Positions 1 to 64,000 of a stretch of 64,000 nucleotides of DNA are shown one piece after another (within the stretch, counting starts at the first letter, position 1; every line of letters begins with the position of its first letter). This DNA is from Darksidea phi. Its lineage: Eukaryota; Ascomycota; Dothideomycetes; Pleosporales; Lentitheciaceae. The notes under the pieces were generated by a model. It made no database searches and had not been told where the DNA came from. It worked only from the letters and a program-made list of their open reading frames with translations. The position numbers and the translations under genes were made by a program. The stretch covers positions 149,151 to 213,150 of the forward strand of contig JASJFT010000066.1 in the NCBI GenBank assembly GCA_030770425.1. The letters are read 5' to 3'.

Positions 1-997
1 TGACGATGCCTGGGGGCGATTTTTTCTCTCTGGCTGATATGGGAGGTAATAACGATGGAAGAGTGTCTTACGGTGTTGCTCTTATTCAATAAGCTTTGCA
101 TTGCGGGGTCCTCACTTCGCTCACCGGTTTCAACACCCGATCTTGGCAGCTTGTATGGCGGTGGCTTAGAACTCCGACCATTAGGACCGCCAATACTAAC
201 TTGAACAATGGTGCTTTTGCGATGCTGCAAGGTCTTATTTCTTAATATTTGAGTGCAGTACTATCTAGCCTGCATCTTCTGATTAGGCAGAAAATTGATA
301 GTGAGGCCTGTGTCGCATCGCAAGCTGGCAATCGAATACGCCTTGCCTTGCCGCTGGTACGCGCCGAGGCTGAAACTAGTCCCGTATTCTGTTGCTCACT
401 GCAGGAGCGTCGCCCGCTGCGGAGCACAGTGTTTTCGTACAGGAATAAACATTTGAAGTGTTGTTTGGCCCCTAATTTTAAGCCGGCTATATCTCTCGAG
501 CTACTCAATGGATTACCTTCAAGTTAAATAAGAGTCTTTAAACAGCTATACAAAGGTAGTTATGAAATTTTAGAATCATTTATTAAGCCGTTGTTGAGAT
601 ATTAAGGTACGGTTTCTGCGATTTTTGGTGGGTTTTGGAGTGGCCGGATGACTGGTGTGGCCGGTTGACTGGTGAAACAGTTGCCGGCGCTAAAGCATGA
701 TTCTGAGTAATCTGAAAAGCTAATGTGATTAGTTGGTGGTATCGTCCGTGCACTTGAACTCTGAGCGTCAAAACAGATGCACACTTTCAACACTCCGACG
801 TGTTATCCATGCATCTAAATGGTATGACACGTTGTCACATTTCTTCCTTCGTTCTTTCCGCACCAGCTTCGCTTATCTCTCTACCTTATGTATGTAGGCA
901 ACGAAGGCATCCTTCTGCTCTATGAACTATCAACCTCATCCTCTCCCTTCTTTTGCTTATTGCGCTCCCCTGGTCCTGCTTGGTACGAGTCTACCCC
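1..997. other. Intergenic, no gene recognised
   Basis: Short overlapping reading frames on both strands show no family resemblance and no consistent splice structure. The right end contains the leader of the HET-domain gene that starts at 998. I see no repeat, tRNA or other element here. Confidence 0.5.
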
Positions 998-2953
998 ATG
1001 AATTCCGCTTCCGACCTCATCCATCGATTTCGGCGGTTGCCATTAGTGAATTCGCATTCTCAAAGAAGAGAGATTTGCCGCCCTTGTAAGAAGACTCTGT
1101 CCAAAGAAGGCGGCTCTTTTCGCCTGGTCAGCGATGTCTTCGAATCTCAACACGACTGTCCCGGATGCGACCTTTTTGCCGCTACTTTTGCGACCTACAA
1201 AGACAAATTCACCTCCAAGAGCCATTTTTTGATCTCGTATTATTCAGGGTTTAACGTAGTAGTCGGATCCGCAGCTGTAGAGGACTCTATACTAAGTTTT
1301 ACGATCTTCAAATTGCCTGGTAAGTTTTTCTTGGCAACAGCGTAAGCTATGCCTAAAAGTTGATATGCGGCTATAGGAAAATACTGCCCTTGGAACCAGT
1401 TAGAGGAGAAGCCTATAATATCCGGAGACACAGGCTCCGACCTTGCCGTCGCTCAGATTTCTCGGTGGGTTCAGACGTGTTCAGACTCACATGAGTGGTG
1501 TCAAGGTGTCTCTGAACCACAAATTCTCCCAAGTCGTATCCTAGAGATCCTAGCATCGAAGACTGTACGGTTAAAGGTCATATCCGAAAATGAAGTTGCC
1601 CCGTATACAACTCTGAGCCATGCTTGGGGTAAAACAAACTTAGTTCGAACAACCTCCTCGACTCTACTGGACTACCAACATAATATTCCATGGGACGACC
1701 TGCCTAAAACCTTCCAGGACGCTATTCAGGTTACTCTTCGGTTGGGCCTAAGATACATCTGGATTGACTCACTATGCATCATCCAAGACGACGACGGAGA
1801 TTGGCGGAAGGAAGGAAGCCGGATGGCCTCCATATACTCTCGGTCCTTTCTGACGATAGCGGCGACAAAGTCGTCCAATCCGAAAGGTGGCTGTTTTGCT
1901 GTCTCCAATCCTCGATATGTTGGCCACACGTACGAGTTGAGAGATTCTGACGGTGAAACATACACCATTGGCTCAAGGGATGAGCTCCCACACCTTGGGA
2001 ATAGGTATAACGACGTTCGGTTTCCGCTTGTTCAACGCGCATGGGTGTTCCAGGAACGTCTATTATCCACACGAATGCTACACTTTGGACCCGAAGAAAT
2101 GTTATGGGAGTGCATGTCGTGCTCTACCTGTGAATGTGGTTCCTGGAATGTATCCCATCTAGAAGACAAAACATTACCGCCTTGGGTACCTTTGGACTCT
2201 CCTGGAACAAATCCTTTTGTTGAACGATGGCATGCCACGGTTAAGACATATTCCAATAAGGATCTAACGGTCAACACAGACATATTTCCGGCATTGCAGG
2301 GTGTTGCCAAGCGCGTACAAGAGCAAAGGAAATGTTCTTACTATGCCGGGCTATGGGAGGACAGCCTATCGAAAGATTTGTTGTGGAACCGCTTCTTTCC
2401 TGACTTTATGACGCAATGGCGTGCACCTTCTTGGTCATGGGCTTCAGGAAGAGGAACTGTTATGTGGTACAATATGACGGAGGGGTACAGACCTTACTTT
2501 TCTGTTTTAGAAGCTAGCACGGAACCTGTTGGCGACGATATGCTTGGCGCCTTGAAGAGTGGACGACTAAAACTCAGAGGACCTTGTGTGATCACCACAA
2601 TTCGGCCCGACGAAGAAAAGTCAGTCTTCTGCTATACCCTCAGGCCTCATGATATTTATGTACCTCGGTATGACGGTCCCATGTGGCAATTCTATCCCGA
2701 CTTGAAAGACACTTGTTCACTGTCGGTAGATGTACCGCTCGTACTCATGAAAGCTGCTCGAAGGAAAGATGATTATGGAAAGCAGTATGTCCATTATGAC
2801 TTTCTAGTCTTCAAAGAGGTTGATGGTACTGAAGATGTCTACGAGCGCGTGGGTCTAGCTAGCTTATACGGCAAGCACAGTTGGGAAAAGAGGCACATGT
2901 TCCTGTACAAATTCGATTGGGCAGCCAAGGACATGACTATTACCGTCATATAA
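998..2953 (+). CDS. HET-domain (heterokaryon incompatibility) protein, 632 aa
   Basis: Exons 998-1319 and 1377-2953; the 57-nt intron has donor GTAAGT and acceptor TATAG, and the join keeps frame (phase 1). The ATG at 998 is the first in-frame ATG before the CRPCKK segment. The N-terminal part has the Cys/His pattern common ahead of HET domains. The HET domain spans about residues 181-333: APYTTLSHAWG opens it, then RYIWIDSLCIIQDD at about 233, then RAWVFQERLL at about 328. A downstream PSWSWASG segment is also typical of the family. HET proteins trigger cell death when genetically different hyphae fuse; the domain is TIR-like. The frame is open to its natural stop, so the gene looks intact. 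It is convergent with a second HET gene. Which partner it recognises cannot be read from the sequence. Confidence 0.88.
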
Positions 2954-3550
2954 AGTGCAGAGGCAGGCCTCGGAGTATTGCAAGGTCAACAAGAACACTC
3001 AGAAACATCATGTCCGACTATTGAGAAGTGCACAATAGATATTAGAAGGCTTCCAAGGTTCTTCTCTGCGAACGATGGTGATAACTCTTTCAGCAAGCGA
3101 TCGAGGTTGAGGTTTCAGCGCTCTACTCCGTAAATCTCGGCGTTCGCTAGCAGGCAACGTCGTAGGAGGTCGGCATCGAAACGAATCCGTGGAGTTTTTC
3201 CCGAAATAAGATATGGTAGGAAGGGGATTGTATAAATAGGCCTGAAAGGCCGGAGGGTAAAACTTATCCAGAGGGTGTTAGTATCTATTACCTTTGACAA
3301 GCAGCTGCGCTATCTCAGATTGCGACGCGCTTCAGGATATAGGACGTTTAGGCTGTACTGCAAAGCTATCTACCTATTCGCACACAATTCTTTATTAATG
3401 AAGCGTGAGTCAGCGAAATTACACAGTATGACACCCGACTTTGACGGGTCGATTTTGAGCAACTTCCCTTTGGATAGCACTTTTTATATTTAGTTGCTTC
3501 TACAGAATATAAAACAACAACAAAACAGCTTGAACACGTAGGCCAATATA
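2954..3550. other. Intergenic between convergent HET genes
   Basis: These 597 nt hold the 3' flanks of the two convergent HET genes. The reading frames in it are short and without resemblance to known proteins. Confidence 0.5.
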
Positions 3551-5765
3551 TCACCCAAGCACTACTTCAATCCTCTCCTTCTCTATCGCCTCCCACGTCA
3601 GTTTCTCTACTCTTCCCAGCGCCTTCCTATAAGCCACCCCGTCTACCCACTCAATCCACAAGACATTATAGAACTCGTATAAATCATGGAACGATCTCTT
3701 CCTGCAACATTCCTCACTTCCCCACTCATCAAAGCTTTTTGCCTCCGTATCGTGATTCACAACGGAACCCGCTGATATCTCAATCAATTCGACTGCTTTT
3801 CTAGACGAACCCTTAGACAGGTCAACTGCGTTCTCAGGATCATCGTTCGAGCGGAGAGCACCTACCCGAGCGGACATATCAACTTCGTCGTTTCTACTGT
3901 GGTTCAAGCGGAGAACACCGGCCCAAGTGTTGGTGTCAGGGATGAGAAGATCTATGCAGCTGCACATGGAGGCATGGCTGTTGAACGCAGAGCCGGCTGT
4001 GAGGAAGGCACGGGTTGTAATACAGTGTAGGTAACGGGCGCTTACAGGAGATGTTTGAGTGATACTTTGGTCTTGAATTGGAATTGGATAGAGGAACGGC
4101 TGCGGCGGATCGCAGGTGTGATAGTAGACATATGCGCCTTCGAAGTTAGGATTCCATACCTTGGACCAGCCGGAGGATGCCATTTCGCGAGTGAAGCTCT
4201 GCTGAGGGCACGTGATGCAGCTATTAATCTTTTCGCGAGGTGATGATCGTGTCAGTGAATACGACCATGCAACGGTGCTCGTGGTCTTCCAGGAACAGCG
4301 TTCCCGGGTACCGTATTTGCTGGTCTCGAGCAAGTAATTTGCCGCGCTTCGCCAACTCTCGGAGTCTAATATAAATGAGAAAGCCTGTCTGTAGAGAAGA
4401 ATGGAGATACTAACTAACATCGCCTGCCCAGCCAACCCATGACCACGAGGGCAGCACCGCTTCGGAAGCTGGGCCGACACTCACCCGACGTGGCATGCTT
4501 ACCCATGGCTGCCAGAGTAGCGCAGCATCAAAGCACAGTTGCGGAAGTCCAGATATAAAGCCCCCCGAAAATGTACGACTGAGGTGTGAAAGCACACCAG
4601 CAAACGCTTGAAGTACATCCTCCGGATAGGTAAGTTTTCTTTGGTTAAAGAGCGAAACCAGCCGGGCGTATCGCGACATATCCGGCCACGGCGACGTTGT
4701 GAAGCCGGACAGCAGAATGTCGTTGTGATGATATGCGATAGATGACTGAGAGGCGGCACGTATGACCGACTTTGTTCTCGACATGTCCTGCAACTCATGC
4801 CAGGCAGCATCAAGACATTCCCAATTCACAGTGTCGTTCTGGAAGACAACTCGTCGTTTTGAGAACAGATATTCTTGACAGGTCCAGGCGCGCGAATACC
4901 ACTTCGTCCCCATGAGATTTTGCGCCTGGTTTAGCAGTATGCGTTGGCCACTCATTGTGGGCAAGGATTTGAGAGGTTTACCCCAGCCGAGCCAGTTCAT
5001 CATTCTCGCTTTACGCTTTAGGTTCAATGGCAGACGCTCCTCGTATAACTTGCTAGAAGCGTCATTGCCTTGCGCTGCGACAATGGTAAAGTAGGAGCGA
5101 GCATAGATGTTTCCCATGTCATTCAATTGGGCTTCCTTTCCAACACCTTCGTCTTGTATGATACAAAATCGATCGCACCATAAGTAACGCACACCTAGCT
5201 GGCGTAGGAAGCTGATAGTGTCTTTGATTGTACGTGGAAGGTCGCCGAAGCGATTGAGTCCGTTCGCTTGTTTCAGACTGGCGACGTTTTCTTTGGTAGT
5301 GCAGGCAGAAGCGCTGGGATCTCCCCATACATAGCTCAGTGCTACGTAATTTGCCGCTGGAGGAGCTGTTACAAGGCAGTTGTCTTGAACGTCTATCAAT
5401 AGGAGCGGTCCGCTGGTTCCCGCTAGCGCGTGCGGCCCACAGCGACCGTGATGTAGCTGGTCGCACGTATCGAGCCAATCCTGAACAAGTTCTGCCAGGT
5501 TGAGAGATCGTTTCGCATTGGTTTGGGCTATTGATCTGTCCATTTCCTTTTCCACATATGGTAAGAAGGCGCTGAGACGAGGTACTACTTTTGGCTCATA
5601 TTCGGGTTGCTCCACCGTCTTTTGATCTGCGTTGGCAGTCGCCATGGAAGCCTCTGGATGTGCTTTACGCTGGGATACGAGCCGCTTGAGTGTTCTCGAA
5701 TACAAAATAGGATATGGATCAGGTAAGACACAGGAATGCAAATCCTTTGGGGAAGAGCGGCTCAT
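3551..5765 (-). CDS. HET-domain (heterokaryon incompatibility) protein, 721 aa
   Basis: Exons (minus strand) 5765-4415 and 4365-3551; the 49-nt intron (donor GTTAGT, acceptor ATTAG, phase 1) lies just after PSWSWVGWAGDV and joins it to SESWRSAANYLLE, the usual order in this family. The HET domain covers about residues 139-298: ALSYVWGD, then GVRYLWCDRFCIIQD, then SRAWTCQEYLFSKR. The middle block has Phe where most members have Leu (CDRFCIIQ). The C-terminal segment VLWIEWVDGVAYRKALGRV is typical of the large HET class, so the protein looks complete. ATGs at 5765 and 5645 are both possible starts; I chose the upstream one. The two HET proteins in this window are different types, not a recent tandem duplication. 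Role inferred from family: non-self recognition and programmed cell death. Confidence 0.85.
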
Positions 5766-6227
5766 TTTCGTTATGGCTAGCGGCTTGCGCTCTTGAGTGG
5801 TCGTGGGTTTCGCAAAATTGAGTGTATGCAATGTGGGCTAACGAAGCCGATAGTTGAAGAAAGGTGATAATGGTGGAGCAGGCTAGACATAGGACATCGA
5901 CCAGGCTACAGCTGCCAAGCATCGCGCTTTGCGCTATCATTGGTCAATTTTTACAAGATGAACGAGACCTCAATGCATGTACGCCAAACTGTTTCTGAAA
6001 ACACCAACGTGAGCAAGGAACAAAAGATGATCCTCGCTCTCATCGCCCCTTCGAGATCTGCGAGACCAACGTAAGTCCCATCATGTTCCTTTCTTGCGGT
6101 ACTGTCGACTTCCGTAGCACAGCCTCCACAGAATCTCGGTTCTCGCTAGCGCGAATACGACGTCTCACTCACAGACCAAAACGTCTAAAACACTCACTCT
6201 TCTCAAATTTGCAAGCACTATTCCCTC

Positions 6228-7233
6228 TTCAAAATACTACGTGAGCTGGGCGATTTAGTCCCCGGTGCAGAGTGGTCATATTTCGACTACATCAAAACCT
6301 GCTACATAAACCGGGGAAACTAGATCTGCGACGCCGACCCTTCACTTCTACTCTCGTGCTACGCGAAACATCCCCCTGGGCTAGATACCAAGTCATCCGA
6401 CGCTTTGCAGAAGCCCATCGAAAGTATCGAGTAGCTAGGCAGAAAAGCGGACCAGACGCCTACACCAAAGCGCCAATTCTAGAAATCCTGAGAGGAGCTA
6501 CTATTTTTCATTAAGCCTCTAGTGCCACAGCATCGGGTGTATTTTATGATCAAGCGTGTTCATATCAAAATCTGTCTCAGCGGCAAGGGAGTTTATCGCC
6601 ATTCCATATCACCCTCCAGAAAGATGCAACCTAGAACTTGAGCAGATCGTCCCCGACATTGTGGAAGATGACAACATAAAGTATTTCTAGAGAGAAATGA
6701 CCAGCTTACTCATATCTATGTCCTACAAGCTGTGAGGAAAAATTGCTCGTGAATTTGTCGGATTTGGAAGCACTTAACGGGTTCAAGACAGTTGATATCC
6801 AAACAGATATTCACATTGAGACCGAGCATTCTAATATGTAGAAAACCGAAGTTAGTGTTTGGAAGGTTGTGAGGGCGGGGAAAAAGACGGTCAATAGAAG
6901 TAGTATGAAGGGTATCGAAGTGCTGCGGGACGATGACGCCAGGTACATCTAGTATTTTAATTGTGGACACTAGAATCCGTGGTAAACTAGTACCGCATTG
7001 TTCTTCAAAGGCAATTTCGATATGTAGTCCGGGGTATCGCTCAGCAGCGTGTCCGATTCGTGTTAGTCGTGTTTTATAAGCGAAGTACCCTTTCGATGAG
7101 TCTTGAAGCCGGTGGCAAAGCGAGCATTGTTTGTGACCCTCCGGCGTGCTTATTGTACAATCTGCTCAAGTATGTCAAACCCCAGTGCTCAGAGCACCTT
7201 CTAAATGCGCTGTGTCAGGCAGTAGCGCAGTAA
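6228..7233 (+). pseudogene. Decayed protein-coding gene of unknown family
   Basis: Plus-strand fragments read like protein but are broken by stops and frame changes. 6228-6434 begins FKILRELGDLVPGAEWS and has an internal TAG and a terminal TAG. 6571-6690 includes FIAIPYHPPERCNLELEQ and ends in TAG. 6752-6952 includes LEALNGFKTVDIQTD with an internal TAG. 7114-7233 includes CDPPACLLYNLLKYVKPQC. Some of the breaks could be introns, but the number of in-frame stops argues for decay. I do not recognise the family. The position beside two HET genes fits a fast-evolving accessory region. Confidence 0.5.
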
Positions 7234-7426
7234 GATGCAAGGATTTGGGAATGCTGAGCACCCACTGTTTTCAAGGAGCGTACGAAGTTGGATTCTTTCT
7301 ATCTAAAGGAACAACGAATACATATACTAAGGAGCGACGGTATAGAGAACAACGACGCATAGAGAAGGAATATGGTGAGCTTGTCTGACACCTGGTTACA
7401 TCGAAGCGATTTAGAACCCATCAACG

Positions 7427-8554
7427 TTACGTGCATTTCTTGATGTCATCCCAGACGGGGTAAGATTCGAAGGCCGGCCAGAGACTGAGGAGAGTGCGGC
7501 GGTGTTGACGAACCTCATCAGGAACGAAGGTACACTGATCTAAACCACTAGAAAAGTAGATAAATCTTTGGTAGTCAATCCGTGCAGTGGGAAGGCTAGC
7601 CAAGGTTGGCCCGTGAAAGTGAGTGTCCACGAAGTGACGATAGAAATCAGTGTGAGTTTGAAATTGAGGCTGTCCCACGCAGACCGGACATATGACGTTG
7701 ACAGAGGCGGCATGGTAGCCTCGGGCAGAGATGCGATCGGCGCAGTTCTCACGGCTCCTCGCCTCGTGTACCGTTCGAAGATGGCTCTGAAGGTCATCCA
7801 GCTCGAGCGGGAACTGTGTGCGAAAGGGTTTGGTACGGAAAGAACACTTCATGATCGGACAACTGCGCGTCAGTTTCAGAGCGGTCCAGCCATAGATGTG
7901 GTGGGCTGCCATAAGATCCCGTGGAAGGATTTTTTTGCATGTCGCGTACCCGCATTCGAAAAGGTCATCTGTAGTATGACCAGCAACTCTGTGATCCATG
8001 AGTTTGTCCATTCGATAGAACCCCTTCAACCCACGTCGAGTGCAGCCAATAGCTGAACACGAGTACCTTTTTAGCTGGGAGTCATGTTTGAGCTTATGGC
8101 GATCCAGCTCATTGCGGCGTTTGAAAGGCTTCGCTTTACATCCTTCGAAATCGCAGGTCAAAGGCTCCCGAGTCGAACCAGTCGAGCCTTTTCGAGCCGT
8201 TGAGGCAGGTAGTAAGCCGCTGATAGGTTGAGGCGCAGCTAGAGCTTCAAAGGCGGGATCGAGGGTGGGGTTCTCGTCTAGGGTGGGCGGCATGTAGGTG
8301 TACCGAATGGTTGGAAGGGCTTGAAACGCGGCGCTGTGTGCCCTTTCGTTAGCGCATGTCTTTTTTTTAACTCACCCAACCCCAGGCAGCGCCTCAGCGC
8401 CCTGGTCCACACTCCCACATCCAGTCCAATCATAACCCTCGGACTGAAGCCAAGGTTCCTGCACGACCTCGTCTTCCAACGCGGCCCAATCGATGAAGTC
8501 CACGTTCTCCTCGAAAGGGGCAAACTGCATGTCGTAGTTGACGTTGTCGGACAT
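7427..8554 (-). CDS. C2H2 zinc-finger protein, 361 aa
   Basis: Exons 8554-8376 and 8333-7427; the 42-nt intron has donor GTGAGT, a GCTAAC branch site and acceptor ACACAG, and the phase matches. Exon 1 codes for an acidic N-terminus starting MSDNVNYDMQF, which could be an activation region. Exon 2 holds a C2H2 finger (CDFEGC followed by HKLKH), a second finger-like unit (CSAIGC followed by HRVAGH), a CGYATC/CPIMKC Cys-rich stretch and a last unit CPVC with HFVDTH. This organisation is common in fungal proteins of unknown function annotated as C2H2 transcription factors. DNA binding is inferred from the fingers only; no target is evident. The gene looks intact. Confidence 0.8.
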
Positions 8555-9291
8555 GATAGGCTGCAGGCTGACGCTTGGCGTAAAGGGCGAAGATGGCGAG
8601 GGAAGGAATGTCGAGACGGTATTGGCTGTGCTTGGAAGCGAGGCGACGAGGCTGAGAAAGCTGAGGCGGTATTGGTCGAGTTGAGTGACAAGGGTAACGA
8701 GGCTGGAGAGTGTCGGTAAGACGGAAGCGGAAGGAGGAGACGAAAGCTGGTGTGCTGACTGGCAAAATTGAGTGAGGACTCGAGAAAATCGGGTGTAGAA
8801 GGGGAGCGGGGGATGCCATGGCTTTATGCTTCGCTATACTCTCCGACTCATCCAGCCTAGTCAAAGGGCACGCTGCTCCGCAATGCGGCTCAGCACCGGC
8901 CATCCTGGTTGACGCAAGCTTGCTATCTACCATGAAGGGCTCGCTCAAGCGCACCGGGTCACTGCTTGCAAACACCTACATCGCATGGCCTTCCTCAGTG
9001 TTAGTGACTCCTCTCAAAGCGTGGAGCCATCGAAGTACCTCTTGTTTCGCGTCATCAGCGTCGTAGCTGTTGACTGACGAGTGCTAAGTTCCCCAAGTGG
9101 AACCAAAGAGCTAAACCACCCAAAGTGACTGAAGACGAACCACGCAAGAGCGACATCTGATGCCTTCTTAGAGCCTAACCAGAGAATCGCAAGACCGAAG
9201 CATACCCGCCACCCCGCTGAAACCACCTCTCTAATCCCAATCCATACTCATATCCCCAGTCCTCCGCTCCACCTTCTCCTCCCCACCACTC
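8555..9291. other. Intergenic, no gene recognised
   Basis: Contains the upstream region of the C2H2 gene and the 3' flank of the BTB gene. Reading frames on both strands here are short and low in information. Confidence 0.45.
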
Positions 9292-10321
9292 TCATCCCGC
9301 AACCCCAAAAAAGACCCCCTCGCGCCCCGGAACCTCCTCCCCCACATCCCTAACCTCAACTGCCTTCTTACCCGCCTTATCCCTTCCCATTTGGAACAAG
9401 CCCTCATTCTGCTGCATGACAGCCTTGTACCACTCGCTAAACTCGTCATAGAAATCGCCAGTCGTGAGGTCAGTGAACTCGCGTGTAGCATCGCGATCCC
9501 AGCACTCGCGCTCATGTACAATGAGAGCCGCGACAGCGAGCTCCTTGAGCACGCCCTCGGGATCATGACACAGCTTTTTCTCGAAGTCCGTCTCGAACGC
9601 TAGATCAACAAGCTCTTTCACCTGAAGCGGTGATTTGTTGCCACTTTCGATGAACGCACTTACCAATTTCCCGCGCGCACAGTCCTTGAGCGCGTCGTAG
9701 TAGAGTTCTTCGGCTATACGGTACATGTAGAAGTGGAACTGGGTGGGCGTGACATCGGGAAGGATGTACGACTCTGTCGAAGTGACGCCCTCAGGGAGTG
9801 CGGTGTGATTGTGTAGGACAGGTGTGTCGCTGTCGGGCTGGGATGCGCCGCGGTACGTGGAGGTGTACAGGAAGGAGACGAAGCGGTCCATGAAGAGGGG
9901 GTGGAAGGCGGGGGGAAAGGTTATGCTGGGCGCGTAGAGGGGACGCTGTGGAGGGGGTAGGTCACATTTGGGAATTTGCAAAGGATCTGAAATGATACTT
10001 ACGTTTTCGGGATAGAGACCTCCTTGCAGCTGCATCGGGCCGCCTAGGAGCATCACCGAGTGGATCTTGAACTCGACGCCCACCGAGGTGATGAGCGTGA
10101 AGTTTCGGTCCAGCATCGTGCTGAGCAGGTATTTGCCATGCCTATTGTGCGTCAGTAGGTCATCCATGCAGTAGTTTCTATTGTACTTACTCCACTCGGA
10201 TGTGCTCTGGCCGCGGAATTGGCCTGAAGTTGGTGTTCGCGAAGACGAGCGACAAAAGCTTTGCCGCGCTTCGTTCGTCGGAGGATGGCAGCAGCTGAGG
10301 CGTTCCCGTAACCGTCGCCAT
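9292..10321 (-). CDS. BTB/POZ-like domain protein, 307 aa
   Basis: Exons 10321-10191, 10141-10003 and 9945-9292. Intron 1 (49 nt, GTAAGT to AATAG) is firm. Intron 2 (57 nt, GTAAGT to CCACAG) is a multiple of three with no stop, so it could be retained as a 19-residue insert. The protein shows the BTB pattern: FKIHSVML early (about residue 67), then FVSFLYTSTY, then a helical FHFYMYRIAEELYYDALKD segment. BTB domains mediate dimerisation and often recruit Cullin-3 ubiquitin ligases; that role is inferred. The stop lies in a run of six T (coding strand). One T fewer would continue into an acidic tail ending MSMDWD, so the annotated C-terminus may be truncated by an indel or a sequencing error. 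Confidence 0.72.
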
Positions 10322-10829
10322 GTTTTAAGGGAGGAGTTGAGCGGGCAATGGGGAGGAGGAGTGTGGGGGGTAGGAGCGGGCGGTGCGCTCAGGCGGGCTT
10401 TTATCGTGTTTGGTCGGAGTGAAAAAGTGTAGACATAGTTCTAGAAATTGTTCGTCCAACTGGCTGGTTGCTAACTGCTAGCTAGACAACGGTGCTTTTC
10501 ACTGAACTTGGAACGGAGCACTGACCTGGCGAAAACCTTATAGCAGCTTCTCCATGCTGTAAAAAAGGCATCTACCTATCATGCTTATGAGCTTTTTTCT
10601 CTCTAAGCCATGTCTTAGTGTGAGCACTGGCCTGAAGATATTCAGACTAGGGGGCCGATCTACGTCGCGATCGCAAGACAGCGACACCTCTAGTAGAAGA
10701 CCACAGGTACTGAAGCCACTCTGAATCAGCTTTCCGAATTTGTACCACGATCTTTGAACTCAACGGCCAATCAAAGAATAAACTCCGTAAATTGCTTCTG
10801 AATATCACAGCTCAGTTCAACCCCCCCTT
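10322..10829. other. Intergenic, no gene recognised
   Basis: Upstream region of the BTB gene and 3' flank of svp26. No open frame with protein-like composition was found. Confidence 0.45.
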
Positions 10830-11717
<888 letters not shown>

Positions 11718-12001
11718 GGCGATGGGGCTTTTGTGGGGGTTCGAAGGAATTGTTAGCCAGGATGAGGTCACAGGTCGGAAAGGTGGCTCGATTGCTTTCG
11801 GAGAATTGTTGGGCCGCGTTCCCGGGGTGTGGGGTGGGGTCGGTCGCGACACCAAAAAAGGTGGTTGCGGGCTCGAAATCTTGGCGTTCTTTTGTGAACA
11901 ACGGCATCCACCTTGTAGGGAAGGGGACATTTCAGGGACACATCATCCGCCTGAAAGTTACTTCGCAATCACATAACTGTAATATCACATCAGCCGCCAC
12001 C

Positions 12002-12898
12002 ATGTCCCGCCCAGAAGACATACTGTACGCTCCAGCCGACTTCCCACCCGTATCGCAAACCAACTGACCCACCCCCAGTCCCCCGGACCTCTTCTACAAT
12101 GACACCGAATCGCGCAAATACACAACCTCCTCGCGAATTCAAAAGATCCAATCCTCCATGACCTACCGCGCCCTCTCCCTCCTCTCCCTCACAACCCCCT
12201 CCCTCATCCTAGACATCGGCTGCGGCTCCGGCCTCTCCGGCGAGATCCTCTCCCAAACAGAGCAAGAAGGCACACCAGGCGGTCCGCACATATGGATCGG
12301 ATCCGATATATCGAGCTCAATGCTGGGCGTCGCGCTTGAAAAGGAAGTAGAAGGGGATCTCTTCCTCGCCGATGCAGGACAAGGTGTGCCATTCCGGCCC
12401 GGCACGTTCGACGCTGCGATCAGCATATCGGCAATACAGTGGCTGTGCAATGCGGAGAGTAGCGAGGAGAGCCCCGCGGGTCGGTTGAGTCGGTTTTTTG
12501 GCGGGTTGTATTCGAGTTTGAGGAGGGGGGGACGCGCCGTGTGTCAATTTTATCCTAAGAATGAGGAGCAGAAAAAAATGGTTTCGCAGGCGGCTATTAA
12601 GGCGGGATTTGGGGCTGGGCTGTTGGAGGATGATCCGGGGACGAAGAACGCGAAGACGTATCTTGTGTTGACGGTGGGTGGTGGCGAGCTTGATGGCGAT
12701 ATTACGGGCGTGGTGCGGGGCATGGATGGTGTTGATGTCATGGATGCGCGGAGAAGGGCGAAGGGCATGAAGAGGGGTGAGGAACGGAAAGGAAGCAAGG
12801 CGTGGATCATGCGAAAGAAAGAGCAGATGGAGCGACAAGGAAAGGTCGTGAAGTCGAGTTCGAAGTACACGGGACGGAAGAGAAGAGTGCAATTCTAG
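12002..12898 (+). CDS. bud23: 18S rRNA (guanine-N7) methyltransferase Bud23, 280 aa
   Basis: Exons 12002-12024 and 12079-12898; the first exon codes for only seven residues plus two bases. The 54-nt intron (GTACGC to CCCCAG, branch CTGAC) gives MSRPEDILPPDLFYNDTESR, an unmistakable Bud23 start. The methyltransferase fold follows: SAM-binding LILDIGCGSGLSG, then IGSDISSSMLGVA, then SISAIQWLCNA. The C-terminal SRRRAKGMK/KYTGRKRRVQF-type basic tail matches the WBS_methylT region. Bud23 methylates a guanine of 18S rRNA (G1575 in yeast) with Trm112 as partner and helps export the 40S precursor. The enzyme looks complete. It is divergent from svp26 and convergent with idh1. Confidence 0.94.
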
Positions 12899-13162
12899 CA
12901 TCCTTCCCACTTCACGGCCTTAGGGAATCACGAGCATTGCATCAGCGCGGCGTTTGGGAATATCGAATGGATTCATGCATCTAGCTATATGCCACTAAAA
13001 GTACAGCACTATTCACACCCGTCTGGCTACTTGTACACGTGCCGCATCTAATCATGAAATAACGATAAGCAGATCGATCCAAATCATGGGCCGCCAAGTT
13101 CAAATGCAGACCGTCTCCGCGCTCGATGACGGCTTCGCTAAATGATAATGGTTGTGCTCAGC

Positions 13163-14544
13163 TCATGCCTTCTCCATCTGGCCCAAAACAGCATTTGTAA
13201 ACTCATGCGTGGTTGAGCTGCCGCCCATGTCCGGTGTTCGTACTTTGCTACACGATGTTAGCGTTGGTTCACAACAAGCCTCATTCAGACACTTACCCAT
13301 CCTCAATGACCTTGTAAACAGACTGCGAGATGCGGTTGGCGTGGTCGTCGAGACCGAGATGTCGCAGCATCATAGCAGCAGAGAGGATAAGCGCGGTAGG
13401 GTTGGCCTGGTCCTTGCCCTTGATATCCAGACCAACGTGACGGCACCCAGGCTCGAAGACAGCGGTGTTGCGGCCCATGTTGCATCCTGGAACAATACCA
13501 GGCCCACCAACTAGACCAGCACCAATGTTTGACAGAATGCCTCCGTACAAATTAGGCATGACCATGACGTCGAACTGCTGTGGTCGCGACACGCACTGCA
13601 TGGACGCATTGTCGACAATCATGTCGCTGTATTCCACAGTCGGGTAATCCTCAGATACCTTCTTGCATGTATTGCGGAACAGACCATCAGCGAGCTTCAT
13701 AATGTTGGCCTTGTGGATGCAGGTGACCTTTTTCCTGTTGTTGGCCAGGGCAAAGGCAAAGGCAAACTTGGCGATGCGCTCCGACTTTTCGCGTGTGATG
13801 ATCTTGAGCGACTCGACGACGCCATCCACAGACTGGTGCTCCAAGCCAGAGTACTCGCCCTCGGTGTTCTCACGGATGATGCAGAGATCGACGTCCTTGT
13901 GGCGCGTCTGGTAGCCGGGGATGTTCTTGATCAGACAGATAGAGGCGTAAATGTCGAGCTCTTGGCGGAGGGCGACGTTGAACGACTGGTGGCCGGAGCG
14001 CGCGATGGGCGTGTGTAGGATGCCCTTGAGGCCGAGCTTGTTGCGCTTGAGCGAGGCAATGGCTTCATGGAAGAGCTGCTCGGAGTGCTTATCGCCCGAC
14101 TCGACACCCGACACGTTGACTTGCTCCCACTCGATGGGCACATTGTCGGCCTTGAAGATCTCCTTGACCGACTCGGACACCTCTGCGCCAATACCGTCAC
14201 CTATGGATATTTAATACCAGTTCGACGTTGAGGCGGTTATCGCGGCGTACCAGGAATGAGCGTCACGGTGTACTTGCCGCCGAACTTGGTGGGCTTGAAG
14301 ATGTCCTGGTTGACCGTGGCCATAGCTGCGATCTGTCAGTCTCCTGTCCTCTTCTGGTATGTATGGCTTTGCGCATACTTCGGGTGGCCATCGAGGGACC
14401 GGCGACGCATCGTGCAGCAGGCCTTGCGCCCCGCAGGAGCGTCTATCACTCTGTTAGCTTGCGCGCTCCGCTCTTCATGGGCCAATTGATATATCGTCGG
14501 ATGGCGCGTACCTGGGCTGTCTTTTGGGAGCTTCTCGACAGCAT
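13163..14544 (-). CDS. idh1: Isocitrate dehydrogenase [NAD] subunit 1, mitochondrial, 386 aa
   Basis: Five exons: 14544-14512, 14442-14379, 14325-14251, 14200-13297 and 13247-13163; introns of 69, 53, 50 and 49 nt all join in phase. The first two exons code for an Arg/Ser-rich, acid-free matrix-targeting presequence (MLSRSSQKTAQTLLRGARPA). The mature part begins FGGKYTVTLIPGDGIGAEV and carries IIRENTEGEYSGLEH, HKANIMKLADGLF and the family signature NLYGGILSNIGAGLVGGPG; it ends GGSSTTHEFTNAV. Features match yeast Idh1, the regulatory partner of Idh2 in the TCA-cycle enzyme converting isocitrate to 2-oxoglutarate with NAD. An in-frame ATG also exists at the start of exon 3 (MATVNQ), which would give a form lacking the presequence. 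Convergent with bud23; divergent from the next gene. Confidence 0.95.
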
Positions 14545-15268
14545 TTCGGTGGTCGTAGAGGGTGTAAAGGCGGTTGTGAGCACTTGAGGGATTTGAAGCA
14601 AAGCAAGCAAGAGCTCCGGCGGCCGAAAAGCAATGACGCCTTGGCACGACAACCGCGCCCAAGCCAATCTCGTCCCTTGCCGCGGCTTTTCTTGCAATCA
14701 ATCTCTGAGCAGAGTTTTCGCTGGAGTTCAGAATCAGAAGTTCCCCCCGTCTGTGATCAAGGTGGCTTGTCGATTCACTCCGCAGTATACTTTGCGTGCC
14801 TTGGGTGCAGCTTCGAAAATCCTCACGATGTAACTTCCCTGCTTCCAAATTTGCACGTGAAAGGGACTTGCCCATCACACCAACGCACGTGGCTACTGAA
14901 GCTATGCTGATCCTTACACCTCGCAACCCTGCGTATACCATATCAGCAACCAGAACGGAACATCAGCGGCCAAACATGGGCCCAGCGAGGTGGTTATCGC
15001 TTCTCACATCCCGTACTGTTCTCGTCATACTGACGCAAACCTTTCGTCCCCATCTTCTTTCGTCTGACTTCTCTTGACCATTTCTCATCCTTCGCCCATG
15101 TTTCCTTTCAATTGGAGTATGCCCCATCAATCTTCTCCCGGCAATTAGCTTGATTGTGGGGTAAGGCGGAACCATCCCGCATAAGTACATCTACATCACT
15201 TGGTGCTAAACCCTTCTTCTATCGCCATCACTCCTCCTTTTCATATTACCGCCTTCCCCTCAGTGAAC
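14545..15268. other. Divergent promoter region of idh1 and the dehydrogenase gene
   Basis: These 724 nt separate two divergent start codons. The reading frames inside it are short; I found no gene and no clear TATA box. Confidence 0.45.
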
Positions 15269-16334
15269 ATGGAAGAGCCAAGCATCGGTTATATAGGTCT
15301 GGGGAACGCCGGCTACCCCATGGCCGCCTGCCTGGCGAAAAAAGGCCATCGCCTAGTCGTTCGCGATGCAGATTCCGCGCGAGGCATCAAATTCGTAGAA
15401 GACTACCCAAAATGCAGAGTCGCTACGTCTGACCCGGATTCATTTCAGAACTGCGACGTCGTCATCACGATGTTGCCCAATGGAGCAGTTGTGAAGGAGG
15501 TGCTCCTTGGGGAGCAGGGAATTGCGCCGCACCTAAAGCCAGGCATGTGATGCTTTCCAGGTAATCAAGCCATTTCTTACAGTGAACAGGGTCAATCGTG
15601 ATCGACACCAGCTCATCTTCTCCTTTCGATACCCGCGAGCTCGGCCTGGAGCTCAGCAGGCTCCGTGTGGATCTTGTAGACTCGCCCATCACCCAGGAGC
15701 AGTTGCATGCCATTGATACAGGAGGAGCAACATTGATGGTCGGCACGGACAAACCCGAAGTCCTTGAGAAGGTACTGCCGCTACTCAAGGACATGAGCAC
15801 TCACGTCTTTCCTATGGGTGGTCTTGGATCCGGCCACACCATGAAGACGCTCAACAACTATGTCAGCGTGGGAAGCATCATCGCGCTATGCGATGCTTTG
15901 GTTAGCGTCTCGTCTCTAATCAGCTGCCGCTCTGATACTGACAGCTTCAGGTGACCGGCCAAAAGCTCGGCCTCGATCCGCAAACCATGATTGATGTCAT
16001 GAACCTGGGCACAGGGGTTAATTTCTCCACAAAGTACTCGATGAAGAACCTGAAATCCCACGACACTGGCTACCAGTTAGAGCTGCTCATTAAAGACGTG
16101 AAGATTGCAAAGGATGTCATCGACAAGTCTGGCTTCCAGAGTGAACTTCCAAACCTCGCCCTGAAATACCTAGAAGAGTCAGCACAGTTTGTAGAGAAGG
16201 GAGCCGATCACTCCGAATGTTTGAAGGGCTGGGAAAAGAGAGCTGGCGTGGAGATTAAGAAGACCGACAGAAAGGAGAAGAGCGAAAAATTCGAGAGTGT
16301 CTCGCAGGAAGAGCCGGTTATACGCATTCTTTAA
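15269..16334 (+). CDS. 3-hydroxyisobutyrate dehydrogenase-like NAD(P)-dependent reductase, 322 aa
   Basis: Exons 15269-15542, 15590-15900 and 15951-16334. N-terminal Rossmann domain: IGYIGLGNAGYPMAACLAKKGH (GxGxxG and MA). Then CDVVITMLPNG, SIVIDTSSSSP, a GGATLMVG loop, and GSGHTMKTLNNYV with the likely catalytic Lys. The C-terminal all-helical dimer domain contains QTMIDVMNLGTG. The family covers valine-catabolic 3-hydroxyisobutyrate dehydrogenase and beta-hydroxyacid reductases; which substrate is used here is not clear, and no obvious mitochondrial presequence is seen. The first intron has no GT donor in the right phase. The reading that restores the family sequence (LKPG-SIVIDTSS) uses a GC donor (CCAG|GCATGT) with acceptor AACAG. 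Intron 2 (50 nt) has donor GTTAGC. The gene is divergent from idh1. Confidence 0.85.
15543..15589 (+). other. Probable GC-AG intron (47 nt)
   Basis: The only join of exons 1 and 2 that keeps frame and yields the conserved LKPG-SIVIDTSS stretch starts with GC (CCAG|GCATGT) and ends AACAG. The GT four bases further on gives the wrong phase with every nearby AG. GC-AG introns are a known minor class; this assignment is an inference from protein conservation. Confidence 0.6.
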
Positions 16335-17535
16335 TCTGCTTGATGCTTTTCCTACCGTCAAGTGCGTTTCCAGTTCCATGTCTGCAACCTTAGAGATGGC
16401 GGAACGGGCGTAGGCCCGATCAGTGCTCCGCGTATGCTTGTTAAAGCACTTAAACGCATTTCTAAGGCTATAAATCGCCCTACACCGCTCATCTTCATTT
16501 CTTTTCTATCAAACAGCTGTAAATATTAATTTTTCCACTTCTCCGCACCCAAATTTACATTCTCAAAGAAGACTAAAACAGCTTCATCGCATTAATGCCA
16601 GCTCAAAAAGACTAATTTGCAGAGTTTTTACATGACGTGCTCTTCTAATATCGGATGGCAGTTCAACCGACTATAAAAGGTTGCTGAAACGCATTATAAC
16701 TTCGAAAAGTATTGAAAAAACGGCATGGCGTTCGACGGCAGCAAGGGATTGGCCGGCCGCCAGGCGGTCCGAGATGCACCGGCCTTGACCAGGAGGAGGT
16801 CACCCAACGGGGCCGTCCTGTTGAGTTTGACCTGCCGAGTTTGTCCTGCCGAGTTGTCCTGCCGAGTTGTCCTTCGCGCGAGTCGTCCTAGACATAGCAT
16901 GGGTCGAGTCCTGGCAGGTAAAGAGATTAGATAGCCGCGCTTCTTCATCTTCCTTCTTCCCTCTCAAACCCAATGATTCTCCTACTTCCTCTCCCTTTCT
17001 TCGCAACCTGGTTTTGAGAAACCTTTGACATACACGGCTAGCATTACTACAACTAATTATTTACAACAAGTCCTCGGGCAGTTCGCGCCCGTTTCTCCAG
17101 CCTTGCCACTCAACAATTACTTTATCCTCAATAGGTCACCAGCCGCCGGCTTGAAAGCTCTCTCACTTCAAGTCTCATTGTCCTAAAGGTACTCTTACCT
17201 CAACTCCTACTACTACATAACCTAACATCTCGCCGCTTTAACGTTTTGCTCTCATCCCTCTACTCTTCATATGTGGAGCAATCGGCTCGGCCGTCTCGAC
17301 TACAGACCCTGGTCCCTCGGAAGCGCCGACAAATCTTTGGACTTCATCGTTTCCCTACCCTCTCAAGTCTTCACAGGACTTGTGCTCGGGTGTCCTTATC
17401 GTCAGATAAGCTTTCCGATTCGTGTCCCGTTTCTATCGAGTCTGACGCTTCACACAGGTCGCTCAAAACTTGGAAACACACATACATCCTTTTAGTCTAG
17501 CCTCTACAGATACAAAGCTCGTCTTCATAACCATA
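16335..17535. other. Intergenic, leader region of the DUF7918-like gene
   Basis: About 1.2 kb without a gene I can support. It contains a short tandem repeat at 16831-16870 and pyrimidine-rich leader-like sequence before 17536. Confidence 0.45.
16831..16870 (+). repeat. Short tandem repeat, about 3 x 13-14 nt
   Basis: Three near-identical units of CCTGCCGAGT(T)TGT follow one another at 16831-16844, 16845-16857 and 16858-16870, with weaker flanking relatives on both sides (GTCCTGTTGAGTTTGA before, CCTTCGCGCGAGTCGT after). No coding sense is apparent. Confidence 0.7.
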
Positions 17536-19453
17536 ATGAGGGTTGAAGAGAAAGGTACCGACCGGAAAGCTGAGATGCATTTGTACTCGCACGGTACGGT
17601 CCAGGAACTCCAGGAATTTGGACAGTATATCGAGGACGTCGACAAAGCAATCTGCTGCTATGTTCCCGTCGAAGAAGGCATGGTCATCAAGACAGGGGGT
17701 AAATTCAGCGGGACAGTAAGTAACCTACTCATATGTACCTACCGTCTCTAATGCCTGCAATTATAGACTCTGGTTGTTGCGCACGATGTCGCGGTGGACG
17801 GTATCTATCGTAAAGCCCAGAACACCACCTCGCAATCCGTGACCCTCCAGAAGAACAAGAAGCTCGACTTCGACAGCTTCCTATACCAGACCGATGAAGG
17901 AATCATTGACACAGATATGAAGGTTGCTCGAATTCCTGCTATCAGTGCTACCCAGGGAGATGGTCTAGAGACCCTTGGTACTGTCGAGGTGCGAATCTAC
18001 ATCATCCGAAGGTTCGGCGAAGAGCATTCACTTGGCGAGGTTTCGGCCTTTCACAACCTGAAAAAGGGTGGGAACAACGATCATAAGGATGCGGTGACCT
18101 ACAAGTCCATCGCGCCCGATTTTAAGATGACGTTCGAGGAGAACTGTTCTACCCTCAACAACGCTGATAAAAAGCGACTAATAAGGAAGATGGATATGGT
18201 GCGGCCAGGAAAGAAGCCATGGGCTACTTTCCGCTTCCACTACCGTAGCAGAGGTGAGCATCGGAGCCGCTGTGCATTGATTAATCATTGAATAGATATA
18301 GATGCAATCGAGGCTCAGGAGATGGAGCTCACTCACGACGCGAAGACTAAGCTCAAGAGCGAGGCTCACATCATGGAGTTCGAACCAGTTCCAGAGCTAC
18401 CCTTAGGCGCAAGGCCTGCGAAGAAACACGATGCCGACGGCTCTACTGCTGTGTCTTCTGCTCCTGCTACGCCTTCCAAGAGCGCTAAGGGGGTATTCAG
18501 TCCTGCTGTAAGTGAAGGCAGATTTATCACAGCTCTATTCATCCTTCACCTCTGTTTATAGCTTATTTTCTGACTACTTGAAGCCTGCAGCTCTCCCTAA
18601 GCAGCAGCCACCCCGGTTCTTTGTTCCAACCCCTAAGAAGAAAGACAACCCGCCCACCCCTGAACGCTCCCCGAACTCCAGCCTTCGCCGCCCAGTCGAT
18701 AAAGACGACAAGAAGGAGGATCTAAAAGTGACCCTACCCAAGCAGTCTACTGGCGGAATGGCTGAGCCTACAGCCTCTGAAGCCACCGTTAGCGCCACTG
18801 AGAGCGAGAAGCCTCAGCAGCTGCTTGTCAACGGCACTACTGTTACGGACGAGCGAAAGGAGAACGGCAAGACCACTACAAAGGATCAGGCCCCGAAGGC
18901 CCCTTCGATCACCAATCCCGATGCTTCACTCGTCGACAGCGGCAAGATCACGACGGCTACCGAGCTCAATGAGGAGGCCAAGGAGCCCGTTAAGCCCACC
19001 ACACCACCCTCTGACAAAGCCGTTGAGGCCCCTGCTCCCGTTGCCAAGCCGCCTACACCTATACCTACGGCTGTCATGTTACCAGTGAAGCGTCCTGCGC
19101 AGCCCCAACTTCCAGGATCCCCAGAGATGAAGCGTACCAAGCCTGCTTCGGTTGTCCCACCTGCTCGTGCCGCGACTGCTTCTCCGACCGTCTCTCCCAT
19201 CTCAAAGGGGCCTACGTTAGCGGAGAAGCGTAAGCAATTGGAAGCGGCGCGTAGGAAACGAGAGACCCTAGCGAGACAGCGGATTCAACTGACTCAGAAG
19301 CTGGCTCCGTACAAGCAGCAGATGGAGGAAGAAATGGAACGTATCAACAAAGAGCTAGAGGAAGAGAATCGCGCGCTCGCTGAAGAGATCAGTCAGTACA
19401 AGAACGACATAGCCTTGTTTCAAGAGTTCAAGAAGGCGGAGGATGCCGATTAG
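17536..19453 (+). CDS. DUF7918-like protein with C-terminal coiled coil, 582 aa
   Basis: Exons 17536-17715, 17767-18253, 18296-18507 and 18584-19453. Introns 1 and 2 are standard. Intron 3 (76 nt, GTAAGT) keeps frame only with an AAG acceptor 10 nt after a CTGAC branch site, so that junction is less certain. The N-terminal ~235 residues form a beta-rich domain (ETLGTVEVRIYIIRRFGEEH, WATFRFHYRSRD) resembling the fungal DUF7918 family. A long disordered Pro/Thr/Lys-rich middle follows, then a charged heptad-like coiled coil near the C-terminus (LAEKRKQLEAARRKRE, ERINKELEEENRALAEE). No catalytic motif is seen. A scaffold or nuclear role is possible but not shown by the sequence. Confidence 0.72.
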
Positions 19454-20132
19454 GTGGGGTTGAGGGCAGGTATCGGGCGGGGGAACGGGCGTTGCGGGGC
19501 GATTGTATACTATCGACAATCGGAAAACGGCGTCGGACGGGCAGGTTTTGGACTTTGGATCGCGGATCCTGATAGCCGTCAGCGCGCTTTCCATCGGCGA
19601 GCAGGTATTCGAGATCGGCCGTTCAGACGGATTAGCTGGGCGCAGGGATCTGCATGGGCTCTCTGGTATCCTTCTCTCTACTCTTGAGTAAGAGCCTGGA
19701 TTCCGAGGACACGGATCGGCGTTGCAGAGCTGTATCACTGGCTTTCGACTTGCTTTCGGATATCGTGGGCGGTACAAAGGGCGTTGAGAGTAGTCTGGAT
19801 GAGCAGTGCCTCGTTGGTGAGTCGGGTAGGGACCTGCGACGACGGGCTGCGAGGCTTGTACTTGTTCTGCTCTTTTCGCTTCTGCCGTACCCATGAGACC
19901 TTCTTGGATAAATCATTCTTTCTCAAATCACTGCGATGATATGCATGCTATTATATGTGATGGTATTTTGAAAATAGGGTATCATTCAATTTTTTTGCCC
20001 AAGGTATCTTGCTAAACTGCCACTTCATGCTCGCGTACTCGGTTGTTTCACCCATCACGAAGCTAAGTGCCCAAGCGTCGAACTCTGAAAAGCTCTCCTT
20101 GACCGCTTCTAGAACTACTTCCGTCATATTGA
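19454..20132. other. Intergenic between convergent genes
   Basis: These 679 nt are the 3' flanks of the DUF7918-like gene and the 86-aa membrane protein gene. Open frames on the minus strand (for example one ending RKQVESQ) show no conservation that I recognise. Confidence 0.4.
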
Positions 20133-20815
20133 TCATGTTCTTGGGATCCGCAGATTCGCTTTGATACGCTCCACGAGTTCTGCGGTTGTGGCGAGTGGCG
20201 AGGGGTGTAGATTGCGCTGCATCTAGCGTTAGAAGATGCCGGGGATGTGTGCATGGGAGATGTATGGGGGAATAAGAAAAAGAGGAGTGATGAAAGAGAA
20301 GAAAATAACGGAAGTGGAGTTTTTGGAGGTTGGGAACTTACTTTTCTCATCCATGTTACGCATTCTTCATGCGTCCATGTCTCGGGTTCTGACGAGCGGG
20401 GAAGTTAGCAGACCGCTTTAAACGACTATAGGACGTAGAATGCAGAATGGAGAGGTGTGCGATTTCGGTCCTTAGAACCATCCCGTCATGGCGACTCTTG
20501 GAACGTAGAATAAGACTCATCGACGGCAAATCTCTATGAAATCCACAGCCTGCAGACCCTACTGAGCCCCGAAGATTTGGGAACTAAGAGTAGGAAGAGG
20601 CATGTGCCGATAGAGAGGAAGAGCAGTGGCATACCACCGGTAGGATCTGAACTGGGGAAGAGATCTTGGCCCCAGATACTCCATGCTGCTACGCCGGTTA
20701 TGATGGCTGCGAAGGCAAAGAAGGGCCCCTGATGTTGTTAGGATGTTTTGGGGAGATTGATAGGAATGTGGGGACTTACGCGTTGATTTGTTGCGCGGTC
20801 GAGTGGGGTTGGCAT
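20133..20815 (-). CDS. Small conserved membrane protein with SAP/HeH-like C-terminus, 86 aa
   Basis: Four exons carry only 261 coding nt: 20815-20780, 20728-20635, 20388-20342 and 20216-20133. Introns are 51, 246 and 125 nt with donors GTAAGT, GTATGC and GTAAGT; intron 3 has a CTAAC branch site 11 nt before GCAG. The product starts MPTPLDRATNQRGPFFAFAA. It has one membrane span at about residues 15-32, a DPTGEPETW linker, and a helical WTHEECVTWMRKRNLHPSP ... AELVERIKANLRI end with the spacing of SAP/HeH motifs. I recognise it as a type of short protein found in many filamentous ascomycetes, but know no function. Mitochondrial or ER membrane location is a guess. No reading frame over 61 codons exists here, so ORF finders will miss it. 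Confidence 0.75.
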
Positions 20816-21187
20816 GATGAGGGTTGAGGGTGGGTGGCGAAGTTGATGATAGTGTTCTTTGAGTTGAGAAGATGTGCGCTTATCTCCTGTGATTCAGAGA
20901 TACTCGGAGAAGGACTAGCGATTGATATCTCCGAAAATGTTAGAAAAGTAATCGTAGGCAACCGTGTTTAAAGATGCATTCGTGGTCTCATTGTCAAACC
21001 GGCTCCAGCGCCACAGACGTCGTCACGCCTCTCCACCTACCATTCCCGCCACGGACTAGCTCCTCGCCGCCCCTCCGCGGCCCGTGCATCCCACAAGCGA
21101 GTTTCCACCTCCACAACAATTTGCGCACCAAACTTTACGATCGCAGGACGTCTACGCACCCACGCCAATTCCACACACATCGCCAAC
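20816..21187. other. Divergent promoter of the 86-aa gene and rpl38
   Basis: 372 nt between two divergent ATGs. The half next to rpl38 is pyrimidine-rich, as is common upstream of fungal ribosomal protein genes. No other feature is seen. Confidence 0.45.
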
Positions 21188-21670
21188 ATGCCATCCGAGG
21201 TTTCCGATATCAAGCAGTTCATCGAGATCTGCAGGCGCAAGGATGCCAAGTGTACGTTTACAACGCCCTCTAGCAACTGTTTAGTGTGCCCGATGCGGCC
21301 CTCTGCGATGCGGTCGAACGGTCGCAATTGAAGAGGAGAGGATGACTCGATGGGAGGAAGGTGTTTTCAAGGGATTGTACAATGCTAATGCTGTTGTAGC
21401 TGCACGCATAAAGAAGAATACCAAGACCAATAACATCAAGTTCAAGGTCCGATGCCAGCGCTTCATTTACACCCTCGTCCTCAAGGACACCGACAAGGCC
21501 GAGAAGCTCAAGCAGAGCCTGCCTCCAGGTACGACCCACCGCACAGCCACACCTCCGTAATAATAAAAGGCATGGGATGGCGAAAGTTTGGAAGTATGGC
21601 TAATGTGCTCCTCGTAGGGCTCACCATCTCTGATGTCGGCAAGAAGAACCCCAGGGGCAAGCGATTGTAG
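21188..21670 (+). CDS. rpl38: 60S ribosomal protein L38 (eL38), 81 aa
   Basis: Exons 21188-21251, 21400-21528 and 21618-21670; introns of 148 and 89 nt, both with GTACG donors and GCTAATG branch sites. The product begins [21 protein letters not shown], continues [39 protein letters not shown], and ends [17 protein letters not shown], which is full-length eL38. A first intron longer than its neighbours is usual in fungal ribosomal protein genes. The protein sits on the 60S subunit surface. Confidence 0.96.
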
Positions 21671-21954
21671 GCGAGTTCGCAGGCGGACGAGTCGGTGGGA
21701 TTAGGCGAGGCAAGATGAGGGGTGATACCGCATGAGGCATGATGGGAAATGGCGGGCGGCGTCTTTTCGGAAAGTATATCTCTATGGATACCGGAACCCT
21801 TCACCCATGGGGATTCCATTAAGAATGAAAAACGTCAAAACTTCACAAGGGCTCGATGACATGCACGGACTGCTCAAACGACATGGCTACGCGATGGCAT
21901 TGCGATTGAAGCTAACAATCATAGATATGAGACCCTATTGCACGTCTTCCCCGC

Positions 21955-22983
21955 TTAAATCCCCTGTCGCACGTGGAACTCGAATTGGTCCTTTCGGTCC
22001 AGATACACCACCTTGTCACTCAAGCCCGCTTCTATCACAGCCTTTTTGAAGTCGGACAGCGGCGAACAAAAAACATCGTAGTCGTCATAATGGATCGGTA
22101 TGGTGACATCCGGGTTGATGAGCTGCATCAACTGCACACCTTGCTTTGCGTCCATCGTTACCATCAGTAATGGCATGCTCGGTCCTGGAATCGTAGTGCC
22201 TCCCAAGTGAATAAGCATCAGATCGATGTTCTGGTCTCTGTATCTCTCGGGGATCTCCTTCAGCTCGTCGACCATGAGCGTGTCGCCTGAGATGTAGATG
22301 CGGTACCCGCAGTCGAACTTCTCTGCGTCTCCGGTTGCAGCGTACCCGAGCTCGACCATCCAGCCGTTGGTTGGTGGCACAGCGCCGAGTAGATTGTTGG
22401 CGACATTTAGCGGGCCTGGTGGTACGTGTTTTCCAGGCATGCCTGTGACCTTTATGCTGGGCTTTTGTCCACCTTGAATCTTTCCCGTCTTCACATCTAA
22501 CCTCATCGACTCGAAGAAGTCCAGGGCATGAACAGCGGTGAAAGAGTCGTCTCCTTTAGACGTCAAACACTGCTTTGCATGTGGGGTTGTGATGATAGGT
22601 AACGAGCGTTTCAGCTTGTCCTCGACTAGCTTGTCGAAATGGTCTTCGTGGTAATGTGAGAGCAGGACTGCATCTATACGTGGTAGCTCTTCCAGATCAA
22701 TCGCTGGATTCGTCTGTCTTGTCGCACTAACGCCAGGCCCGAGATGTACATGATCGCCAGCGTGCAGGAAGTTCGGATCGGTAAGAATACGCACACCCTC
22801 CCATTCCAGTATAGTAGTCGCAGTCCCAATGAAGAAAAGCTTAGCATTCTTCTCTTGCTCTTGCCCCGGTGCGCTGGGAGGATGGATTTTGGCAGTAGTC
22901 GGCTCAGGCATTCCCATGGGAACGTAGACGTGTTCTTTGGTTGGTGGACCGGAGGTCTCGGGATCGATTTGGAGATGCTTCAT
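21955..22983 (-). CDS. Metallo-beta-lactamase-fold hydrolase (Lactamase_B_2 type), 342 aa
   Basis: A single exon. The core reads LFFIGTATTILEWEGVRILTD, then the metal motif LSHYHEDHFD (HxHxDH), then VTGMPGKHVPPG, YRIYISGDTL with the bridging Asp, LMLIHLGG and a final PIHYDDYDVF with the last His. This matches the UlaG/NAPE-PLD-like branch of the superfamily, which hydrolyses phosphodiester or ester bonds. The substrate is not predictable here. The protein has no signal peptide and is probably cytosolic. Its start codon overlaps the stop codon of a 62-codon upstream ORF (ATGA), which may limit its translation. Confidence 0.88.
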   Translation of the reverse strand: MKHLQIDPETSGPPTKEHVYVPMGMPEPTTAKIHPPSAPGQEQEKNAKLFFIGTATTILEWEGVRILTDPNFLHAGDHVHLGPGVSATRQTNPAIDLEELPRIDAVLLSHYHEDHFDKLVEDKLKRSLPIITTPHAKQCLTSKGDDSFTAVHALDFFESMRLDVKTGKIQGGQKPSIKVTGMPGKHVPPGPLNVANNLLGAVPPTNGWMVELGYAATGDAEKFDCGYRIYISGDTLMVDELKEIPERYRDQNIDLMLIHLGGTTIPGPSMPLLMVTMDAKQGVQLMQLINPDVTIPIHYDDYDVFCSPLSDFKKAVIEAGLSDKVVYLDRKDQFEFHVRQGI

Positions 22984-23168
22984 TTCTGTTGTTTTTTGGA
23001 CGACTTTGGCGCTTGCGCTTCGATGTCTGGCTTGTGCAACGGCTCTTGAGATACGGGGCGAGGAACGTGGGATTTGCGAGGAGAATTAAAGCAATGGTAT
23101 AAACCGGGGATGCAAGAAAATAGCGCGAAGAATAGAAAGAGGAGTTCATCTTTGGTGTAGAAGCGCAT
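22980..23168 (-). CDS. 62-aa upstream ORF with hydrophobic N-terminus
   Basis: The frame starts MRFYTKDELLFLFFALFSC, so it has a membrane-like first half, and it ends in a Lys/Gln-rich tail. Its TGA shares bases with the ATG of the metallo-beta-lactamase gene (ATGA overlap). It may be a small membrane protein, a regulatory uORF in the same mRNA, or chance. I cannot match it to a family. No competing ATG lies between it and the next gene. Confidence 0.35.
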   Translation of the reverse strand: MRFYTKDELLFLFFALFSCIPGLYHCFNSPRKSHVPRPVSQEPLHKPDIEAQAPKSSKKQQK

Positions 23169-23639
23169 GACGACGGAGTGTGGTAATGGTGATGATGGAA
23201 TTGATTGGGCGGGGCAGAGTGCCGAACATGGATAGAGGGTCTGGGAAAGACGCAGGTTTTTGGGAGAGCTTTCCTCGTTTCTGCTGTGGTACTGTTCATG
23301 GCTGAGAGTGATATTACTCGTCACTTCCGCAATGGCTAGGCGGCGTTGATGGCTGTGACTTCTGTGGTGGGTCCGGCTTGGGACGGGAGAGCAGCCACCG
23401 TGTGTGGCTGGAGCAAGCCACATCTCGGGAGAGGAGAGCTTATCCCTGTTAGGAGCCAAGTAACCAATCAGGCAAAAGGCTTTGCCGGAAGATGCGAACA
23501 CCTGGCACTCTCTAGCACGATGAACAACGCGTATCCGGCTCTTAATTGAAGTCATATTGGAGCGCAGACTGATCTCAAAGCCTTGGGGGCTATTGAGATC
23601 TGATTCAAGCGTTCTCCAACCGCCTGTCGCGGGCTGGTA
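23169..23639. other. Intergenic, divergent promoter region
   Basis: 471 nt between the uORF/hydrolase transcript and the GH47 gene. Long apparent frames on the minus strand here lack ATG support and family resemblance. Confidence 0.4.
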
Positions 23640-25894
<2,255 letters not shown>

Positions 25895-26540
25895 AGGAGT
25901 TTTGGGGTTAGCATTCCTGTTGTATAGCTTGAGGTGTGCATTGTAGGCGTTTTTCTCCCCACTGGGAGATTATATATGTAGCATATTGCATTTTGTGGCG
26001 GATATCGATAATCAAATAATTGGTATGATGTATGAAAACCTTTGGTTTAGATTTGCACAGTGGGAGTCTCTTTTGTAAGGTCGGCACGAAACACAATAGG
26101 AGTTTGTACACAGTAGAGGGGCTATACCCACACTTTATCAACGATAATAGAGCTGTGGAGCTGTACACAGAACGACGAGGGGATGTTTCGAACATTGAGG
26201 CGACAAGCAATGACATGTGCTGCCGAGCCGCAGAGGATGTATGAGGATATATGCTATCTGTCTCGGGTATGTACCCTTTGGATGGATTTGTTCGAGAAAG
26301 TGAGGAAGTAAATACGAACCTCGCTACTAACTATTCTAACGCCGCCGAAAGTATTAATTGGCCAAATTGATATATTAACAAAGAATCTCTATTACCTTCA
26401 ATGAGTTCTGCAACGCCCCTATATGTGCGCCAGTCCGCCTAGAAGAACATCCACTACTACCTCAGCAAAAGCCTTCCACCACCAAAATCGAACGAATGAA
26501 AGCCGTCAATTTTCTTTCCTTCCTACACGCGCATCATTCC
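25895..26540. other. Intergenic, contains a dispersed repeat copy
   Basis: 3' flanks of the convergent GH47 gene and the GH16-like/acyltransferase gene. Apart from the repeat copy at 26051-26133 I see no gene. Confidence 0.45.
26051..26133 (+). repeat. Dispersed repeat, copy 1
   Basis: An 83-nt stretch containing GGAGTCTCTTT, GCACGAAACACA and TAGGAGTTTGTACACAGTAG recurs in the same orientation at 63918-63999 with about ten differences including a one-base indel. The run GTAGAGG-GCTATACCCACAC is nearly identical in both. It could be part of a transposon end or a decayed element; no transposase is nearby. Confidence 0.75.
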
Positions 26541-29500
26541 TTAATCATCGAACTGACTGACCTGCTTGACTGTCTGGTTTCCACCCACTTTCTGCTTCTC
26601 GCTCAACGACGACTTTCCAGACCCACCCGCCATAGCCGTCTCGACATCACCGTTGTTCTCTCTCTCCAAGAACAGATTCTCGGGAAACGGAAACAAGGTT
26701 CTCCTTCTAGGCGGTGACTTCTCAGTCGCAGACACCCACACAAGCGCCGTAATATCCTTGCCGAGCGCTTCGATGATAGGCGTGATAATCGGGAGGATAG
26801 CGAAGAGAACAGCATACGATGTTATTCCCACGATGGTAACGTTGATGCCGAATCCGAATCCGCGCTCGGCAATGAACACCATGAGCCACGAGCCCCAGCT
26901 CCAGAAGACGACGCCATGCATGAGGTAGATGGTGAAGACGTGCGGGAATAGGAAAAGCAAGAAGGGCAGCGAAAGGACCCATTGGACAGCGGGGGAAAGT
27001 TCGACTATGGCTTGCATGCCACCCGCGAAAAGCAACCCATTAAGGCGTGGGACAAAGTACTCCGGGTAGCCCGCACTAGGCGTGTTCCATATGGGTTCGC
27101 CCGTCCCTGGATCGGGGTGAACGTTATGCTCGTAAGTCGCGAAATTGAAGTCAACCCAATTGGGGATGAGGTTTGCGGAGAAACCCGCAGCGACACAGAG
27201 CCAGCAGAAGGTTATGAGCGGGAAATATACAGCTGGTCGTTCGTGCACCCACTTTTTGTAGTGGAAGGTGATGTCCAAATCCGCGAGTAGGAGGCCGAAC
27301 CACAGGTATGTGCCCCACGATAGCGCATACCAGTGGGAAACGAGACAGAAGACGTAGTAGCACATACGTTTCCAGGGCGTCTTGATCTCGTACACTACAA
27401 TGGCGCCACAGAGAACAAGCCACGAGCCTTGCAGCTGGACTGCAATGGTCCAGAGAACGCCGGTGCAGTAGTTGTATGTGATTTGCGGGACAGCGTTTGG
27501 GATGAGGTAGATTAGTTCAAGCACCTCGGAGACGTAGTGGCCGAAAGTACGGTAACGAGTGACGTACGGCCAGGTGGACCAAGTGATAGAAGGCAGATAG
27601 CGAAGGTAATTCGTGGCGCCAACGTCGACGAGGAAATATTGCAGTAGAGCGACCGATGCTACGGGAATCATCAGACGAGGTGTTCGGCGCACAGCAGCTT
27701 TGGCAATATCCTTCATGTTGCCCTTCTTTAGGTAACCCGCCACCAAGAAGCGAACGGAAGTAGTGAAGAACACACCCAGCCACATCTGGTTCAGAATAAA
27801 AGGCGCAATGTACTTCTGAGCCCAGCGCTCCGAGTTATAGTGTATGGGTGCTCCTGGAATGATCATGCCAGGTACGAAGGTAAGTCCGAAGTGCATTACG
27901 GTGACGAGAATGGAACACAGGGCGACTAAGCCGGCCAAGTAGTCGACTCTGTTTCGTGGCGCGGGCGGCTGAGCCCTCATTCGGGGCGCGGGGAGAGCTG
28001 ACTCGGTTACTGTCGACATCGGAATCTTATCGCCAGGGCCTGGAGTAGGTAACACCGCAATGGTCCTCTCGGATTGCGTTCGAGACTCTCCCTTACCATC
28101 TTTGGCGGAACCGAACTGGCTCCTCAGAGCGGGGTGAGACTGTTCTTTAGCCAAATCAAAGTGGCTTGCTTGAGGAGAAAGAACTTTAGGAGTCGTGCCC
28201 TGGCTCTCGAAGAGGAACGAACCCGAACGAGATGGGCCGCCATGAGTGGAGCCTCCCCAAAGTGATATGTCCGAACTTGGGTTCGCCTTCTCGATGGTAA
28301 GATCGTCTTTGGATTCGTCTCTCTGACTTGAGGAGCCGTCACGATTGACGTTGGGTAACGAAACCACACTCTCTGAATGTATCTCGCAAGACCGACGTTC
28401 GAAAGGGTTTTGGTTCTGTGGATTGTCCAACGAGTCACTCCCCATTATCGACGGCGAAGCTGCTACGTGACCAGGGTCACTAACCTTTGGCTGCTTCCGC
28501 CATGGCGCGCGACGAATGAATGCGTGAATGAGAAGGCAGCTTGAAAAGGAGATGCAGATGACAGAGATCCAAAGTGCCGGCATCCTCTTGATACTTTTTT
28601 GATCTGACTGCTTCCACTGTATTGTTGTAACGTCGGTATAAGGTGTTGATCCGCGGAGCATGGGGTCGTCCATGGAGCAGGCTTCTGTGACAGGACATCT
28701 AGCGATGAAGTCCTCGCGGTTCTCTTCATTCATTGACGAGGAGTTGAAGAACATGCGAATCCAGCCAATGCTCGCTACAGAAGCCTGGTTCGGAGGACCT
28801 TCCATCAAGAACCGATTGCCCGTGGACCAATGCTTGAAGTAGAAAGGAGAGGGTACCGACGGCATTCCTTCGTTCTCTTTGTGAAGAACTGTTCTAGTTA
28901 GATTTCCGCCAATATAGAACTTGATAGCGTCCTCGTTCCAGTCGATTCGGTATTCAACGTAATCCCAAGGATTAACGGTACCGTTCTCCAATATGTCGCT
29001 CAAAGTTGTATAGTTGCGATTGGCTGCGGGGGAGTCAAGGATCGTGCTGAAGTTCGTGCCGAGATTGCGGGTGGTGAATTCGCCGCCCACGAATGTGCCA
29101 ACCCAGGCTTCCGAAGGGTCATTGGTATTCATGAGGCTGAGCTCGGTGATCTCCGTCTCGTTGTACTGCCACATCATCGACATGGCAGATCCGCGCAACT
29201 CGCGCCTGGGAGGTTTCATTAATGTGCGAAAAGATCCATGCTGGATGTCGCGGCGCGCAGTTCGGATGCCAGCCCCGTCGACGAGATGGTTGTCAGTTGC
29301 GGGCGAAACAACCATGTGTAAAGAGTCGGATTCGTTGAGTTGCACATTGGCCGGGTTGGCTCCCTGGCGGTAGATGGCATTCCAGTCCTTCTCGTACTTC
29401 TGCTCGTAGTCTTCCACGACAAAGTCGCTTGGAAGGCTACTCGTCTCATTGAAATAAACAACGATCGAGTCCGTGAAACGCTCATTGGTGTGCACATCGT

Positions 29501-29591
29501 AAAAGCCGCATGAGCATTGCTTATCGCCGCTACGAACGTCGGCAAAGGATTGGAACGGGAAAAGGAACAGAAGAACAAAAACGAGAGACAT
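26541..29591 (-). CDS. GH16-like secreted domain fused to membrane acyltransferase, 1016 aa
   Basis: A single exon. Residues 1-17 are a signal peptide. Residues about 25-300 form a concanavalin-like GH16-type domain with at least eight N-glycosylation sites. At the place of the GH16 catalytic signature (ExDxxE) the protein has TEITELSL (about 146-153), so the nucleophile/acid pair seems lost. A membrane span lies at about 339-360, then a Ser/Pro-rich cytosolic linker (370-545). Residues about 549-950 are a multi-span domain of the acyltransferase-3 type: DYLAGLVALCS, VRRTPRLMIPVAS, GVLWTIAVQLQGSW, LMHGVVFWSWGSW. The tail is cytosolic. It likely binds a glucan-like polymer outside and transfers acyl groups across the membrane (inference). 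It is divergent from the GT2 synthase gene. Confidence 0.85.
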   Translation of the reverse strand: MSLVFVLLFLFPFQSFADVRSGDKQCSCGFYDVHTNERFTDSIVVYFNETSSLPSDFVVEDYEQKYEKDWNAIYRQGANPANVQLNESDSLHMVVSPATDNHLVDGAGIRTARRDIQHGSFRTLMKPPRRELRGSAMSMMWQYNETEITELSLMNTNDPSEAWVGTFVGGEFTTRNLGTNFSTILDSPAANRNYTTLSDILENGTVNPWDYVEYRIDWNEDAIKFYIGGNLTRTVLHKENEGMPSVPSPFYFKHWSTGNRFLMEGPPNQASVASIGWIRMFFNSSSMNEENREDFIARCPVTEACSMDDPMLRGSTPYTDVTTIQWKQSDQKSIKRMPALWISVICISFSSCLLIHAFIRRAPWRKQPKVSDPGHVAASPSIMGSDSLDNPQNQNPFERRSCEIHSESVVSLPNVNRDGSSSQRDESKDDLTIEKANPSSDISLWGGSTHGGPSRSGSFLFESQGTTPKVLSPQASHFDLAKEQSHPALRSQFGSAKDGKGESRTQSERTIAVLPTPGPGDKIPMSTVTESALPAPRMRAQPPAPRNRVDYLAGLVALCSILVTVMHFGLTFVPGMIIPGAPIHYNSERWAQKYIAPFILNQMWLGVFFTTSVRFLVAGYLKKGNMKDIAKAAVRRTPRLMIPVASVALLQYFLVDVGATNYLRYLPSITWSTWPYVTRYRTFGHYVSEVLELIYLIPNAVPQITYNYCTGVLWTIAVQLQGSWLVLCGAIVVYEIKTPWKRMCYYVFCLVSHWYALSWGTYLWFGLLLADLDITFHYKKWVHERPAVYFPLITFCWLCVAAGFSANLIPNWVDFNFATYEHNVHPDPGTGEPIWNTPSAGYPEYFVPRLNGLLFAGGMQAIVELSPAVQWVLSLPFLLFLFPHVFTIYLMHGVVFWSWGSWLMVFIAERGFGFGINVTIVGITSYAVLFAILPIITPIIEALGKDITALVWVSATEKSPPRRRTLFPFPENLFLERENNGDVETAMAGGSGKSSLSEKQKVGGNQTVKQVSQFDD

Positions 29592-30679
29592 GATGCAAAA
29601 AGGGATGCTGAACGAGTGTGAACAATGCTAACGAGGGCGAGAAACACGAAACCCTCAGATGTCTGCTGTTTTTGCATGCAAATAGAGTCAAGGCGAAGGC
29701 ACTAGACAGTCGCGCTGAGAAATGACAAGCAGACTGCTATACGACAAGATCATCTCTACGGGCTTCAGAGGGGCCGTAGAACCCTGTTTATGCAGGCATG
29801 TAGGGAGCCGTTGATGCAATCGAACACGCTAGGATCCTAGCTAGTATGACGGCAGGTGCAAACGGAAGACCCGTACGTCCAGCCATGGTGCTTCTTGGCG
29901 ATCATCATAATGCTGATTTTACCCGAAACGAGCTGGTAGTGTGGATTGGCGTTTAAGCGTCCTCACCATGTGGTGTTGAGGCTTGGGTTGGCACTGGGGC
30001 TTGGAACACTTTCCAATAGCCGCACAGACCACATCCGGCTTCATTCACAACGCCATGCGACTGACGCTCATCCACCCAGCAACCCGTCCTTATCGTCACA
30101 CCACAGTGTGTGCAGCTTGCGCGCCCGATACGTGGGATGGCTGAGACATGCATTTTCACGATCAGACTCTGGACGGTAGCTTTTGTTCGAGGCCGACCCA
30201 ACATATCATTCCTGCGCGATGTCTGCATGCACTCTTGAGTGAGACGGTTGCTAGCGCCTGCTCCCGAATTAACCCCTGGTTATTATTTCTGTTTCGGGCC
30301 AAGAGGCTGGCAGGATACCCGAGAATAAATCGCCTTTTGAGCCTCCAGCTTCGGACTATGAAGATCATGATATCCCGAAGTCGTCCGTCAAATCATTGGG
30401 CGCAGCATGAAAGCTTAATGGCAATCCCCCTTCGGAATAAAACCTTGGCAAACAGTAGACGCCATTGTCTCACCGACGGATACCCTCGCCACGCCTATCT
30501 ACACCCTTTTGTCTACCTTTTCTTTTACGCGTCTTGAGGTTGCACGAGGTGCTCCACCATTCTTCTTCTCTCGTCCTTCCTTCGAATTTACGACAACAGT
30601 TGTCACTCGTTTTAACTGAAGTCATTCTCCTTCTTCCCCCTTGCAGACATTTCGTCTCTACGCTGTTCCGTCTCCTACA
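29592..30679. other. Shared divergent promoter region of the glycan genes
   Basis: These 1088 nt lie between the ATGs of the fusion acyltransferase and the GT2 synthase. No gene is seen. The part before 30680 is pyrimidine-rich, as in many fungal leaders. Co-regulation of the two genes from here is an inference from the head-to-head layout. Confidence 0.5.
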
Positions 30680-32253
30680 ATGACCGAGTCCAAAACCCCC
30701 GCTATCGAGATTGAGGAGGCGCCTTTTTGCGCTCCGAATGAAAAGTCAATTACAAGAAAGAATTGGATCCCAGGGAACACCTGTGAAAAGATGTCAACGT
30801 TCATCTCCGACTGGACACCCTTTGGGCTTGTGGTATCCTATTTCATCTTCTCGACATGCCTCTACACATACTGTAGCGAGGACTTGATCGCCATTTTTTG
30901 GTTCATCTTCATGTCCACCAACTTCTACATCGCCGGAGCCACCGTCTTAGAAGCCTTTATGAGCATCACGCCTTGCCGCGAGGCGAGGAAAATCATCACA
31001 CAGGCCGAGGAGAAAGGATGGCTCTTTCCGACACCGCACGACAAGCTGCTAGTTCTCGACCTCCTCATTGTCGCATATTTGCCAAACGAACAAGACATTA
31101 TCATGGACCGGGCTCTCTATGCCTTGGAGCAGATCGATTATCCGACCGATAAGATCCGCATCAATATTCTTTACAACACACCGCGGTCAATCGAGCCGCT
31201 GGAGACTGAATTGCATCAACTTCCTCTCAAGTATCCCCACGCTAGAGTCATCAAGGTTCCCAACTCGACGTCCAAAGCCGACAACCTAAACTACTTTTTT
31301 ACATTGGACACGGGCTCGGACCTTATTGCGATTTACGACTGCGATCACTATCCCCATCCAAATGGACCTCGTTGGGCCGTGGAGCGTTTCACAGCTGATC
31401 GGGACATTGACATCGTGCAGGGCCGCTGCATAGTCTTCAATGCAGAGGAGAACTTATTGACTAGCTTGATTGCCGTCGAGTTCGACAAGATCTATGCCGT
31501 GTCTCATCCTGGTCGCGCAACTATGTGGGGTTTCGGTCTATTTTGTGGCTCCAACGGTTACTGGAGGACTTCACTTCTCCGAGAGCTTAAGATGGATGGC
31601 GAGATGCTTACCGAGGACATTGACTCAGCTCTCCGCGCATTTTCTCGTGGCTCGAAGACTGTCCACGACTTGAATGTCACCTCCTACGAATTGGCTCCGA
31701 CAACGTTCCCCGCGTTCTGGAAGCAACGTTTGCGATGGGCGCAAGGGTGGGCTCAAGCAAGCGTAAAACACCTCAAAATGGTCTACAATAAACCTCGCGA
31801 TCCCTTACACCCGAATTACAACCGCGACTTCACCGCCCGCTTCGGCGTCCTCTCACTTCTCCTCATCCGCGAAATTTCCTACTACCTGGTCACACAGTAC
31901 ACGTGTTTGGTACTCAGTTTTGTCTTCACCAAATTCCCGACCTCGGGTGAGGCCCTCTGGAAATTCGTCTACTTTCAATATCCGGTGTCACAATGGCTAT
32001 TTCTGATCAGGTTTGTGTGGCCCCGTCGCGTTTCAGCACTGAGCTAACGAGGTTGTGTAACAGCATTATCTGTCTGTTTGCGACACTATGGATTACGAAT
32101 CGGGTCAAATCGGAGTTTGTTTCGCGAAAGATGATCATTATCTTTTCGATTCTGTATCCGTTCTACCTCGTTTTGATGGCCACTATGGGACTGTATGGGC
32201 ATGCGAGGCAGATTGTCAAGTACAGCTCCTGGAACCCGACTGCACGGAAGTGA
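30680..32253 (+). CDS. Processive family-2 glycosyltransferase (polysaccharide synthase), 506 aa
   Basis: Exons 30680-32010 and 32064-32253; the 53-nt intron (GTTTGT to GTAACAG, branch GCTAACG) joins WLFLIS to IICLFATLW. There are two N-terminal membrane spans (about 47-66 and 68-95), then a cytosolic GT-A domain with every motif of processive beta-glycan synthases: KADN (199), DCD (220), TEDID (311) and QRLRW (349). C-terminal membrane spans follow. Relatives include cellulose, chitin, hyaluronan and curdlan synthases and the fungal GT2 proteins linked to hyphal growth on surfaces. The sugar cannot be told from sequence alone. At 506 aa it is much shorter than fungal chitin synthases. Its flanking membrane acyltransferase genes suggest that the polymer is acylated. 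Confidence 0.92.
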
Positions 32254-33632
32254 TCGACGTCTGTCCTTCGAAGTTTGCTCACCCCTCTTCATGTAAATTT
32301 CCAATTCCGGCGTTTTAACTTTGTCTTCTTTTCTTCTGAGACTCCTAAGGCGAAGATGCCGACATATCGGCGAACAGCACGGTTGTTGATAAGCTTATAC
32401 GAATAAACTTTAATTCCATGGCTGCCAAGACATTGTGTATCATCATCGGATTCTGGATTTCCCATCTAGCCAATGTAGAGCATGACATCTGTAATGCCTG
32501 CAAATTTCCTCCCGCTATTGAGCGTCGCCAAAGTTTCTGCGCGCATGCGTTGTCTGCTCTGTACGGCTAGGGTGCAAGAAATCCATGGGCACAGCCGTAT
32601 TCCCGGGATGATTTTCTGCGCACGTACGTCAATATTGCCGATCCATGGTGATCATCACCCTGAGTGCACATCCGCGATAAAGGTAAGTACTGTCATCGGT
32701 CCGCCTGAATATAGAAGCCGATCATATTGCTTAAAACGATCGTCCGGAAGGGTGATCGACATGAGATAAAAATGCACGATGCACAGGGGTGGACATCCGT
32801 ACCTGAAACTCTGACTCGAAAGGGCGTGGGGGGCATTTAAACTGTCTCACTTTCGCTTCAGCGAGCTTCCCATTCGCTGATGACAGACGCTTAAATTCTC
32901 TAGCGGAACGGAAGGGAATGCGCGTTAGCGTGCCCGTGTGCGGCTGGACGCGCCCCTGAGTATCGCAGTAGCGGACCGTGCAGTAGCTTTCTCGGAAACA
33001 TTATGTAGCACGTCGCGCGTACGGTGGAGACTGCCAAAGTCTTCGTGACGGTTTGAGTAGAAGCTCTAGCCAACTATAGGTATACATTGTTGGCAACCTT
33101 GCTCGAATCGGACCGGCTTGGAATATTAGATTTTCAAACAGTCCGTACTTTCCTATCTTCACCCCTGCCTCGGAGTAGAAGCCGAAGCGCGAGTCGGGAA
33201 CCCTTCGGGAACACCTGGGACGCTCCGTTCCACGCAGATAACGGAACAGCGAATAGCTCATTGGTTGTCACCTTTCCGGAACTGTTGAAGCTTACATGAA
33301 CGAAAACAGTGCAGGTGCCGCGTGGCGCTAGTGAATGCACGATTCGCTTGGCGCGATATCAATGTGCAGATGTTATGCTTGCGTGCACCGAAACTAAACG
33401 CTTGGAAATGAAAATCCGGCGAGTACAGTATAGGGGAGCAGGGGCAGTGGTATTGGAAGGGGTGCTGATCTCGGGACCCCAACGGAGGAGCGATGCTGTG
33501 CAACTGTGAGCAACATGAACGCACGTGTTTGCGATGAGTGAGTACCCACAGGTCTTTAGTTAATTCTTTTCTATGTCTTCTAGGTGTGCCTGATTTCCCT
33601 CACGTTTGTCCAGCCAGGTCAACCTCAGCATC
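32254..33632. other. Intergenic between synthase and acyltransferase genes
   Basis: About 1.4 kb with only short frames on both strands. I see no gene and no repeat; it includes the promoter of the acyltransferase gene. Confidence 0.45.
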
Positions 33633-35009
33633 ATGAAGTCTACACTTCAGTCCATTCGTTTGAACTCCCTCTCCTCATCATCTAAACCCTCAACCCCAGT
33701 CTCTCCTTCTGTAGCCTCGCAAGACTACCTCATTGGCCTTCGTGGTATCCTTACTATTCAATCGTTTCTCTTCGTCTTTTTTCAAACCTTTCTGCCTGCC
33801 GCAGTGGTAGACTCCAAAAACACCGATGGACCACTCTACCAAATCATTCTCAGAAAATCGCTCTCTGTTCTCTTTTGGAACGAGAGTCTCGTCTACTCTT
33901 TTATAATACTCCTCTCCGCTCGCACGATCTGCCTCCCCTTCCTAATAAATACGTCGCGCACCGTCTGCTCATCAGCCATTTTCCGCCGTGGTATCCGTCT
34001 CTTCTTGCCAACGTTCGTCATATTCTCGCTCGCGGCAGCGGCGTTCAGTACCACCTCCACGCGATACATATCCGACTTTCTCGATCTCACTGGAAATGTC
34101 TCAACGACAGCACCTATCCGCTTCCGCAACTTCCTCGTCTACTTCAACTCCCTCTTCGACATCTTCTGGCTGAACAAAAAATTTGGTTCGCAAGCTGCCA
34201 ACCAGGCTTTCCCTTCGGGCACTGTTTGGGTTATCTCGGTGCTGTTCCAGCAGAGCTACACGGTCTACATGACCATGGTCATCGTGCCGTACACGCGCAC
34301 GTCGTGGCGTGTAAAAGCAATGCTTGCCATCATCCTCTCAGCGTTTTGGGTGCAGAGCTGGGCATGGTACAGCATTACCGGTCTCCTGTTGGCGGACGCG
34401 ATTCGCAACATGAACTTCCAGGACAAATCGAAATCAGGGTTACCCTTCTGGAAGTTTCGGATTCCGATGTGGCCCTTTTATTCTCTCCTTATCGTCGCTG
34501 GCGTGTTGGTCCAGTACTTGTTCGTCGCTTGGAAACCGGAGTACAGGAACAACGAACTACAAGGACATACGGGGCTGTATACCGGCGGCTCATTGAACGA
34601 GCGAGTTGATGAAGACCAGCCGCACGCAAGGATTGATAACTACCTCATCATTTTGGGCGTCATGCTGTCAGTCGAGACCTATGATGTCTTGCAGAGAGTG
34701 TTGAGGAGTAGGGTATTGGTGGAGATGGGGAAGAGGAGCTTCAGTAAGTCTAACGCCTATTCTCTGCCCATTCATAAGCTAACGGTCCCGAAAGGTATCT
34801 TCCTCGTCCAACCGTTGTTGATCTATACCGCGGGTATCAAGCTGTACATGCACATGCATGCCTCCGGTACCAACCATGAGCTAGCTACGTTTGCTTGCTT
34901 CGTCGTTTGCGCACCCCTAGTCGCACTCACATCGGAGGTATTTTACCGCGCTGTCGACATACCCAGTATCGCGATTGCAAAGGAGGCATGGGCTTGGTTG
35001 CGAGAGTAG
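33633..35009 (+). CDS. Multi-span acyltransferase-3-like membrane protein, 441 aa
   Basis: Exons 33633-34743 and 34795-35009; the 51-nt intron (GTAAGT, branch GCTAAC, acceptor GAAAG) is a multiple of three without a stop, so retention would add 17 residues. The ATG at 33633 is the first in frame. The protein begins with a Ser/Thr-rich cytosolic stretch and then about ten hydrophobic spans. DYLIGLRGILT (31), FRRGIRLFLPTF (117) and GTVWVISVLFQQ (196) mirror the same-order motifs of the fusion acyltransferase at 26541-29591, so the two membrane domains are related. The family moves acyl groups across membranes onto sugars. The extramembrane GH16-like part is absent here. Same orientation as the GT2 gene, 1.4 kb downstream. 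Confidence 0.82.
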   Translation: MKSTLQSIRLNSLSSSSKPSTPVSPSVASQDYLIGLRGILTIQSFLFVFFQTFLPAAVVDSKNTDGPLYQIILRKSLSVLFWNESLVYSFIILLSARTICLPFLINTSRTVCSSAIFRRGIRLFLPTFVIFSLAAAAFSTTSTRYISDFLDLTGNVSTTAPIRFRNFLVYFNSLFDIFWLNKKFGSQAANQAFPSGTVWVISVLFQQSYTVYMTMVIVPYTRTSWRVKAMLAIILSAFWVQSWAWYSITGLLLADAIRNMNFQDKSKSGLPFWKFRIPMWPFYSLLIVAGVLVQYLFVAWKPEYRNNELQGHTGLYTGGSLNERVDEDQPHARIDNYLIILGVMLSVETYDVLQRVLRSRVLVEMGKRSFSKSNAYSLPIHKLTVPKGIFLVQPLLIYTAGIKLYMHMHASGTNHELATFACFVVCAPLVALTSEVFYRAVDIPSIAIAKEAWAWLRE

Positions 35010-35657
35010 GAGTGGATAATGTACGAAGACACGCTGTAGGCTTCCGGGAGGCTTTGCATGTCCTGCGTTCTCAGTATTTTACTTAATATAGATATAAGGA
35101 TTTAATGGAAACCACTCGTTAATGTCTCTTTCAACTACAATAAACCACTTTGGGGCTGGTTCAACGCCATCGACCTCGTGCTAGCTAGTGATGTGGGCGC
35201 CGCAATCGATTCTGCCCTCAAGTGGTTGAGTGAAACTACGCGAAGCCTGAGTAACCTCAGTGTTATTTTGACTTGCAAACTTGCAGTCTGGCATGTGTTA
35301 TACGAGCTGAGGTGTATCAGCCTTGACTTTGCAAAGAAAGCGGAGCCGTCTTAAACCTTGTCGCGGTTTGCAACACAGCGCAGCGTCCGCTTCTCAACAT
35401 TATGCACCGACGCCCCCTTCGACCAGCTTTGCAGAGTCCATTCGACTACCCCGAGTTTTTAATCCAAGTGTAACCTGGCTCACCCCAGTGACTTAGTACT
35501 CTCCATTCAGAACGCGCAATATGAGCGGAGGTGTATCTGGCGTAACACTACGACGCGTAGGGAAGAAAATAAACATAGGCATAAGAATAGACATCTATAT
35601 ACAGTAGTATTCATTGTAAGTCTCTTGGGCACCGCGATTGACCACGTCGCCAACACC
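35010..35657. other. Intergenic, no gene recognised
   Basis: 3' flank of the acyltransferase gene and upstream region of a pseudogene. Nothing else is supported. Confidence 0.4.
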
Positions 35658-36300
35658 ATGCTAGATGACAATCTGAAAGCCACCGCCTTCCGTAACCTTC
35701 GGGCCAGCCTTAAAGACGACGACAATCCCCTTGTTCTATTCACCGAACTTGAGCGCCAGGGATTCTTACCCAGCGCCTGCGATTTCGACCACAACGACGG
35801 CCGCATCCGAACTCTCTTCGCCACCTACGGTGCCTTTTGGCATCTTATATGGAGCTGTGAGAGTCCTACTGAATACGAAAAGTTCATGCGTACTTTATCG
35901 TAGGATCGAGACTGGGTCAAGTGGGTGTGGAATGATCTCATGAAGACGAAGCACGATGTTCCGATCAGGATTGCATCACGCTGGAAGGCTTTAGAAGACA
36001 TCAGTCTCAGAAGGCAAGGTCGCGGTCGAGGATGTGTATGGAAGCAGCGTTGCCGAACAATCGATACGGCGCCTCACATTCGTTGTCTTACCGCTAGATC
36101 ACCTGGTCATGCTGGAGCAGGAGAAGCTGAAATCGAAGGAAGAGCATGATGCTGTATACAACAAGGAGTGGAAAGACGCGTTTGGGAAGATATTGAAGCA
36201 AAGCCGTGTACAGGGATGGAAAAGTGGACGTTTGGTTCAGTTAGCTATCGCCCCGTTGTACTATGTAGATGATGCGTGCTACTTTGTAATACATAGGTAA
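35658..36300 (+). pseudogene. Broken gene of unknown family (nonsense codon and frameshift)
   Basis: From the ATG at 35658 the frame reads protein-like sequence (PLVLFTELERQGFLPSACDF, ATYGAFWHLIWSCESP) to a TAG at 35901-35903. The same frame then continues with sense (DRDWVKWVWNDLMKTKHDV). Near 36000 the sense shifts by one base to a frame with VAVEDVYGSS, VVLPLDHLVMLEQEKLKSKE and WKDAFGKILKQSRVQGWKSG, ending at 36300. No splice pair that I tried removes the TAG in phase. The family is unknown. A recent loss of function, or two sequence errors, would explain it. Confidence 0.5.
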
Positions 36301-36449
36301 TCCTTTTCATACCTTATTTAATGTCATTTCCCCTCAGAGCCATCCTCGTTCGTACCCGTGTATCGCATACTAGCGAATGACGTACCTGTTGATCCCATCA
36401 CGCATGGATAAAAGTTCCTTCCCTATCTCCACAGCCATCAGACATGGGA

Positions 36450-37315
36450 TCAGGAAGCCACCTCTTGCTTCTGGGTCGGCTCGCACACCTTCTTGTGCAC
36501 CTTCCAGTGCTTCCTCTGGCACTCCGCCCCACAGTACTTCCTCTCCTTGCATCTCGCACACTGCAGCAACGCCACGCCACCTTGACCGTCCTTGGCGCCA
36601 CAGCCTCCACAAGCGTTGGGGTTGTTGTGCTTGTCGCGAAGCTCCTTGATGACGACTGAGGTAGCAGAATCGCCCATGCCGGTGTTGAACAGGCCACCAG
36701 GACCCATGACGTTCATGCCGACGAAGCCGAATTTGTTCGGCTTCGGATCATCCATGGAATTCGCCGTCTCGAGCAGACCTTTGGATTTAAAGTCGTACGG
36801 CACGCCATTCTGGAAGCCATCCGGGCCAAAGAGCGCCGTGCGCATCTGCTTGAGGGCGTCAGGCATCAAGCCGCCTTCAGTGTAGACCATCTTGAGCATG
36901 GTGATGTACGAGTCCGGGAGCTGGCAACCGAGCGTCATGGCGCAGGCTCCGAGGAGAACGTAGGCGTAACACGGATCCGGCCACTCATAATCTTTGGGAA
37001 CCGAGAGGAGCTTGGCCTCCTTCTTCTCGATGATATCAGCGAGAACGCCCGAGTCAAGATGATCGCGGACTAGTTTAGGATCGGAGCAGGATGGTGCGTA
37101 GATGGAGTAGTAGATTCGCTCTTGCGCTTTCGTATGGCCCTCAGCTGCAGCCTTGGCCTTTGCTTCGGTTTCCAAATTGTGCAAGCCCATCTCGCTGGCC
37201 AAATCATCTGTGATATCGAGGTCATGGTCCGATTGGAAGAGGCCTTTCAATGCGTCAGTCGGCGTGCTTTCCGATGTGTAGCAATTTTGCACTCACCGTA
37301 TCCCCAGGCACCCAT
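36450..37315 (-). CDS. MYND zinc-finger protein, 270 aa
   Basis: Exons 37315-37297 (19 nt) and 37243-36450; the 53-nt intron (GTGAGT to GAAAG, branch CTGAC) gives MGAWGYGLFQSDHDLDI, a start typical of this fungal group. The C-terminal MYND finger has the expected Cys/His ladder: CGGC, CARC, YCGAEC, HWKVHKKVC (about residues 219-261). A helical middle of roughly 180 residues shows no enzyme motif. MYND fingers bind proline-rich peptides of partner proteins. Function beyond protein-protein contact is unknown. The tiny first exon sets the start; a scan for long ORFs would instead begin inside the intron. Confidence 0.87.
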
Positions 37316-38864
37316 TTTGGCGTTTGGTAAATGTTTCCAGAGCCTGGTCCGCGGCTAGCGGAGTCAGTGAATGCATGCGGGTAATACTGTGGGGCTATAC
37401 TTACTCAGTGAGCGAGGAAATGGTTGGCGTCTCAACACCTTGGTATCGGCGTACCAGGAGAAAGTAAGAGGGTGAGTGTTGGAGAAGTGGACGCGTAGCG
37501 TGCTCAGTTTCCTTGAAGGGAAGTTGCGATGACGCGTGCCCACGTGTGTCTTGGCAGCATCATTCACCGGTGAGGCTTTCCCGCTCAGTATCGTCTCATA
37601 AAGGTAGCTAGACTAATGCTTATATATGAAGAGACAGAGGTAAAGCTGAGTCTGCATGAAAGATGGTACTAGCTGTTATGTCCCCATCCGCAGAGATTCG
37701 GGCAGTGGTGTGGTATCATTGTCTTTACCTATTCACCCCTCGCAACTCATATTCATTTTTACGGAACTTGTCCATTAGCCTCGTTTAGAGTGCTTAGAGC
37801 TATTCGATATGTCTAATCGTAGAATGGACGAGCATCAACCAAAGGACTTCGGCAGTGGCCAAGACTCCGATGACGGCGGTAGATCGGGAAGACGACGGCC
37901 ATCTAGAACCAGTTATACGATAGTAGCGGCGACGGGAAAGCGGAGACTGACGACTCAGCTAAAGATCTGGAGCTTGCATGGTAATGTGGCCCATCGTCGT
38001 TCTGAGCGTCAGCATGGTGCCGTGCCGGGTGAATCAAGAAATCGTTTTTGAGAAGTGATTGATGGCGATCTAGCTCCATTTCTAGCCAATTTCTGAGAAT
38101 GCAAGGGACCAGCGGCCGGCACAATGGCCCAACTATATGAAGCATGAGACGAACGAATCGATGTGAATACAAACCCGTCGCCTAGGCCCCACCGGGGCAC
38201 AGACCTGCACAGCCCCGTGCCCCAGCAGGATTGTACACACCGCTTCATTCGCCACTTTTTACCTGTCTTTTCAATCAACTTTTCAAATTCGTCCTCGATG
38301 GAATCAGAGATTCTGACATATTGCGACAGAGTCTTGTAGTCTTCGATGCAAGGCAACGCAACGTGTAGTCCAGACACACATCGCGGGTGGGTGCGTCCGA
38401 TGAACCAGCCGCAACTGTATTGCTCTTTAAGGCACTCAGGGCAAACTTTCTAATGAACAAGTCACAGGTTTACCCATTCCCATGGCTCGCGAGATAGATC
38501 TCGGCTAAATCGAGAGATTTTTCGAGTACCTGGCTAAAAAAAAAAAGCTGACATGCATGAATTGCCGGAAATTATTATACGCAAGAACGGCTCGAGAAAG
38601 GTACGACTCAGCCAATCTAGCTACATGTGCTGCTATTCGGGGTTTGGGGCCCAATATGGTAGAAAGCGTGGGATTCTTGACCCGCAGATTCGGCTGTTGG
38701 GATTGACAGGGCTATGGAGCCTGGCCAGGGGGCGGAGTATAATACGAGCTATATTCTCCTGTACTTGCTAGGTAGCATGGAGCCGAGTTCAGATATGGAT
38801 GAATAAATAGTTGCCGCCTGTTCGCTCGCTGCGGGGGGTAGTCAAGTACCGCCTCACTACTTCA
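37316..38864. other. Intergenic with one gene fragment
   Basis: About 1.5 kb. Apart from the minus-strand fragment at 38263-38449, and an A11 run near 38537, I see no supported feature. Confidence 0.4.
38263..38449 (-). pseudogene. Orphan exon or gene fragment, Cys-containing
   Basis: The minus strand reads KVCPECLKEQYSCGWFIGRT and then CIEDYKTLSQYVRISDSIED through to EKTG, preceded by an ATTAG acceptor-like site and followed by a GTAAAA donor-like site. I could not find a credible first or next exon: the nearest upstream GT would leave a 24-nt intron. It may be the remnant of a gene or an exon of an unrecognised gene. Confidence 0.3.
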
Positions 38865-39582
38865 ATGGCACCGTTCTTTGTGATTGTTCTGTATGCTCTC
38901 TTCGCGGCCATCGCAGTAGCTACACCTGCACCTGCTGCAACACCAGTGAAACCGCCGCCTGGGACCCCCACAATCAGCAAGGTCACCGTAGACAACCCCG
39001 ATGTCGATACCGAGGGTAGCGGCTGCAGAGCTGGGACCGTAGGCGTCGCGTTCGCATCCGACAACTCGGTTATGACCCTCATCTTTGATAACTTTGCCGC
39101 CGGCGTCGGACCCAATGCAGGAACTCTAAGAAAGCGTGCCTTCTGCAGGGTGAATGTGACCATGAGCTCGCCCGGCTGGGCGTTCGATGTGAGCTCGGTG
39201 GACTTCCGGTCGTATGTGAATATCGCAAAAGGAGTGGAGGCGAGCATCGTGAGCCGGTGGAAGTGGATCGATAGTAAGGGCGTCGATATGCAAGGCAAGG
39301 TAGGTCGACAGTCTGTTTACATCGAGAGGCTGTGCTGATAAGATATAGGGGAACGTAAAGAAGGTGGTCACCGGACCCTACGAAGAGGACTTCCTCCTTC
39401 ACAAAGATGGAGAGACCTCGGATAGTGACCAATCAGTATGCTCCAAGGCATCCGCCATGTTCCAGCTTAGTTTATCCGTCACACTATCTCCAAGTGGTTC
39501 GACGTTGCCGGGTATAGTGAAGGGGGATTCCTCCGACGCGCGGTTCGGCGAGGTACTAAATCTGTCGTGGAGGAAATGTTGA
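38865..39582 (+). CDS. Secreted DUF4360 protein, 222 aa
   Basis: Exons 38865-39299 and 39349-39582; the 49-nt intron has GTAGGT and ATATAG. A signal peptide covers about residues 1-19 (MAPFFVIVLYALFAAIAVA). The mature part follows the DUF4360 pattern: SGCRAGTVGVAFASDNSVMT, LIFDNFAAGVGP, FCRVNVTMSSPGWAF, VDFRSYVNIAKGVEA and a C-terminal LNLSWRKC. Four or more cysteines suggest disulfides. The family is common in secretomes of plant-associated and saprotrophic fungi; its function is unknown. It is convergent with the F-box gene, with only 33 nt between stop codons. Confidence 0.86.
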
Positions 39583-39615
39583 AAACTGGCTAGAGCGTGT
39601 GGTATAGCCATTGCG

Positions 39616-40857
39616 CTAAGGATTGTATTGCTGCACTTCAAGCACAATACCAGCGGCGCCAAAAAGTTTAGCAAACTTTTGTAGAACAGCGTAATCCACC
39701 TTTTCACGCAACCTCAGTTCGAGATATATTCTCTCCAGCGAGGGAAATCTGAGTTGCACATATTCAAGGACGCCGGGGTCGCATATGGGTATTTGTTCGG
39801 TGTCGATCTCTACGAAGCGGAGGGAGAGACATCGAAGTGTCGTTAGGGGACAAGCCACGTGAGAACGATCATGAACAGGAGTCGACTCGTTTGTCTTGAG
39901 ATTAAGAGTATGCCAGTCGATCAGCAGGTATTCCAAGCTCGAGGCTTGGATCTTGTCGATTAAAGACAAGTCGTCGATCTGGTCCGAATGGTATTCTAAT
40001 TTTGGATGGAATAAGCTAGGAAGACTGTCGCAAAGTTCGAGCCTCCGTAAAGTCCCAGCGAGTTGTGGCGTGAAGATTGCAGCCAACGCGCGGCATGTCC
40101 ATGGGCTGAGAATAGTATCGTGATGTTTGATATGCAGAGATTCGAGATGAGGCATGCTGCGCGAGAGCGCCTGCAGGGAGTTTGACATAAGACCAAAGTA
40201 ACCACCGTCTAGCAGTCCGCGCTTCAAATGAAGTGCCAACTCTTTGATCGATTGCGAGGTCCAGCCCCAGTTGTTCGGTAACATCGAGTCTTCGTTCTTC
40301 TCATCCAGGACCGAAATATGTTTCAGGCAAACGCGCCTCAGCTGCGGAAGACGCAGGATATAGTTATACTTGTAGACAAAATCGGTTGCGTGCAACTCTA
40401 AAGACTGCAGGTTACTCAGATCCGTCGGAACGCTCATGTGGTACCCATTCCCTTCCTTGTAAAGGACCGTACCAATCAATCTGGCAGTAGAGCCCTTAAG
40501 ATAGGTTCTCAATACGAGAAGGCCTGTCAAGTAAGGCAGCACGTCCCGCAGAAACCCCGAAAGCTGATACTGGGCCGGCGCAGGGATGGAAGTAAATCTA
40601 CCATCAAGGGACAACTCCTTGACGGCTGCGGCAAGCTCAGTCTTCGCCTTGAGCGTGCCCCGCAAAATCTGCAGATTCTCAGATGGAAGATCGAGCCGGA
40701 TCGTTTTGTACAATAGCGGCTGCGCGATATGATACAATCGCCATGATGCTAAACAGATGCTGGAGAGAGTCTTGGCGTCTTGCCGGCTGTTTGCGCCATC
40801 GGAGCCGACGAAGTTTGTGAAGATGCGATCCAGCAGCTCAGTCGGAAGATAGGGCAT
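39616..40857 (-). CDS. F-box-like / leucine-rich protein, 413 aa
   Basis: A single exon. The N-terminus MPYLPTELLDRIFTNFV ... ICLASWRLYHIAQPLLYKTI has F-box spacing (LPxELLDxIF and a later SWRLYHIA). The rest contains irregular leucine-rich stretches (LQSLELHATDF, LPQLRRVCLKHI, MPHLESLHIKHH, LRRLELCDSLP, LRCLSLRFVEI). Such proteins usually link substrates to SCF ubiquitin ligases through Skp1; the substrate is unknown. The gene looks intact. Confidence 0.78.
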   Translation of the reverse strand: MPYLPTELLDRIFTNFVGSDGANSRQDAKTLSSICLASWRLYHIAQPLLYKTIRLDLPSENLQILRGTLKAKTELAAAVKELSLDGRFTSIPAPAQYQLSGFLRDVLPYLTGLLVLRTYLKGSTARLIGTVLYKEGNGYHMSVPTDLSNLQSLELHATDFVYKYNYILRLPQLRRVCLKHISVLDEKNEDSMLPNNWGWTSQSIKELALHLKRGLLDGGYFGLMSNSLQALSRSMPHLESLHIKHHDTILSPWTCRALAAIFTPQLAGTLRRLELCDSLPSLFHPKLEYHSDQIDDLSLIDKIQASSLEYLLIDWHTLNLKTNESTPVHDRSHVACPLTTLRCLSLRFVEIDTEQIPICDPGVLEYVQLRFPSLERIYLELRLREKVDYAVLQKFAKLFGAAGIVLEVQQYNP

Positions 40858-41563
40858 CGTGTATCGCTGTTGTGTGGTTATGGTACATCATCCGAGATGG
40901 TAAAATCATTGATGCGATGGTGTAATGCGATGGTGTGGGATTGCGGGGCAGCGGAGGTAGTTCAGCTAAGCCACGAGTGGAATAGCTCCAATCCGCTGCT
41001 TTCAATTGATGTAGGATATTTTCAGCATCACATTTTGGACGAATTCAAAATTAATGACATAGATTTGCTAGGAAAGTAATCCTAATTTTCCTCCACGAAC
41101 AATGTAGCAGCTCCTCTGTTAGTCATGAGAAAACGTCGGAGACTTCGAATCAATCTATGGTGCATGGCTTGTCTTTACCTTGACTAACAAGGTATCTAAA
41201 TACATATTCATATTTTAGAAGCAGACGTCTGTTAATTCTCCAGTCTCCACATGGCCTCGGACCCTCCACGCATGTTCTATGCCTACTGCGGCGCCCCTTC
41301 ACAGCTGCAGGCCCGGCCCGGCCTCGCCATACATCACCCTCAGCTTCAAAGGCAACGACCCTAAGATCATTACAACATCTAAATTCTCGGGGGCTGTGCT
41401 CTTGGCGTCCCTATCGGCGACCTATAGCTCCGATGCGGTGTCATGATGACAGCTTACGTCAATAGAGCGACCGTGATTGGAAGCGAAACGTATACGTTCC
41501 TAACTTCGGCGGCTCATCAATAGCGCGATTCCCCTGAAAGCCAAGAGCATTAAGGAGACAGCT
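40858..41563. other. Intergenic; weak coding-like remnant near 41.25-41.45 kb
   Basis: The plus strand at about 41254-41450 contains MASDPPRMFYAYCGAP and, after a frame change, YITLSFKGNDPKIITTSKFS before a stop. This might be a gene remnant. Nothing else is recognised in these 706 nt. Confidence 0.3.
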
Positions 41564-43314
41564 TCAAGAATCTGGGATCGGCAACTCCCCCTGCGTCCAC
41601 TGCCCACCGTCGATATCCCTCGTGAACACACTCAAGTCATCTCCTCTGGTCTGATAGAAGACATACAAGCTCTTGCCACCGCTCTGATCTTCCACCGCCG
41701 TAACACTCATATGCGTGCCCTTAAGTCCAGGCACGGCCCCTCTGGAGCCGCCAACCGTAAACATATTCGCCCCCGCGCTCGTTGTCTTCTCCGCGTTCCA
41801 GGCGATTTCATGCCCCATGATCGATCCATCTTGCATCTGGGCATAAAGGTACTCCGTGAAGCCGAGAGAGGTGCTAGGATGCACATTCGGGATAGCATAC
41901 TCTGTTACATTCTCCCATGTGTTGATAGGATGTGCAGAGGTTGATGGGGCGCTGCTATTGGTGTCTTTCCACCATATCGTTAAGGTGTCCTGGGCGTCTA
42001 CCATCATAGTGTAAGTTGTAGTTCCAGGTTGCCAGCTGTAGCAACCGACACCGGCATGCGCATTCATACCAGTCCAAGTGTGCTGCTCCAACCACTGCTC
42101 TTGCCCTTCGTACCATCCGTATTGAATGAAGGTGTTTTCATCTTTAGGGTACCAAAGATGCATGCCGTGCGTGCTGGCGTTGAATGGAATGGCGTTGTTG
42201 TCTCCATCGCGAGTGGGGAAATTGGATGCATCGGAGTCGCCGTAGTAGTTTCCATACCAGCAGGCTTGGAGGCCCACGTTGGGGGCATCATACACTGTCA
42301 AGTTGAGATCATTGAGCGGTCCGTCCTCCCATATGTTCGTACTATTGCTGTTCTGCTTCTGCCTAACAAACCCGTCTTTAGATATGTAGAAGATGTGCCA
42401 CTACAAGAGGTCAGATTAGCGCTGTAGGAATAAGCAACCGGCGTTGAATCTTACCGAGGAGGTTTCGTTCAACGAGTACGATACTGCGGATATCGGAGTT
42501 GCGTTCTTCGCATCACTCACAACAACTTCGGAGCTGCCGCCGCCGATCCATTCGCCCTTGGGTGTAAGCTGGATTGAGCGTATTTCGCCGCTAAAGTGTT
42601 GGAAATAGACCGTCATGACTTTGCGCTCTTCGTGATTCCAGAATTCAGTTGCGAGCGCGATGCCAGAGCCGTTGAAGGTGCCATTTGTGCTGTAGTATGA
42701 TGAGCCGAGTGAGCCTCCAATACAGTAGTCCGGATGTTCAGCGCAGTAAGGGTCTACAAAGCCGGGTCCAGCACTGAGGGATGATTAGTCGTGCCCACTC
42801 TGTACTATGCTGTCGCTACTTACGAGTTGTGATCGCTTTTCTTCTTCCTCCCAAGCCCTAGTCCCAAGCCAAGTCCCAAAGCAACTAGGACGACAAAGGC
42901 CAGGATGATGATGCCGAAGAGATACCGCCGTGGGATCCCGCATGTCTTTGGTGCTTTCTCAGATGGCAATTCGGACACACGTCGCGGAACGGGGTCACCC
43001 TTCTCGTCGAACCCGAGCGGCTGAAATCCTGACACGACCGTCTCATCCATCGAGTACGGGGAATTGGGCCGTTGAGTAGCTAGCCACGGGCTAACTACCT
43101 CTGGCGCATCGTGTATGACCTCTTTCGAGGACGCTGGTCTATAATGTAGTCAGTATCATTGTCTTGCACAATGGAAAGGGCGCATCTACTCTGGGTTGTC
43201 CGGAAATAGGTTCTCCGGTGCCTGCTTGCTAGGAGAGCCGTCTTCAGGAGGGGTTACATCGGATGGAACATCCAACTTGTAGGTGGTGTCGACTTTGGTC
43301 TTTGGAGCGTCCAT
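41564..43314 (-). CDS. Membrane-anchored fucose-lectin-like beta-propeller protein, 531 aa
   Basis: Exons 43314-43190, 43138-42824, 42773-42455 and 42400-41564; introns of 51, 50 and 54 nt all join in phase. The cytosolic N-terminus (about 112 residues, acidic and Pro-rich) is followed by one span at about 113-137 (YLFGIIILAFVVLVALGLG) with a Gly/Leu-rich end. The outside part begins with a Cys-bearing DPYCAEHPDYCIGGSLGSSY and continues as repeated blades: WHIFYISKDGFVRQ, TNIWEDGPLNDLNL, HLWYPKDENTFIQYGWYEG, LTIWWKDTN and SLYVFYQTRGDDLSVF. This resembles fungal fucose-specific-lectin-fold proteins. Sugar binding is inferred; the aromatic blade motifs are kept, but the ligand is unproven. Several N-glycosylation sites are present. 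Confidence 0.8.
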
Positions 43315-44845
43315 AATGAGTGCAACGTTCCATGGATGTTGACTGACCAGCAGCAGCGACAGCTCGCGGGTCAGCTGGGCATCCAGAATATATTATTCGG
43401 GGTGTCTGCATCTCACACTACGCTGCTCCGCTCTCCTAAGCGGGACCCGCGCGTTCGGGTCAATAGCAGCGAATCTGGAGGGGTGTAGATTATCCCGGTC
43501 CTAAAGCGGTGTGAGGTACGCCGTGAGCCACCAGACATGCTGGCCGTGCCGCCGAATGCGGGCACAGTGCCTTGCCCTGTAGGGCAGAGCGAAGAAAATG
43601 CTGATCCATACCTGGAACAGAGTCCATGTTGGCGTGGCTTACCACTCGCCGCGCTGAGGATGCCTCCAGACTGTTCCATTGGTGTGGGCTGCGGATGTTT
43701 TCCTAGTTCACCCTGATAAGCCTGAATGGGCGGGGCTTGCATCAAGGCGCTCTCGACACTCACCCCGCTCGTCTCGAGTCGGGCATTGCAACAGTCGTTC
43801 GCCTCGGTGCGCCTGACGGAGGTGATGGAGATACGTCTTACAGCATGGAGCTCAGTAATCAATCTCTCTGTAAGGGCAGTAAATCAGCGATCAGCACTGA
43901 CACCTGGATTTGGGCCACAGCCTCGCACGGACCTTCGTGGTGTCGCTTGGTTTTCATTCGTGCGGCCTAGGCGAACACCAAAGCTGAGGATGTCGTTGCG
44001 CATCTATATAACTCAATACCTACATATTCAGATTGTGTCCAAGGTCCCTAGGCCTGTCACTATCGATTCGTACCTTCAATCAGGTGACTGAAAATCAAAC
44101 GACCCCCCCGTAGGTCTGCCGGCAGCATAAGCAAGCCGTGGCGATTTGGTAGCCTAGGAGCAAGTTTTTCAGCCAGCATGCGGGGTTAATCGGCGACCTC
44201 GCGACTGCCGCCGTCTGACGCGCATCACGCTAGGTTGTCCGCCGAGGCTGGTCGACACCGGAGGGGGCCCAAGTTGCCAGTCGCAGTGTGGCCTTGTGTG
44301 TTGATGGAGGTTTAGATTAGAGTTGCGGGAGGGCGCGTGTTCGCGTCCGTTCCTGCCGACCCACACCCGCTGGTTCGTCAGTCTTGGCGTAGAAAGCCAT
44401 CCCAAACCTTTGCAAAGCCTGTCCCTGTACGCTTCATGGCTACCCCAGTCACTGCTCTCGCCCACAGCTTTTGACCTCTTTGTGCTATGAGCCCAAACAT
44501 GAAACCGGCTGTTTCAATCGCTGGGTTTATAATCCAATGATATTACAACTGACATACCGTATCATTAAGCGCACCTCCTCTCGCCAGTCCTCGTGTACGT
44601 TGACAGTCTGTGTCAGTTCTGATAGAGGCATGTAATCCTTCTTTATTGAAGTATACTTGAGAAGCCAATACTACCGTACGCGCAGAACAATTCAAAACTA
44701 ACTAAAAATCCGACGGCTCGATACTATACCTAATCTGTTCCCTAGCTTAGTTGTAGTGGCTATCCATTTTTAAATACAAAGCAACTCCCAAAAGTTCGCA
44801 CAAAAAAACGTTTCCGCGCACCAGCACCAGCCCCCCCATGTTTAT

Positions 44846-44883
44846 AGGCGATACGAGCTACTCGAGGCGATACGAGCTACTCG
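44846..44883 (+). repeat. Perfect 19-nt tandem duplication
   Basis: The 19-nt unit beginning AGGCGATACGAGCTACTCG occurs twice without a gap (44846-44864 and 44865-44883). Confidence 0.9.
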
Positions 44884-44893
44884 AGCATCGTGC

Positions 44894-44941
44894 ACGAGAA
44901 CGGGCTTGCTTTTATCGACGAGAACGGGCTTGCTTTTATCG
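44894..44941 (+). repeat. Perfect 24-nt tandem duplication
   Basis: A 24-nt unit starting ACGAGAACGGGCTTGC and ending TTTTATCG occurs twice in a row (44894-44917 and 44918-44941), only ten bases after the 19-nt duplication. The unit length is a multiple of three and reads HENGLAFID-ENGLAFID in one frame, but no gene is supported. Confidence 0.9.
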
Positions 44942-45044
44942 ACGTGAAGTATCTTCGTCATGTCGTCCAGCTGTGTTCGTGCTTTCATGGTCTTAGCACC
45001 CAGCGGCCCTATGTGGTGATTGCAGAAAGCCGCGTTTCCGGATC

Positions 45045-45072
45045 GTGCGGGGTGCGGGGTGCGGGGTGCGGG
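45045..45072 (+). repeat. Microsatellite, 4 x GTGCGGG
   Basis: Four perfect copies of the heptamer GTGCGGG in a row. Confidence 0.85.
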
Positions 45073-45893
45073 ATGAAGCGGCGCGCAGCGGGTTCATGTG
45101 CTCTTGCGTAAGGGTGGGATCGAACTGAGGGTTTATCGAGATGCAGAATGGAGCTTGCTGAAACTGCTCGTGCTTTCACAGCCTGCGAGCTTCCAGGCGC
45201 GAACAATATGCTTTGTGGTCCGATCTGCCAGTTCCTTCCCATTAGACTTTCGCTTTCTTTTTCTTGCAGTGGCACCGGCTGGGTCGAGAAGCATCCTTAG
45301 TGTATTAATCTATATAGAAATATGAATGAACGTGTACTGATATTTCTGTAGCGAAGCAGCTTCAGAACGTGTGTGCGGGTGCTGCGACGTGACACAAAGG
45401 TGGCGTGTGCAGAAGCGAGATGAAGTCCCGGGGGGACGGGGGGGAATGAAGCGAGCCTGATAATGACGGCTTTCTGTAGCTGTCGAGGAGTAATGAGTTA
45501 AGTGATGGACAACACATTCTAGTTTGTTGGGCGAAGAGATCAGAGAAGCAAAGCATGTCTGGTACACACCAGTGCGATCGTCTCACGGCTCCCGTTCAAA
45601 CGTTGTTTCCGATACTGACGGAAGCCTCGTCCCACATACACTTCGTATTCGATCGCATCACCGCAGACGCGTTTCGGAGCTGTAATATTCCAACGAGCAG
45701 CACGGTTTTGGAAAAAACAGCAAAGGTATCGTCACGGTACAAGTCAGTGGGCTAGTATCACGCACTCGTCACTAGTCCAGATCAACCATACAGAACCCCT
45801 CGACAAGAAAGGCGACAATTTTTCTTTACTGCCAACTACTACCTCGAGGAATTCCCACAGGCTATCTGATCGCAGCCTTCATTACGAACCATT

Positions 45894-46466
45894 CTATTTG
45901 GTCTCCTCCGTGTCCTCGCTAAACACGGTCTTCAACGTCTTGAGCGGGGTCAACCGGAGGCTCCGAGGGCACTGCATGTACGCGGCATAGAGCGTGGCGT
46001 TGAAGAAGTTGCACATGTCGGTAACGAGGGGTTGAGCAACGCGGAGCTCATCGAGCGTGCAGCCTCCGCCGCGGCCGCCGAGTTCGGGGGGCAAGACGCA
46101 AGGTTCGATGATCTGGTGGGGAGTTAGTTGGAAGGTATGAATGCAACGCGAGATTGAGAGCTTACATCCGCATAGCTCTGATAATGAATACAATGGCAAG
46201 CGAAATCATTGTAAGCACAACAATCTTTCTTGTTCGCCTCGATGGTGCATTTTCGGAGACACTCGGGTACTTGTGGTAGCCAACTTTCGGTGGTCCTTTT
46301 TCCGTGAGCCAGTCTCGTATAGCGAGGCCTTATTAGGAGGTTGTGGAGCTCACAAGCACTTGTACTTCTCCCACTGGCCCTCTGCAAGAGCAGATTTGAC
46401 GTTATAGGTCCGCTGCGCGGAGACGAGGGATGAGATGGAGAGAAGGGCGATAGTAGGGAACTTCAT
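45894..46466 (-). CDS. Secreted CFEM-domain protein, 149 aa
   Basis: Exons 46466-46354, 46283-46166 and 46112-45894; introns of 70 nt (GTGAGC to GAAAG) and 53 nt (GTAAGC to ACCAG, branch CTAAC). Intron 1 was placed by phase and by the need to reach the CFEM start. A signal peptide covers about residues 1-17 (MKFPTIALLSISSLVSA). The CFEM region reads VPECLRKC, KKDCCAYNDFACHC, IIEPCVLPPEL, GGGCTLDEL and VTDMCNFF, with about nine Cys and the Asp (NDF) that ligates haem iron in known members. There is no clear GPI signal or C-terminal membrane span, so it is probably a free secreted protein. CFEM proteins take part in haem/iron uptake, adhesion or virulence; the role here is unknown. Confidence 0.83.
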
Positions 46467-47558
46467 GGTGATGGTTGCTTCGATGGAAAATGATGTGATT
46501 GTGTGAGGTAAAAGAGTTCTGACAGCGATGAGACGATAATGCAATGGAATTGCGACCTTTCCGCTTGATCTTTATATGTCTTTAGATGCCGCAGGTCTAG
46601 CCCTTTCGAAACCCACAACTCCTTCCCCACGCCCGTTCAAATCCCCTCAATTGTCAATGTACATACACTTCAAACCGCGGCGCCCACATGAGTAACGTAA
46701 TGACCTCAATCCATATTTACTGACCCTCTTTTTATACTTCACTATGCCATTTCCGAGCAATCTTTGACACAACCATCAGTAGCGTCATCCTCGCTACAGT
46801 GACACCCGTAATCTAGAAGGTCCAAAAGTGGGAGTAAAAGATACGCCGCTGTAGTTTGGGCGCCTTGCGCGAGGTCGATTAATATTGCTGATGGAGATGC
46901 TTGGAGTGATACAGGTATCGGGCTGGCGACGAGGGGAGCCGTGGATTTGGTACGGTGCGCTCCACAATAGTGGGCCAAACAGAGAGGCGCCATCTGTCCG
47001 GCCCCATAGCTATGGGTTTCGGTAATGATGAGGAGTTTGGTGGATGGAGAGATGAAGCTGCGTTCGTATCGATGATGTTGCGATTTAGGTTATTCGGATG
47101 AAGCGGAAAGTGTTATGTCTCCCCATGAGCGCTTTTCACGAGCCTCTTGTTTTATGTTCGCGATACGTATCTCATACGATGTTGCGGCAACTAAAGATGC
47201 AGCCTACGTTCCGCTGCGAGGCATATTAGCTTTAGCCGCGCTGCTGAGCGAACAACGGCCCATCGAGCTTTAGAGAGGCCTAAGACTTTAAACCGAAGCC
47301 CCAATATTCATCGTGTCTCCACCTTCTCTTGATCTGGAACTCGAAAAATTGAAAGCGTAACTATGTAGATTGGTAGATATAGAAAACGAAACTATTTACT
47401 CAAGCCGATTTCTCTCCCGCTCAAAATTAAGCATATCTAAGTTCCTTTTAGTTTAGTATTCTTAGTCTACACATCTCACGTTCTAACATAAAGCGAAAAA
47501 GCAGAAGCTTCTAACGCAGAGAGACAAAATACAACACGCTCGAATCAGAACTTAGCCC
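46467..47558. other. Intergenic, no gene recognised
   Basis: Contains a minus-strand frame of 83 codons (46742-46993) that I do not accept as a gene. No repeats or RNA genes were noted. Confidence 0.4.
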
Positions 47559-48099
47559 TTAGTGCTGGCCAAAAGTATTAAACTGCCAAGCCGTCGCCTG
47601 ATGCAGAACCAGTCGAGCTCGTCGCTGGACATTGTCCCGATATTTGGAAACAATGCATGAGTTGTCGCGGTTAACAGCTGGTGATCCTGTGAAATGCGTC
47701 GAGTTCCCGGCTCCAACAGCTTCGCCCATTGACTTCTCACCCGTCCAACCCAGCTTCGATTGGTTGTAGACTTGTGTCGGTCCTTGCTGGAATGCCGGAT
47801 GCGAGACGGGGAAAAACATGTCGACACGGGAGAATGCACCAACTGCGATTGGGGACAGGAATCGACGGGAAATTCCTCCGGACGCCTCTTGCGGAAGCAT
47901 TGTCGTCGATGATCCGTAGAAACTCGGACGAAACCCCTGCTACTAGCAGGGGGTTGTAATTGGCTTCGGTCAACGGCTTTTGTAGGCTCGGTAAAATGGC
48001 GCACAGCGGGTTCACGTGCTTTAGCGCTTCGATTTCGTTCATAGCGCGCTCTCGGAATCGAACATGAGATTTTTGATGGATTTTGACGAAGTAATCCAT
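47559..48099 (-). CDS. Hypothetical protein, splicing uncertain
   Basis: Two frames carry protein-like sequence. From the ATG at 48099 it reads MDYFVKIHQKSHVRFRERAM and on to EANYNPLL. A second frame, downstream, reads SGGISRRFLSPIAVGAFSR, FFPVSHPAFQQGPTQVYNQS and ends WQFNTFGQH at 47559. A 58-nt intron (donor GTAGCA after NYNPLL, acceptor AAGAG) would join them in phase as 160 aa, but both sites are weak. A single-base frameshift in a decayed gene is the alternative. A TATATAA box lies 87 nt upstream of the ATG. The family is not recognised. Confidence 0.38.
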
Positions 48100-48185
48100 G
48101 ACGATTGGTTTGTCTTTGAGGTGGGGAGAGGTTGCACGTAAGCATCGGCACCGGCTGGGTCAAAGAGCCGTGAGTTTTAGGAAAC

Positions 48186-48192
48186 TTATATA
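48186..48192 (-). promoter_or_regulatory. TATA-box-like element
   Basis: TATATAA on the minus strand, 87 nt upstream of the ATG at 48099, followed by no other ATG. The position fits a fungal core promoter. Confidence 0.4.
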
Positions 48193-49142
48193 GGAGAACA
48201 CTGCTACGACATGGTGGTCTCGGCGGGGAGGATTTTCGGCGAAGAGGGGATGTAGTTGTGTGTGTGTGGGCTGAAGCGAGGCCGGGGATGGTTAGTTCTG
48301 TGTAACTTGGTTCGATGACGACACTACTTCCGCCTGCATCGGACGGAACGATTCGCCCGTAGGCTGTAGAGTCGGACGTACATATGATGTCAATTCGGAA
48401 AATAAGCTCATACCTACATTTCTACGTTCTCGCTATTTTCTTCGGTACAATTAAGCGCAAAAACATACTCCGCTAGGTCATCAGAAGGTATAAGGCTGCG
48501 CAACCAGTCCATCTTCTCTACCCCTCTATCTCGAAGAATTGTAGGCGGACCCCATGCTTGCCATTTTAGACGGCATATCTTATCGGCCGTGACTAGATCA
48601 CGCAAACCCACGCATCTAAAGATGAGATACTGTGTATTGGTGCATTTGTAGGAGGTAGAAAAAGTGTGCTACCCGAACACGTAGTAACAACGGTACAAAC
48701 ACGGTACTGCAACACCACAACTCCAGCGTTCTAACCCACGGGGAAAGGGCTTCGTCACAATGGCTAGCCCTCTCTAGATCGGCTTTGTTGGCTTTGTATA
48801 CTGCGTACCCCGAGCTTTAGTAGATCGGCATGCTTCATGGTGTTGAGCTGTGTGTTTGTTTGGTGTCTGTGGTCGTGTGCTGTGCTTGTGCTTTTGTATG
48901 GTTATTCGAGACCGAGTTTCGAGCGTGAGTGTAGTTTAGAGGCGGTATTGATTTCATTGTTTGGTGTGATCATAGTTGATACTGCAAAAGAATTAAACTT
49001 CAGTGTATTAAATAAGAACTAAAGACGCATATTGCGAAGAGGAAATAGTAAGAAAGCAACAACCAAAGGCCAACCTAATCCAAACTAGCAGAAAGATCTC
49101 ACGCCTTTTAAAACCTCCAACTCCGTATATAACTTCTTGTGC
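48193..49142. other. Intergenic, no gene recognised
   Basis: Only short frames; one plus-strand frame (48837-49022) has a hydrophobic start, but it has no family match and I do not call it. Confidence 0.4.
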
Positions 49143-50066
49143 TCATTCCCCGAACGAGCACATCGCAAACCTCTCCAGCCAATCCAAACCCTCGTTGCTC
49201 ACACCCAAGGCCCTCTTTTCTTCAATCTCCCTCGCACACTCTTCCATTTCCCTAACTTTCCTATCCTCCGTACTCTCACTCCATGGCCCCATCCCACCCA
49301 CCTTCTCCGGGAGCCCGCCCTTCCTCCTCGCCCAGCTATCCAAGTACTTCCAATCGAGGAGGCTTTGGTGGTGGTGTTCGAACCGGCGCACTGCGGCTGC
49401 GCAAACTTGCTCATCGAAAAGTTCGAGGTCGCCGCAGAGCGAGCCCTGGGGGCGCCACGGCGCGATGAGGTAGTGTTCCACGTACTCGGCGAGATCGTCA
49501 CGGTTTCGATCTTTATTGTTGCCCGTGTGAAGATTGGCGATTGCGCGGTTGGGGTTGTAGTTGAGTGCTTTGTACGGGCTTTGCAGGGTCCAACCGAAGT
49601 GAGCCGGAGTAACGTTGGCCTCCTTGTAGAAGCCGTCCAATACGTAAAAGAGCTCCTGGCGGCGAGCGGGGATGAGAAGGCCATGCTTTTCATCTTCGTA
49701 ATTGTATTGAACTAATCCCTTCGGTGTCGGTAGGAGCAGCCTATTCCTCTGCAGCTCGGTGGCCGAACTTGGCTTCGTGAGAAGATATGCGACGACTAGA
49801 ACGAGCAGCACCGAGAGGGCCGACAGCCGGCGGAAACCTTGCTTATATTTTGCTATCCTCCTTCTATGATGCGCGGTTTCGAGTTTGAGGTTAATGTAGT
49901 CGTCCCGCGTGGTCTGGCCGTCGTAAGCGTACTGCCTTGGCCGTGAACGCGATCGTTCACGCCTCGTCACCACCTCTGGATTCGGTTCGTGTGAGTTCTT
50001 CCTCCGCGCACGCGTTTGGGGCGCTGACGGCGCAGCATGGCCTGTAGATCTGAGGCGCATCGACAT
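49143..50066 (-). CDS. Single-span membrane protein of unknown function, 307 aa
   Basis: A single exon. The first ATG (50066) gives MSMRLRSTGHAAPSAPQTRA, a basic, Ser/Arg-rich cytosolic head of about 100 residues. One membrane span follows (LSALSVLLVLVVAYLLTKP), and the outside part of about 190 residues is rich in Trp, Tyr and charged residues (YNYEDEKHGLLIPARRQELF, DLAEYVEHYLIAPWRPQGSL, SLCGDLELFDEQVCAAAVRR). No enzyme motif is evident. The topology is type II. I do not recognise the family. Composition and frame length support a real gene. Confidence 0.7.
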   Translation of the reverse strand: MSMRLRSTGHAAPSAPQTRARRKNSHEPNPEVVTRRERSRSRPRQYAYDGQTTRDDYINLKLETAHHRRRIAKYKQGFRRLSALSVLLVLVVAYLLTKPSSATELQRNRLLLPTPKGLVQYNYEDEKHGLLIPARRQELFYVLDGFYKEANVTPAHFGWTLQSPYKALNYNPNRAIANLHTGNNKDRNRDDLAEYVEHYLIAPWRPQGSLCGDLELFDEQVCAAAVRRFEHHHQSLLDWKYLDSWARRKGGLPEKVGGMGPWSESTEDRKVREMEECAREIEEKRALGVSNEGLDWLERFAMCSFGE

Positions 50067-50465
50067 GTTGTAGCGATACCTTGGCCCACCCAACCGAAAT
50101 CCTCGACGTCGCTCGAATGTCGCGTGGTGCGATAGATAGTTTGAGTCGGGATGGGAAGAAGTGCGGGCAGAATGTGGCTTTGTTTACTTTAAGGTCGTGC
50201 GGCTTCCGAAAATGGCGATTGCGACTTTCCTTTGTTTGGCGCACTGGAATGTCACTGTGTGGTATTGTGCGGAATGCTTGTCATGCTTAATCCGACGTCG
50301 AGAGGGCAAACTAAGTGCAGAGTATAGAAGAAAGACGGAGTCTTAAGAGAATTTGAACATTGAGCGATGGATTAGATTACAATGTATGCAAGGTGGAGGC
50401 AGAGGGTATCTTTGCCCGACTACAGCACCCCTCCCATCAAACGTCCATAACACGCGAACTGGCGA
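50067..50465. other. Intergenic, no gene recognised
   Basis: Promoter side of the type II protein gene and 3' flank of the permease gene. Nothing further is seen. Confidence 0.45.
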
Positions 50466-52379
50466 TTAGAAGATGTGGTGGAAGAAGCGTTTCCAAGCAG
50501 GCCAGCTAGCCCTCTCCGCGCGCTCCGCGTTGATGAGGTCCCAGTCGAGCTCCCTCCTGCCAGTGTCAACATCCATCTGGGCAGTTCGGAGCCAGCCCTC
50601 ACGCTTCCAGAGGTAACCGCAAATCCAGAACACGAGGACACAGAAGAAAGCAAGGTAGCCGTGAAAAAATTCCTCGGCCGTACCAACTTTTTTGCCAAAA
50701 GGTGAAATGGAGGTGTAGAACTATATGGGGTCAGCAAGGCTTCATCGAATAAGGTAAAACAGATTGTACATACCTGGGCGATAAGAACGAGGAAAATAAT
50801 AGTAAGTCCCATCCATGAGCTGTAAACACCGCCAACGGCTTTGAACGGGATCTCATCGAGGGTATGTCCATGGTACGCCCAAGCTTTACGGAAGCGGATA
50901 TGGGCCAAACAGATGGACCCCCATGTGAAGAGAGCGGCCATTCCAGAAAGCTGGAGCAACCAACCAAAGACTTCTTCACCGCTGGCAGCCAAATTCATGT
51001 ACGCGAGAGCACCCATGAGTAAAATGGAGCCCACGGACATCAACGGGCGGCCGGAGCGGTCGATGTAGGTGAAAAGCCTGGGAGCATAGCCCTGCTCAGC
51101 AAGAGCGGTGAGGGTGCGCGACCCACCGTAAACACCGGACACGCCGATGGAGACGACCGAGACGAGAATAACCACGTTCATGAAGCTATCAAAGCCCGGA
51201 AGATCGGCATACTTGCCGACGAGGACGAAAGGAGAAGCCTTGACATCAATGTAGCCGGAGCCGAGAAGGGATGTGTCGTTGCAATCGATGAGCAGACCGA
51301 TGAACATGAGACCAACCACGTAGAACCTGTCCACATACGTCAACGGCTGCTGGGTGACACATTAAGCGAGCGACGCTGAACTTACAAGGTGATTCGCCAG
51401 AAGACCTGCTTGATAGCACCCGGGAGGTTCTTGAGGGGGTTCTTTGTCTCGGCAGCTGCCAAACCGACAAGCTCGGTTCCGGAGAAAGAGAAAGCGGCCG
51501 TCACGAAGACAGAGCAGAAGCCCTTGAAGCCGTTTTTGAAAGCGCCCGGATTGTACCAGTAGCGCGCGCCCCAATATTCGTTGTACCTGCCACTGTCGGG
51601 GCCACCTCCGAGCACGCAGACAAGGGCGATGATCATGAAAATGACGATGGCGGTGAGCTTCAGGCAAGAGGACCAGAACTCCTCCTCGGCATAACCCAAG
51701 GTGCCCCAGGCGTTGATGATGATGATAAAAACCCAGAAAATCGTGATCCAAACAGCGAGATGGACGCCCGCTTGCCAGTATTCGACAGTCAGACCGGCGA
51801 CGGTCAGTTCGAGAGGTAGAATGATGGCCCATTGGAAGACGTAGTTCCACCCCATGGCAAAACCCCACGACGGGTCGATGAATCGGGTCGAGTATGTGTA
51901 GAAGCCACCGGAGATGGGGTACATGACAGCGAGTTCACCGAGAGCGTACACTGCAGCATGGTAAGCTCCACCGACGCAAGCTCAGGGTGCCACCGGGGGG
52001 TACGTACCGACATTGAAAATCATGACACCCATAATCATGAAATCGATGAGAAGTGTTCCTGGTCCCTGGGCCGGGTGAGCGCGTGCAACAAGCAGCTCAA
52101 TGCATGGGGCAAACCTACACCTTCGGCAAGAGCCTTACCGGTGCCGACGAAGAAACCCGCACCGATGGAGCCACCGATGGCAATCATGTGCAGATGACGA
52201 GTCTTCATCGACTTGTCAAGCTCGACGTGCTTGCCGCCCTGTGGACGGCGCTGGAAGGACTTGAGATTCAGACCATTGCGCGTCATGAAGTCCTCCTCGT
52301 CACGCCATTCGCCGTGGTCGTCGGCACTGGTAGGCGGGGGGCTAACGCCCTTTTCTTCCGTCACGATTTCCTTGTCCAT
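50466..52379 (-). CDS. Amino-acid permease (APC superfamily, YAT type), 563 aa
   Basis: Exons 52379-52119, 52065-52008, 51950-51386, 51326-50774 and 50720-50466; introns of 53, 57, 59 and 53 nt, all in phase. The cytosolic N-terminus has the conserved LKTRHLHMIAIGGSIG-like entry (here MKTRHLHMIAIGGSIGAGFF). ALAEGGPGTLLIDF and FNVVYALGELAVMYP cross the exon joins, then GFYTYSTRFIDPSWGFAMGW, AFSFSGTELVGLAAAETKNP and LFTYIDRSGRPL. About 12 spans are expected. The C-terminus (DVDTGRRELDWDLINAE) is the family's usual cytosolic tail, which in yeast controls endocytosis. Specificity (general, basic or proline) cannot be fixed by eye. The nearest in-frame ATG fits the family start. Confidence 0.93.
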
Positions 52380-54488
52380 GATGGTGGTGGGCGTGGGTGG
52401 AGCAGACGCAACGTCGCGGACGGAATGGGGAGAGCCCACAACCCGGGGAGCGGGCTCCTTTAATGCAGGCCCTGATCAGCAGAGAGACATCAATCTGCCC
52501 TTCTAGCCCGTCGGGGCGCCCGACAGGGTAGCTCTCCCCCGCCGGATGGCGATGGACATTGCACATGGAGGACGGCTTGGCAGCTTGCCCGGCGTGGCCA
52601 TGGGACGGAGCCCGTGCACCATATAGATTGGGGACGCCGCGCTGGTTGGCTGGAGGGGAGAAGCAACGGGCGAGCCTGGGGTGTTACTCGGAGTGGGACC
52701 GTTGTCGCTAGGCCGGTTCATCATGACGGCCGTCTTTGCCAGCGGCATGGCGGCTCTTGGGGCCCTTGGGGCTCTTGGGACCTCCCTGTCGTGGGTCTCT
52801 GCAGCATTGGGGTTGCTTGGCGTCCTGGGATGGTCGCGCGAAAGGGCAGAGACGACACGGCGCCGGTCCATGGAGCGCAGCTTGGCCGGCGACGAGGCTG
52901 ATAAGAAAGCAGGGAGAGTTGCACCGGCGCGTGCCCTCTGCCAGCCGCCAGCCGCCCGTTGTTTCTGGGAATCCATTGTCGAAGACTTGGCCCGCCGAAG
53001 CGATCCTTGGTGGTCAGAACGCCCCGGAGACCTGCCTGAAGGGGCAAAGAAGAGGCGGGCGCGACACAAGCGATGCTGGCAGCGATGCTTGCACTGCTGC
53101 GCTATCTGCGGGCTGTGCGTGTGCGCGATTGCGTGTGCGCGATGAGAGGCAGGATGCTGTCGATGAATTGCTGCGCGGGTGCGGTGGTTGGTGGTTGGAG
53201 GGGGTCGCCAAGTTTCGGTTTCCTTGCCGATTCCAATGGTTTGGCGCGGCCTCCACCTGCCCCATCCATCGAAGCGCCTCGCAGCGTCCTCCAACGCCTC
53301 TCCAAGCGCCCGGAGCCTCTTTGCCAAAAACCACACCGTCGTCCTTGGCCTCCGCACATAGCGACAGAGGCGCCTCGGCTGCCATGTTCCATGTAACCTC
53401 GTCTGATTGCAGCGTGGCCTTGATTGCCGCTGCTTACCCCGTCCGGGCCTCCCGCCGATGGCCCCTATACCTGTTACGACATGGTAGCGATCCTCTCCGC
53501 GAGGCGAGATTGATCTTGTCAACTCTGCGGAGCGCCCATCGGGAAGCGTACGCGCTGCCGCTCCATGAGACATCATGCTGACCCTTCCGGTCGCTGGTGG
53601 CGAACTCTCGCCCCCTCGATTGCGTCTTGCATTTTCGAGACTCATGGCGCCGAGCGAATCACACCTCTGGAGACGAGGCAGCCTGGTTGACCATCTTACC
53701 ACAGACTTGGGCAGAGGCGTTTGCCTTCCGCCTTCGTTAGCGCGCTAGTGATGCGACTCCAGGAGATGGACGGCTAGCTGGGGCTTGCATCCGTTGATTG
53801 GCCTCAGCATGCAATTGCAAATGTCAGAACTTCGCCATACACCGACCCTAGTTGCAGTGTCCTACAACAACCGGCACCCTACAGCCGCAGACGACAAGCA
53901 CCCCGAGAGATCAGCACCCTCCGCTGGCTTCTAGAAAAGCCCTGCATCTAGGCCAGCTCCAGCTGCGCACCAGGTATCCACGGTTTCCGCTTCTGGTCTG
54001 CTTCCGTGCTTGCATACGGCTTACGCTGGCCGGCCTTATGTCTCCTGTGCAACATGTGTTAAAGGCAACATTGGGATTGCGCATGGGTCGTACGCGCATG
54101 GGTCGTACACGAATGTAGGACGTGCCATTTTGCGAAATAGGTAGCGCTCAATATCTTATGAATCTCTGTGGCTAGCACTCTCGATTCTCAACCCACACCT
54201 GGGTCGACCCACCCGACTTCCCGAATCCTGGGGCTATAGAGCCGGCGTCTACGCTCGGATGGGGTCAAGCTATCACGCGTGGTGCGAAGGCTATTTCGAC
54301 GTCCTGAGATCCACCTCGATTCACTTATCACTTCCATTATCTATCAAGGCTGGACAAAATGAAAATCTAACCCATCAAGCGACGGTCTATCGACCAATCT
54401 AAACCTATCAAACCCAATCCTAACAAAGAAAAGCTTCAACGCCAACCTTTGTCCAGTAAGGTCATCAACGCCTAGTGGTCAATACCCG
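52380..54488. other. Long intergenic, GC-rich; no gene recognised
   Basis: About 2.1 kb. Long open frames occur on both strands at once because stops are rare in this GC-rich stretch; none shows a family signature. The 3' part contains a tandem pair of a short GCATGGGTCGTAC unit near 54080-54110. Confidence 0.4.
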
Positions 54489-55214
54489 TTAAACACAAGC
54501 AACGACATGCTTCACCACCTCGAATCCCTTCCGTTTGAGTAGTCTCTTCTGTTTCTTCTGCTTCCTTCCATTCTTCATACGCAACACTGGTCCTTCGTTC
54601 TTCATAGTCGCTGCCACCGCTACATCTTGCTTCTTCTGTGCCATCTCTGCTACTACCCGATCTCTGATCGCTTCCAACATCTCCTACACTCCTTCATACC
54701 GAGCCTTGTCCAGCTCCATGTACGGCACCGAGCATGTTTCAGAGTGGCTTTTTACCACCTGCATTCATGCCTGGAGGCTTGGAGGCAGCGGCGGTATACG
54801 CGGAGCTCGGAACCGTAGTGATAGCGGAATGGGCGGTGTGCGCGGGAACAAAAAGCTAGGCGTCATGGGCGACATGACTCGATCGAAGATGGAGAGCGGA
54901 GAAGCCGGTAAGAGTGGCGATGCCACCGGAAAGAGCGCGCTTGGGCTTGGCGGCGAAGGTGGAGTGAGGAAGGGGTTACCCGGTGAGTGTAGCGAGAGCG
55001 GAGAGGTGAATGCTTCCGGTGTGTCGGGCTCCCAGTAGGAGAGGGGAGGAATAGGTGGAGCGTCCAGGTTGATGGCGCTGGGCATAGCAGTCGACGTTGT
55101 GCCTAGTTGAGGAAAGGTAGAGCGACGAGGAGTCGGTGGGCGCGAAGTACGCCACTGTTCCCTGGTGGGAATTGGGATGTGGAGGGAGCTGACGCGGGGG
55201 CGGCGGACTAGCAT
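54489..55214 (-). CDS. Hypothetical proline-rich protein
   Basis: The frame from the ATG at 55214 is Pro/Ser-rich with repeated motifs ([56 protein letters not shown]) and stops after LPPSLQA. A second frame ending at 54489 reads MLEAIRDRVVAEMAQKKQDV and then a Lys-rich tail. They could be joined in phase by an intron of about 90 nt with a GC donor (CCAG|GCATGA) and acceptor GTGTAG; that splice is speculative. SP/TP-rich motifs would suit phosphorylation by proline-directed kinases. The family is not recognised. Confidence 0.42.
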
Positions 55215-57900
55215 CGTGGCGTGAGGTTTTGAGTGCTAACGATTGTAGCAATGATTCTTGAGGAGTGGATGCTATCTGCAGAAGTTGTTTGATGGCTCGA
55301 CGGGATGGCTATCGAAAGCTCCTAATATACTCCTCGACTTCCTGTGTAACCCTACCTCATAGCCCAGAGCAGAGACAATACGCCATCAAATATCAGTTGG
55401 AGCGAGATGAAGGCCGGTGGTCAAAACATCGCTGCCACATAAGAGCAAAGTCGTCTGCCCGCGCACGAAAAGCAAATACCGTAATTACCTTGACCTCAGA
55501 AGCAATCCCAGAACCAGAATGGATGGCAACACATAAAATCAAGATAAGCCCATCAGCTTGCAACACCAACGAATTTCCACGCACAGCTCTTTCTTCTGCC
55601 GACTCGCAAACTAGGCGTACATACAGCCAGCGATCTGTCTATCCAGACCAAATGAGGCACCATGGTCGCCGATAGCTTTTGTCTCTGACCGCGCTGAGGT
55701 CCTAGCAGATTGCGTAGTTTGCCGCCACGTGAGACAGGGGTATAGCAAACGCCATCGTGAGGACATTGCGCGCACCATGAGGCTGCAAGGCTGGGAGATC
55801 TGTCCGACTTCAGCTTGTCGATGTACCGATATCCGAGCACAAGACATGGCGGAGGGTGACCCGTAATGCGGGCCAATCTCATAGCCTGGCTTCCACACGG
55901 GAAATGGCACGATGCTTTTCCTGCACTGTACTGCACGCGAAGTTCACTCCCCGACGTGAATAGCGCCGAAACTGTGTTTGCGCCCTTCCTTTCCACGCTT
56001 CATGAGCCGATACAAGCCGCAAGAGGACGCTGTAATGGACGTTTGTGTAGCCAATTACAAGGGCTGCTATGTATCGCATCTTGCGTTTTCTAACCCAGGC
56101 GTTTCCAAGACCCTGTTTCCCCGCAACGGCTTCGTTCCTGAGCCTCGTCAATGAACGGGGGCATCGGGTACTGCACCAAACGCCACGGCCTGTGGCTGCA
56201 GCCACATCGACCGCCAAGGAGTCGGCCCCTCCCCCACCGATCGCGGCATCATGCAACGTGCACCACGCGACGCAACACGTCCCCGAAAGCCTCTTCCATC
56301 AGCGGCTTGAAAATTTCTTCTTCGTCGTGTGAAGCGACGAAACCTGTATGGACGTCAAGCATGAAAAATCTCTGCAAACGCCCACGAAACCTTCCCGCCA
56401 CTCCTCCTCAAGCCACCCCAAAGGATAATCTCACGCTAGATGTGTCGGATCGGGAAAGCTTAGTTCGCACCGCTCGTCCGATGGGGGCAAGAAAAATAGA
56501 GAAAAACGGAGTAATTAGCGCCGACGGGATCGTGTGGAGTAATCCACATACGAGGTTTCGCGGGGTCAAACTACTGTACCTACTTCCTTTGCAAAACGTA
56601 ATCCACGTGAATTGGCTACATCGGATCCGGTAATAGGGCCGAGAGGGCCGTAACGCGATGACACCTCGCGTGCGCCTACGCAGTGTCGTACATTACGTCC
56701 TCGTGGCGTGGGAAGACGCCATCTTGAGGCGATGGCGCTAAGGGCGAAGGGTTCGCTTGAATGTGTAAGGGGTTTAGGGTGTGGAGTGTCGACTTTTGTG
56801 TACAGGTATTCTACATATACGTGATGTGTGAGATGGTTGGGAGGTTTTTTTGGGGGAAGGGAGGAGGACTACAAAGAGTAAGGATACACTTCAAGCCTTT
56901 GACAGCCACCAACTCGTGCCCATGGCGGAATTCACGGTACTGTATGCACGTTTACATGGCCAGTGCTTGCTCCCTCCTAATCGCAACCCGCTCTGGACTC
57001 GCCACGCGGAAATCCTTGGCGTCTTACGCTTACATACATCCGTCGGTCTTTTAGCTACTTTTGGTCCAGCTCAGGTCAGCGTGTGAAATTGGCAAAGTTG
57101 AGCTAGAGGTGTGTTTGGCAATTATTCCCTAATGCCTTGTACGAGAAGCGCTGCACGAAGGAAATACGAGGGAGTGTCTGTGCTTATTGCAATGCGGTGT
57201 TTAGATAATGCAATGGATACTGATACCCCCATCTGACGGCCTCGTGATTGCGACGCGGTTTGTACCTCTGAGTTATGCTAACATGGGTGCTGGAAAGGGA
57301 AGGTAGATTGCGATACGAGGTGGATAGAGTGTTTCTTAGGGAGTGTGGTGGTATGCCACTCAACAAGTTTACTACCTGGCCTCAGAGCCTCGCGCATCTC
57401 ACTCAATCTCTGTTTGCGCTGCTCGCCGTCGTCGTCACTGCATTCAAAGCCAATGCATAAGAATGGACTCCTCAACATGGCCATCGCGGCAACCCCAATC
57501 ATGGTCTTAGATCCAGTCAAGCCTCCCATTGATCATTTGTACCGCGTCCTTAATACCTCTCTCCATTCAAGCACGGAATTCTCGAACGTGATAAACTTCG
57601 CTATTCTAGTAACTCTCGACCAGGCCTCTTCTTGCACATTGGTCCTTCTCTTCTCGTGTGCGTTGGAGTGGAGTTTTAAAGTTGTGATGCAGAGTAAAGA
57701 CGGGAAGGGCGTGCCTGCGTCTCCGATGCGGTGACATGTTGGCATGGCCACCGTGGTTTTGGAATAGGCTCTACGACATGGTGAGGAGCGACAAGTTGTT
57801 GGAGGTGTTGCACTGAGATAATAACAACGATGGTGATGTGTCAGTTCGTCGTACAATATGGACATGATTCGGCCTCTGCGGTATGTATTACAATGAGCGT
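55215..57900. other. Long intergenic, no gene recognised
   Basis: About 2.7 kb. Frames of 60-160 codons occur on both strands but none has recognisable domains, signal peptide with coherent body, or clean splice structure. Confidence 0.4.
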
Positions 57901-60117
57901 TCAATGGGGTCCCGGCCCCGCTATAGGCGGCGGCCCTGTAGGCACATGAGGCACATGGGGCACGCCATCCTGACCAAAGAGGCTCCCCAAATTCCCCCAG
58001 TTCCAATCTTGGATATTGTTGATAGTGAAGTCCATGAAAGACATCTGCGTAGTCCGGTCGAAGAGGGTATTCGAATAGGGAGTGTCGGCGGCAAAGTCCG
58101 CATCTTGATAAAAGCGGCCTGGCGTACTATCCGCAAGCATATATACGCCGCTATTCGTAGTTGAGTGATGGGGTCCGCAGGGTGCCGACTGGTGCTGCTG
58201 CTGAGGGTGCGAAGCGAGGGGAGACGGACCCGGTTCAGGCCGTGTGTCGGCTTGCCTCAATAAAGTCTTGTCTATTGAGCCGGCCATGGCGTGCAATTCC
58301 GGGATGATGGAGGCAAATTTTTCGATCGTTCCAGGTATGTGTGGGTTTCGCCGGTGACGTTGCGCTAGATCCGCGAGCTCTGATAGGAGGATGCGAGATT
58401 CTGAGACATCACTGTTTAGTTGCTTTCTACTGTTGCAGACCATGTCGAGAACAAGCACTGAGCCGGATGTCAGTGCGTACCATATATCCCACCAAGTAAC
58501 GGCATCGAATTTGCCCATGGATTCCAGTCGGAGTAGTATGCGACCGAGAGCTTTACCCGAGTGAGCGCATGAGACCGACATGCCAATAAGAGCTGTGTTG
58601 GTGGAGTCTTTTCCCTCCCTCGACAAGGTTGTCGCCCGTGCGAGCAATGCGGCCCGGCATAAGACCATGACCGTATAGTGATACAACGCGTGTAGAAGCA
58701 ACAGAGGTCGGTGGAAAGCAGGCGGCGACGTGTCAAGAGCTTCTATTCGTAGATGCTGTGGAAGGCTGTTGATCCATCGCTCCAAGTCTCTAAGCACCCC
58801 GGCTGCTGGCGAGAGCGGTCCGACGTACGCTTCTTCACTCGACGCTGACCTCGTGCTCTTCGGCGCACGGCATGCAGAGCCCAGATGCACCGCCATGCTG
58901 TTGAACCACTTCCAGTAGTCGGGCGGGCAGTGACTCGCCATACCGATGATGCGATCGTTGGGACAGCCAATCTTTGAGCCCGCATCCTCAATAGCACTCG
59001 GACGGTCGTACGACGAGACCTGCATCTGTTCAAACGCGTACAGTGTCCACCACACGCATTTGCGTACTTCGCGGGCTAGCGGCGTCTGTGTCGTGTTGAC
59101 TTTGTCCTGGTGGAGTCCAATGGCGAAGGCGATGCGCACTGCAGTCCCGGTTAGATTCCAGCAGGCGTCCCGATGGTTTGTATTATGAAGATGGATAGCC
59201 GCCAGCATAAGCGCTTGCACGGCCATAACACTAGATGTGAATATCACGACCGGGAGCAGAGTCTGAACTCGCCGCCACCACATGCGCTCCTGCTCCTCCG
59301 GAAACGTGACGCGTGCCACGCGCCCAGATAGAAGTAATACACACAGGAAGGCGCAAAGCCATGCAGGATCGGCCTTTGCAGGTTCGACCATCCATACCTC
59401 GTATGCTTCGCGAAACGAAGCTTCGTGGAGCACCCTGAAGTCTGGATTGATATGGTTGAAGAAGGCGCCGATCAAAGACTCCAGAGCTGACGATTCTACT
59501 CTAGGCGATGATTTGTGGTCAAAGGTGGTGGGAGTGGCGCCGGGGGTAGAAAGCGTGTGGGGATCACTGTCGCCTTCTATGGGATCGGGATCTGCTGCAG
59601 CGTTCCTCCCAAAGAGCACGAATTCGCGGAAGGCTCCCTGGCCACATAGTGCGCGCAGCTTCAGGTGGAAGGAGAAGGAGCTTGACGGTCCAATGTATTG
59701 CACCTGTCCTTGCTGGTCGGGGAGCAGAGACAGCGGTTCATCGCCGTCTGTCCCACTGCCGCCCACCTGCTCGCCATGGGTGTTAGTGTTCGTCGAGCCG
59801 GGCAGCGGTATGTCGAGTGATATGGCCAGCTGTCGCATCTCATCCATGTTCGATACGTCTGCTTCCGGGAGCATCCCCTTTACCAGCGACTCCAGCAAAG
59901 CCATGCGGCTACTGAGCCCCTCCACGCTGCCATAGAGCCTCTTCTTCCGCGGCTGTGTGGTTTGGCACTCGACATTGTGCGCGAGACAGTAACGACACGA
60001 CTCTTGGCCGGGATCCCTTTTGCACTTCTGCTTGCGCGACTTGCACTTGTCGCAGCTCGTCTCGGTGCGCTTCCGCTTGTCGAGCGGGACGCGGCGGGAG
60101 TTCGTGTTGGACGACAT
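57901..60117 (-). CDS. Zn2Cys6 fungal transcription factor, 738 aa
   Basis: A single exon. The binuclear zinc cluster lies at residues 22-51: CDKC, KSRKQKC, then ESCRYC and HNVEC (C-X2-C-X6-C-X8-C-X2-C-X6-C), flanked by basic residues. The linker and a short coiled segment follow (GLSSRMALLESLVKGML). The middle homology region (Fungal_trans type) starts at about residue 210 (ALESLIGAFFNHINPDFRVL) and includes HRDACWNLTGTAVRIAFAIG, VRKCVWWTLYAFEQMQVSSY and RPSAIEDAG. The C-terminus is Gln/His/Pro-rich and acidic in parts, as for an activation region. It is divergent from an FAD amine oxidase gene 1.44 kb away, so it may regulate that gene (inference). Confidence 0.93.
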   Translation of the reverse strand: MSSNTNSRRVPLDKRKRTETSCDKCKSRKQKCKRDPGQESCRYCLAHNVECQTTQPRKKRLYGSVEGLSSRMALLESLVKGMLPEADVSNMDEMRQLAISLDIPLPGSTNTNTHGEQVGGSGTDGDEPLSLLPDQQGQVQYIGPSSSFSFHLKLRALCGQGAFREFVLFGRNAAADPDPIEGDSDPHTLSTPGATPTTFDHKSSPRVESSALESLIGAFFNHINPDFRVLHEASFREAYEVWMVEPAKADPAWLCAFLCVLLLSGRVARVTFPEEQERMWWRRVQTLLPVVIFTSSVMAVQALMLAAIHLHNTNHRDACWNLTGTAVRIAFAIGLHQDKVNTTQTPLAREVRKCVWWTLYAFEQMQVSSYDRPSAIEDAGSKIGCPNDRIIGMASHCPPDYWKWFNSMAVHLGSACRAPKSTRSASSEEAYVGPLSPAAGVLRDLERWINSLPQHLRIEALDTSPPAFHRPLLLLHALYHYTVMVLCRAALLARATTLSREGKDSTNTALIGMSVSCAHSGKALGRILLRLESMGKFDAVTWWDIWYALTSGSVLVLDMVCNSRKQLNSDVSESRILLSELADLAQRHRRNPHIPGTIEKFASIIPELHAMAGSIDKTLLRQADTRPEPGPSPLASHPQQQHQSAPCGPHHSTTNSGVYMLADSTPGRFYQDADFAADTPYSNTLFDRTTQMSFMDFTINNIQDWNWGNLGSLFGQDGVPHVPHVPTGPPPIAGPGPH

Positions 60118-61029
60118 GGGCGCGGGTACAACCGTGGCACATGCGGCGAAGGATCGGTCAGGGAGGATTGCCGAAACGGCGACTCACCATGCCGCAACGT
60201 CCATGAGGAGCGCGCGAGAGCATTGAGAATGATGAAAGTTCACACAGAAGACGAAGGTTCCCGAGCTTCAGGCCTTTGGCGGCGCACGGCTAATACCGAA
60301 GATCCAGCTCTTGCGGGGACCGCCATGCCAAGCGACTCATGATGGGACACGCCCCAGATTGCGCGAGTCATCTAGAAAAATCGGTTCCACGAACTACTTG
60401 TTCCCTCAGTATGTGCTATGACTGCAGCAGACCAGAAGCCCTCTGATCTGTTTCCGGATATGCGACCACCTATATACCCGTACAAAAAGGCCCGATCACT
60501 GCCAGCTTGTCGCTCGCACAGCCCATCGCCCACGAGCGGATAGGTCGCAATTTGGCCTATCTACAAATAATTAGCGCAACAGCCACAGGAAACCGCATCT
60601 GAACCTTTTTGAAGCCGCATCCCACGCGTATACGCTGGCCGTAACAATTAGCATTCAGCACGTCTTCCGCGCGCTCGTCGAACGTATCGTCGTAACGATT
60701 TCAATTTTTCGATCGGAACGCGCCCCTCTCCACTCCGCCATATACTTGGGACCGGCGTCTGCACGTATATTAGCGCCGCGTCAGTTATCGCATACAAGAT
60801 GTACGGCGTGTCGACGGTTGCTTTGTTTTTCAGAAGAACTCCAAAGGTGGCTTGCATAGGCAGAAATTGTCGATTGCTTCGAATTCCGCGCGGGAAGCTC
60901 ACCGTTCCTTACTCGTGTAACCTCCTGTGATCTGGCAACTCTAATTAGCAGCATTGAATGTTCTCGGTCTCGAAGCGCTCTGTAAGCAGGTATCAAGCCG
61001 CCTGTATCTTCCCACCCGATATATACCGT

Positions 61030-61049
61030 CGGGAAAACCACGTTTCCCG
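61030..61049. promoter_or_regulatory. Perfect inverted repeat CGGGAAA-N6-TTTCCCG
   Basis: Two 7-nt arms in perfect inverted symmetry with a 6-nt spacer (ACCACG). The outer triplets are CGG and CCG, the half-site type bound by Zn2Cys6 dimers. It lies 512 nt upstream of the oxidase ATG and about 910 nt upstream of the Zn2Cys6 factor's own ATG. Binding is an inference. Confidence 0.5.
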
Positions 61050-61455
61050 CTGGTTAGGGCGGAGATGTCATCTAGGAGCCCACACCGCCCCCGTCACTGT
61101 CTTCCAGCCACACAGCAAGCACTGCGTCAACATCGTCTGATACGACAACTATTCGCCTTACCTGCATTGCCAAAACTCGCCATGTCAACCCGTTCGCCAC
61201 AGCCGAAATGTATCGATCGCGCCGAATCGGTAACCCGCGATTGGCGTTGAGGATGGCTTTTCTCAAACGGGTAATAAGCTCCCCCGCAAGCTCGCGTGCA
61301 CGGACGGAAACGCCCCTCCCACGCAACAGCTCCACAGACATTTGAATCAGATGCAGGAATCCAGAAAGCATGGACTGAGTAGCTTGACCCCGCAAGTGAA
61401 CGAGTCGCGCGTGTCAATGGCCGATGGGAGCCGCACTCTGAAATGTGTAGGTGCG

Positions 61456-61469
61456 TATAAAGGGCCAAT
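61456..61469 (+). promoter_or_regulatory. TATAAA with adjacent CCAAT
   Basis: TATAAA at 61456-61461 and CCAAT at 61465-61469, 100 nt upstream of the oxidase ATG. The TATA position suits a fungal core promoter; the CCAAT box lies unusually close to it. Confidence 0.5.
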
Positions 61470-61560
61470 GGCGCCATAAAAGCCGCGCTCCTCCAATCCG
61501 CAACCATCCTACTCCCACGACGTCATTTGTTCTACTTGTCGCTCGTGAATAGCGAGCGAG

Positions 61561-63028
61561 ATGGCATCTCAATCATATCTCATTGTCGGCGCTGGCGTCT
61601 TTGGCGTGTCAACTGCCTACGAACTTATCAGGAAATATCCTAATGCCTCCGTCACAATCGTCGACCGCGATGCGTGGGATGCCGATAGCCGCGTAGCTGC
61701 ATCGTGGGACTGGAACAAGGTGGTACGCGCCGATTACGATGATATCATCTACTGCAAGCTCGCGCTCGAAGCCCAAGACGTCTTCAAGAACGATCCTCTG
61801 TACCAGCCATATTTCCACCAAACAGGCATCTACTGGATTTGCAGGTCAGACTATGCGGGCGAAGTCATAGACAACTATAGGAAGTTGGGGCGGAAAGCAG
61901 ACCTAAGCGCGGTGCCGGTATCGGAGGCACGGAAGCTGTACGGTGGCTTGTTCGAGGATGCCGACTACTCCGGGGTCAAAGACGTTCTCGTTAACAAGTC
62001 CAGCGGCTGGGCTAATGCCGGCGACGCCCTCCGCGCTGTTACCAAGAAGTCGATTGAGCTCGGTGTCACGTACGTGGTTGCGGATGTTGAGTCGCTACAG
62101 TTTGATAAGAGTGGAGCATGCACGGGTATCAAGACAGTGAAGGGCAATGTACTTTCTGCGTCTAAAGTTGTGCTTTGCACCGGCGCTTTCACACCGAAGC
62201 TGTTGGAGCAGGCCGCGAAGGCGAGTGGCAAGCCAAACATCAGTGCTGGAGAGAGAATCGTAGCAGGGGGTATCACAACTGGGATGACTACATTGGATGA
62301 GAAGTCGTACCCGAGATTCGCGGAGATGCCGGTCGGTGTGCAGGGGTACACTGCTTCAACAGGTAAGTTGGACTACACCGATCACTGTCCAACGGCCACG
62401 AGGACTGACATAACAATACAGGCCCATTCATCGGCTCACTACCTCCCACACGCGATCGCGAACTAAAGTGGTGGGGACAGAAGATCTTTAAAAACACTCA
62501 AAATGTTCTTGGTCGCTTGATCTCTGCGCCCCCACCGGAGCCAGACTACGCACAGTGGAAGGTGCCAAATCAATTAAAGCAGGATATCAAGTACGCAAAT
62601 AACGTCTTCTACGGCAAGAACGGCGCTAGCTGGAAGATGGAGAAGCATCGCATTTGCTGGTGAGTTCCCTAACAACCTCTCTTCCCCTTTCTCGCCCTCA
62701 TCCCATCTTCCTTCCCACATCATTCCAGAACGAAATGAAACACCCTCTGACAATGTCTCACAGGGACGCCTTTACCACAACCTCCGACTTCATCATCTCC
62801 CCGCACACCGGCGCACAAGGCCTCTACATCGCGACCTGCGGCTCCTTCCATGGCTACAAGTTCTTTCCCGTGCTCGGCAAGTACGTAACGCAGATGCTGG
62901 AGGGTAAGCTGGAGCCTGAGTTGAAGGAAAAGTGGAGCTGGGATCGCGAGAGGCCAGACCCCAAAGATAATCCAGATTGGCCAAGGTGGGAGATGAAGGA
63001 TTTGATGGATGTACAGGCGAAGCTGTAA
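61561..63028 (+). CDS. FAD-dependent amine/amino-acid oxidase (DAO family), 434 aa
   Basis: Exons 61561-62362, 62422-62659 and 62764-63028; introns of 59 and 104 nt in phase. The FAD-binding Rossmann motif opens the protein (YLIVGAGVFGVSTAYEL), followed by VTIVDRD and SRVAASWDWNKVVRADY. Later blocks are GWANAGDALRAV, VVLCTGAFTPKLLE, HRICWDAFTTTSDFIISPH (the Cys in this stretch is the usual site of covalent FAD attachment in the family) and TCGSFHGYKFFPVLGKYV. This places it with fungal sarcosine oxidase / saccharopine oxidase / fructosyl-amino-acid oxidase relatives. The amine substrate cannot be chosen between these by eye. No peroxisomal SKL ending is present (it ends AKL, a possible weak PTS1 variant). 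Head-to-head with the Zn2Cys6 gene. Confidence 0.93.
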
Positions 63029-63917
63029 ATGTGACAGGAAGGAAGAGTTTTGGGATTTATGGGTGAGGTGTTCGGCGTAGGTAGACTCGCGTGGTGTAGA
63101 AGTGAGACGTCTTCCTATTCTCAATTGGTTGAATCACTCTGCTTTCTAGGAGCATATGTTGTATTTGCATGTTGAGGTCACATATTCTCTATGCATTGGG
63201 TTAATGACGTCAGCACTGCCCATACAAAAGCAATCCTCATAAATGCATTCGTTAACATCCCTGTCATTATCGTGTTACACCACATCTGTGTACCACCCAC
63301 AATGGGGACCCCTAATTCTCCCCGCTCTTCCTACCTTCTATTCCAACCCATCCCAACCGCTGTTATAAATATTTTACACCACTAACGCCCCTTGACCCAG
63401 CCGGTGCCGATATCTTTCTCTCAAAGCCGCTACAATCGATCGAAACCCATACTTCAGCCGCGTCGAGTGCCTTTCCCGATTCAGAAGGACGCGAGTTCGA
63501 TCCCGTTAGCGGCATCAATCTATCAAGTCGGTAAAAAGACAAACCCCACCGCATAGAGAAGTCTGAACCCGCTGCGCGCCCTGTTTTCATCCAATCCCTC
63601 GAACCGCGCCAATGGACGCTCCTCTGCAAGCTCCTCCGATGGAGTCTCTTCCAATGGAGAGGGAGCAGCGGCTTGGGCCCCGGCAGCACCAGCACCGGCA
63701 GTACCAACACCGGCCCCGGAAGCCCGACGAGGAAGAGCTGTGGAGCACCGACTCGAGCACCCAGTGGCTCACGCCAGTCCAACGTGAGCTGCCGCCCGAG
63801 CGACGACCACCGGGCTCTAGTGTCCACAGAGTCGTCGTATACAGCGGGTGCTTGGATGATTAATCTTTTTTTATTTACCTGGAAGGCGAGGGTGGCGTGT
63901 AAATATATTTGATTTGG
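63029..63917. other. Intergenic, no firm gene
   Basis: Plus and minus frames of 80-150 codons overlap around 63.4-63.9 kb in a Gln/Pro/Arg-rich, repetitive stretch (CACCAGCACCGGCAGTACC-like). Neither strand is convincing. Confidence 0.4.
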
Positions 63918-63999
63918 ATTTGAATAGTAGGAGTCTCTTTAGAAGGTCCGCACGAAACACAGTAGGAGTTTGTACACAGTAGAGGTGCTATACCCACAC
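63918..63999 (+). repeat. Dispersed repeat, copy 2
   Basis: Matches the copy at 26051-26133 in the same orientation with about ten differences and one indel, and runs up to the window edge, so the true repeat is probably longer. Confidence 0.75.
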
Positions 64000-64000
64000 C

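What the first reader, a model, noticed from the sequence alone, without database searches (positions are those of the whole stretch)
26541..35009. Three-gene candidate system for an acylated surface polysaccharide
Seen: a GT2 synthase with KADN, DxD, TED and QxxRW motifs lies between two genes whose membrane domains share three ordered motifs of the acyltransferase-3 type; one of these is fused to a secreted GH16-like domain and is divergent from the synthase. Known: processive GT2 enzymes make and extrude beta-glycans, and acyltransferase-3 proteins acylate sugars. Inference: the three proteins together make, acylate and bind one extracellular polymer. I know of fungal GT2 proteins needed for hyphal growth on surfaces, but not of this fused layout as a described pathway.
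Basis: partly seen in the sequence, partly recalled or inferred. Interest (0 to 1): 0.78.

Follow-up and report, generated by a model that had tools for sequence, protein, structure and literature searches.

The report
Conserved fungal polysaccharide-synthase and acyltransferase gene trio
Three neighbouring fungal genes, a sugar-chain synthase and two membrane acyltransferase-like proteins (one joined to a sugar-binding-type domain), stay together in many related fungi, which suggests that a so far unidentified sugar polymer is chemically decorated as it is made.

Summary
The genes are real: A (GH16-like/AT3 fusion, 29591-26541, -), B (GT2, 30680-32253, +), C (AT3-like, 33633-35009, +). The proposed linkage test passes: among the 120 listed homologues of each protein, 25 contig lengths are shared by all three and 43 more by two; sliding the lengths gives at most 2. 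Locus tags run A-B-C in Coniothyrium and Sarea. Linkage reaches Dothideomycetes, Leotiomycetes and Sareomycetes. Corrections: (1) the GH16 motif ExDx(x)E is present in 0 of 112 A rows, against 8 of 8 other GH16 loci of this genome, so the domain probably binds rather than cuts. (2) The AT3-like domains are degenerate in opposite ways: A keeps the TMH1 His but has no TMH1 Arg; C keeps the Arg but not the His. Both have an Arg in helix 2. Best reading: B makes and extrudes a polymer, A captures and acylates it, C is a partner. No chemistry or co-expression was tested.

The parts
26541..29591 (-). Gene A: secreted GH16-like domain + one TM + disordered linker + AT3/TmAT membrane domain, 1016 aa, single exon
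29541..29591 (-). A residues 1-17: hydrophobic N-terminus, probable signal peptide (read by eye, no predictor run)
   Evidence: sequence, (helix 2-14)
28737..29504 (-). A residues 30-285: GH16 beta-jelly-roll; ExDx(x)E motif lost (segment E150-L-S-L-M-N155)
28509..28586 (-). A residues 336-361: predicted helix, taken as transmembrane
27969..28499 (-). A residues 365-541: pLDDT under 50, probably disordered linker
26724..27944 (-). A residues 550-956: AT3/TmAT helical domain with H567, S612-x-R614, R636xxR639, Y889, H892; no Arg/Lys in 551-566
29592..30679 (.). 1,088-base divergent intergenic region between A and B (possible shared promoter; not tested)
30680..32010 (+). Gene B exon 1: BcsA-like GT2 (KADN 31274-31285, DCD 31337-31345, TED 31610-31618, QRLRW 31724-31738)
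32011..32063 (+). B intron, 53 bases (GT-AG)
   Evidence: a homologue of equal spliced length
32064..32253 (+). Gene B exon 2: hydrophobic C-terminal part and WNPTARK tail
33633..34743 (+). Gene C exon 1: AT3/TmAT-like (R37 33741-33743; His slot is V48 33774-33776; S95-x-R97; R119xxR122 33987-33998)
34744..34794 (+). C intron, 51 bases (GT-AG)
34795..35009 (+). Gene C exon 2: end of TmAT domain (usual second His is Q376)

Best explanation
A-B-C is a conserved membrane unit for making and decorating a fungal extracellular polysaccharide. B (a BcsA-like GT2) polymerises and extrudes a probably beta-linked glycan whose sugars are unknown. A holds the emerging chain outside with a GH16-fold domain that has lost its catalytic motif, and its TmAT domain brings the acyl group of cytosolic acyl-CoA across the membrane onto that chain. 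C, a TmAT-fold relative without the catalytic-type His, works with A or B as a partner (for example acyl-CoA binding, assembly or chain path) and has little or no catalysis of its own. Shown here: gene structures, folds, residue losses, conserved linkage. Inferred: common pathway, acylation of B's polymer, binding by the GH16 fold, role of C.
Against: A has no Arg/Lys at residues 551-566 in any of 120 rows, yet OafA R14A left 0.07% of activity (PMC7448272, passages). C lacks the TMH1 His. Neither passes the Pfam AT3 cut-off. Foldseek alone gave no match at E <= 0.001 for C. A's own TmAT part was not matched to a solved fold separately (one search was filled by GH16 chains). No expression, chemistry or mutant data. 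Only 60 of 120 A rows, 57 of 120 C rows and 44 of 120 B rows share a contig length with another member; the rest are mostly uninformative because clusters at 90% identity hide members, but they do not support linkage either.
Confidence: 0.5

Rival explanations
1. A and C are no longer acyltransferases. They are TmAT-fold scaffold or sensor proteins that help B's polymer leave the cell or report on the wall, with the GH16 fold as sugar sensor.
For: Each lacks one half of R/K-x10-H in effectively all listed orthologues; C also lacks the usual C-terminal His in 91 of 94 ungapped rows.
Against: A keeps H567, RxxR, Y889 and H892 almost without exception; an invariant Arg in TMH2 (R614 in A, R97 in C) could replace the lost one.
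Confidence: 0.2
2. A acylates another acceptor (wall beta-glucan, a lipid-linked sugar or a glycoprotein glycan), and the link with B is shared timing only.
For: The GH16 fold of A is nearest to enzymes acting on beta-1,3-1,4 and beta-1,3 glucans and to fungal Crh5; no direct evidence ties A to B's product.
Against: Order A-B-C kept over three classes.
Confidence: 0.15
3. The linkage is passive: the genes are unrelated in function and simply have not been shuffled apart.
Against: All three are membrane or secreted sugar-related proteins; the best relative of A's membrane part found in the genome is C; linkage spans Pleosporales to Sareomycetes and Leotiomycetes.
Confidence: 0.1

Closest known systems
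Bacterial cellulose synthase BcsA and other PF13632/PF13641 GT2 synthases (for B)
   Same: Only PDB relatives at low E (8.1e-14); KADN, DxD, TED, QxxRW.
   Different: 506 aa, no further domain matched; product unknown.
Fungal Cps family GT2 (CPS1, CpsA/RseA, ZtGT2, MoGT2)
   Same: GT2 fungal synthases with DxD and QxxRW; works-like comparison.
   Different: DxD-QxxRW spacing 129-130 in B's family against 145 (MoGT2) and 140 (FvCpsA) from published positions; no tail after the terminal W motif. 'acyltransferase' occurs 0 times in each of six Cps papers searched within.
Bacterial AT3-SGNH fusion acyltransferases (OafA, OafB, OatA)
   Same: A membrane AT3 domain fused to an extracytoplasmic carbohydrate-active domain; works-like comparison.
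   Different: Domain is GH16-fold, not SGNH, and at the N-terminus; the TMH1 Arg is lost; there is a second, degenerate AT3-like partner.
TmAT superfamily (AT3, HGSNAT, GWT1, CASD1/Cas1)
   Different: Opposite losses of TMH1 Arg (A) and His (C); S-x-R in TMH2 in both.
GH16 (lichenase, laminarinase, Crh5 transglycosylase)
   Same: Jelly-roll fold, Pfam match over cut-off.
   Different: ExDx(x)E motif in 0 of 112 rows.

Membership tests
GT2 polysaccharide synthases (PF13632/PF13641) | Pfam score over cut-off and DxD, TED, QxxRW | tested here: met
   71.3 and 49.2 bits (cut-offs 27); motifs
Fungal Cps (CPS1/CpsA/ZtGT2) family | DxD-to-QxxRW spacing of published members (MoGT2 D156-Q301 = 145, FvCpsA D161-Q301 = 140) | tested here: not met
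   129 (114 times) or 130 (5 times) among 121 rows; one row has a DxD at 140 (positions from passages)
Fungal Cps (CPS1/CpsA/ZtGT2) family | Tail with W motif followed by a disordered region (PMC9500679 section 3.1) | tested here: not met
   W motif lies 6-7 residues from the end in 91 of 121 rows; 30 rows have no WNxT; none has a longer tail
Fungal Cps (CPS1/CpsA/ZtGT2) family | Direct comparison with a named Cps sequence | not tested
   no named reference could be fetched; another GT2 of this genome, L036, has DDD-QCLRW at 142 and is the better candidate, with no BLAST match to B
AT3 (PF01757) | Score over Pfam cut-off (31 bits) | tested here: not met
   A 13.7, C 19.1 bits. Relatives do match: 13 of 61 of C at E <= 0.01; 45 of the 120 listed A homologues carry PF01757 precomputed (counted by hand)
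AT3/TmAT | TmAT fold | tested here: met
AT3 | TMH1 Arg/Lys of R/K-x10-H | tested here: not met
   A: no R/K at 551-566 in 120 rows. C: met, R37 in 120 of 121
AT3 | TMH1 His of R/K-x10-H | tested here: not met
   C: never His at 48 in 121 rows; one row has His at 51. A: met, H567 in 120 of 121
AT3 | TMH3 RxxR | tested here: met
   A R636/R639 121 of 121; C R119 120 and R122 117 of 121
AT3 | Acyl transfer activity | not testable with these tools
   needs biochemistry
GH16 | Fold and Pfam score | tested here: met
GH16 | Catalytic ExDx(x)E | tested here: not met
   0 of 112 rows with the segment (9 of 121 rows too short there and dropped); short motif segments of the 8 other GH16 loci listed all keep it
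AT3-SGNH fusions | SGNH domain | tested here: not met
   only PF00722 and PF01757 matched in A

The most novel reading that the evidence does not exclude
A and C are a split transmembrane acyltransferase: two related TmAT proteins that each keep a different half of the R/K-x10-H motif plus a shared Arg in helix 2, and work only as a pair, docked on a BcsA-like polysaccharide synthase and guided by a dead GH16 domain. This would be a new architecture for acylating a polymer during extrusion, and would point to an undescribed acylated surface glycan across Pezizomycotina, separate from the Cps polymer.
Probability: 0.2. Interest if true: 0.85.

Novelty: new variant of a known kind. Interest (0 to 1): 0.66.

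Why it matters
If the reading holds, many filamentous fungi carry a three-gene machine for an acylated glycan that the papers seen here do not mention. The better known fungal surface synthase, Cps, has a product called elusive in print (PMC9500679 introduction passage), so a second synthase system with a chemical hint (look for acyl groups that alkaline extraction would remove) widens the search. The opposite residue losses in A and C are a clean test of how TmAT enzymes use acyl-CoA.

Tried and rejected
The trees and identity tables made to place B in Cps1 or Cps2 therefore do not answer that question; they show only that the ~60% relatives of B are not one clade (p-AU 0.012, group chosen after a first tree). 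My interest score went down slightly for this reason.

Active GH16 enzyme: rejected on the motif. The exact register of the catalytic strand is unsettled (one search aligned reliably only the later part); by the pattern test no register keeps the motif. Foldseek for C gave nothing significant; the HGSNAT match comes from the second aligner only.

Literature: searches listed no title or abstract naming this trio or this fusion; I saw listings, not all the listed papers. Subscription papers and preprints are not held, supplements were not read, and no search was aimed at B's own GT2 family. Equal contig length does not prove adjacency on long contigs. Species whose A, B and C rows come from records of different length (for example Phyllosticta capitalensis, Alternaria alternata, Macrophomina) were left uncounted, as was Cryomyces antarcticus (tags 989 and 991, different lengths). 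In Lophiostoma and Clohesyomyces the listed GT2 lies on another contig than C; it is a divergent relative (61%), and no closer one is listed.

Full report
Observation. Gene models were built from the sequence. A is a single exon (29591-26541, -, 1016 aa). B has two exons (30680-32010, 32064-32253, 506 aa) and C two exons (33633-34743, 34795-35009, 441 aa); both introns start GT and end AG, and the Trematosphaeria homologues have the same lengths (441 and 506 aa). The named motifs of B are present: KADN 199, DCD 220, TED 311, QRLRW 349. B matches bacterial cellulose synthases of known structure (E 8.1e-14). The genome is 51.35 Mb in 477 contigs; searches with B and with a distant relative found only B itself, while Pfam searches list other GT2 loci. 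By kinship the fungus is a pleosporalean Dothideomycete near Trematosphaeria and Lentithecium.

Linkage. The protein searches list, for each homologue, the longest contig that holds it. As a control, lengths slid by 1-100 bases either way gave means of 0.13 (A-B), 0.04 (A-C) and 0.26 (B-C) matches and at most 2, against 36, 49 and 33 observed. In all, 60 of 120 A rows, 57 of 120 C rows and 44 of 120 B rows are matched; the database is clustered at 90% identity, so unmatched rows are mostly uninformative. Locus tags add adjacency: Coniothyrium glycines 002429 (A), 002428 (B), 002427 (C); Sarea resinae 002080, 002081, 002082; Neocucurbitaria cava A 004905 and B 004904; Coniosporium tulheliwenetii A 003214 and B 003213; Monilinia laxa B 000891 and C 000892; Claussenomyces B 005625 and C 005624; Plenodomus lindquistii A 007360 and C 007362. 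Two anonymous contigs of 10,110 and 10,975 bases hold all three, so the spacing is compact there too. The linkage covers Dothideomycetes, Leotiomycetes and Sareomycetes; an A homologue also occurs in a Eurotiomycete (Paecilomyces lecythidis) without a matched contig.

What B is. I first took B for a Cps (CPS1/CpsA/ZtGT2) protein. Published positions put DxD and QxxRW 145 residues apart in MoGT2 and 140 in FvCpsA (PMC6731526 and PMC8539240, passages). In B's family the distance is 129 or 130 (119 occurrences in 121 rows; one row has a DxD at 140), and the sequence ends 6-7 residues after the W motif in the 91 rows that have it, whereas BcCps1 is said to end with a disordered region (PMC9500679 section 3.1). 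Another GT2 of this genome, L036, has a DDD-QCLRW distance of 142 and no BLAST match to B. No named Cps sequence could be fetched, so this is evidence and not proof; but B should not be filed under Cps.

Mechanism. From known families: GT2 synthases of the BcsA type polymerise and extrude glycans (recalled), and TmAT proteins pass acyl groups from cytosolic acyl-CoA to extracytosolic acceptors. The layout here puts a sugar-binding-type fold outside, joined to a TmAT domain, next to a synthase. The economical reading is acylation of the emerging polymer. The polymer's sugars and the acyl group are not known.

Relation to known work. The papers seen treat fungal surface GT2s (Cps) as single genes (PMC5653360 section 8 and passages; PMC9500679 section 3.1 and passages; PMC6731526, PMC8539240, PMC6485754, PMC10017718 passages). 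'acyltransferase' occurs 0 times in each of these six texts. Nine literature searches listed nothing on the trio (see Tried and rejected for their limits).

Verdict. The finding is real and the neighbourhood is conserved. The idea of a common pathway is likely, that of acylation plausible, and that of two ordinary acyltransferases is not borne out by the residues.

Noticed in passing
24139-25674 (+), upstream part from 23604: GH47 alpha-mannosidase gene (PF01532, 482 bits) directly beside A; whether it belongs to the neighbourhood in other fungi was not tested.
   Followed up: no
1364-2950 (+) and 4413-5837 (-): Two HET (heterokaryon incompatibility) domain genes within 5 kb, 110 and 104 bits.
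   Followed up: no
L020 (G000:C3:93557-93886): The nearest other GH16 relative of A's ectodomain found in this genome shares the HWS-x-G segment but keeps the motif QEIDMEF; it may be the kind of active enzyme from which A's domain came.
   Followed up: partly
G000:C346 (L010) and G000:C290 (L011): Two further AT3 genes that keep the normal R-x10-H motif; L010 has a LLQESYKIY stretch after W-T that resembles C's LFQQSYTVY.
   Followed up: partly
L036 (G000:C32:76513-77214): A GT2 with DDD-QCLRW at 142 residues, a candidate for this genome's Cps/ZtGT2-type synthase; not compared with a named Cps.
   Followed up: partly
L025, L026, L027 (G000:C87, C456, C113): Three mutually similar GT2 loci (about 60% identical) with higher PF13632 scores than B (186, 176, 161 bits) and no BLAST relation to B; family not identified.
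   Followed up: partly
36453-37292 (-): MYND zinc finger protein gene next to C (PF01753).
   Followed up: no
57904-60183 (-): Fungal transcription factor gene (PF04082 65 bits; PF00172 just under its cut-off).
   Followed up: no
P0073, P0160 (homologue lists): Public names for A and C orthologues are inconsistent: 'Acyl-transf-3 multi-domain protein' for an A, 'glycoside hydrolase family 16' for a 479-aa C.
   Followed up: no
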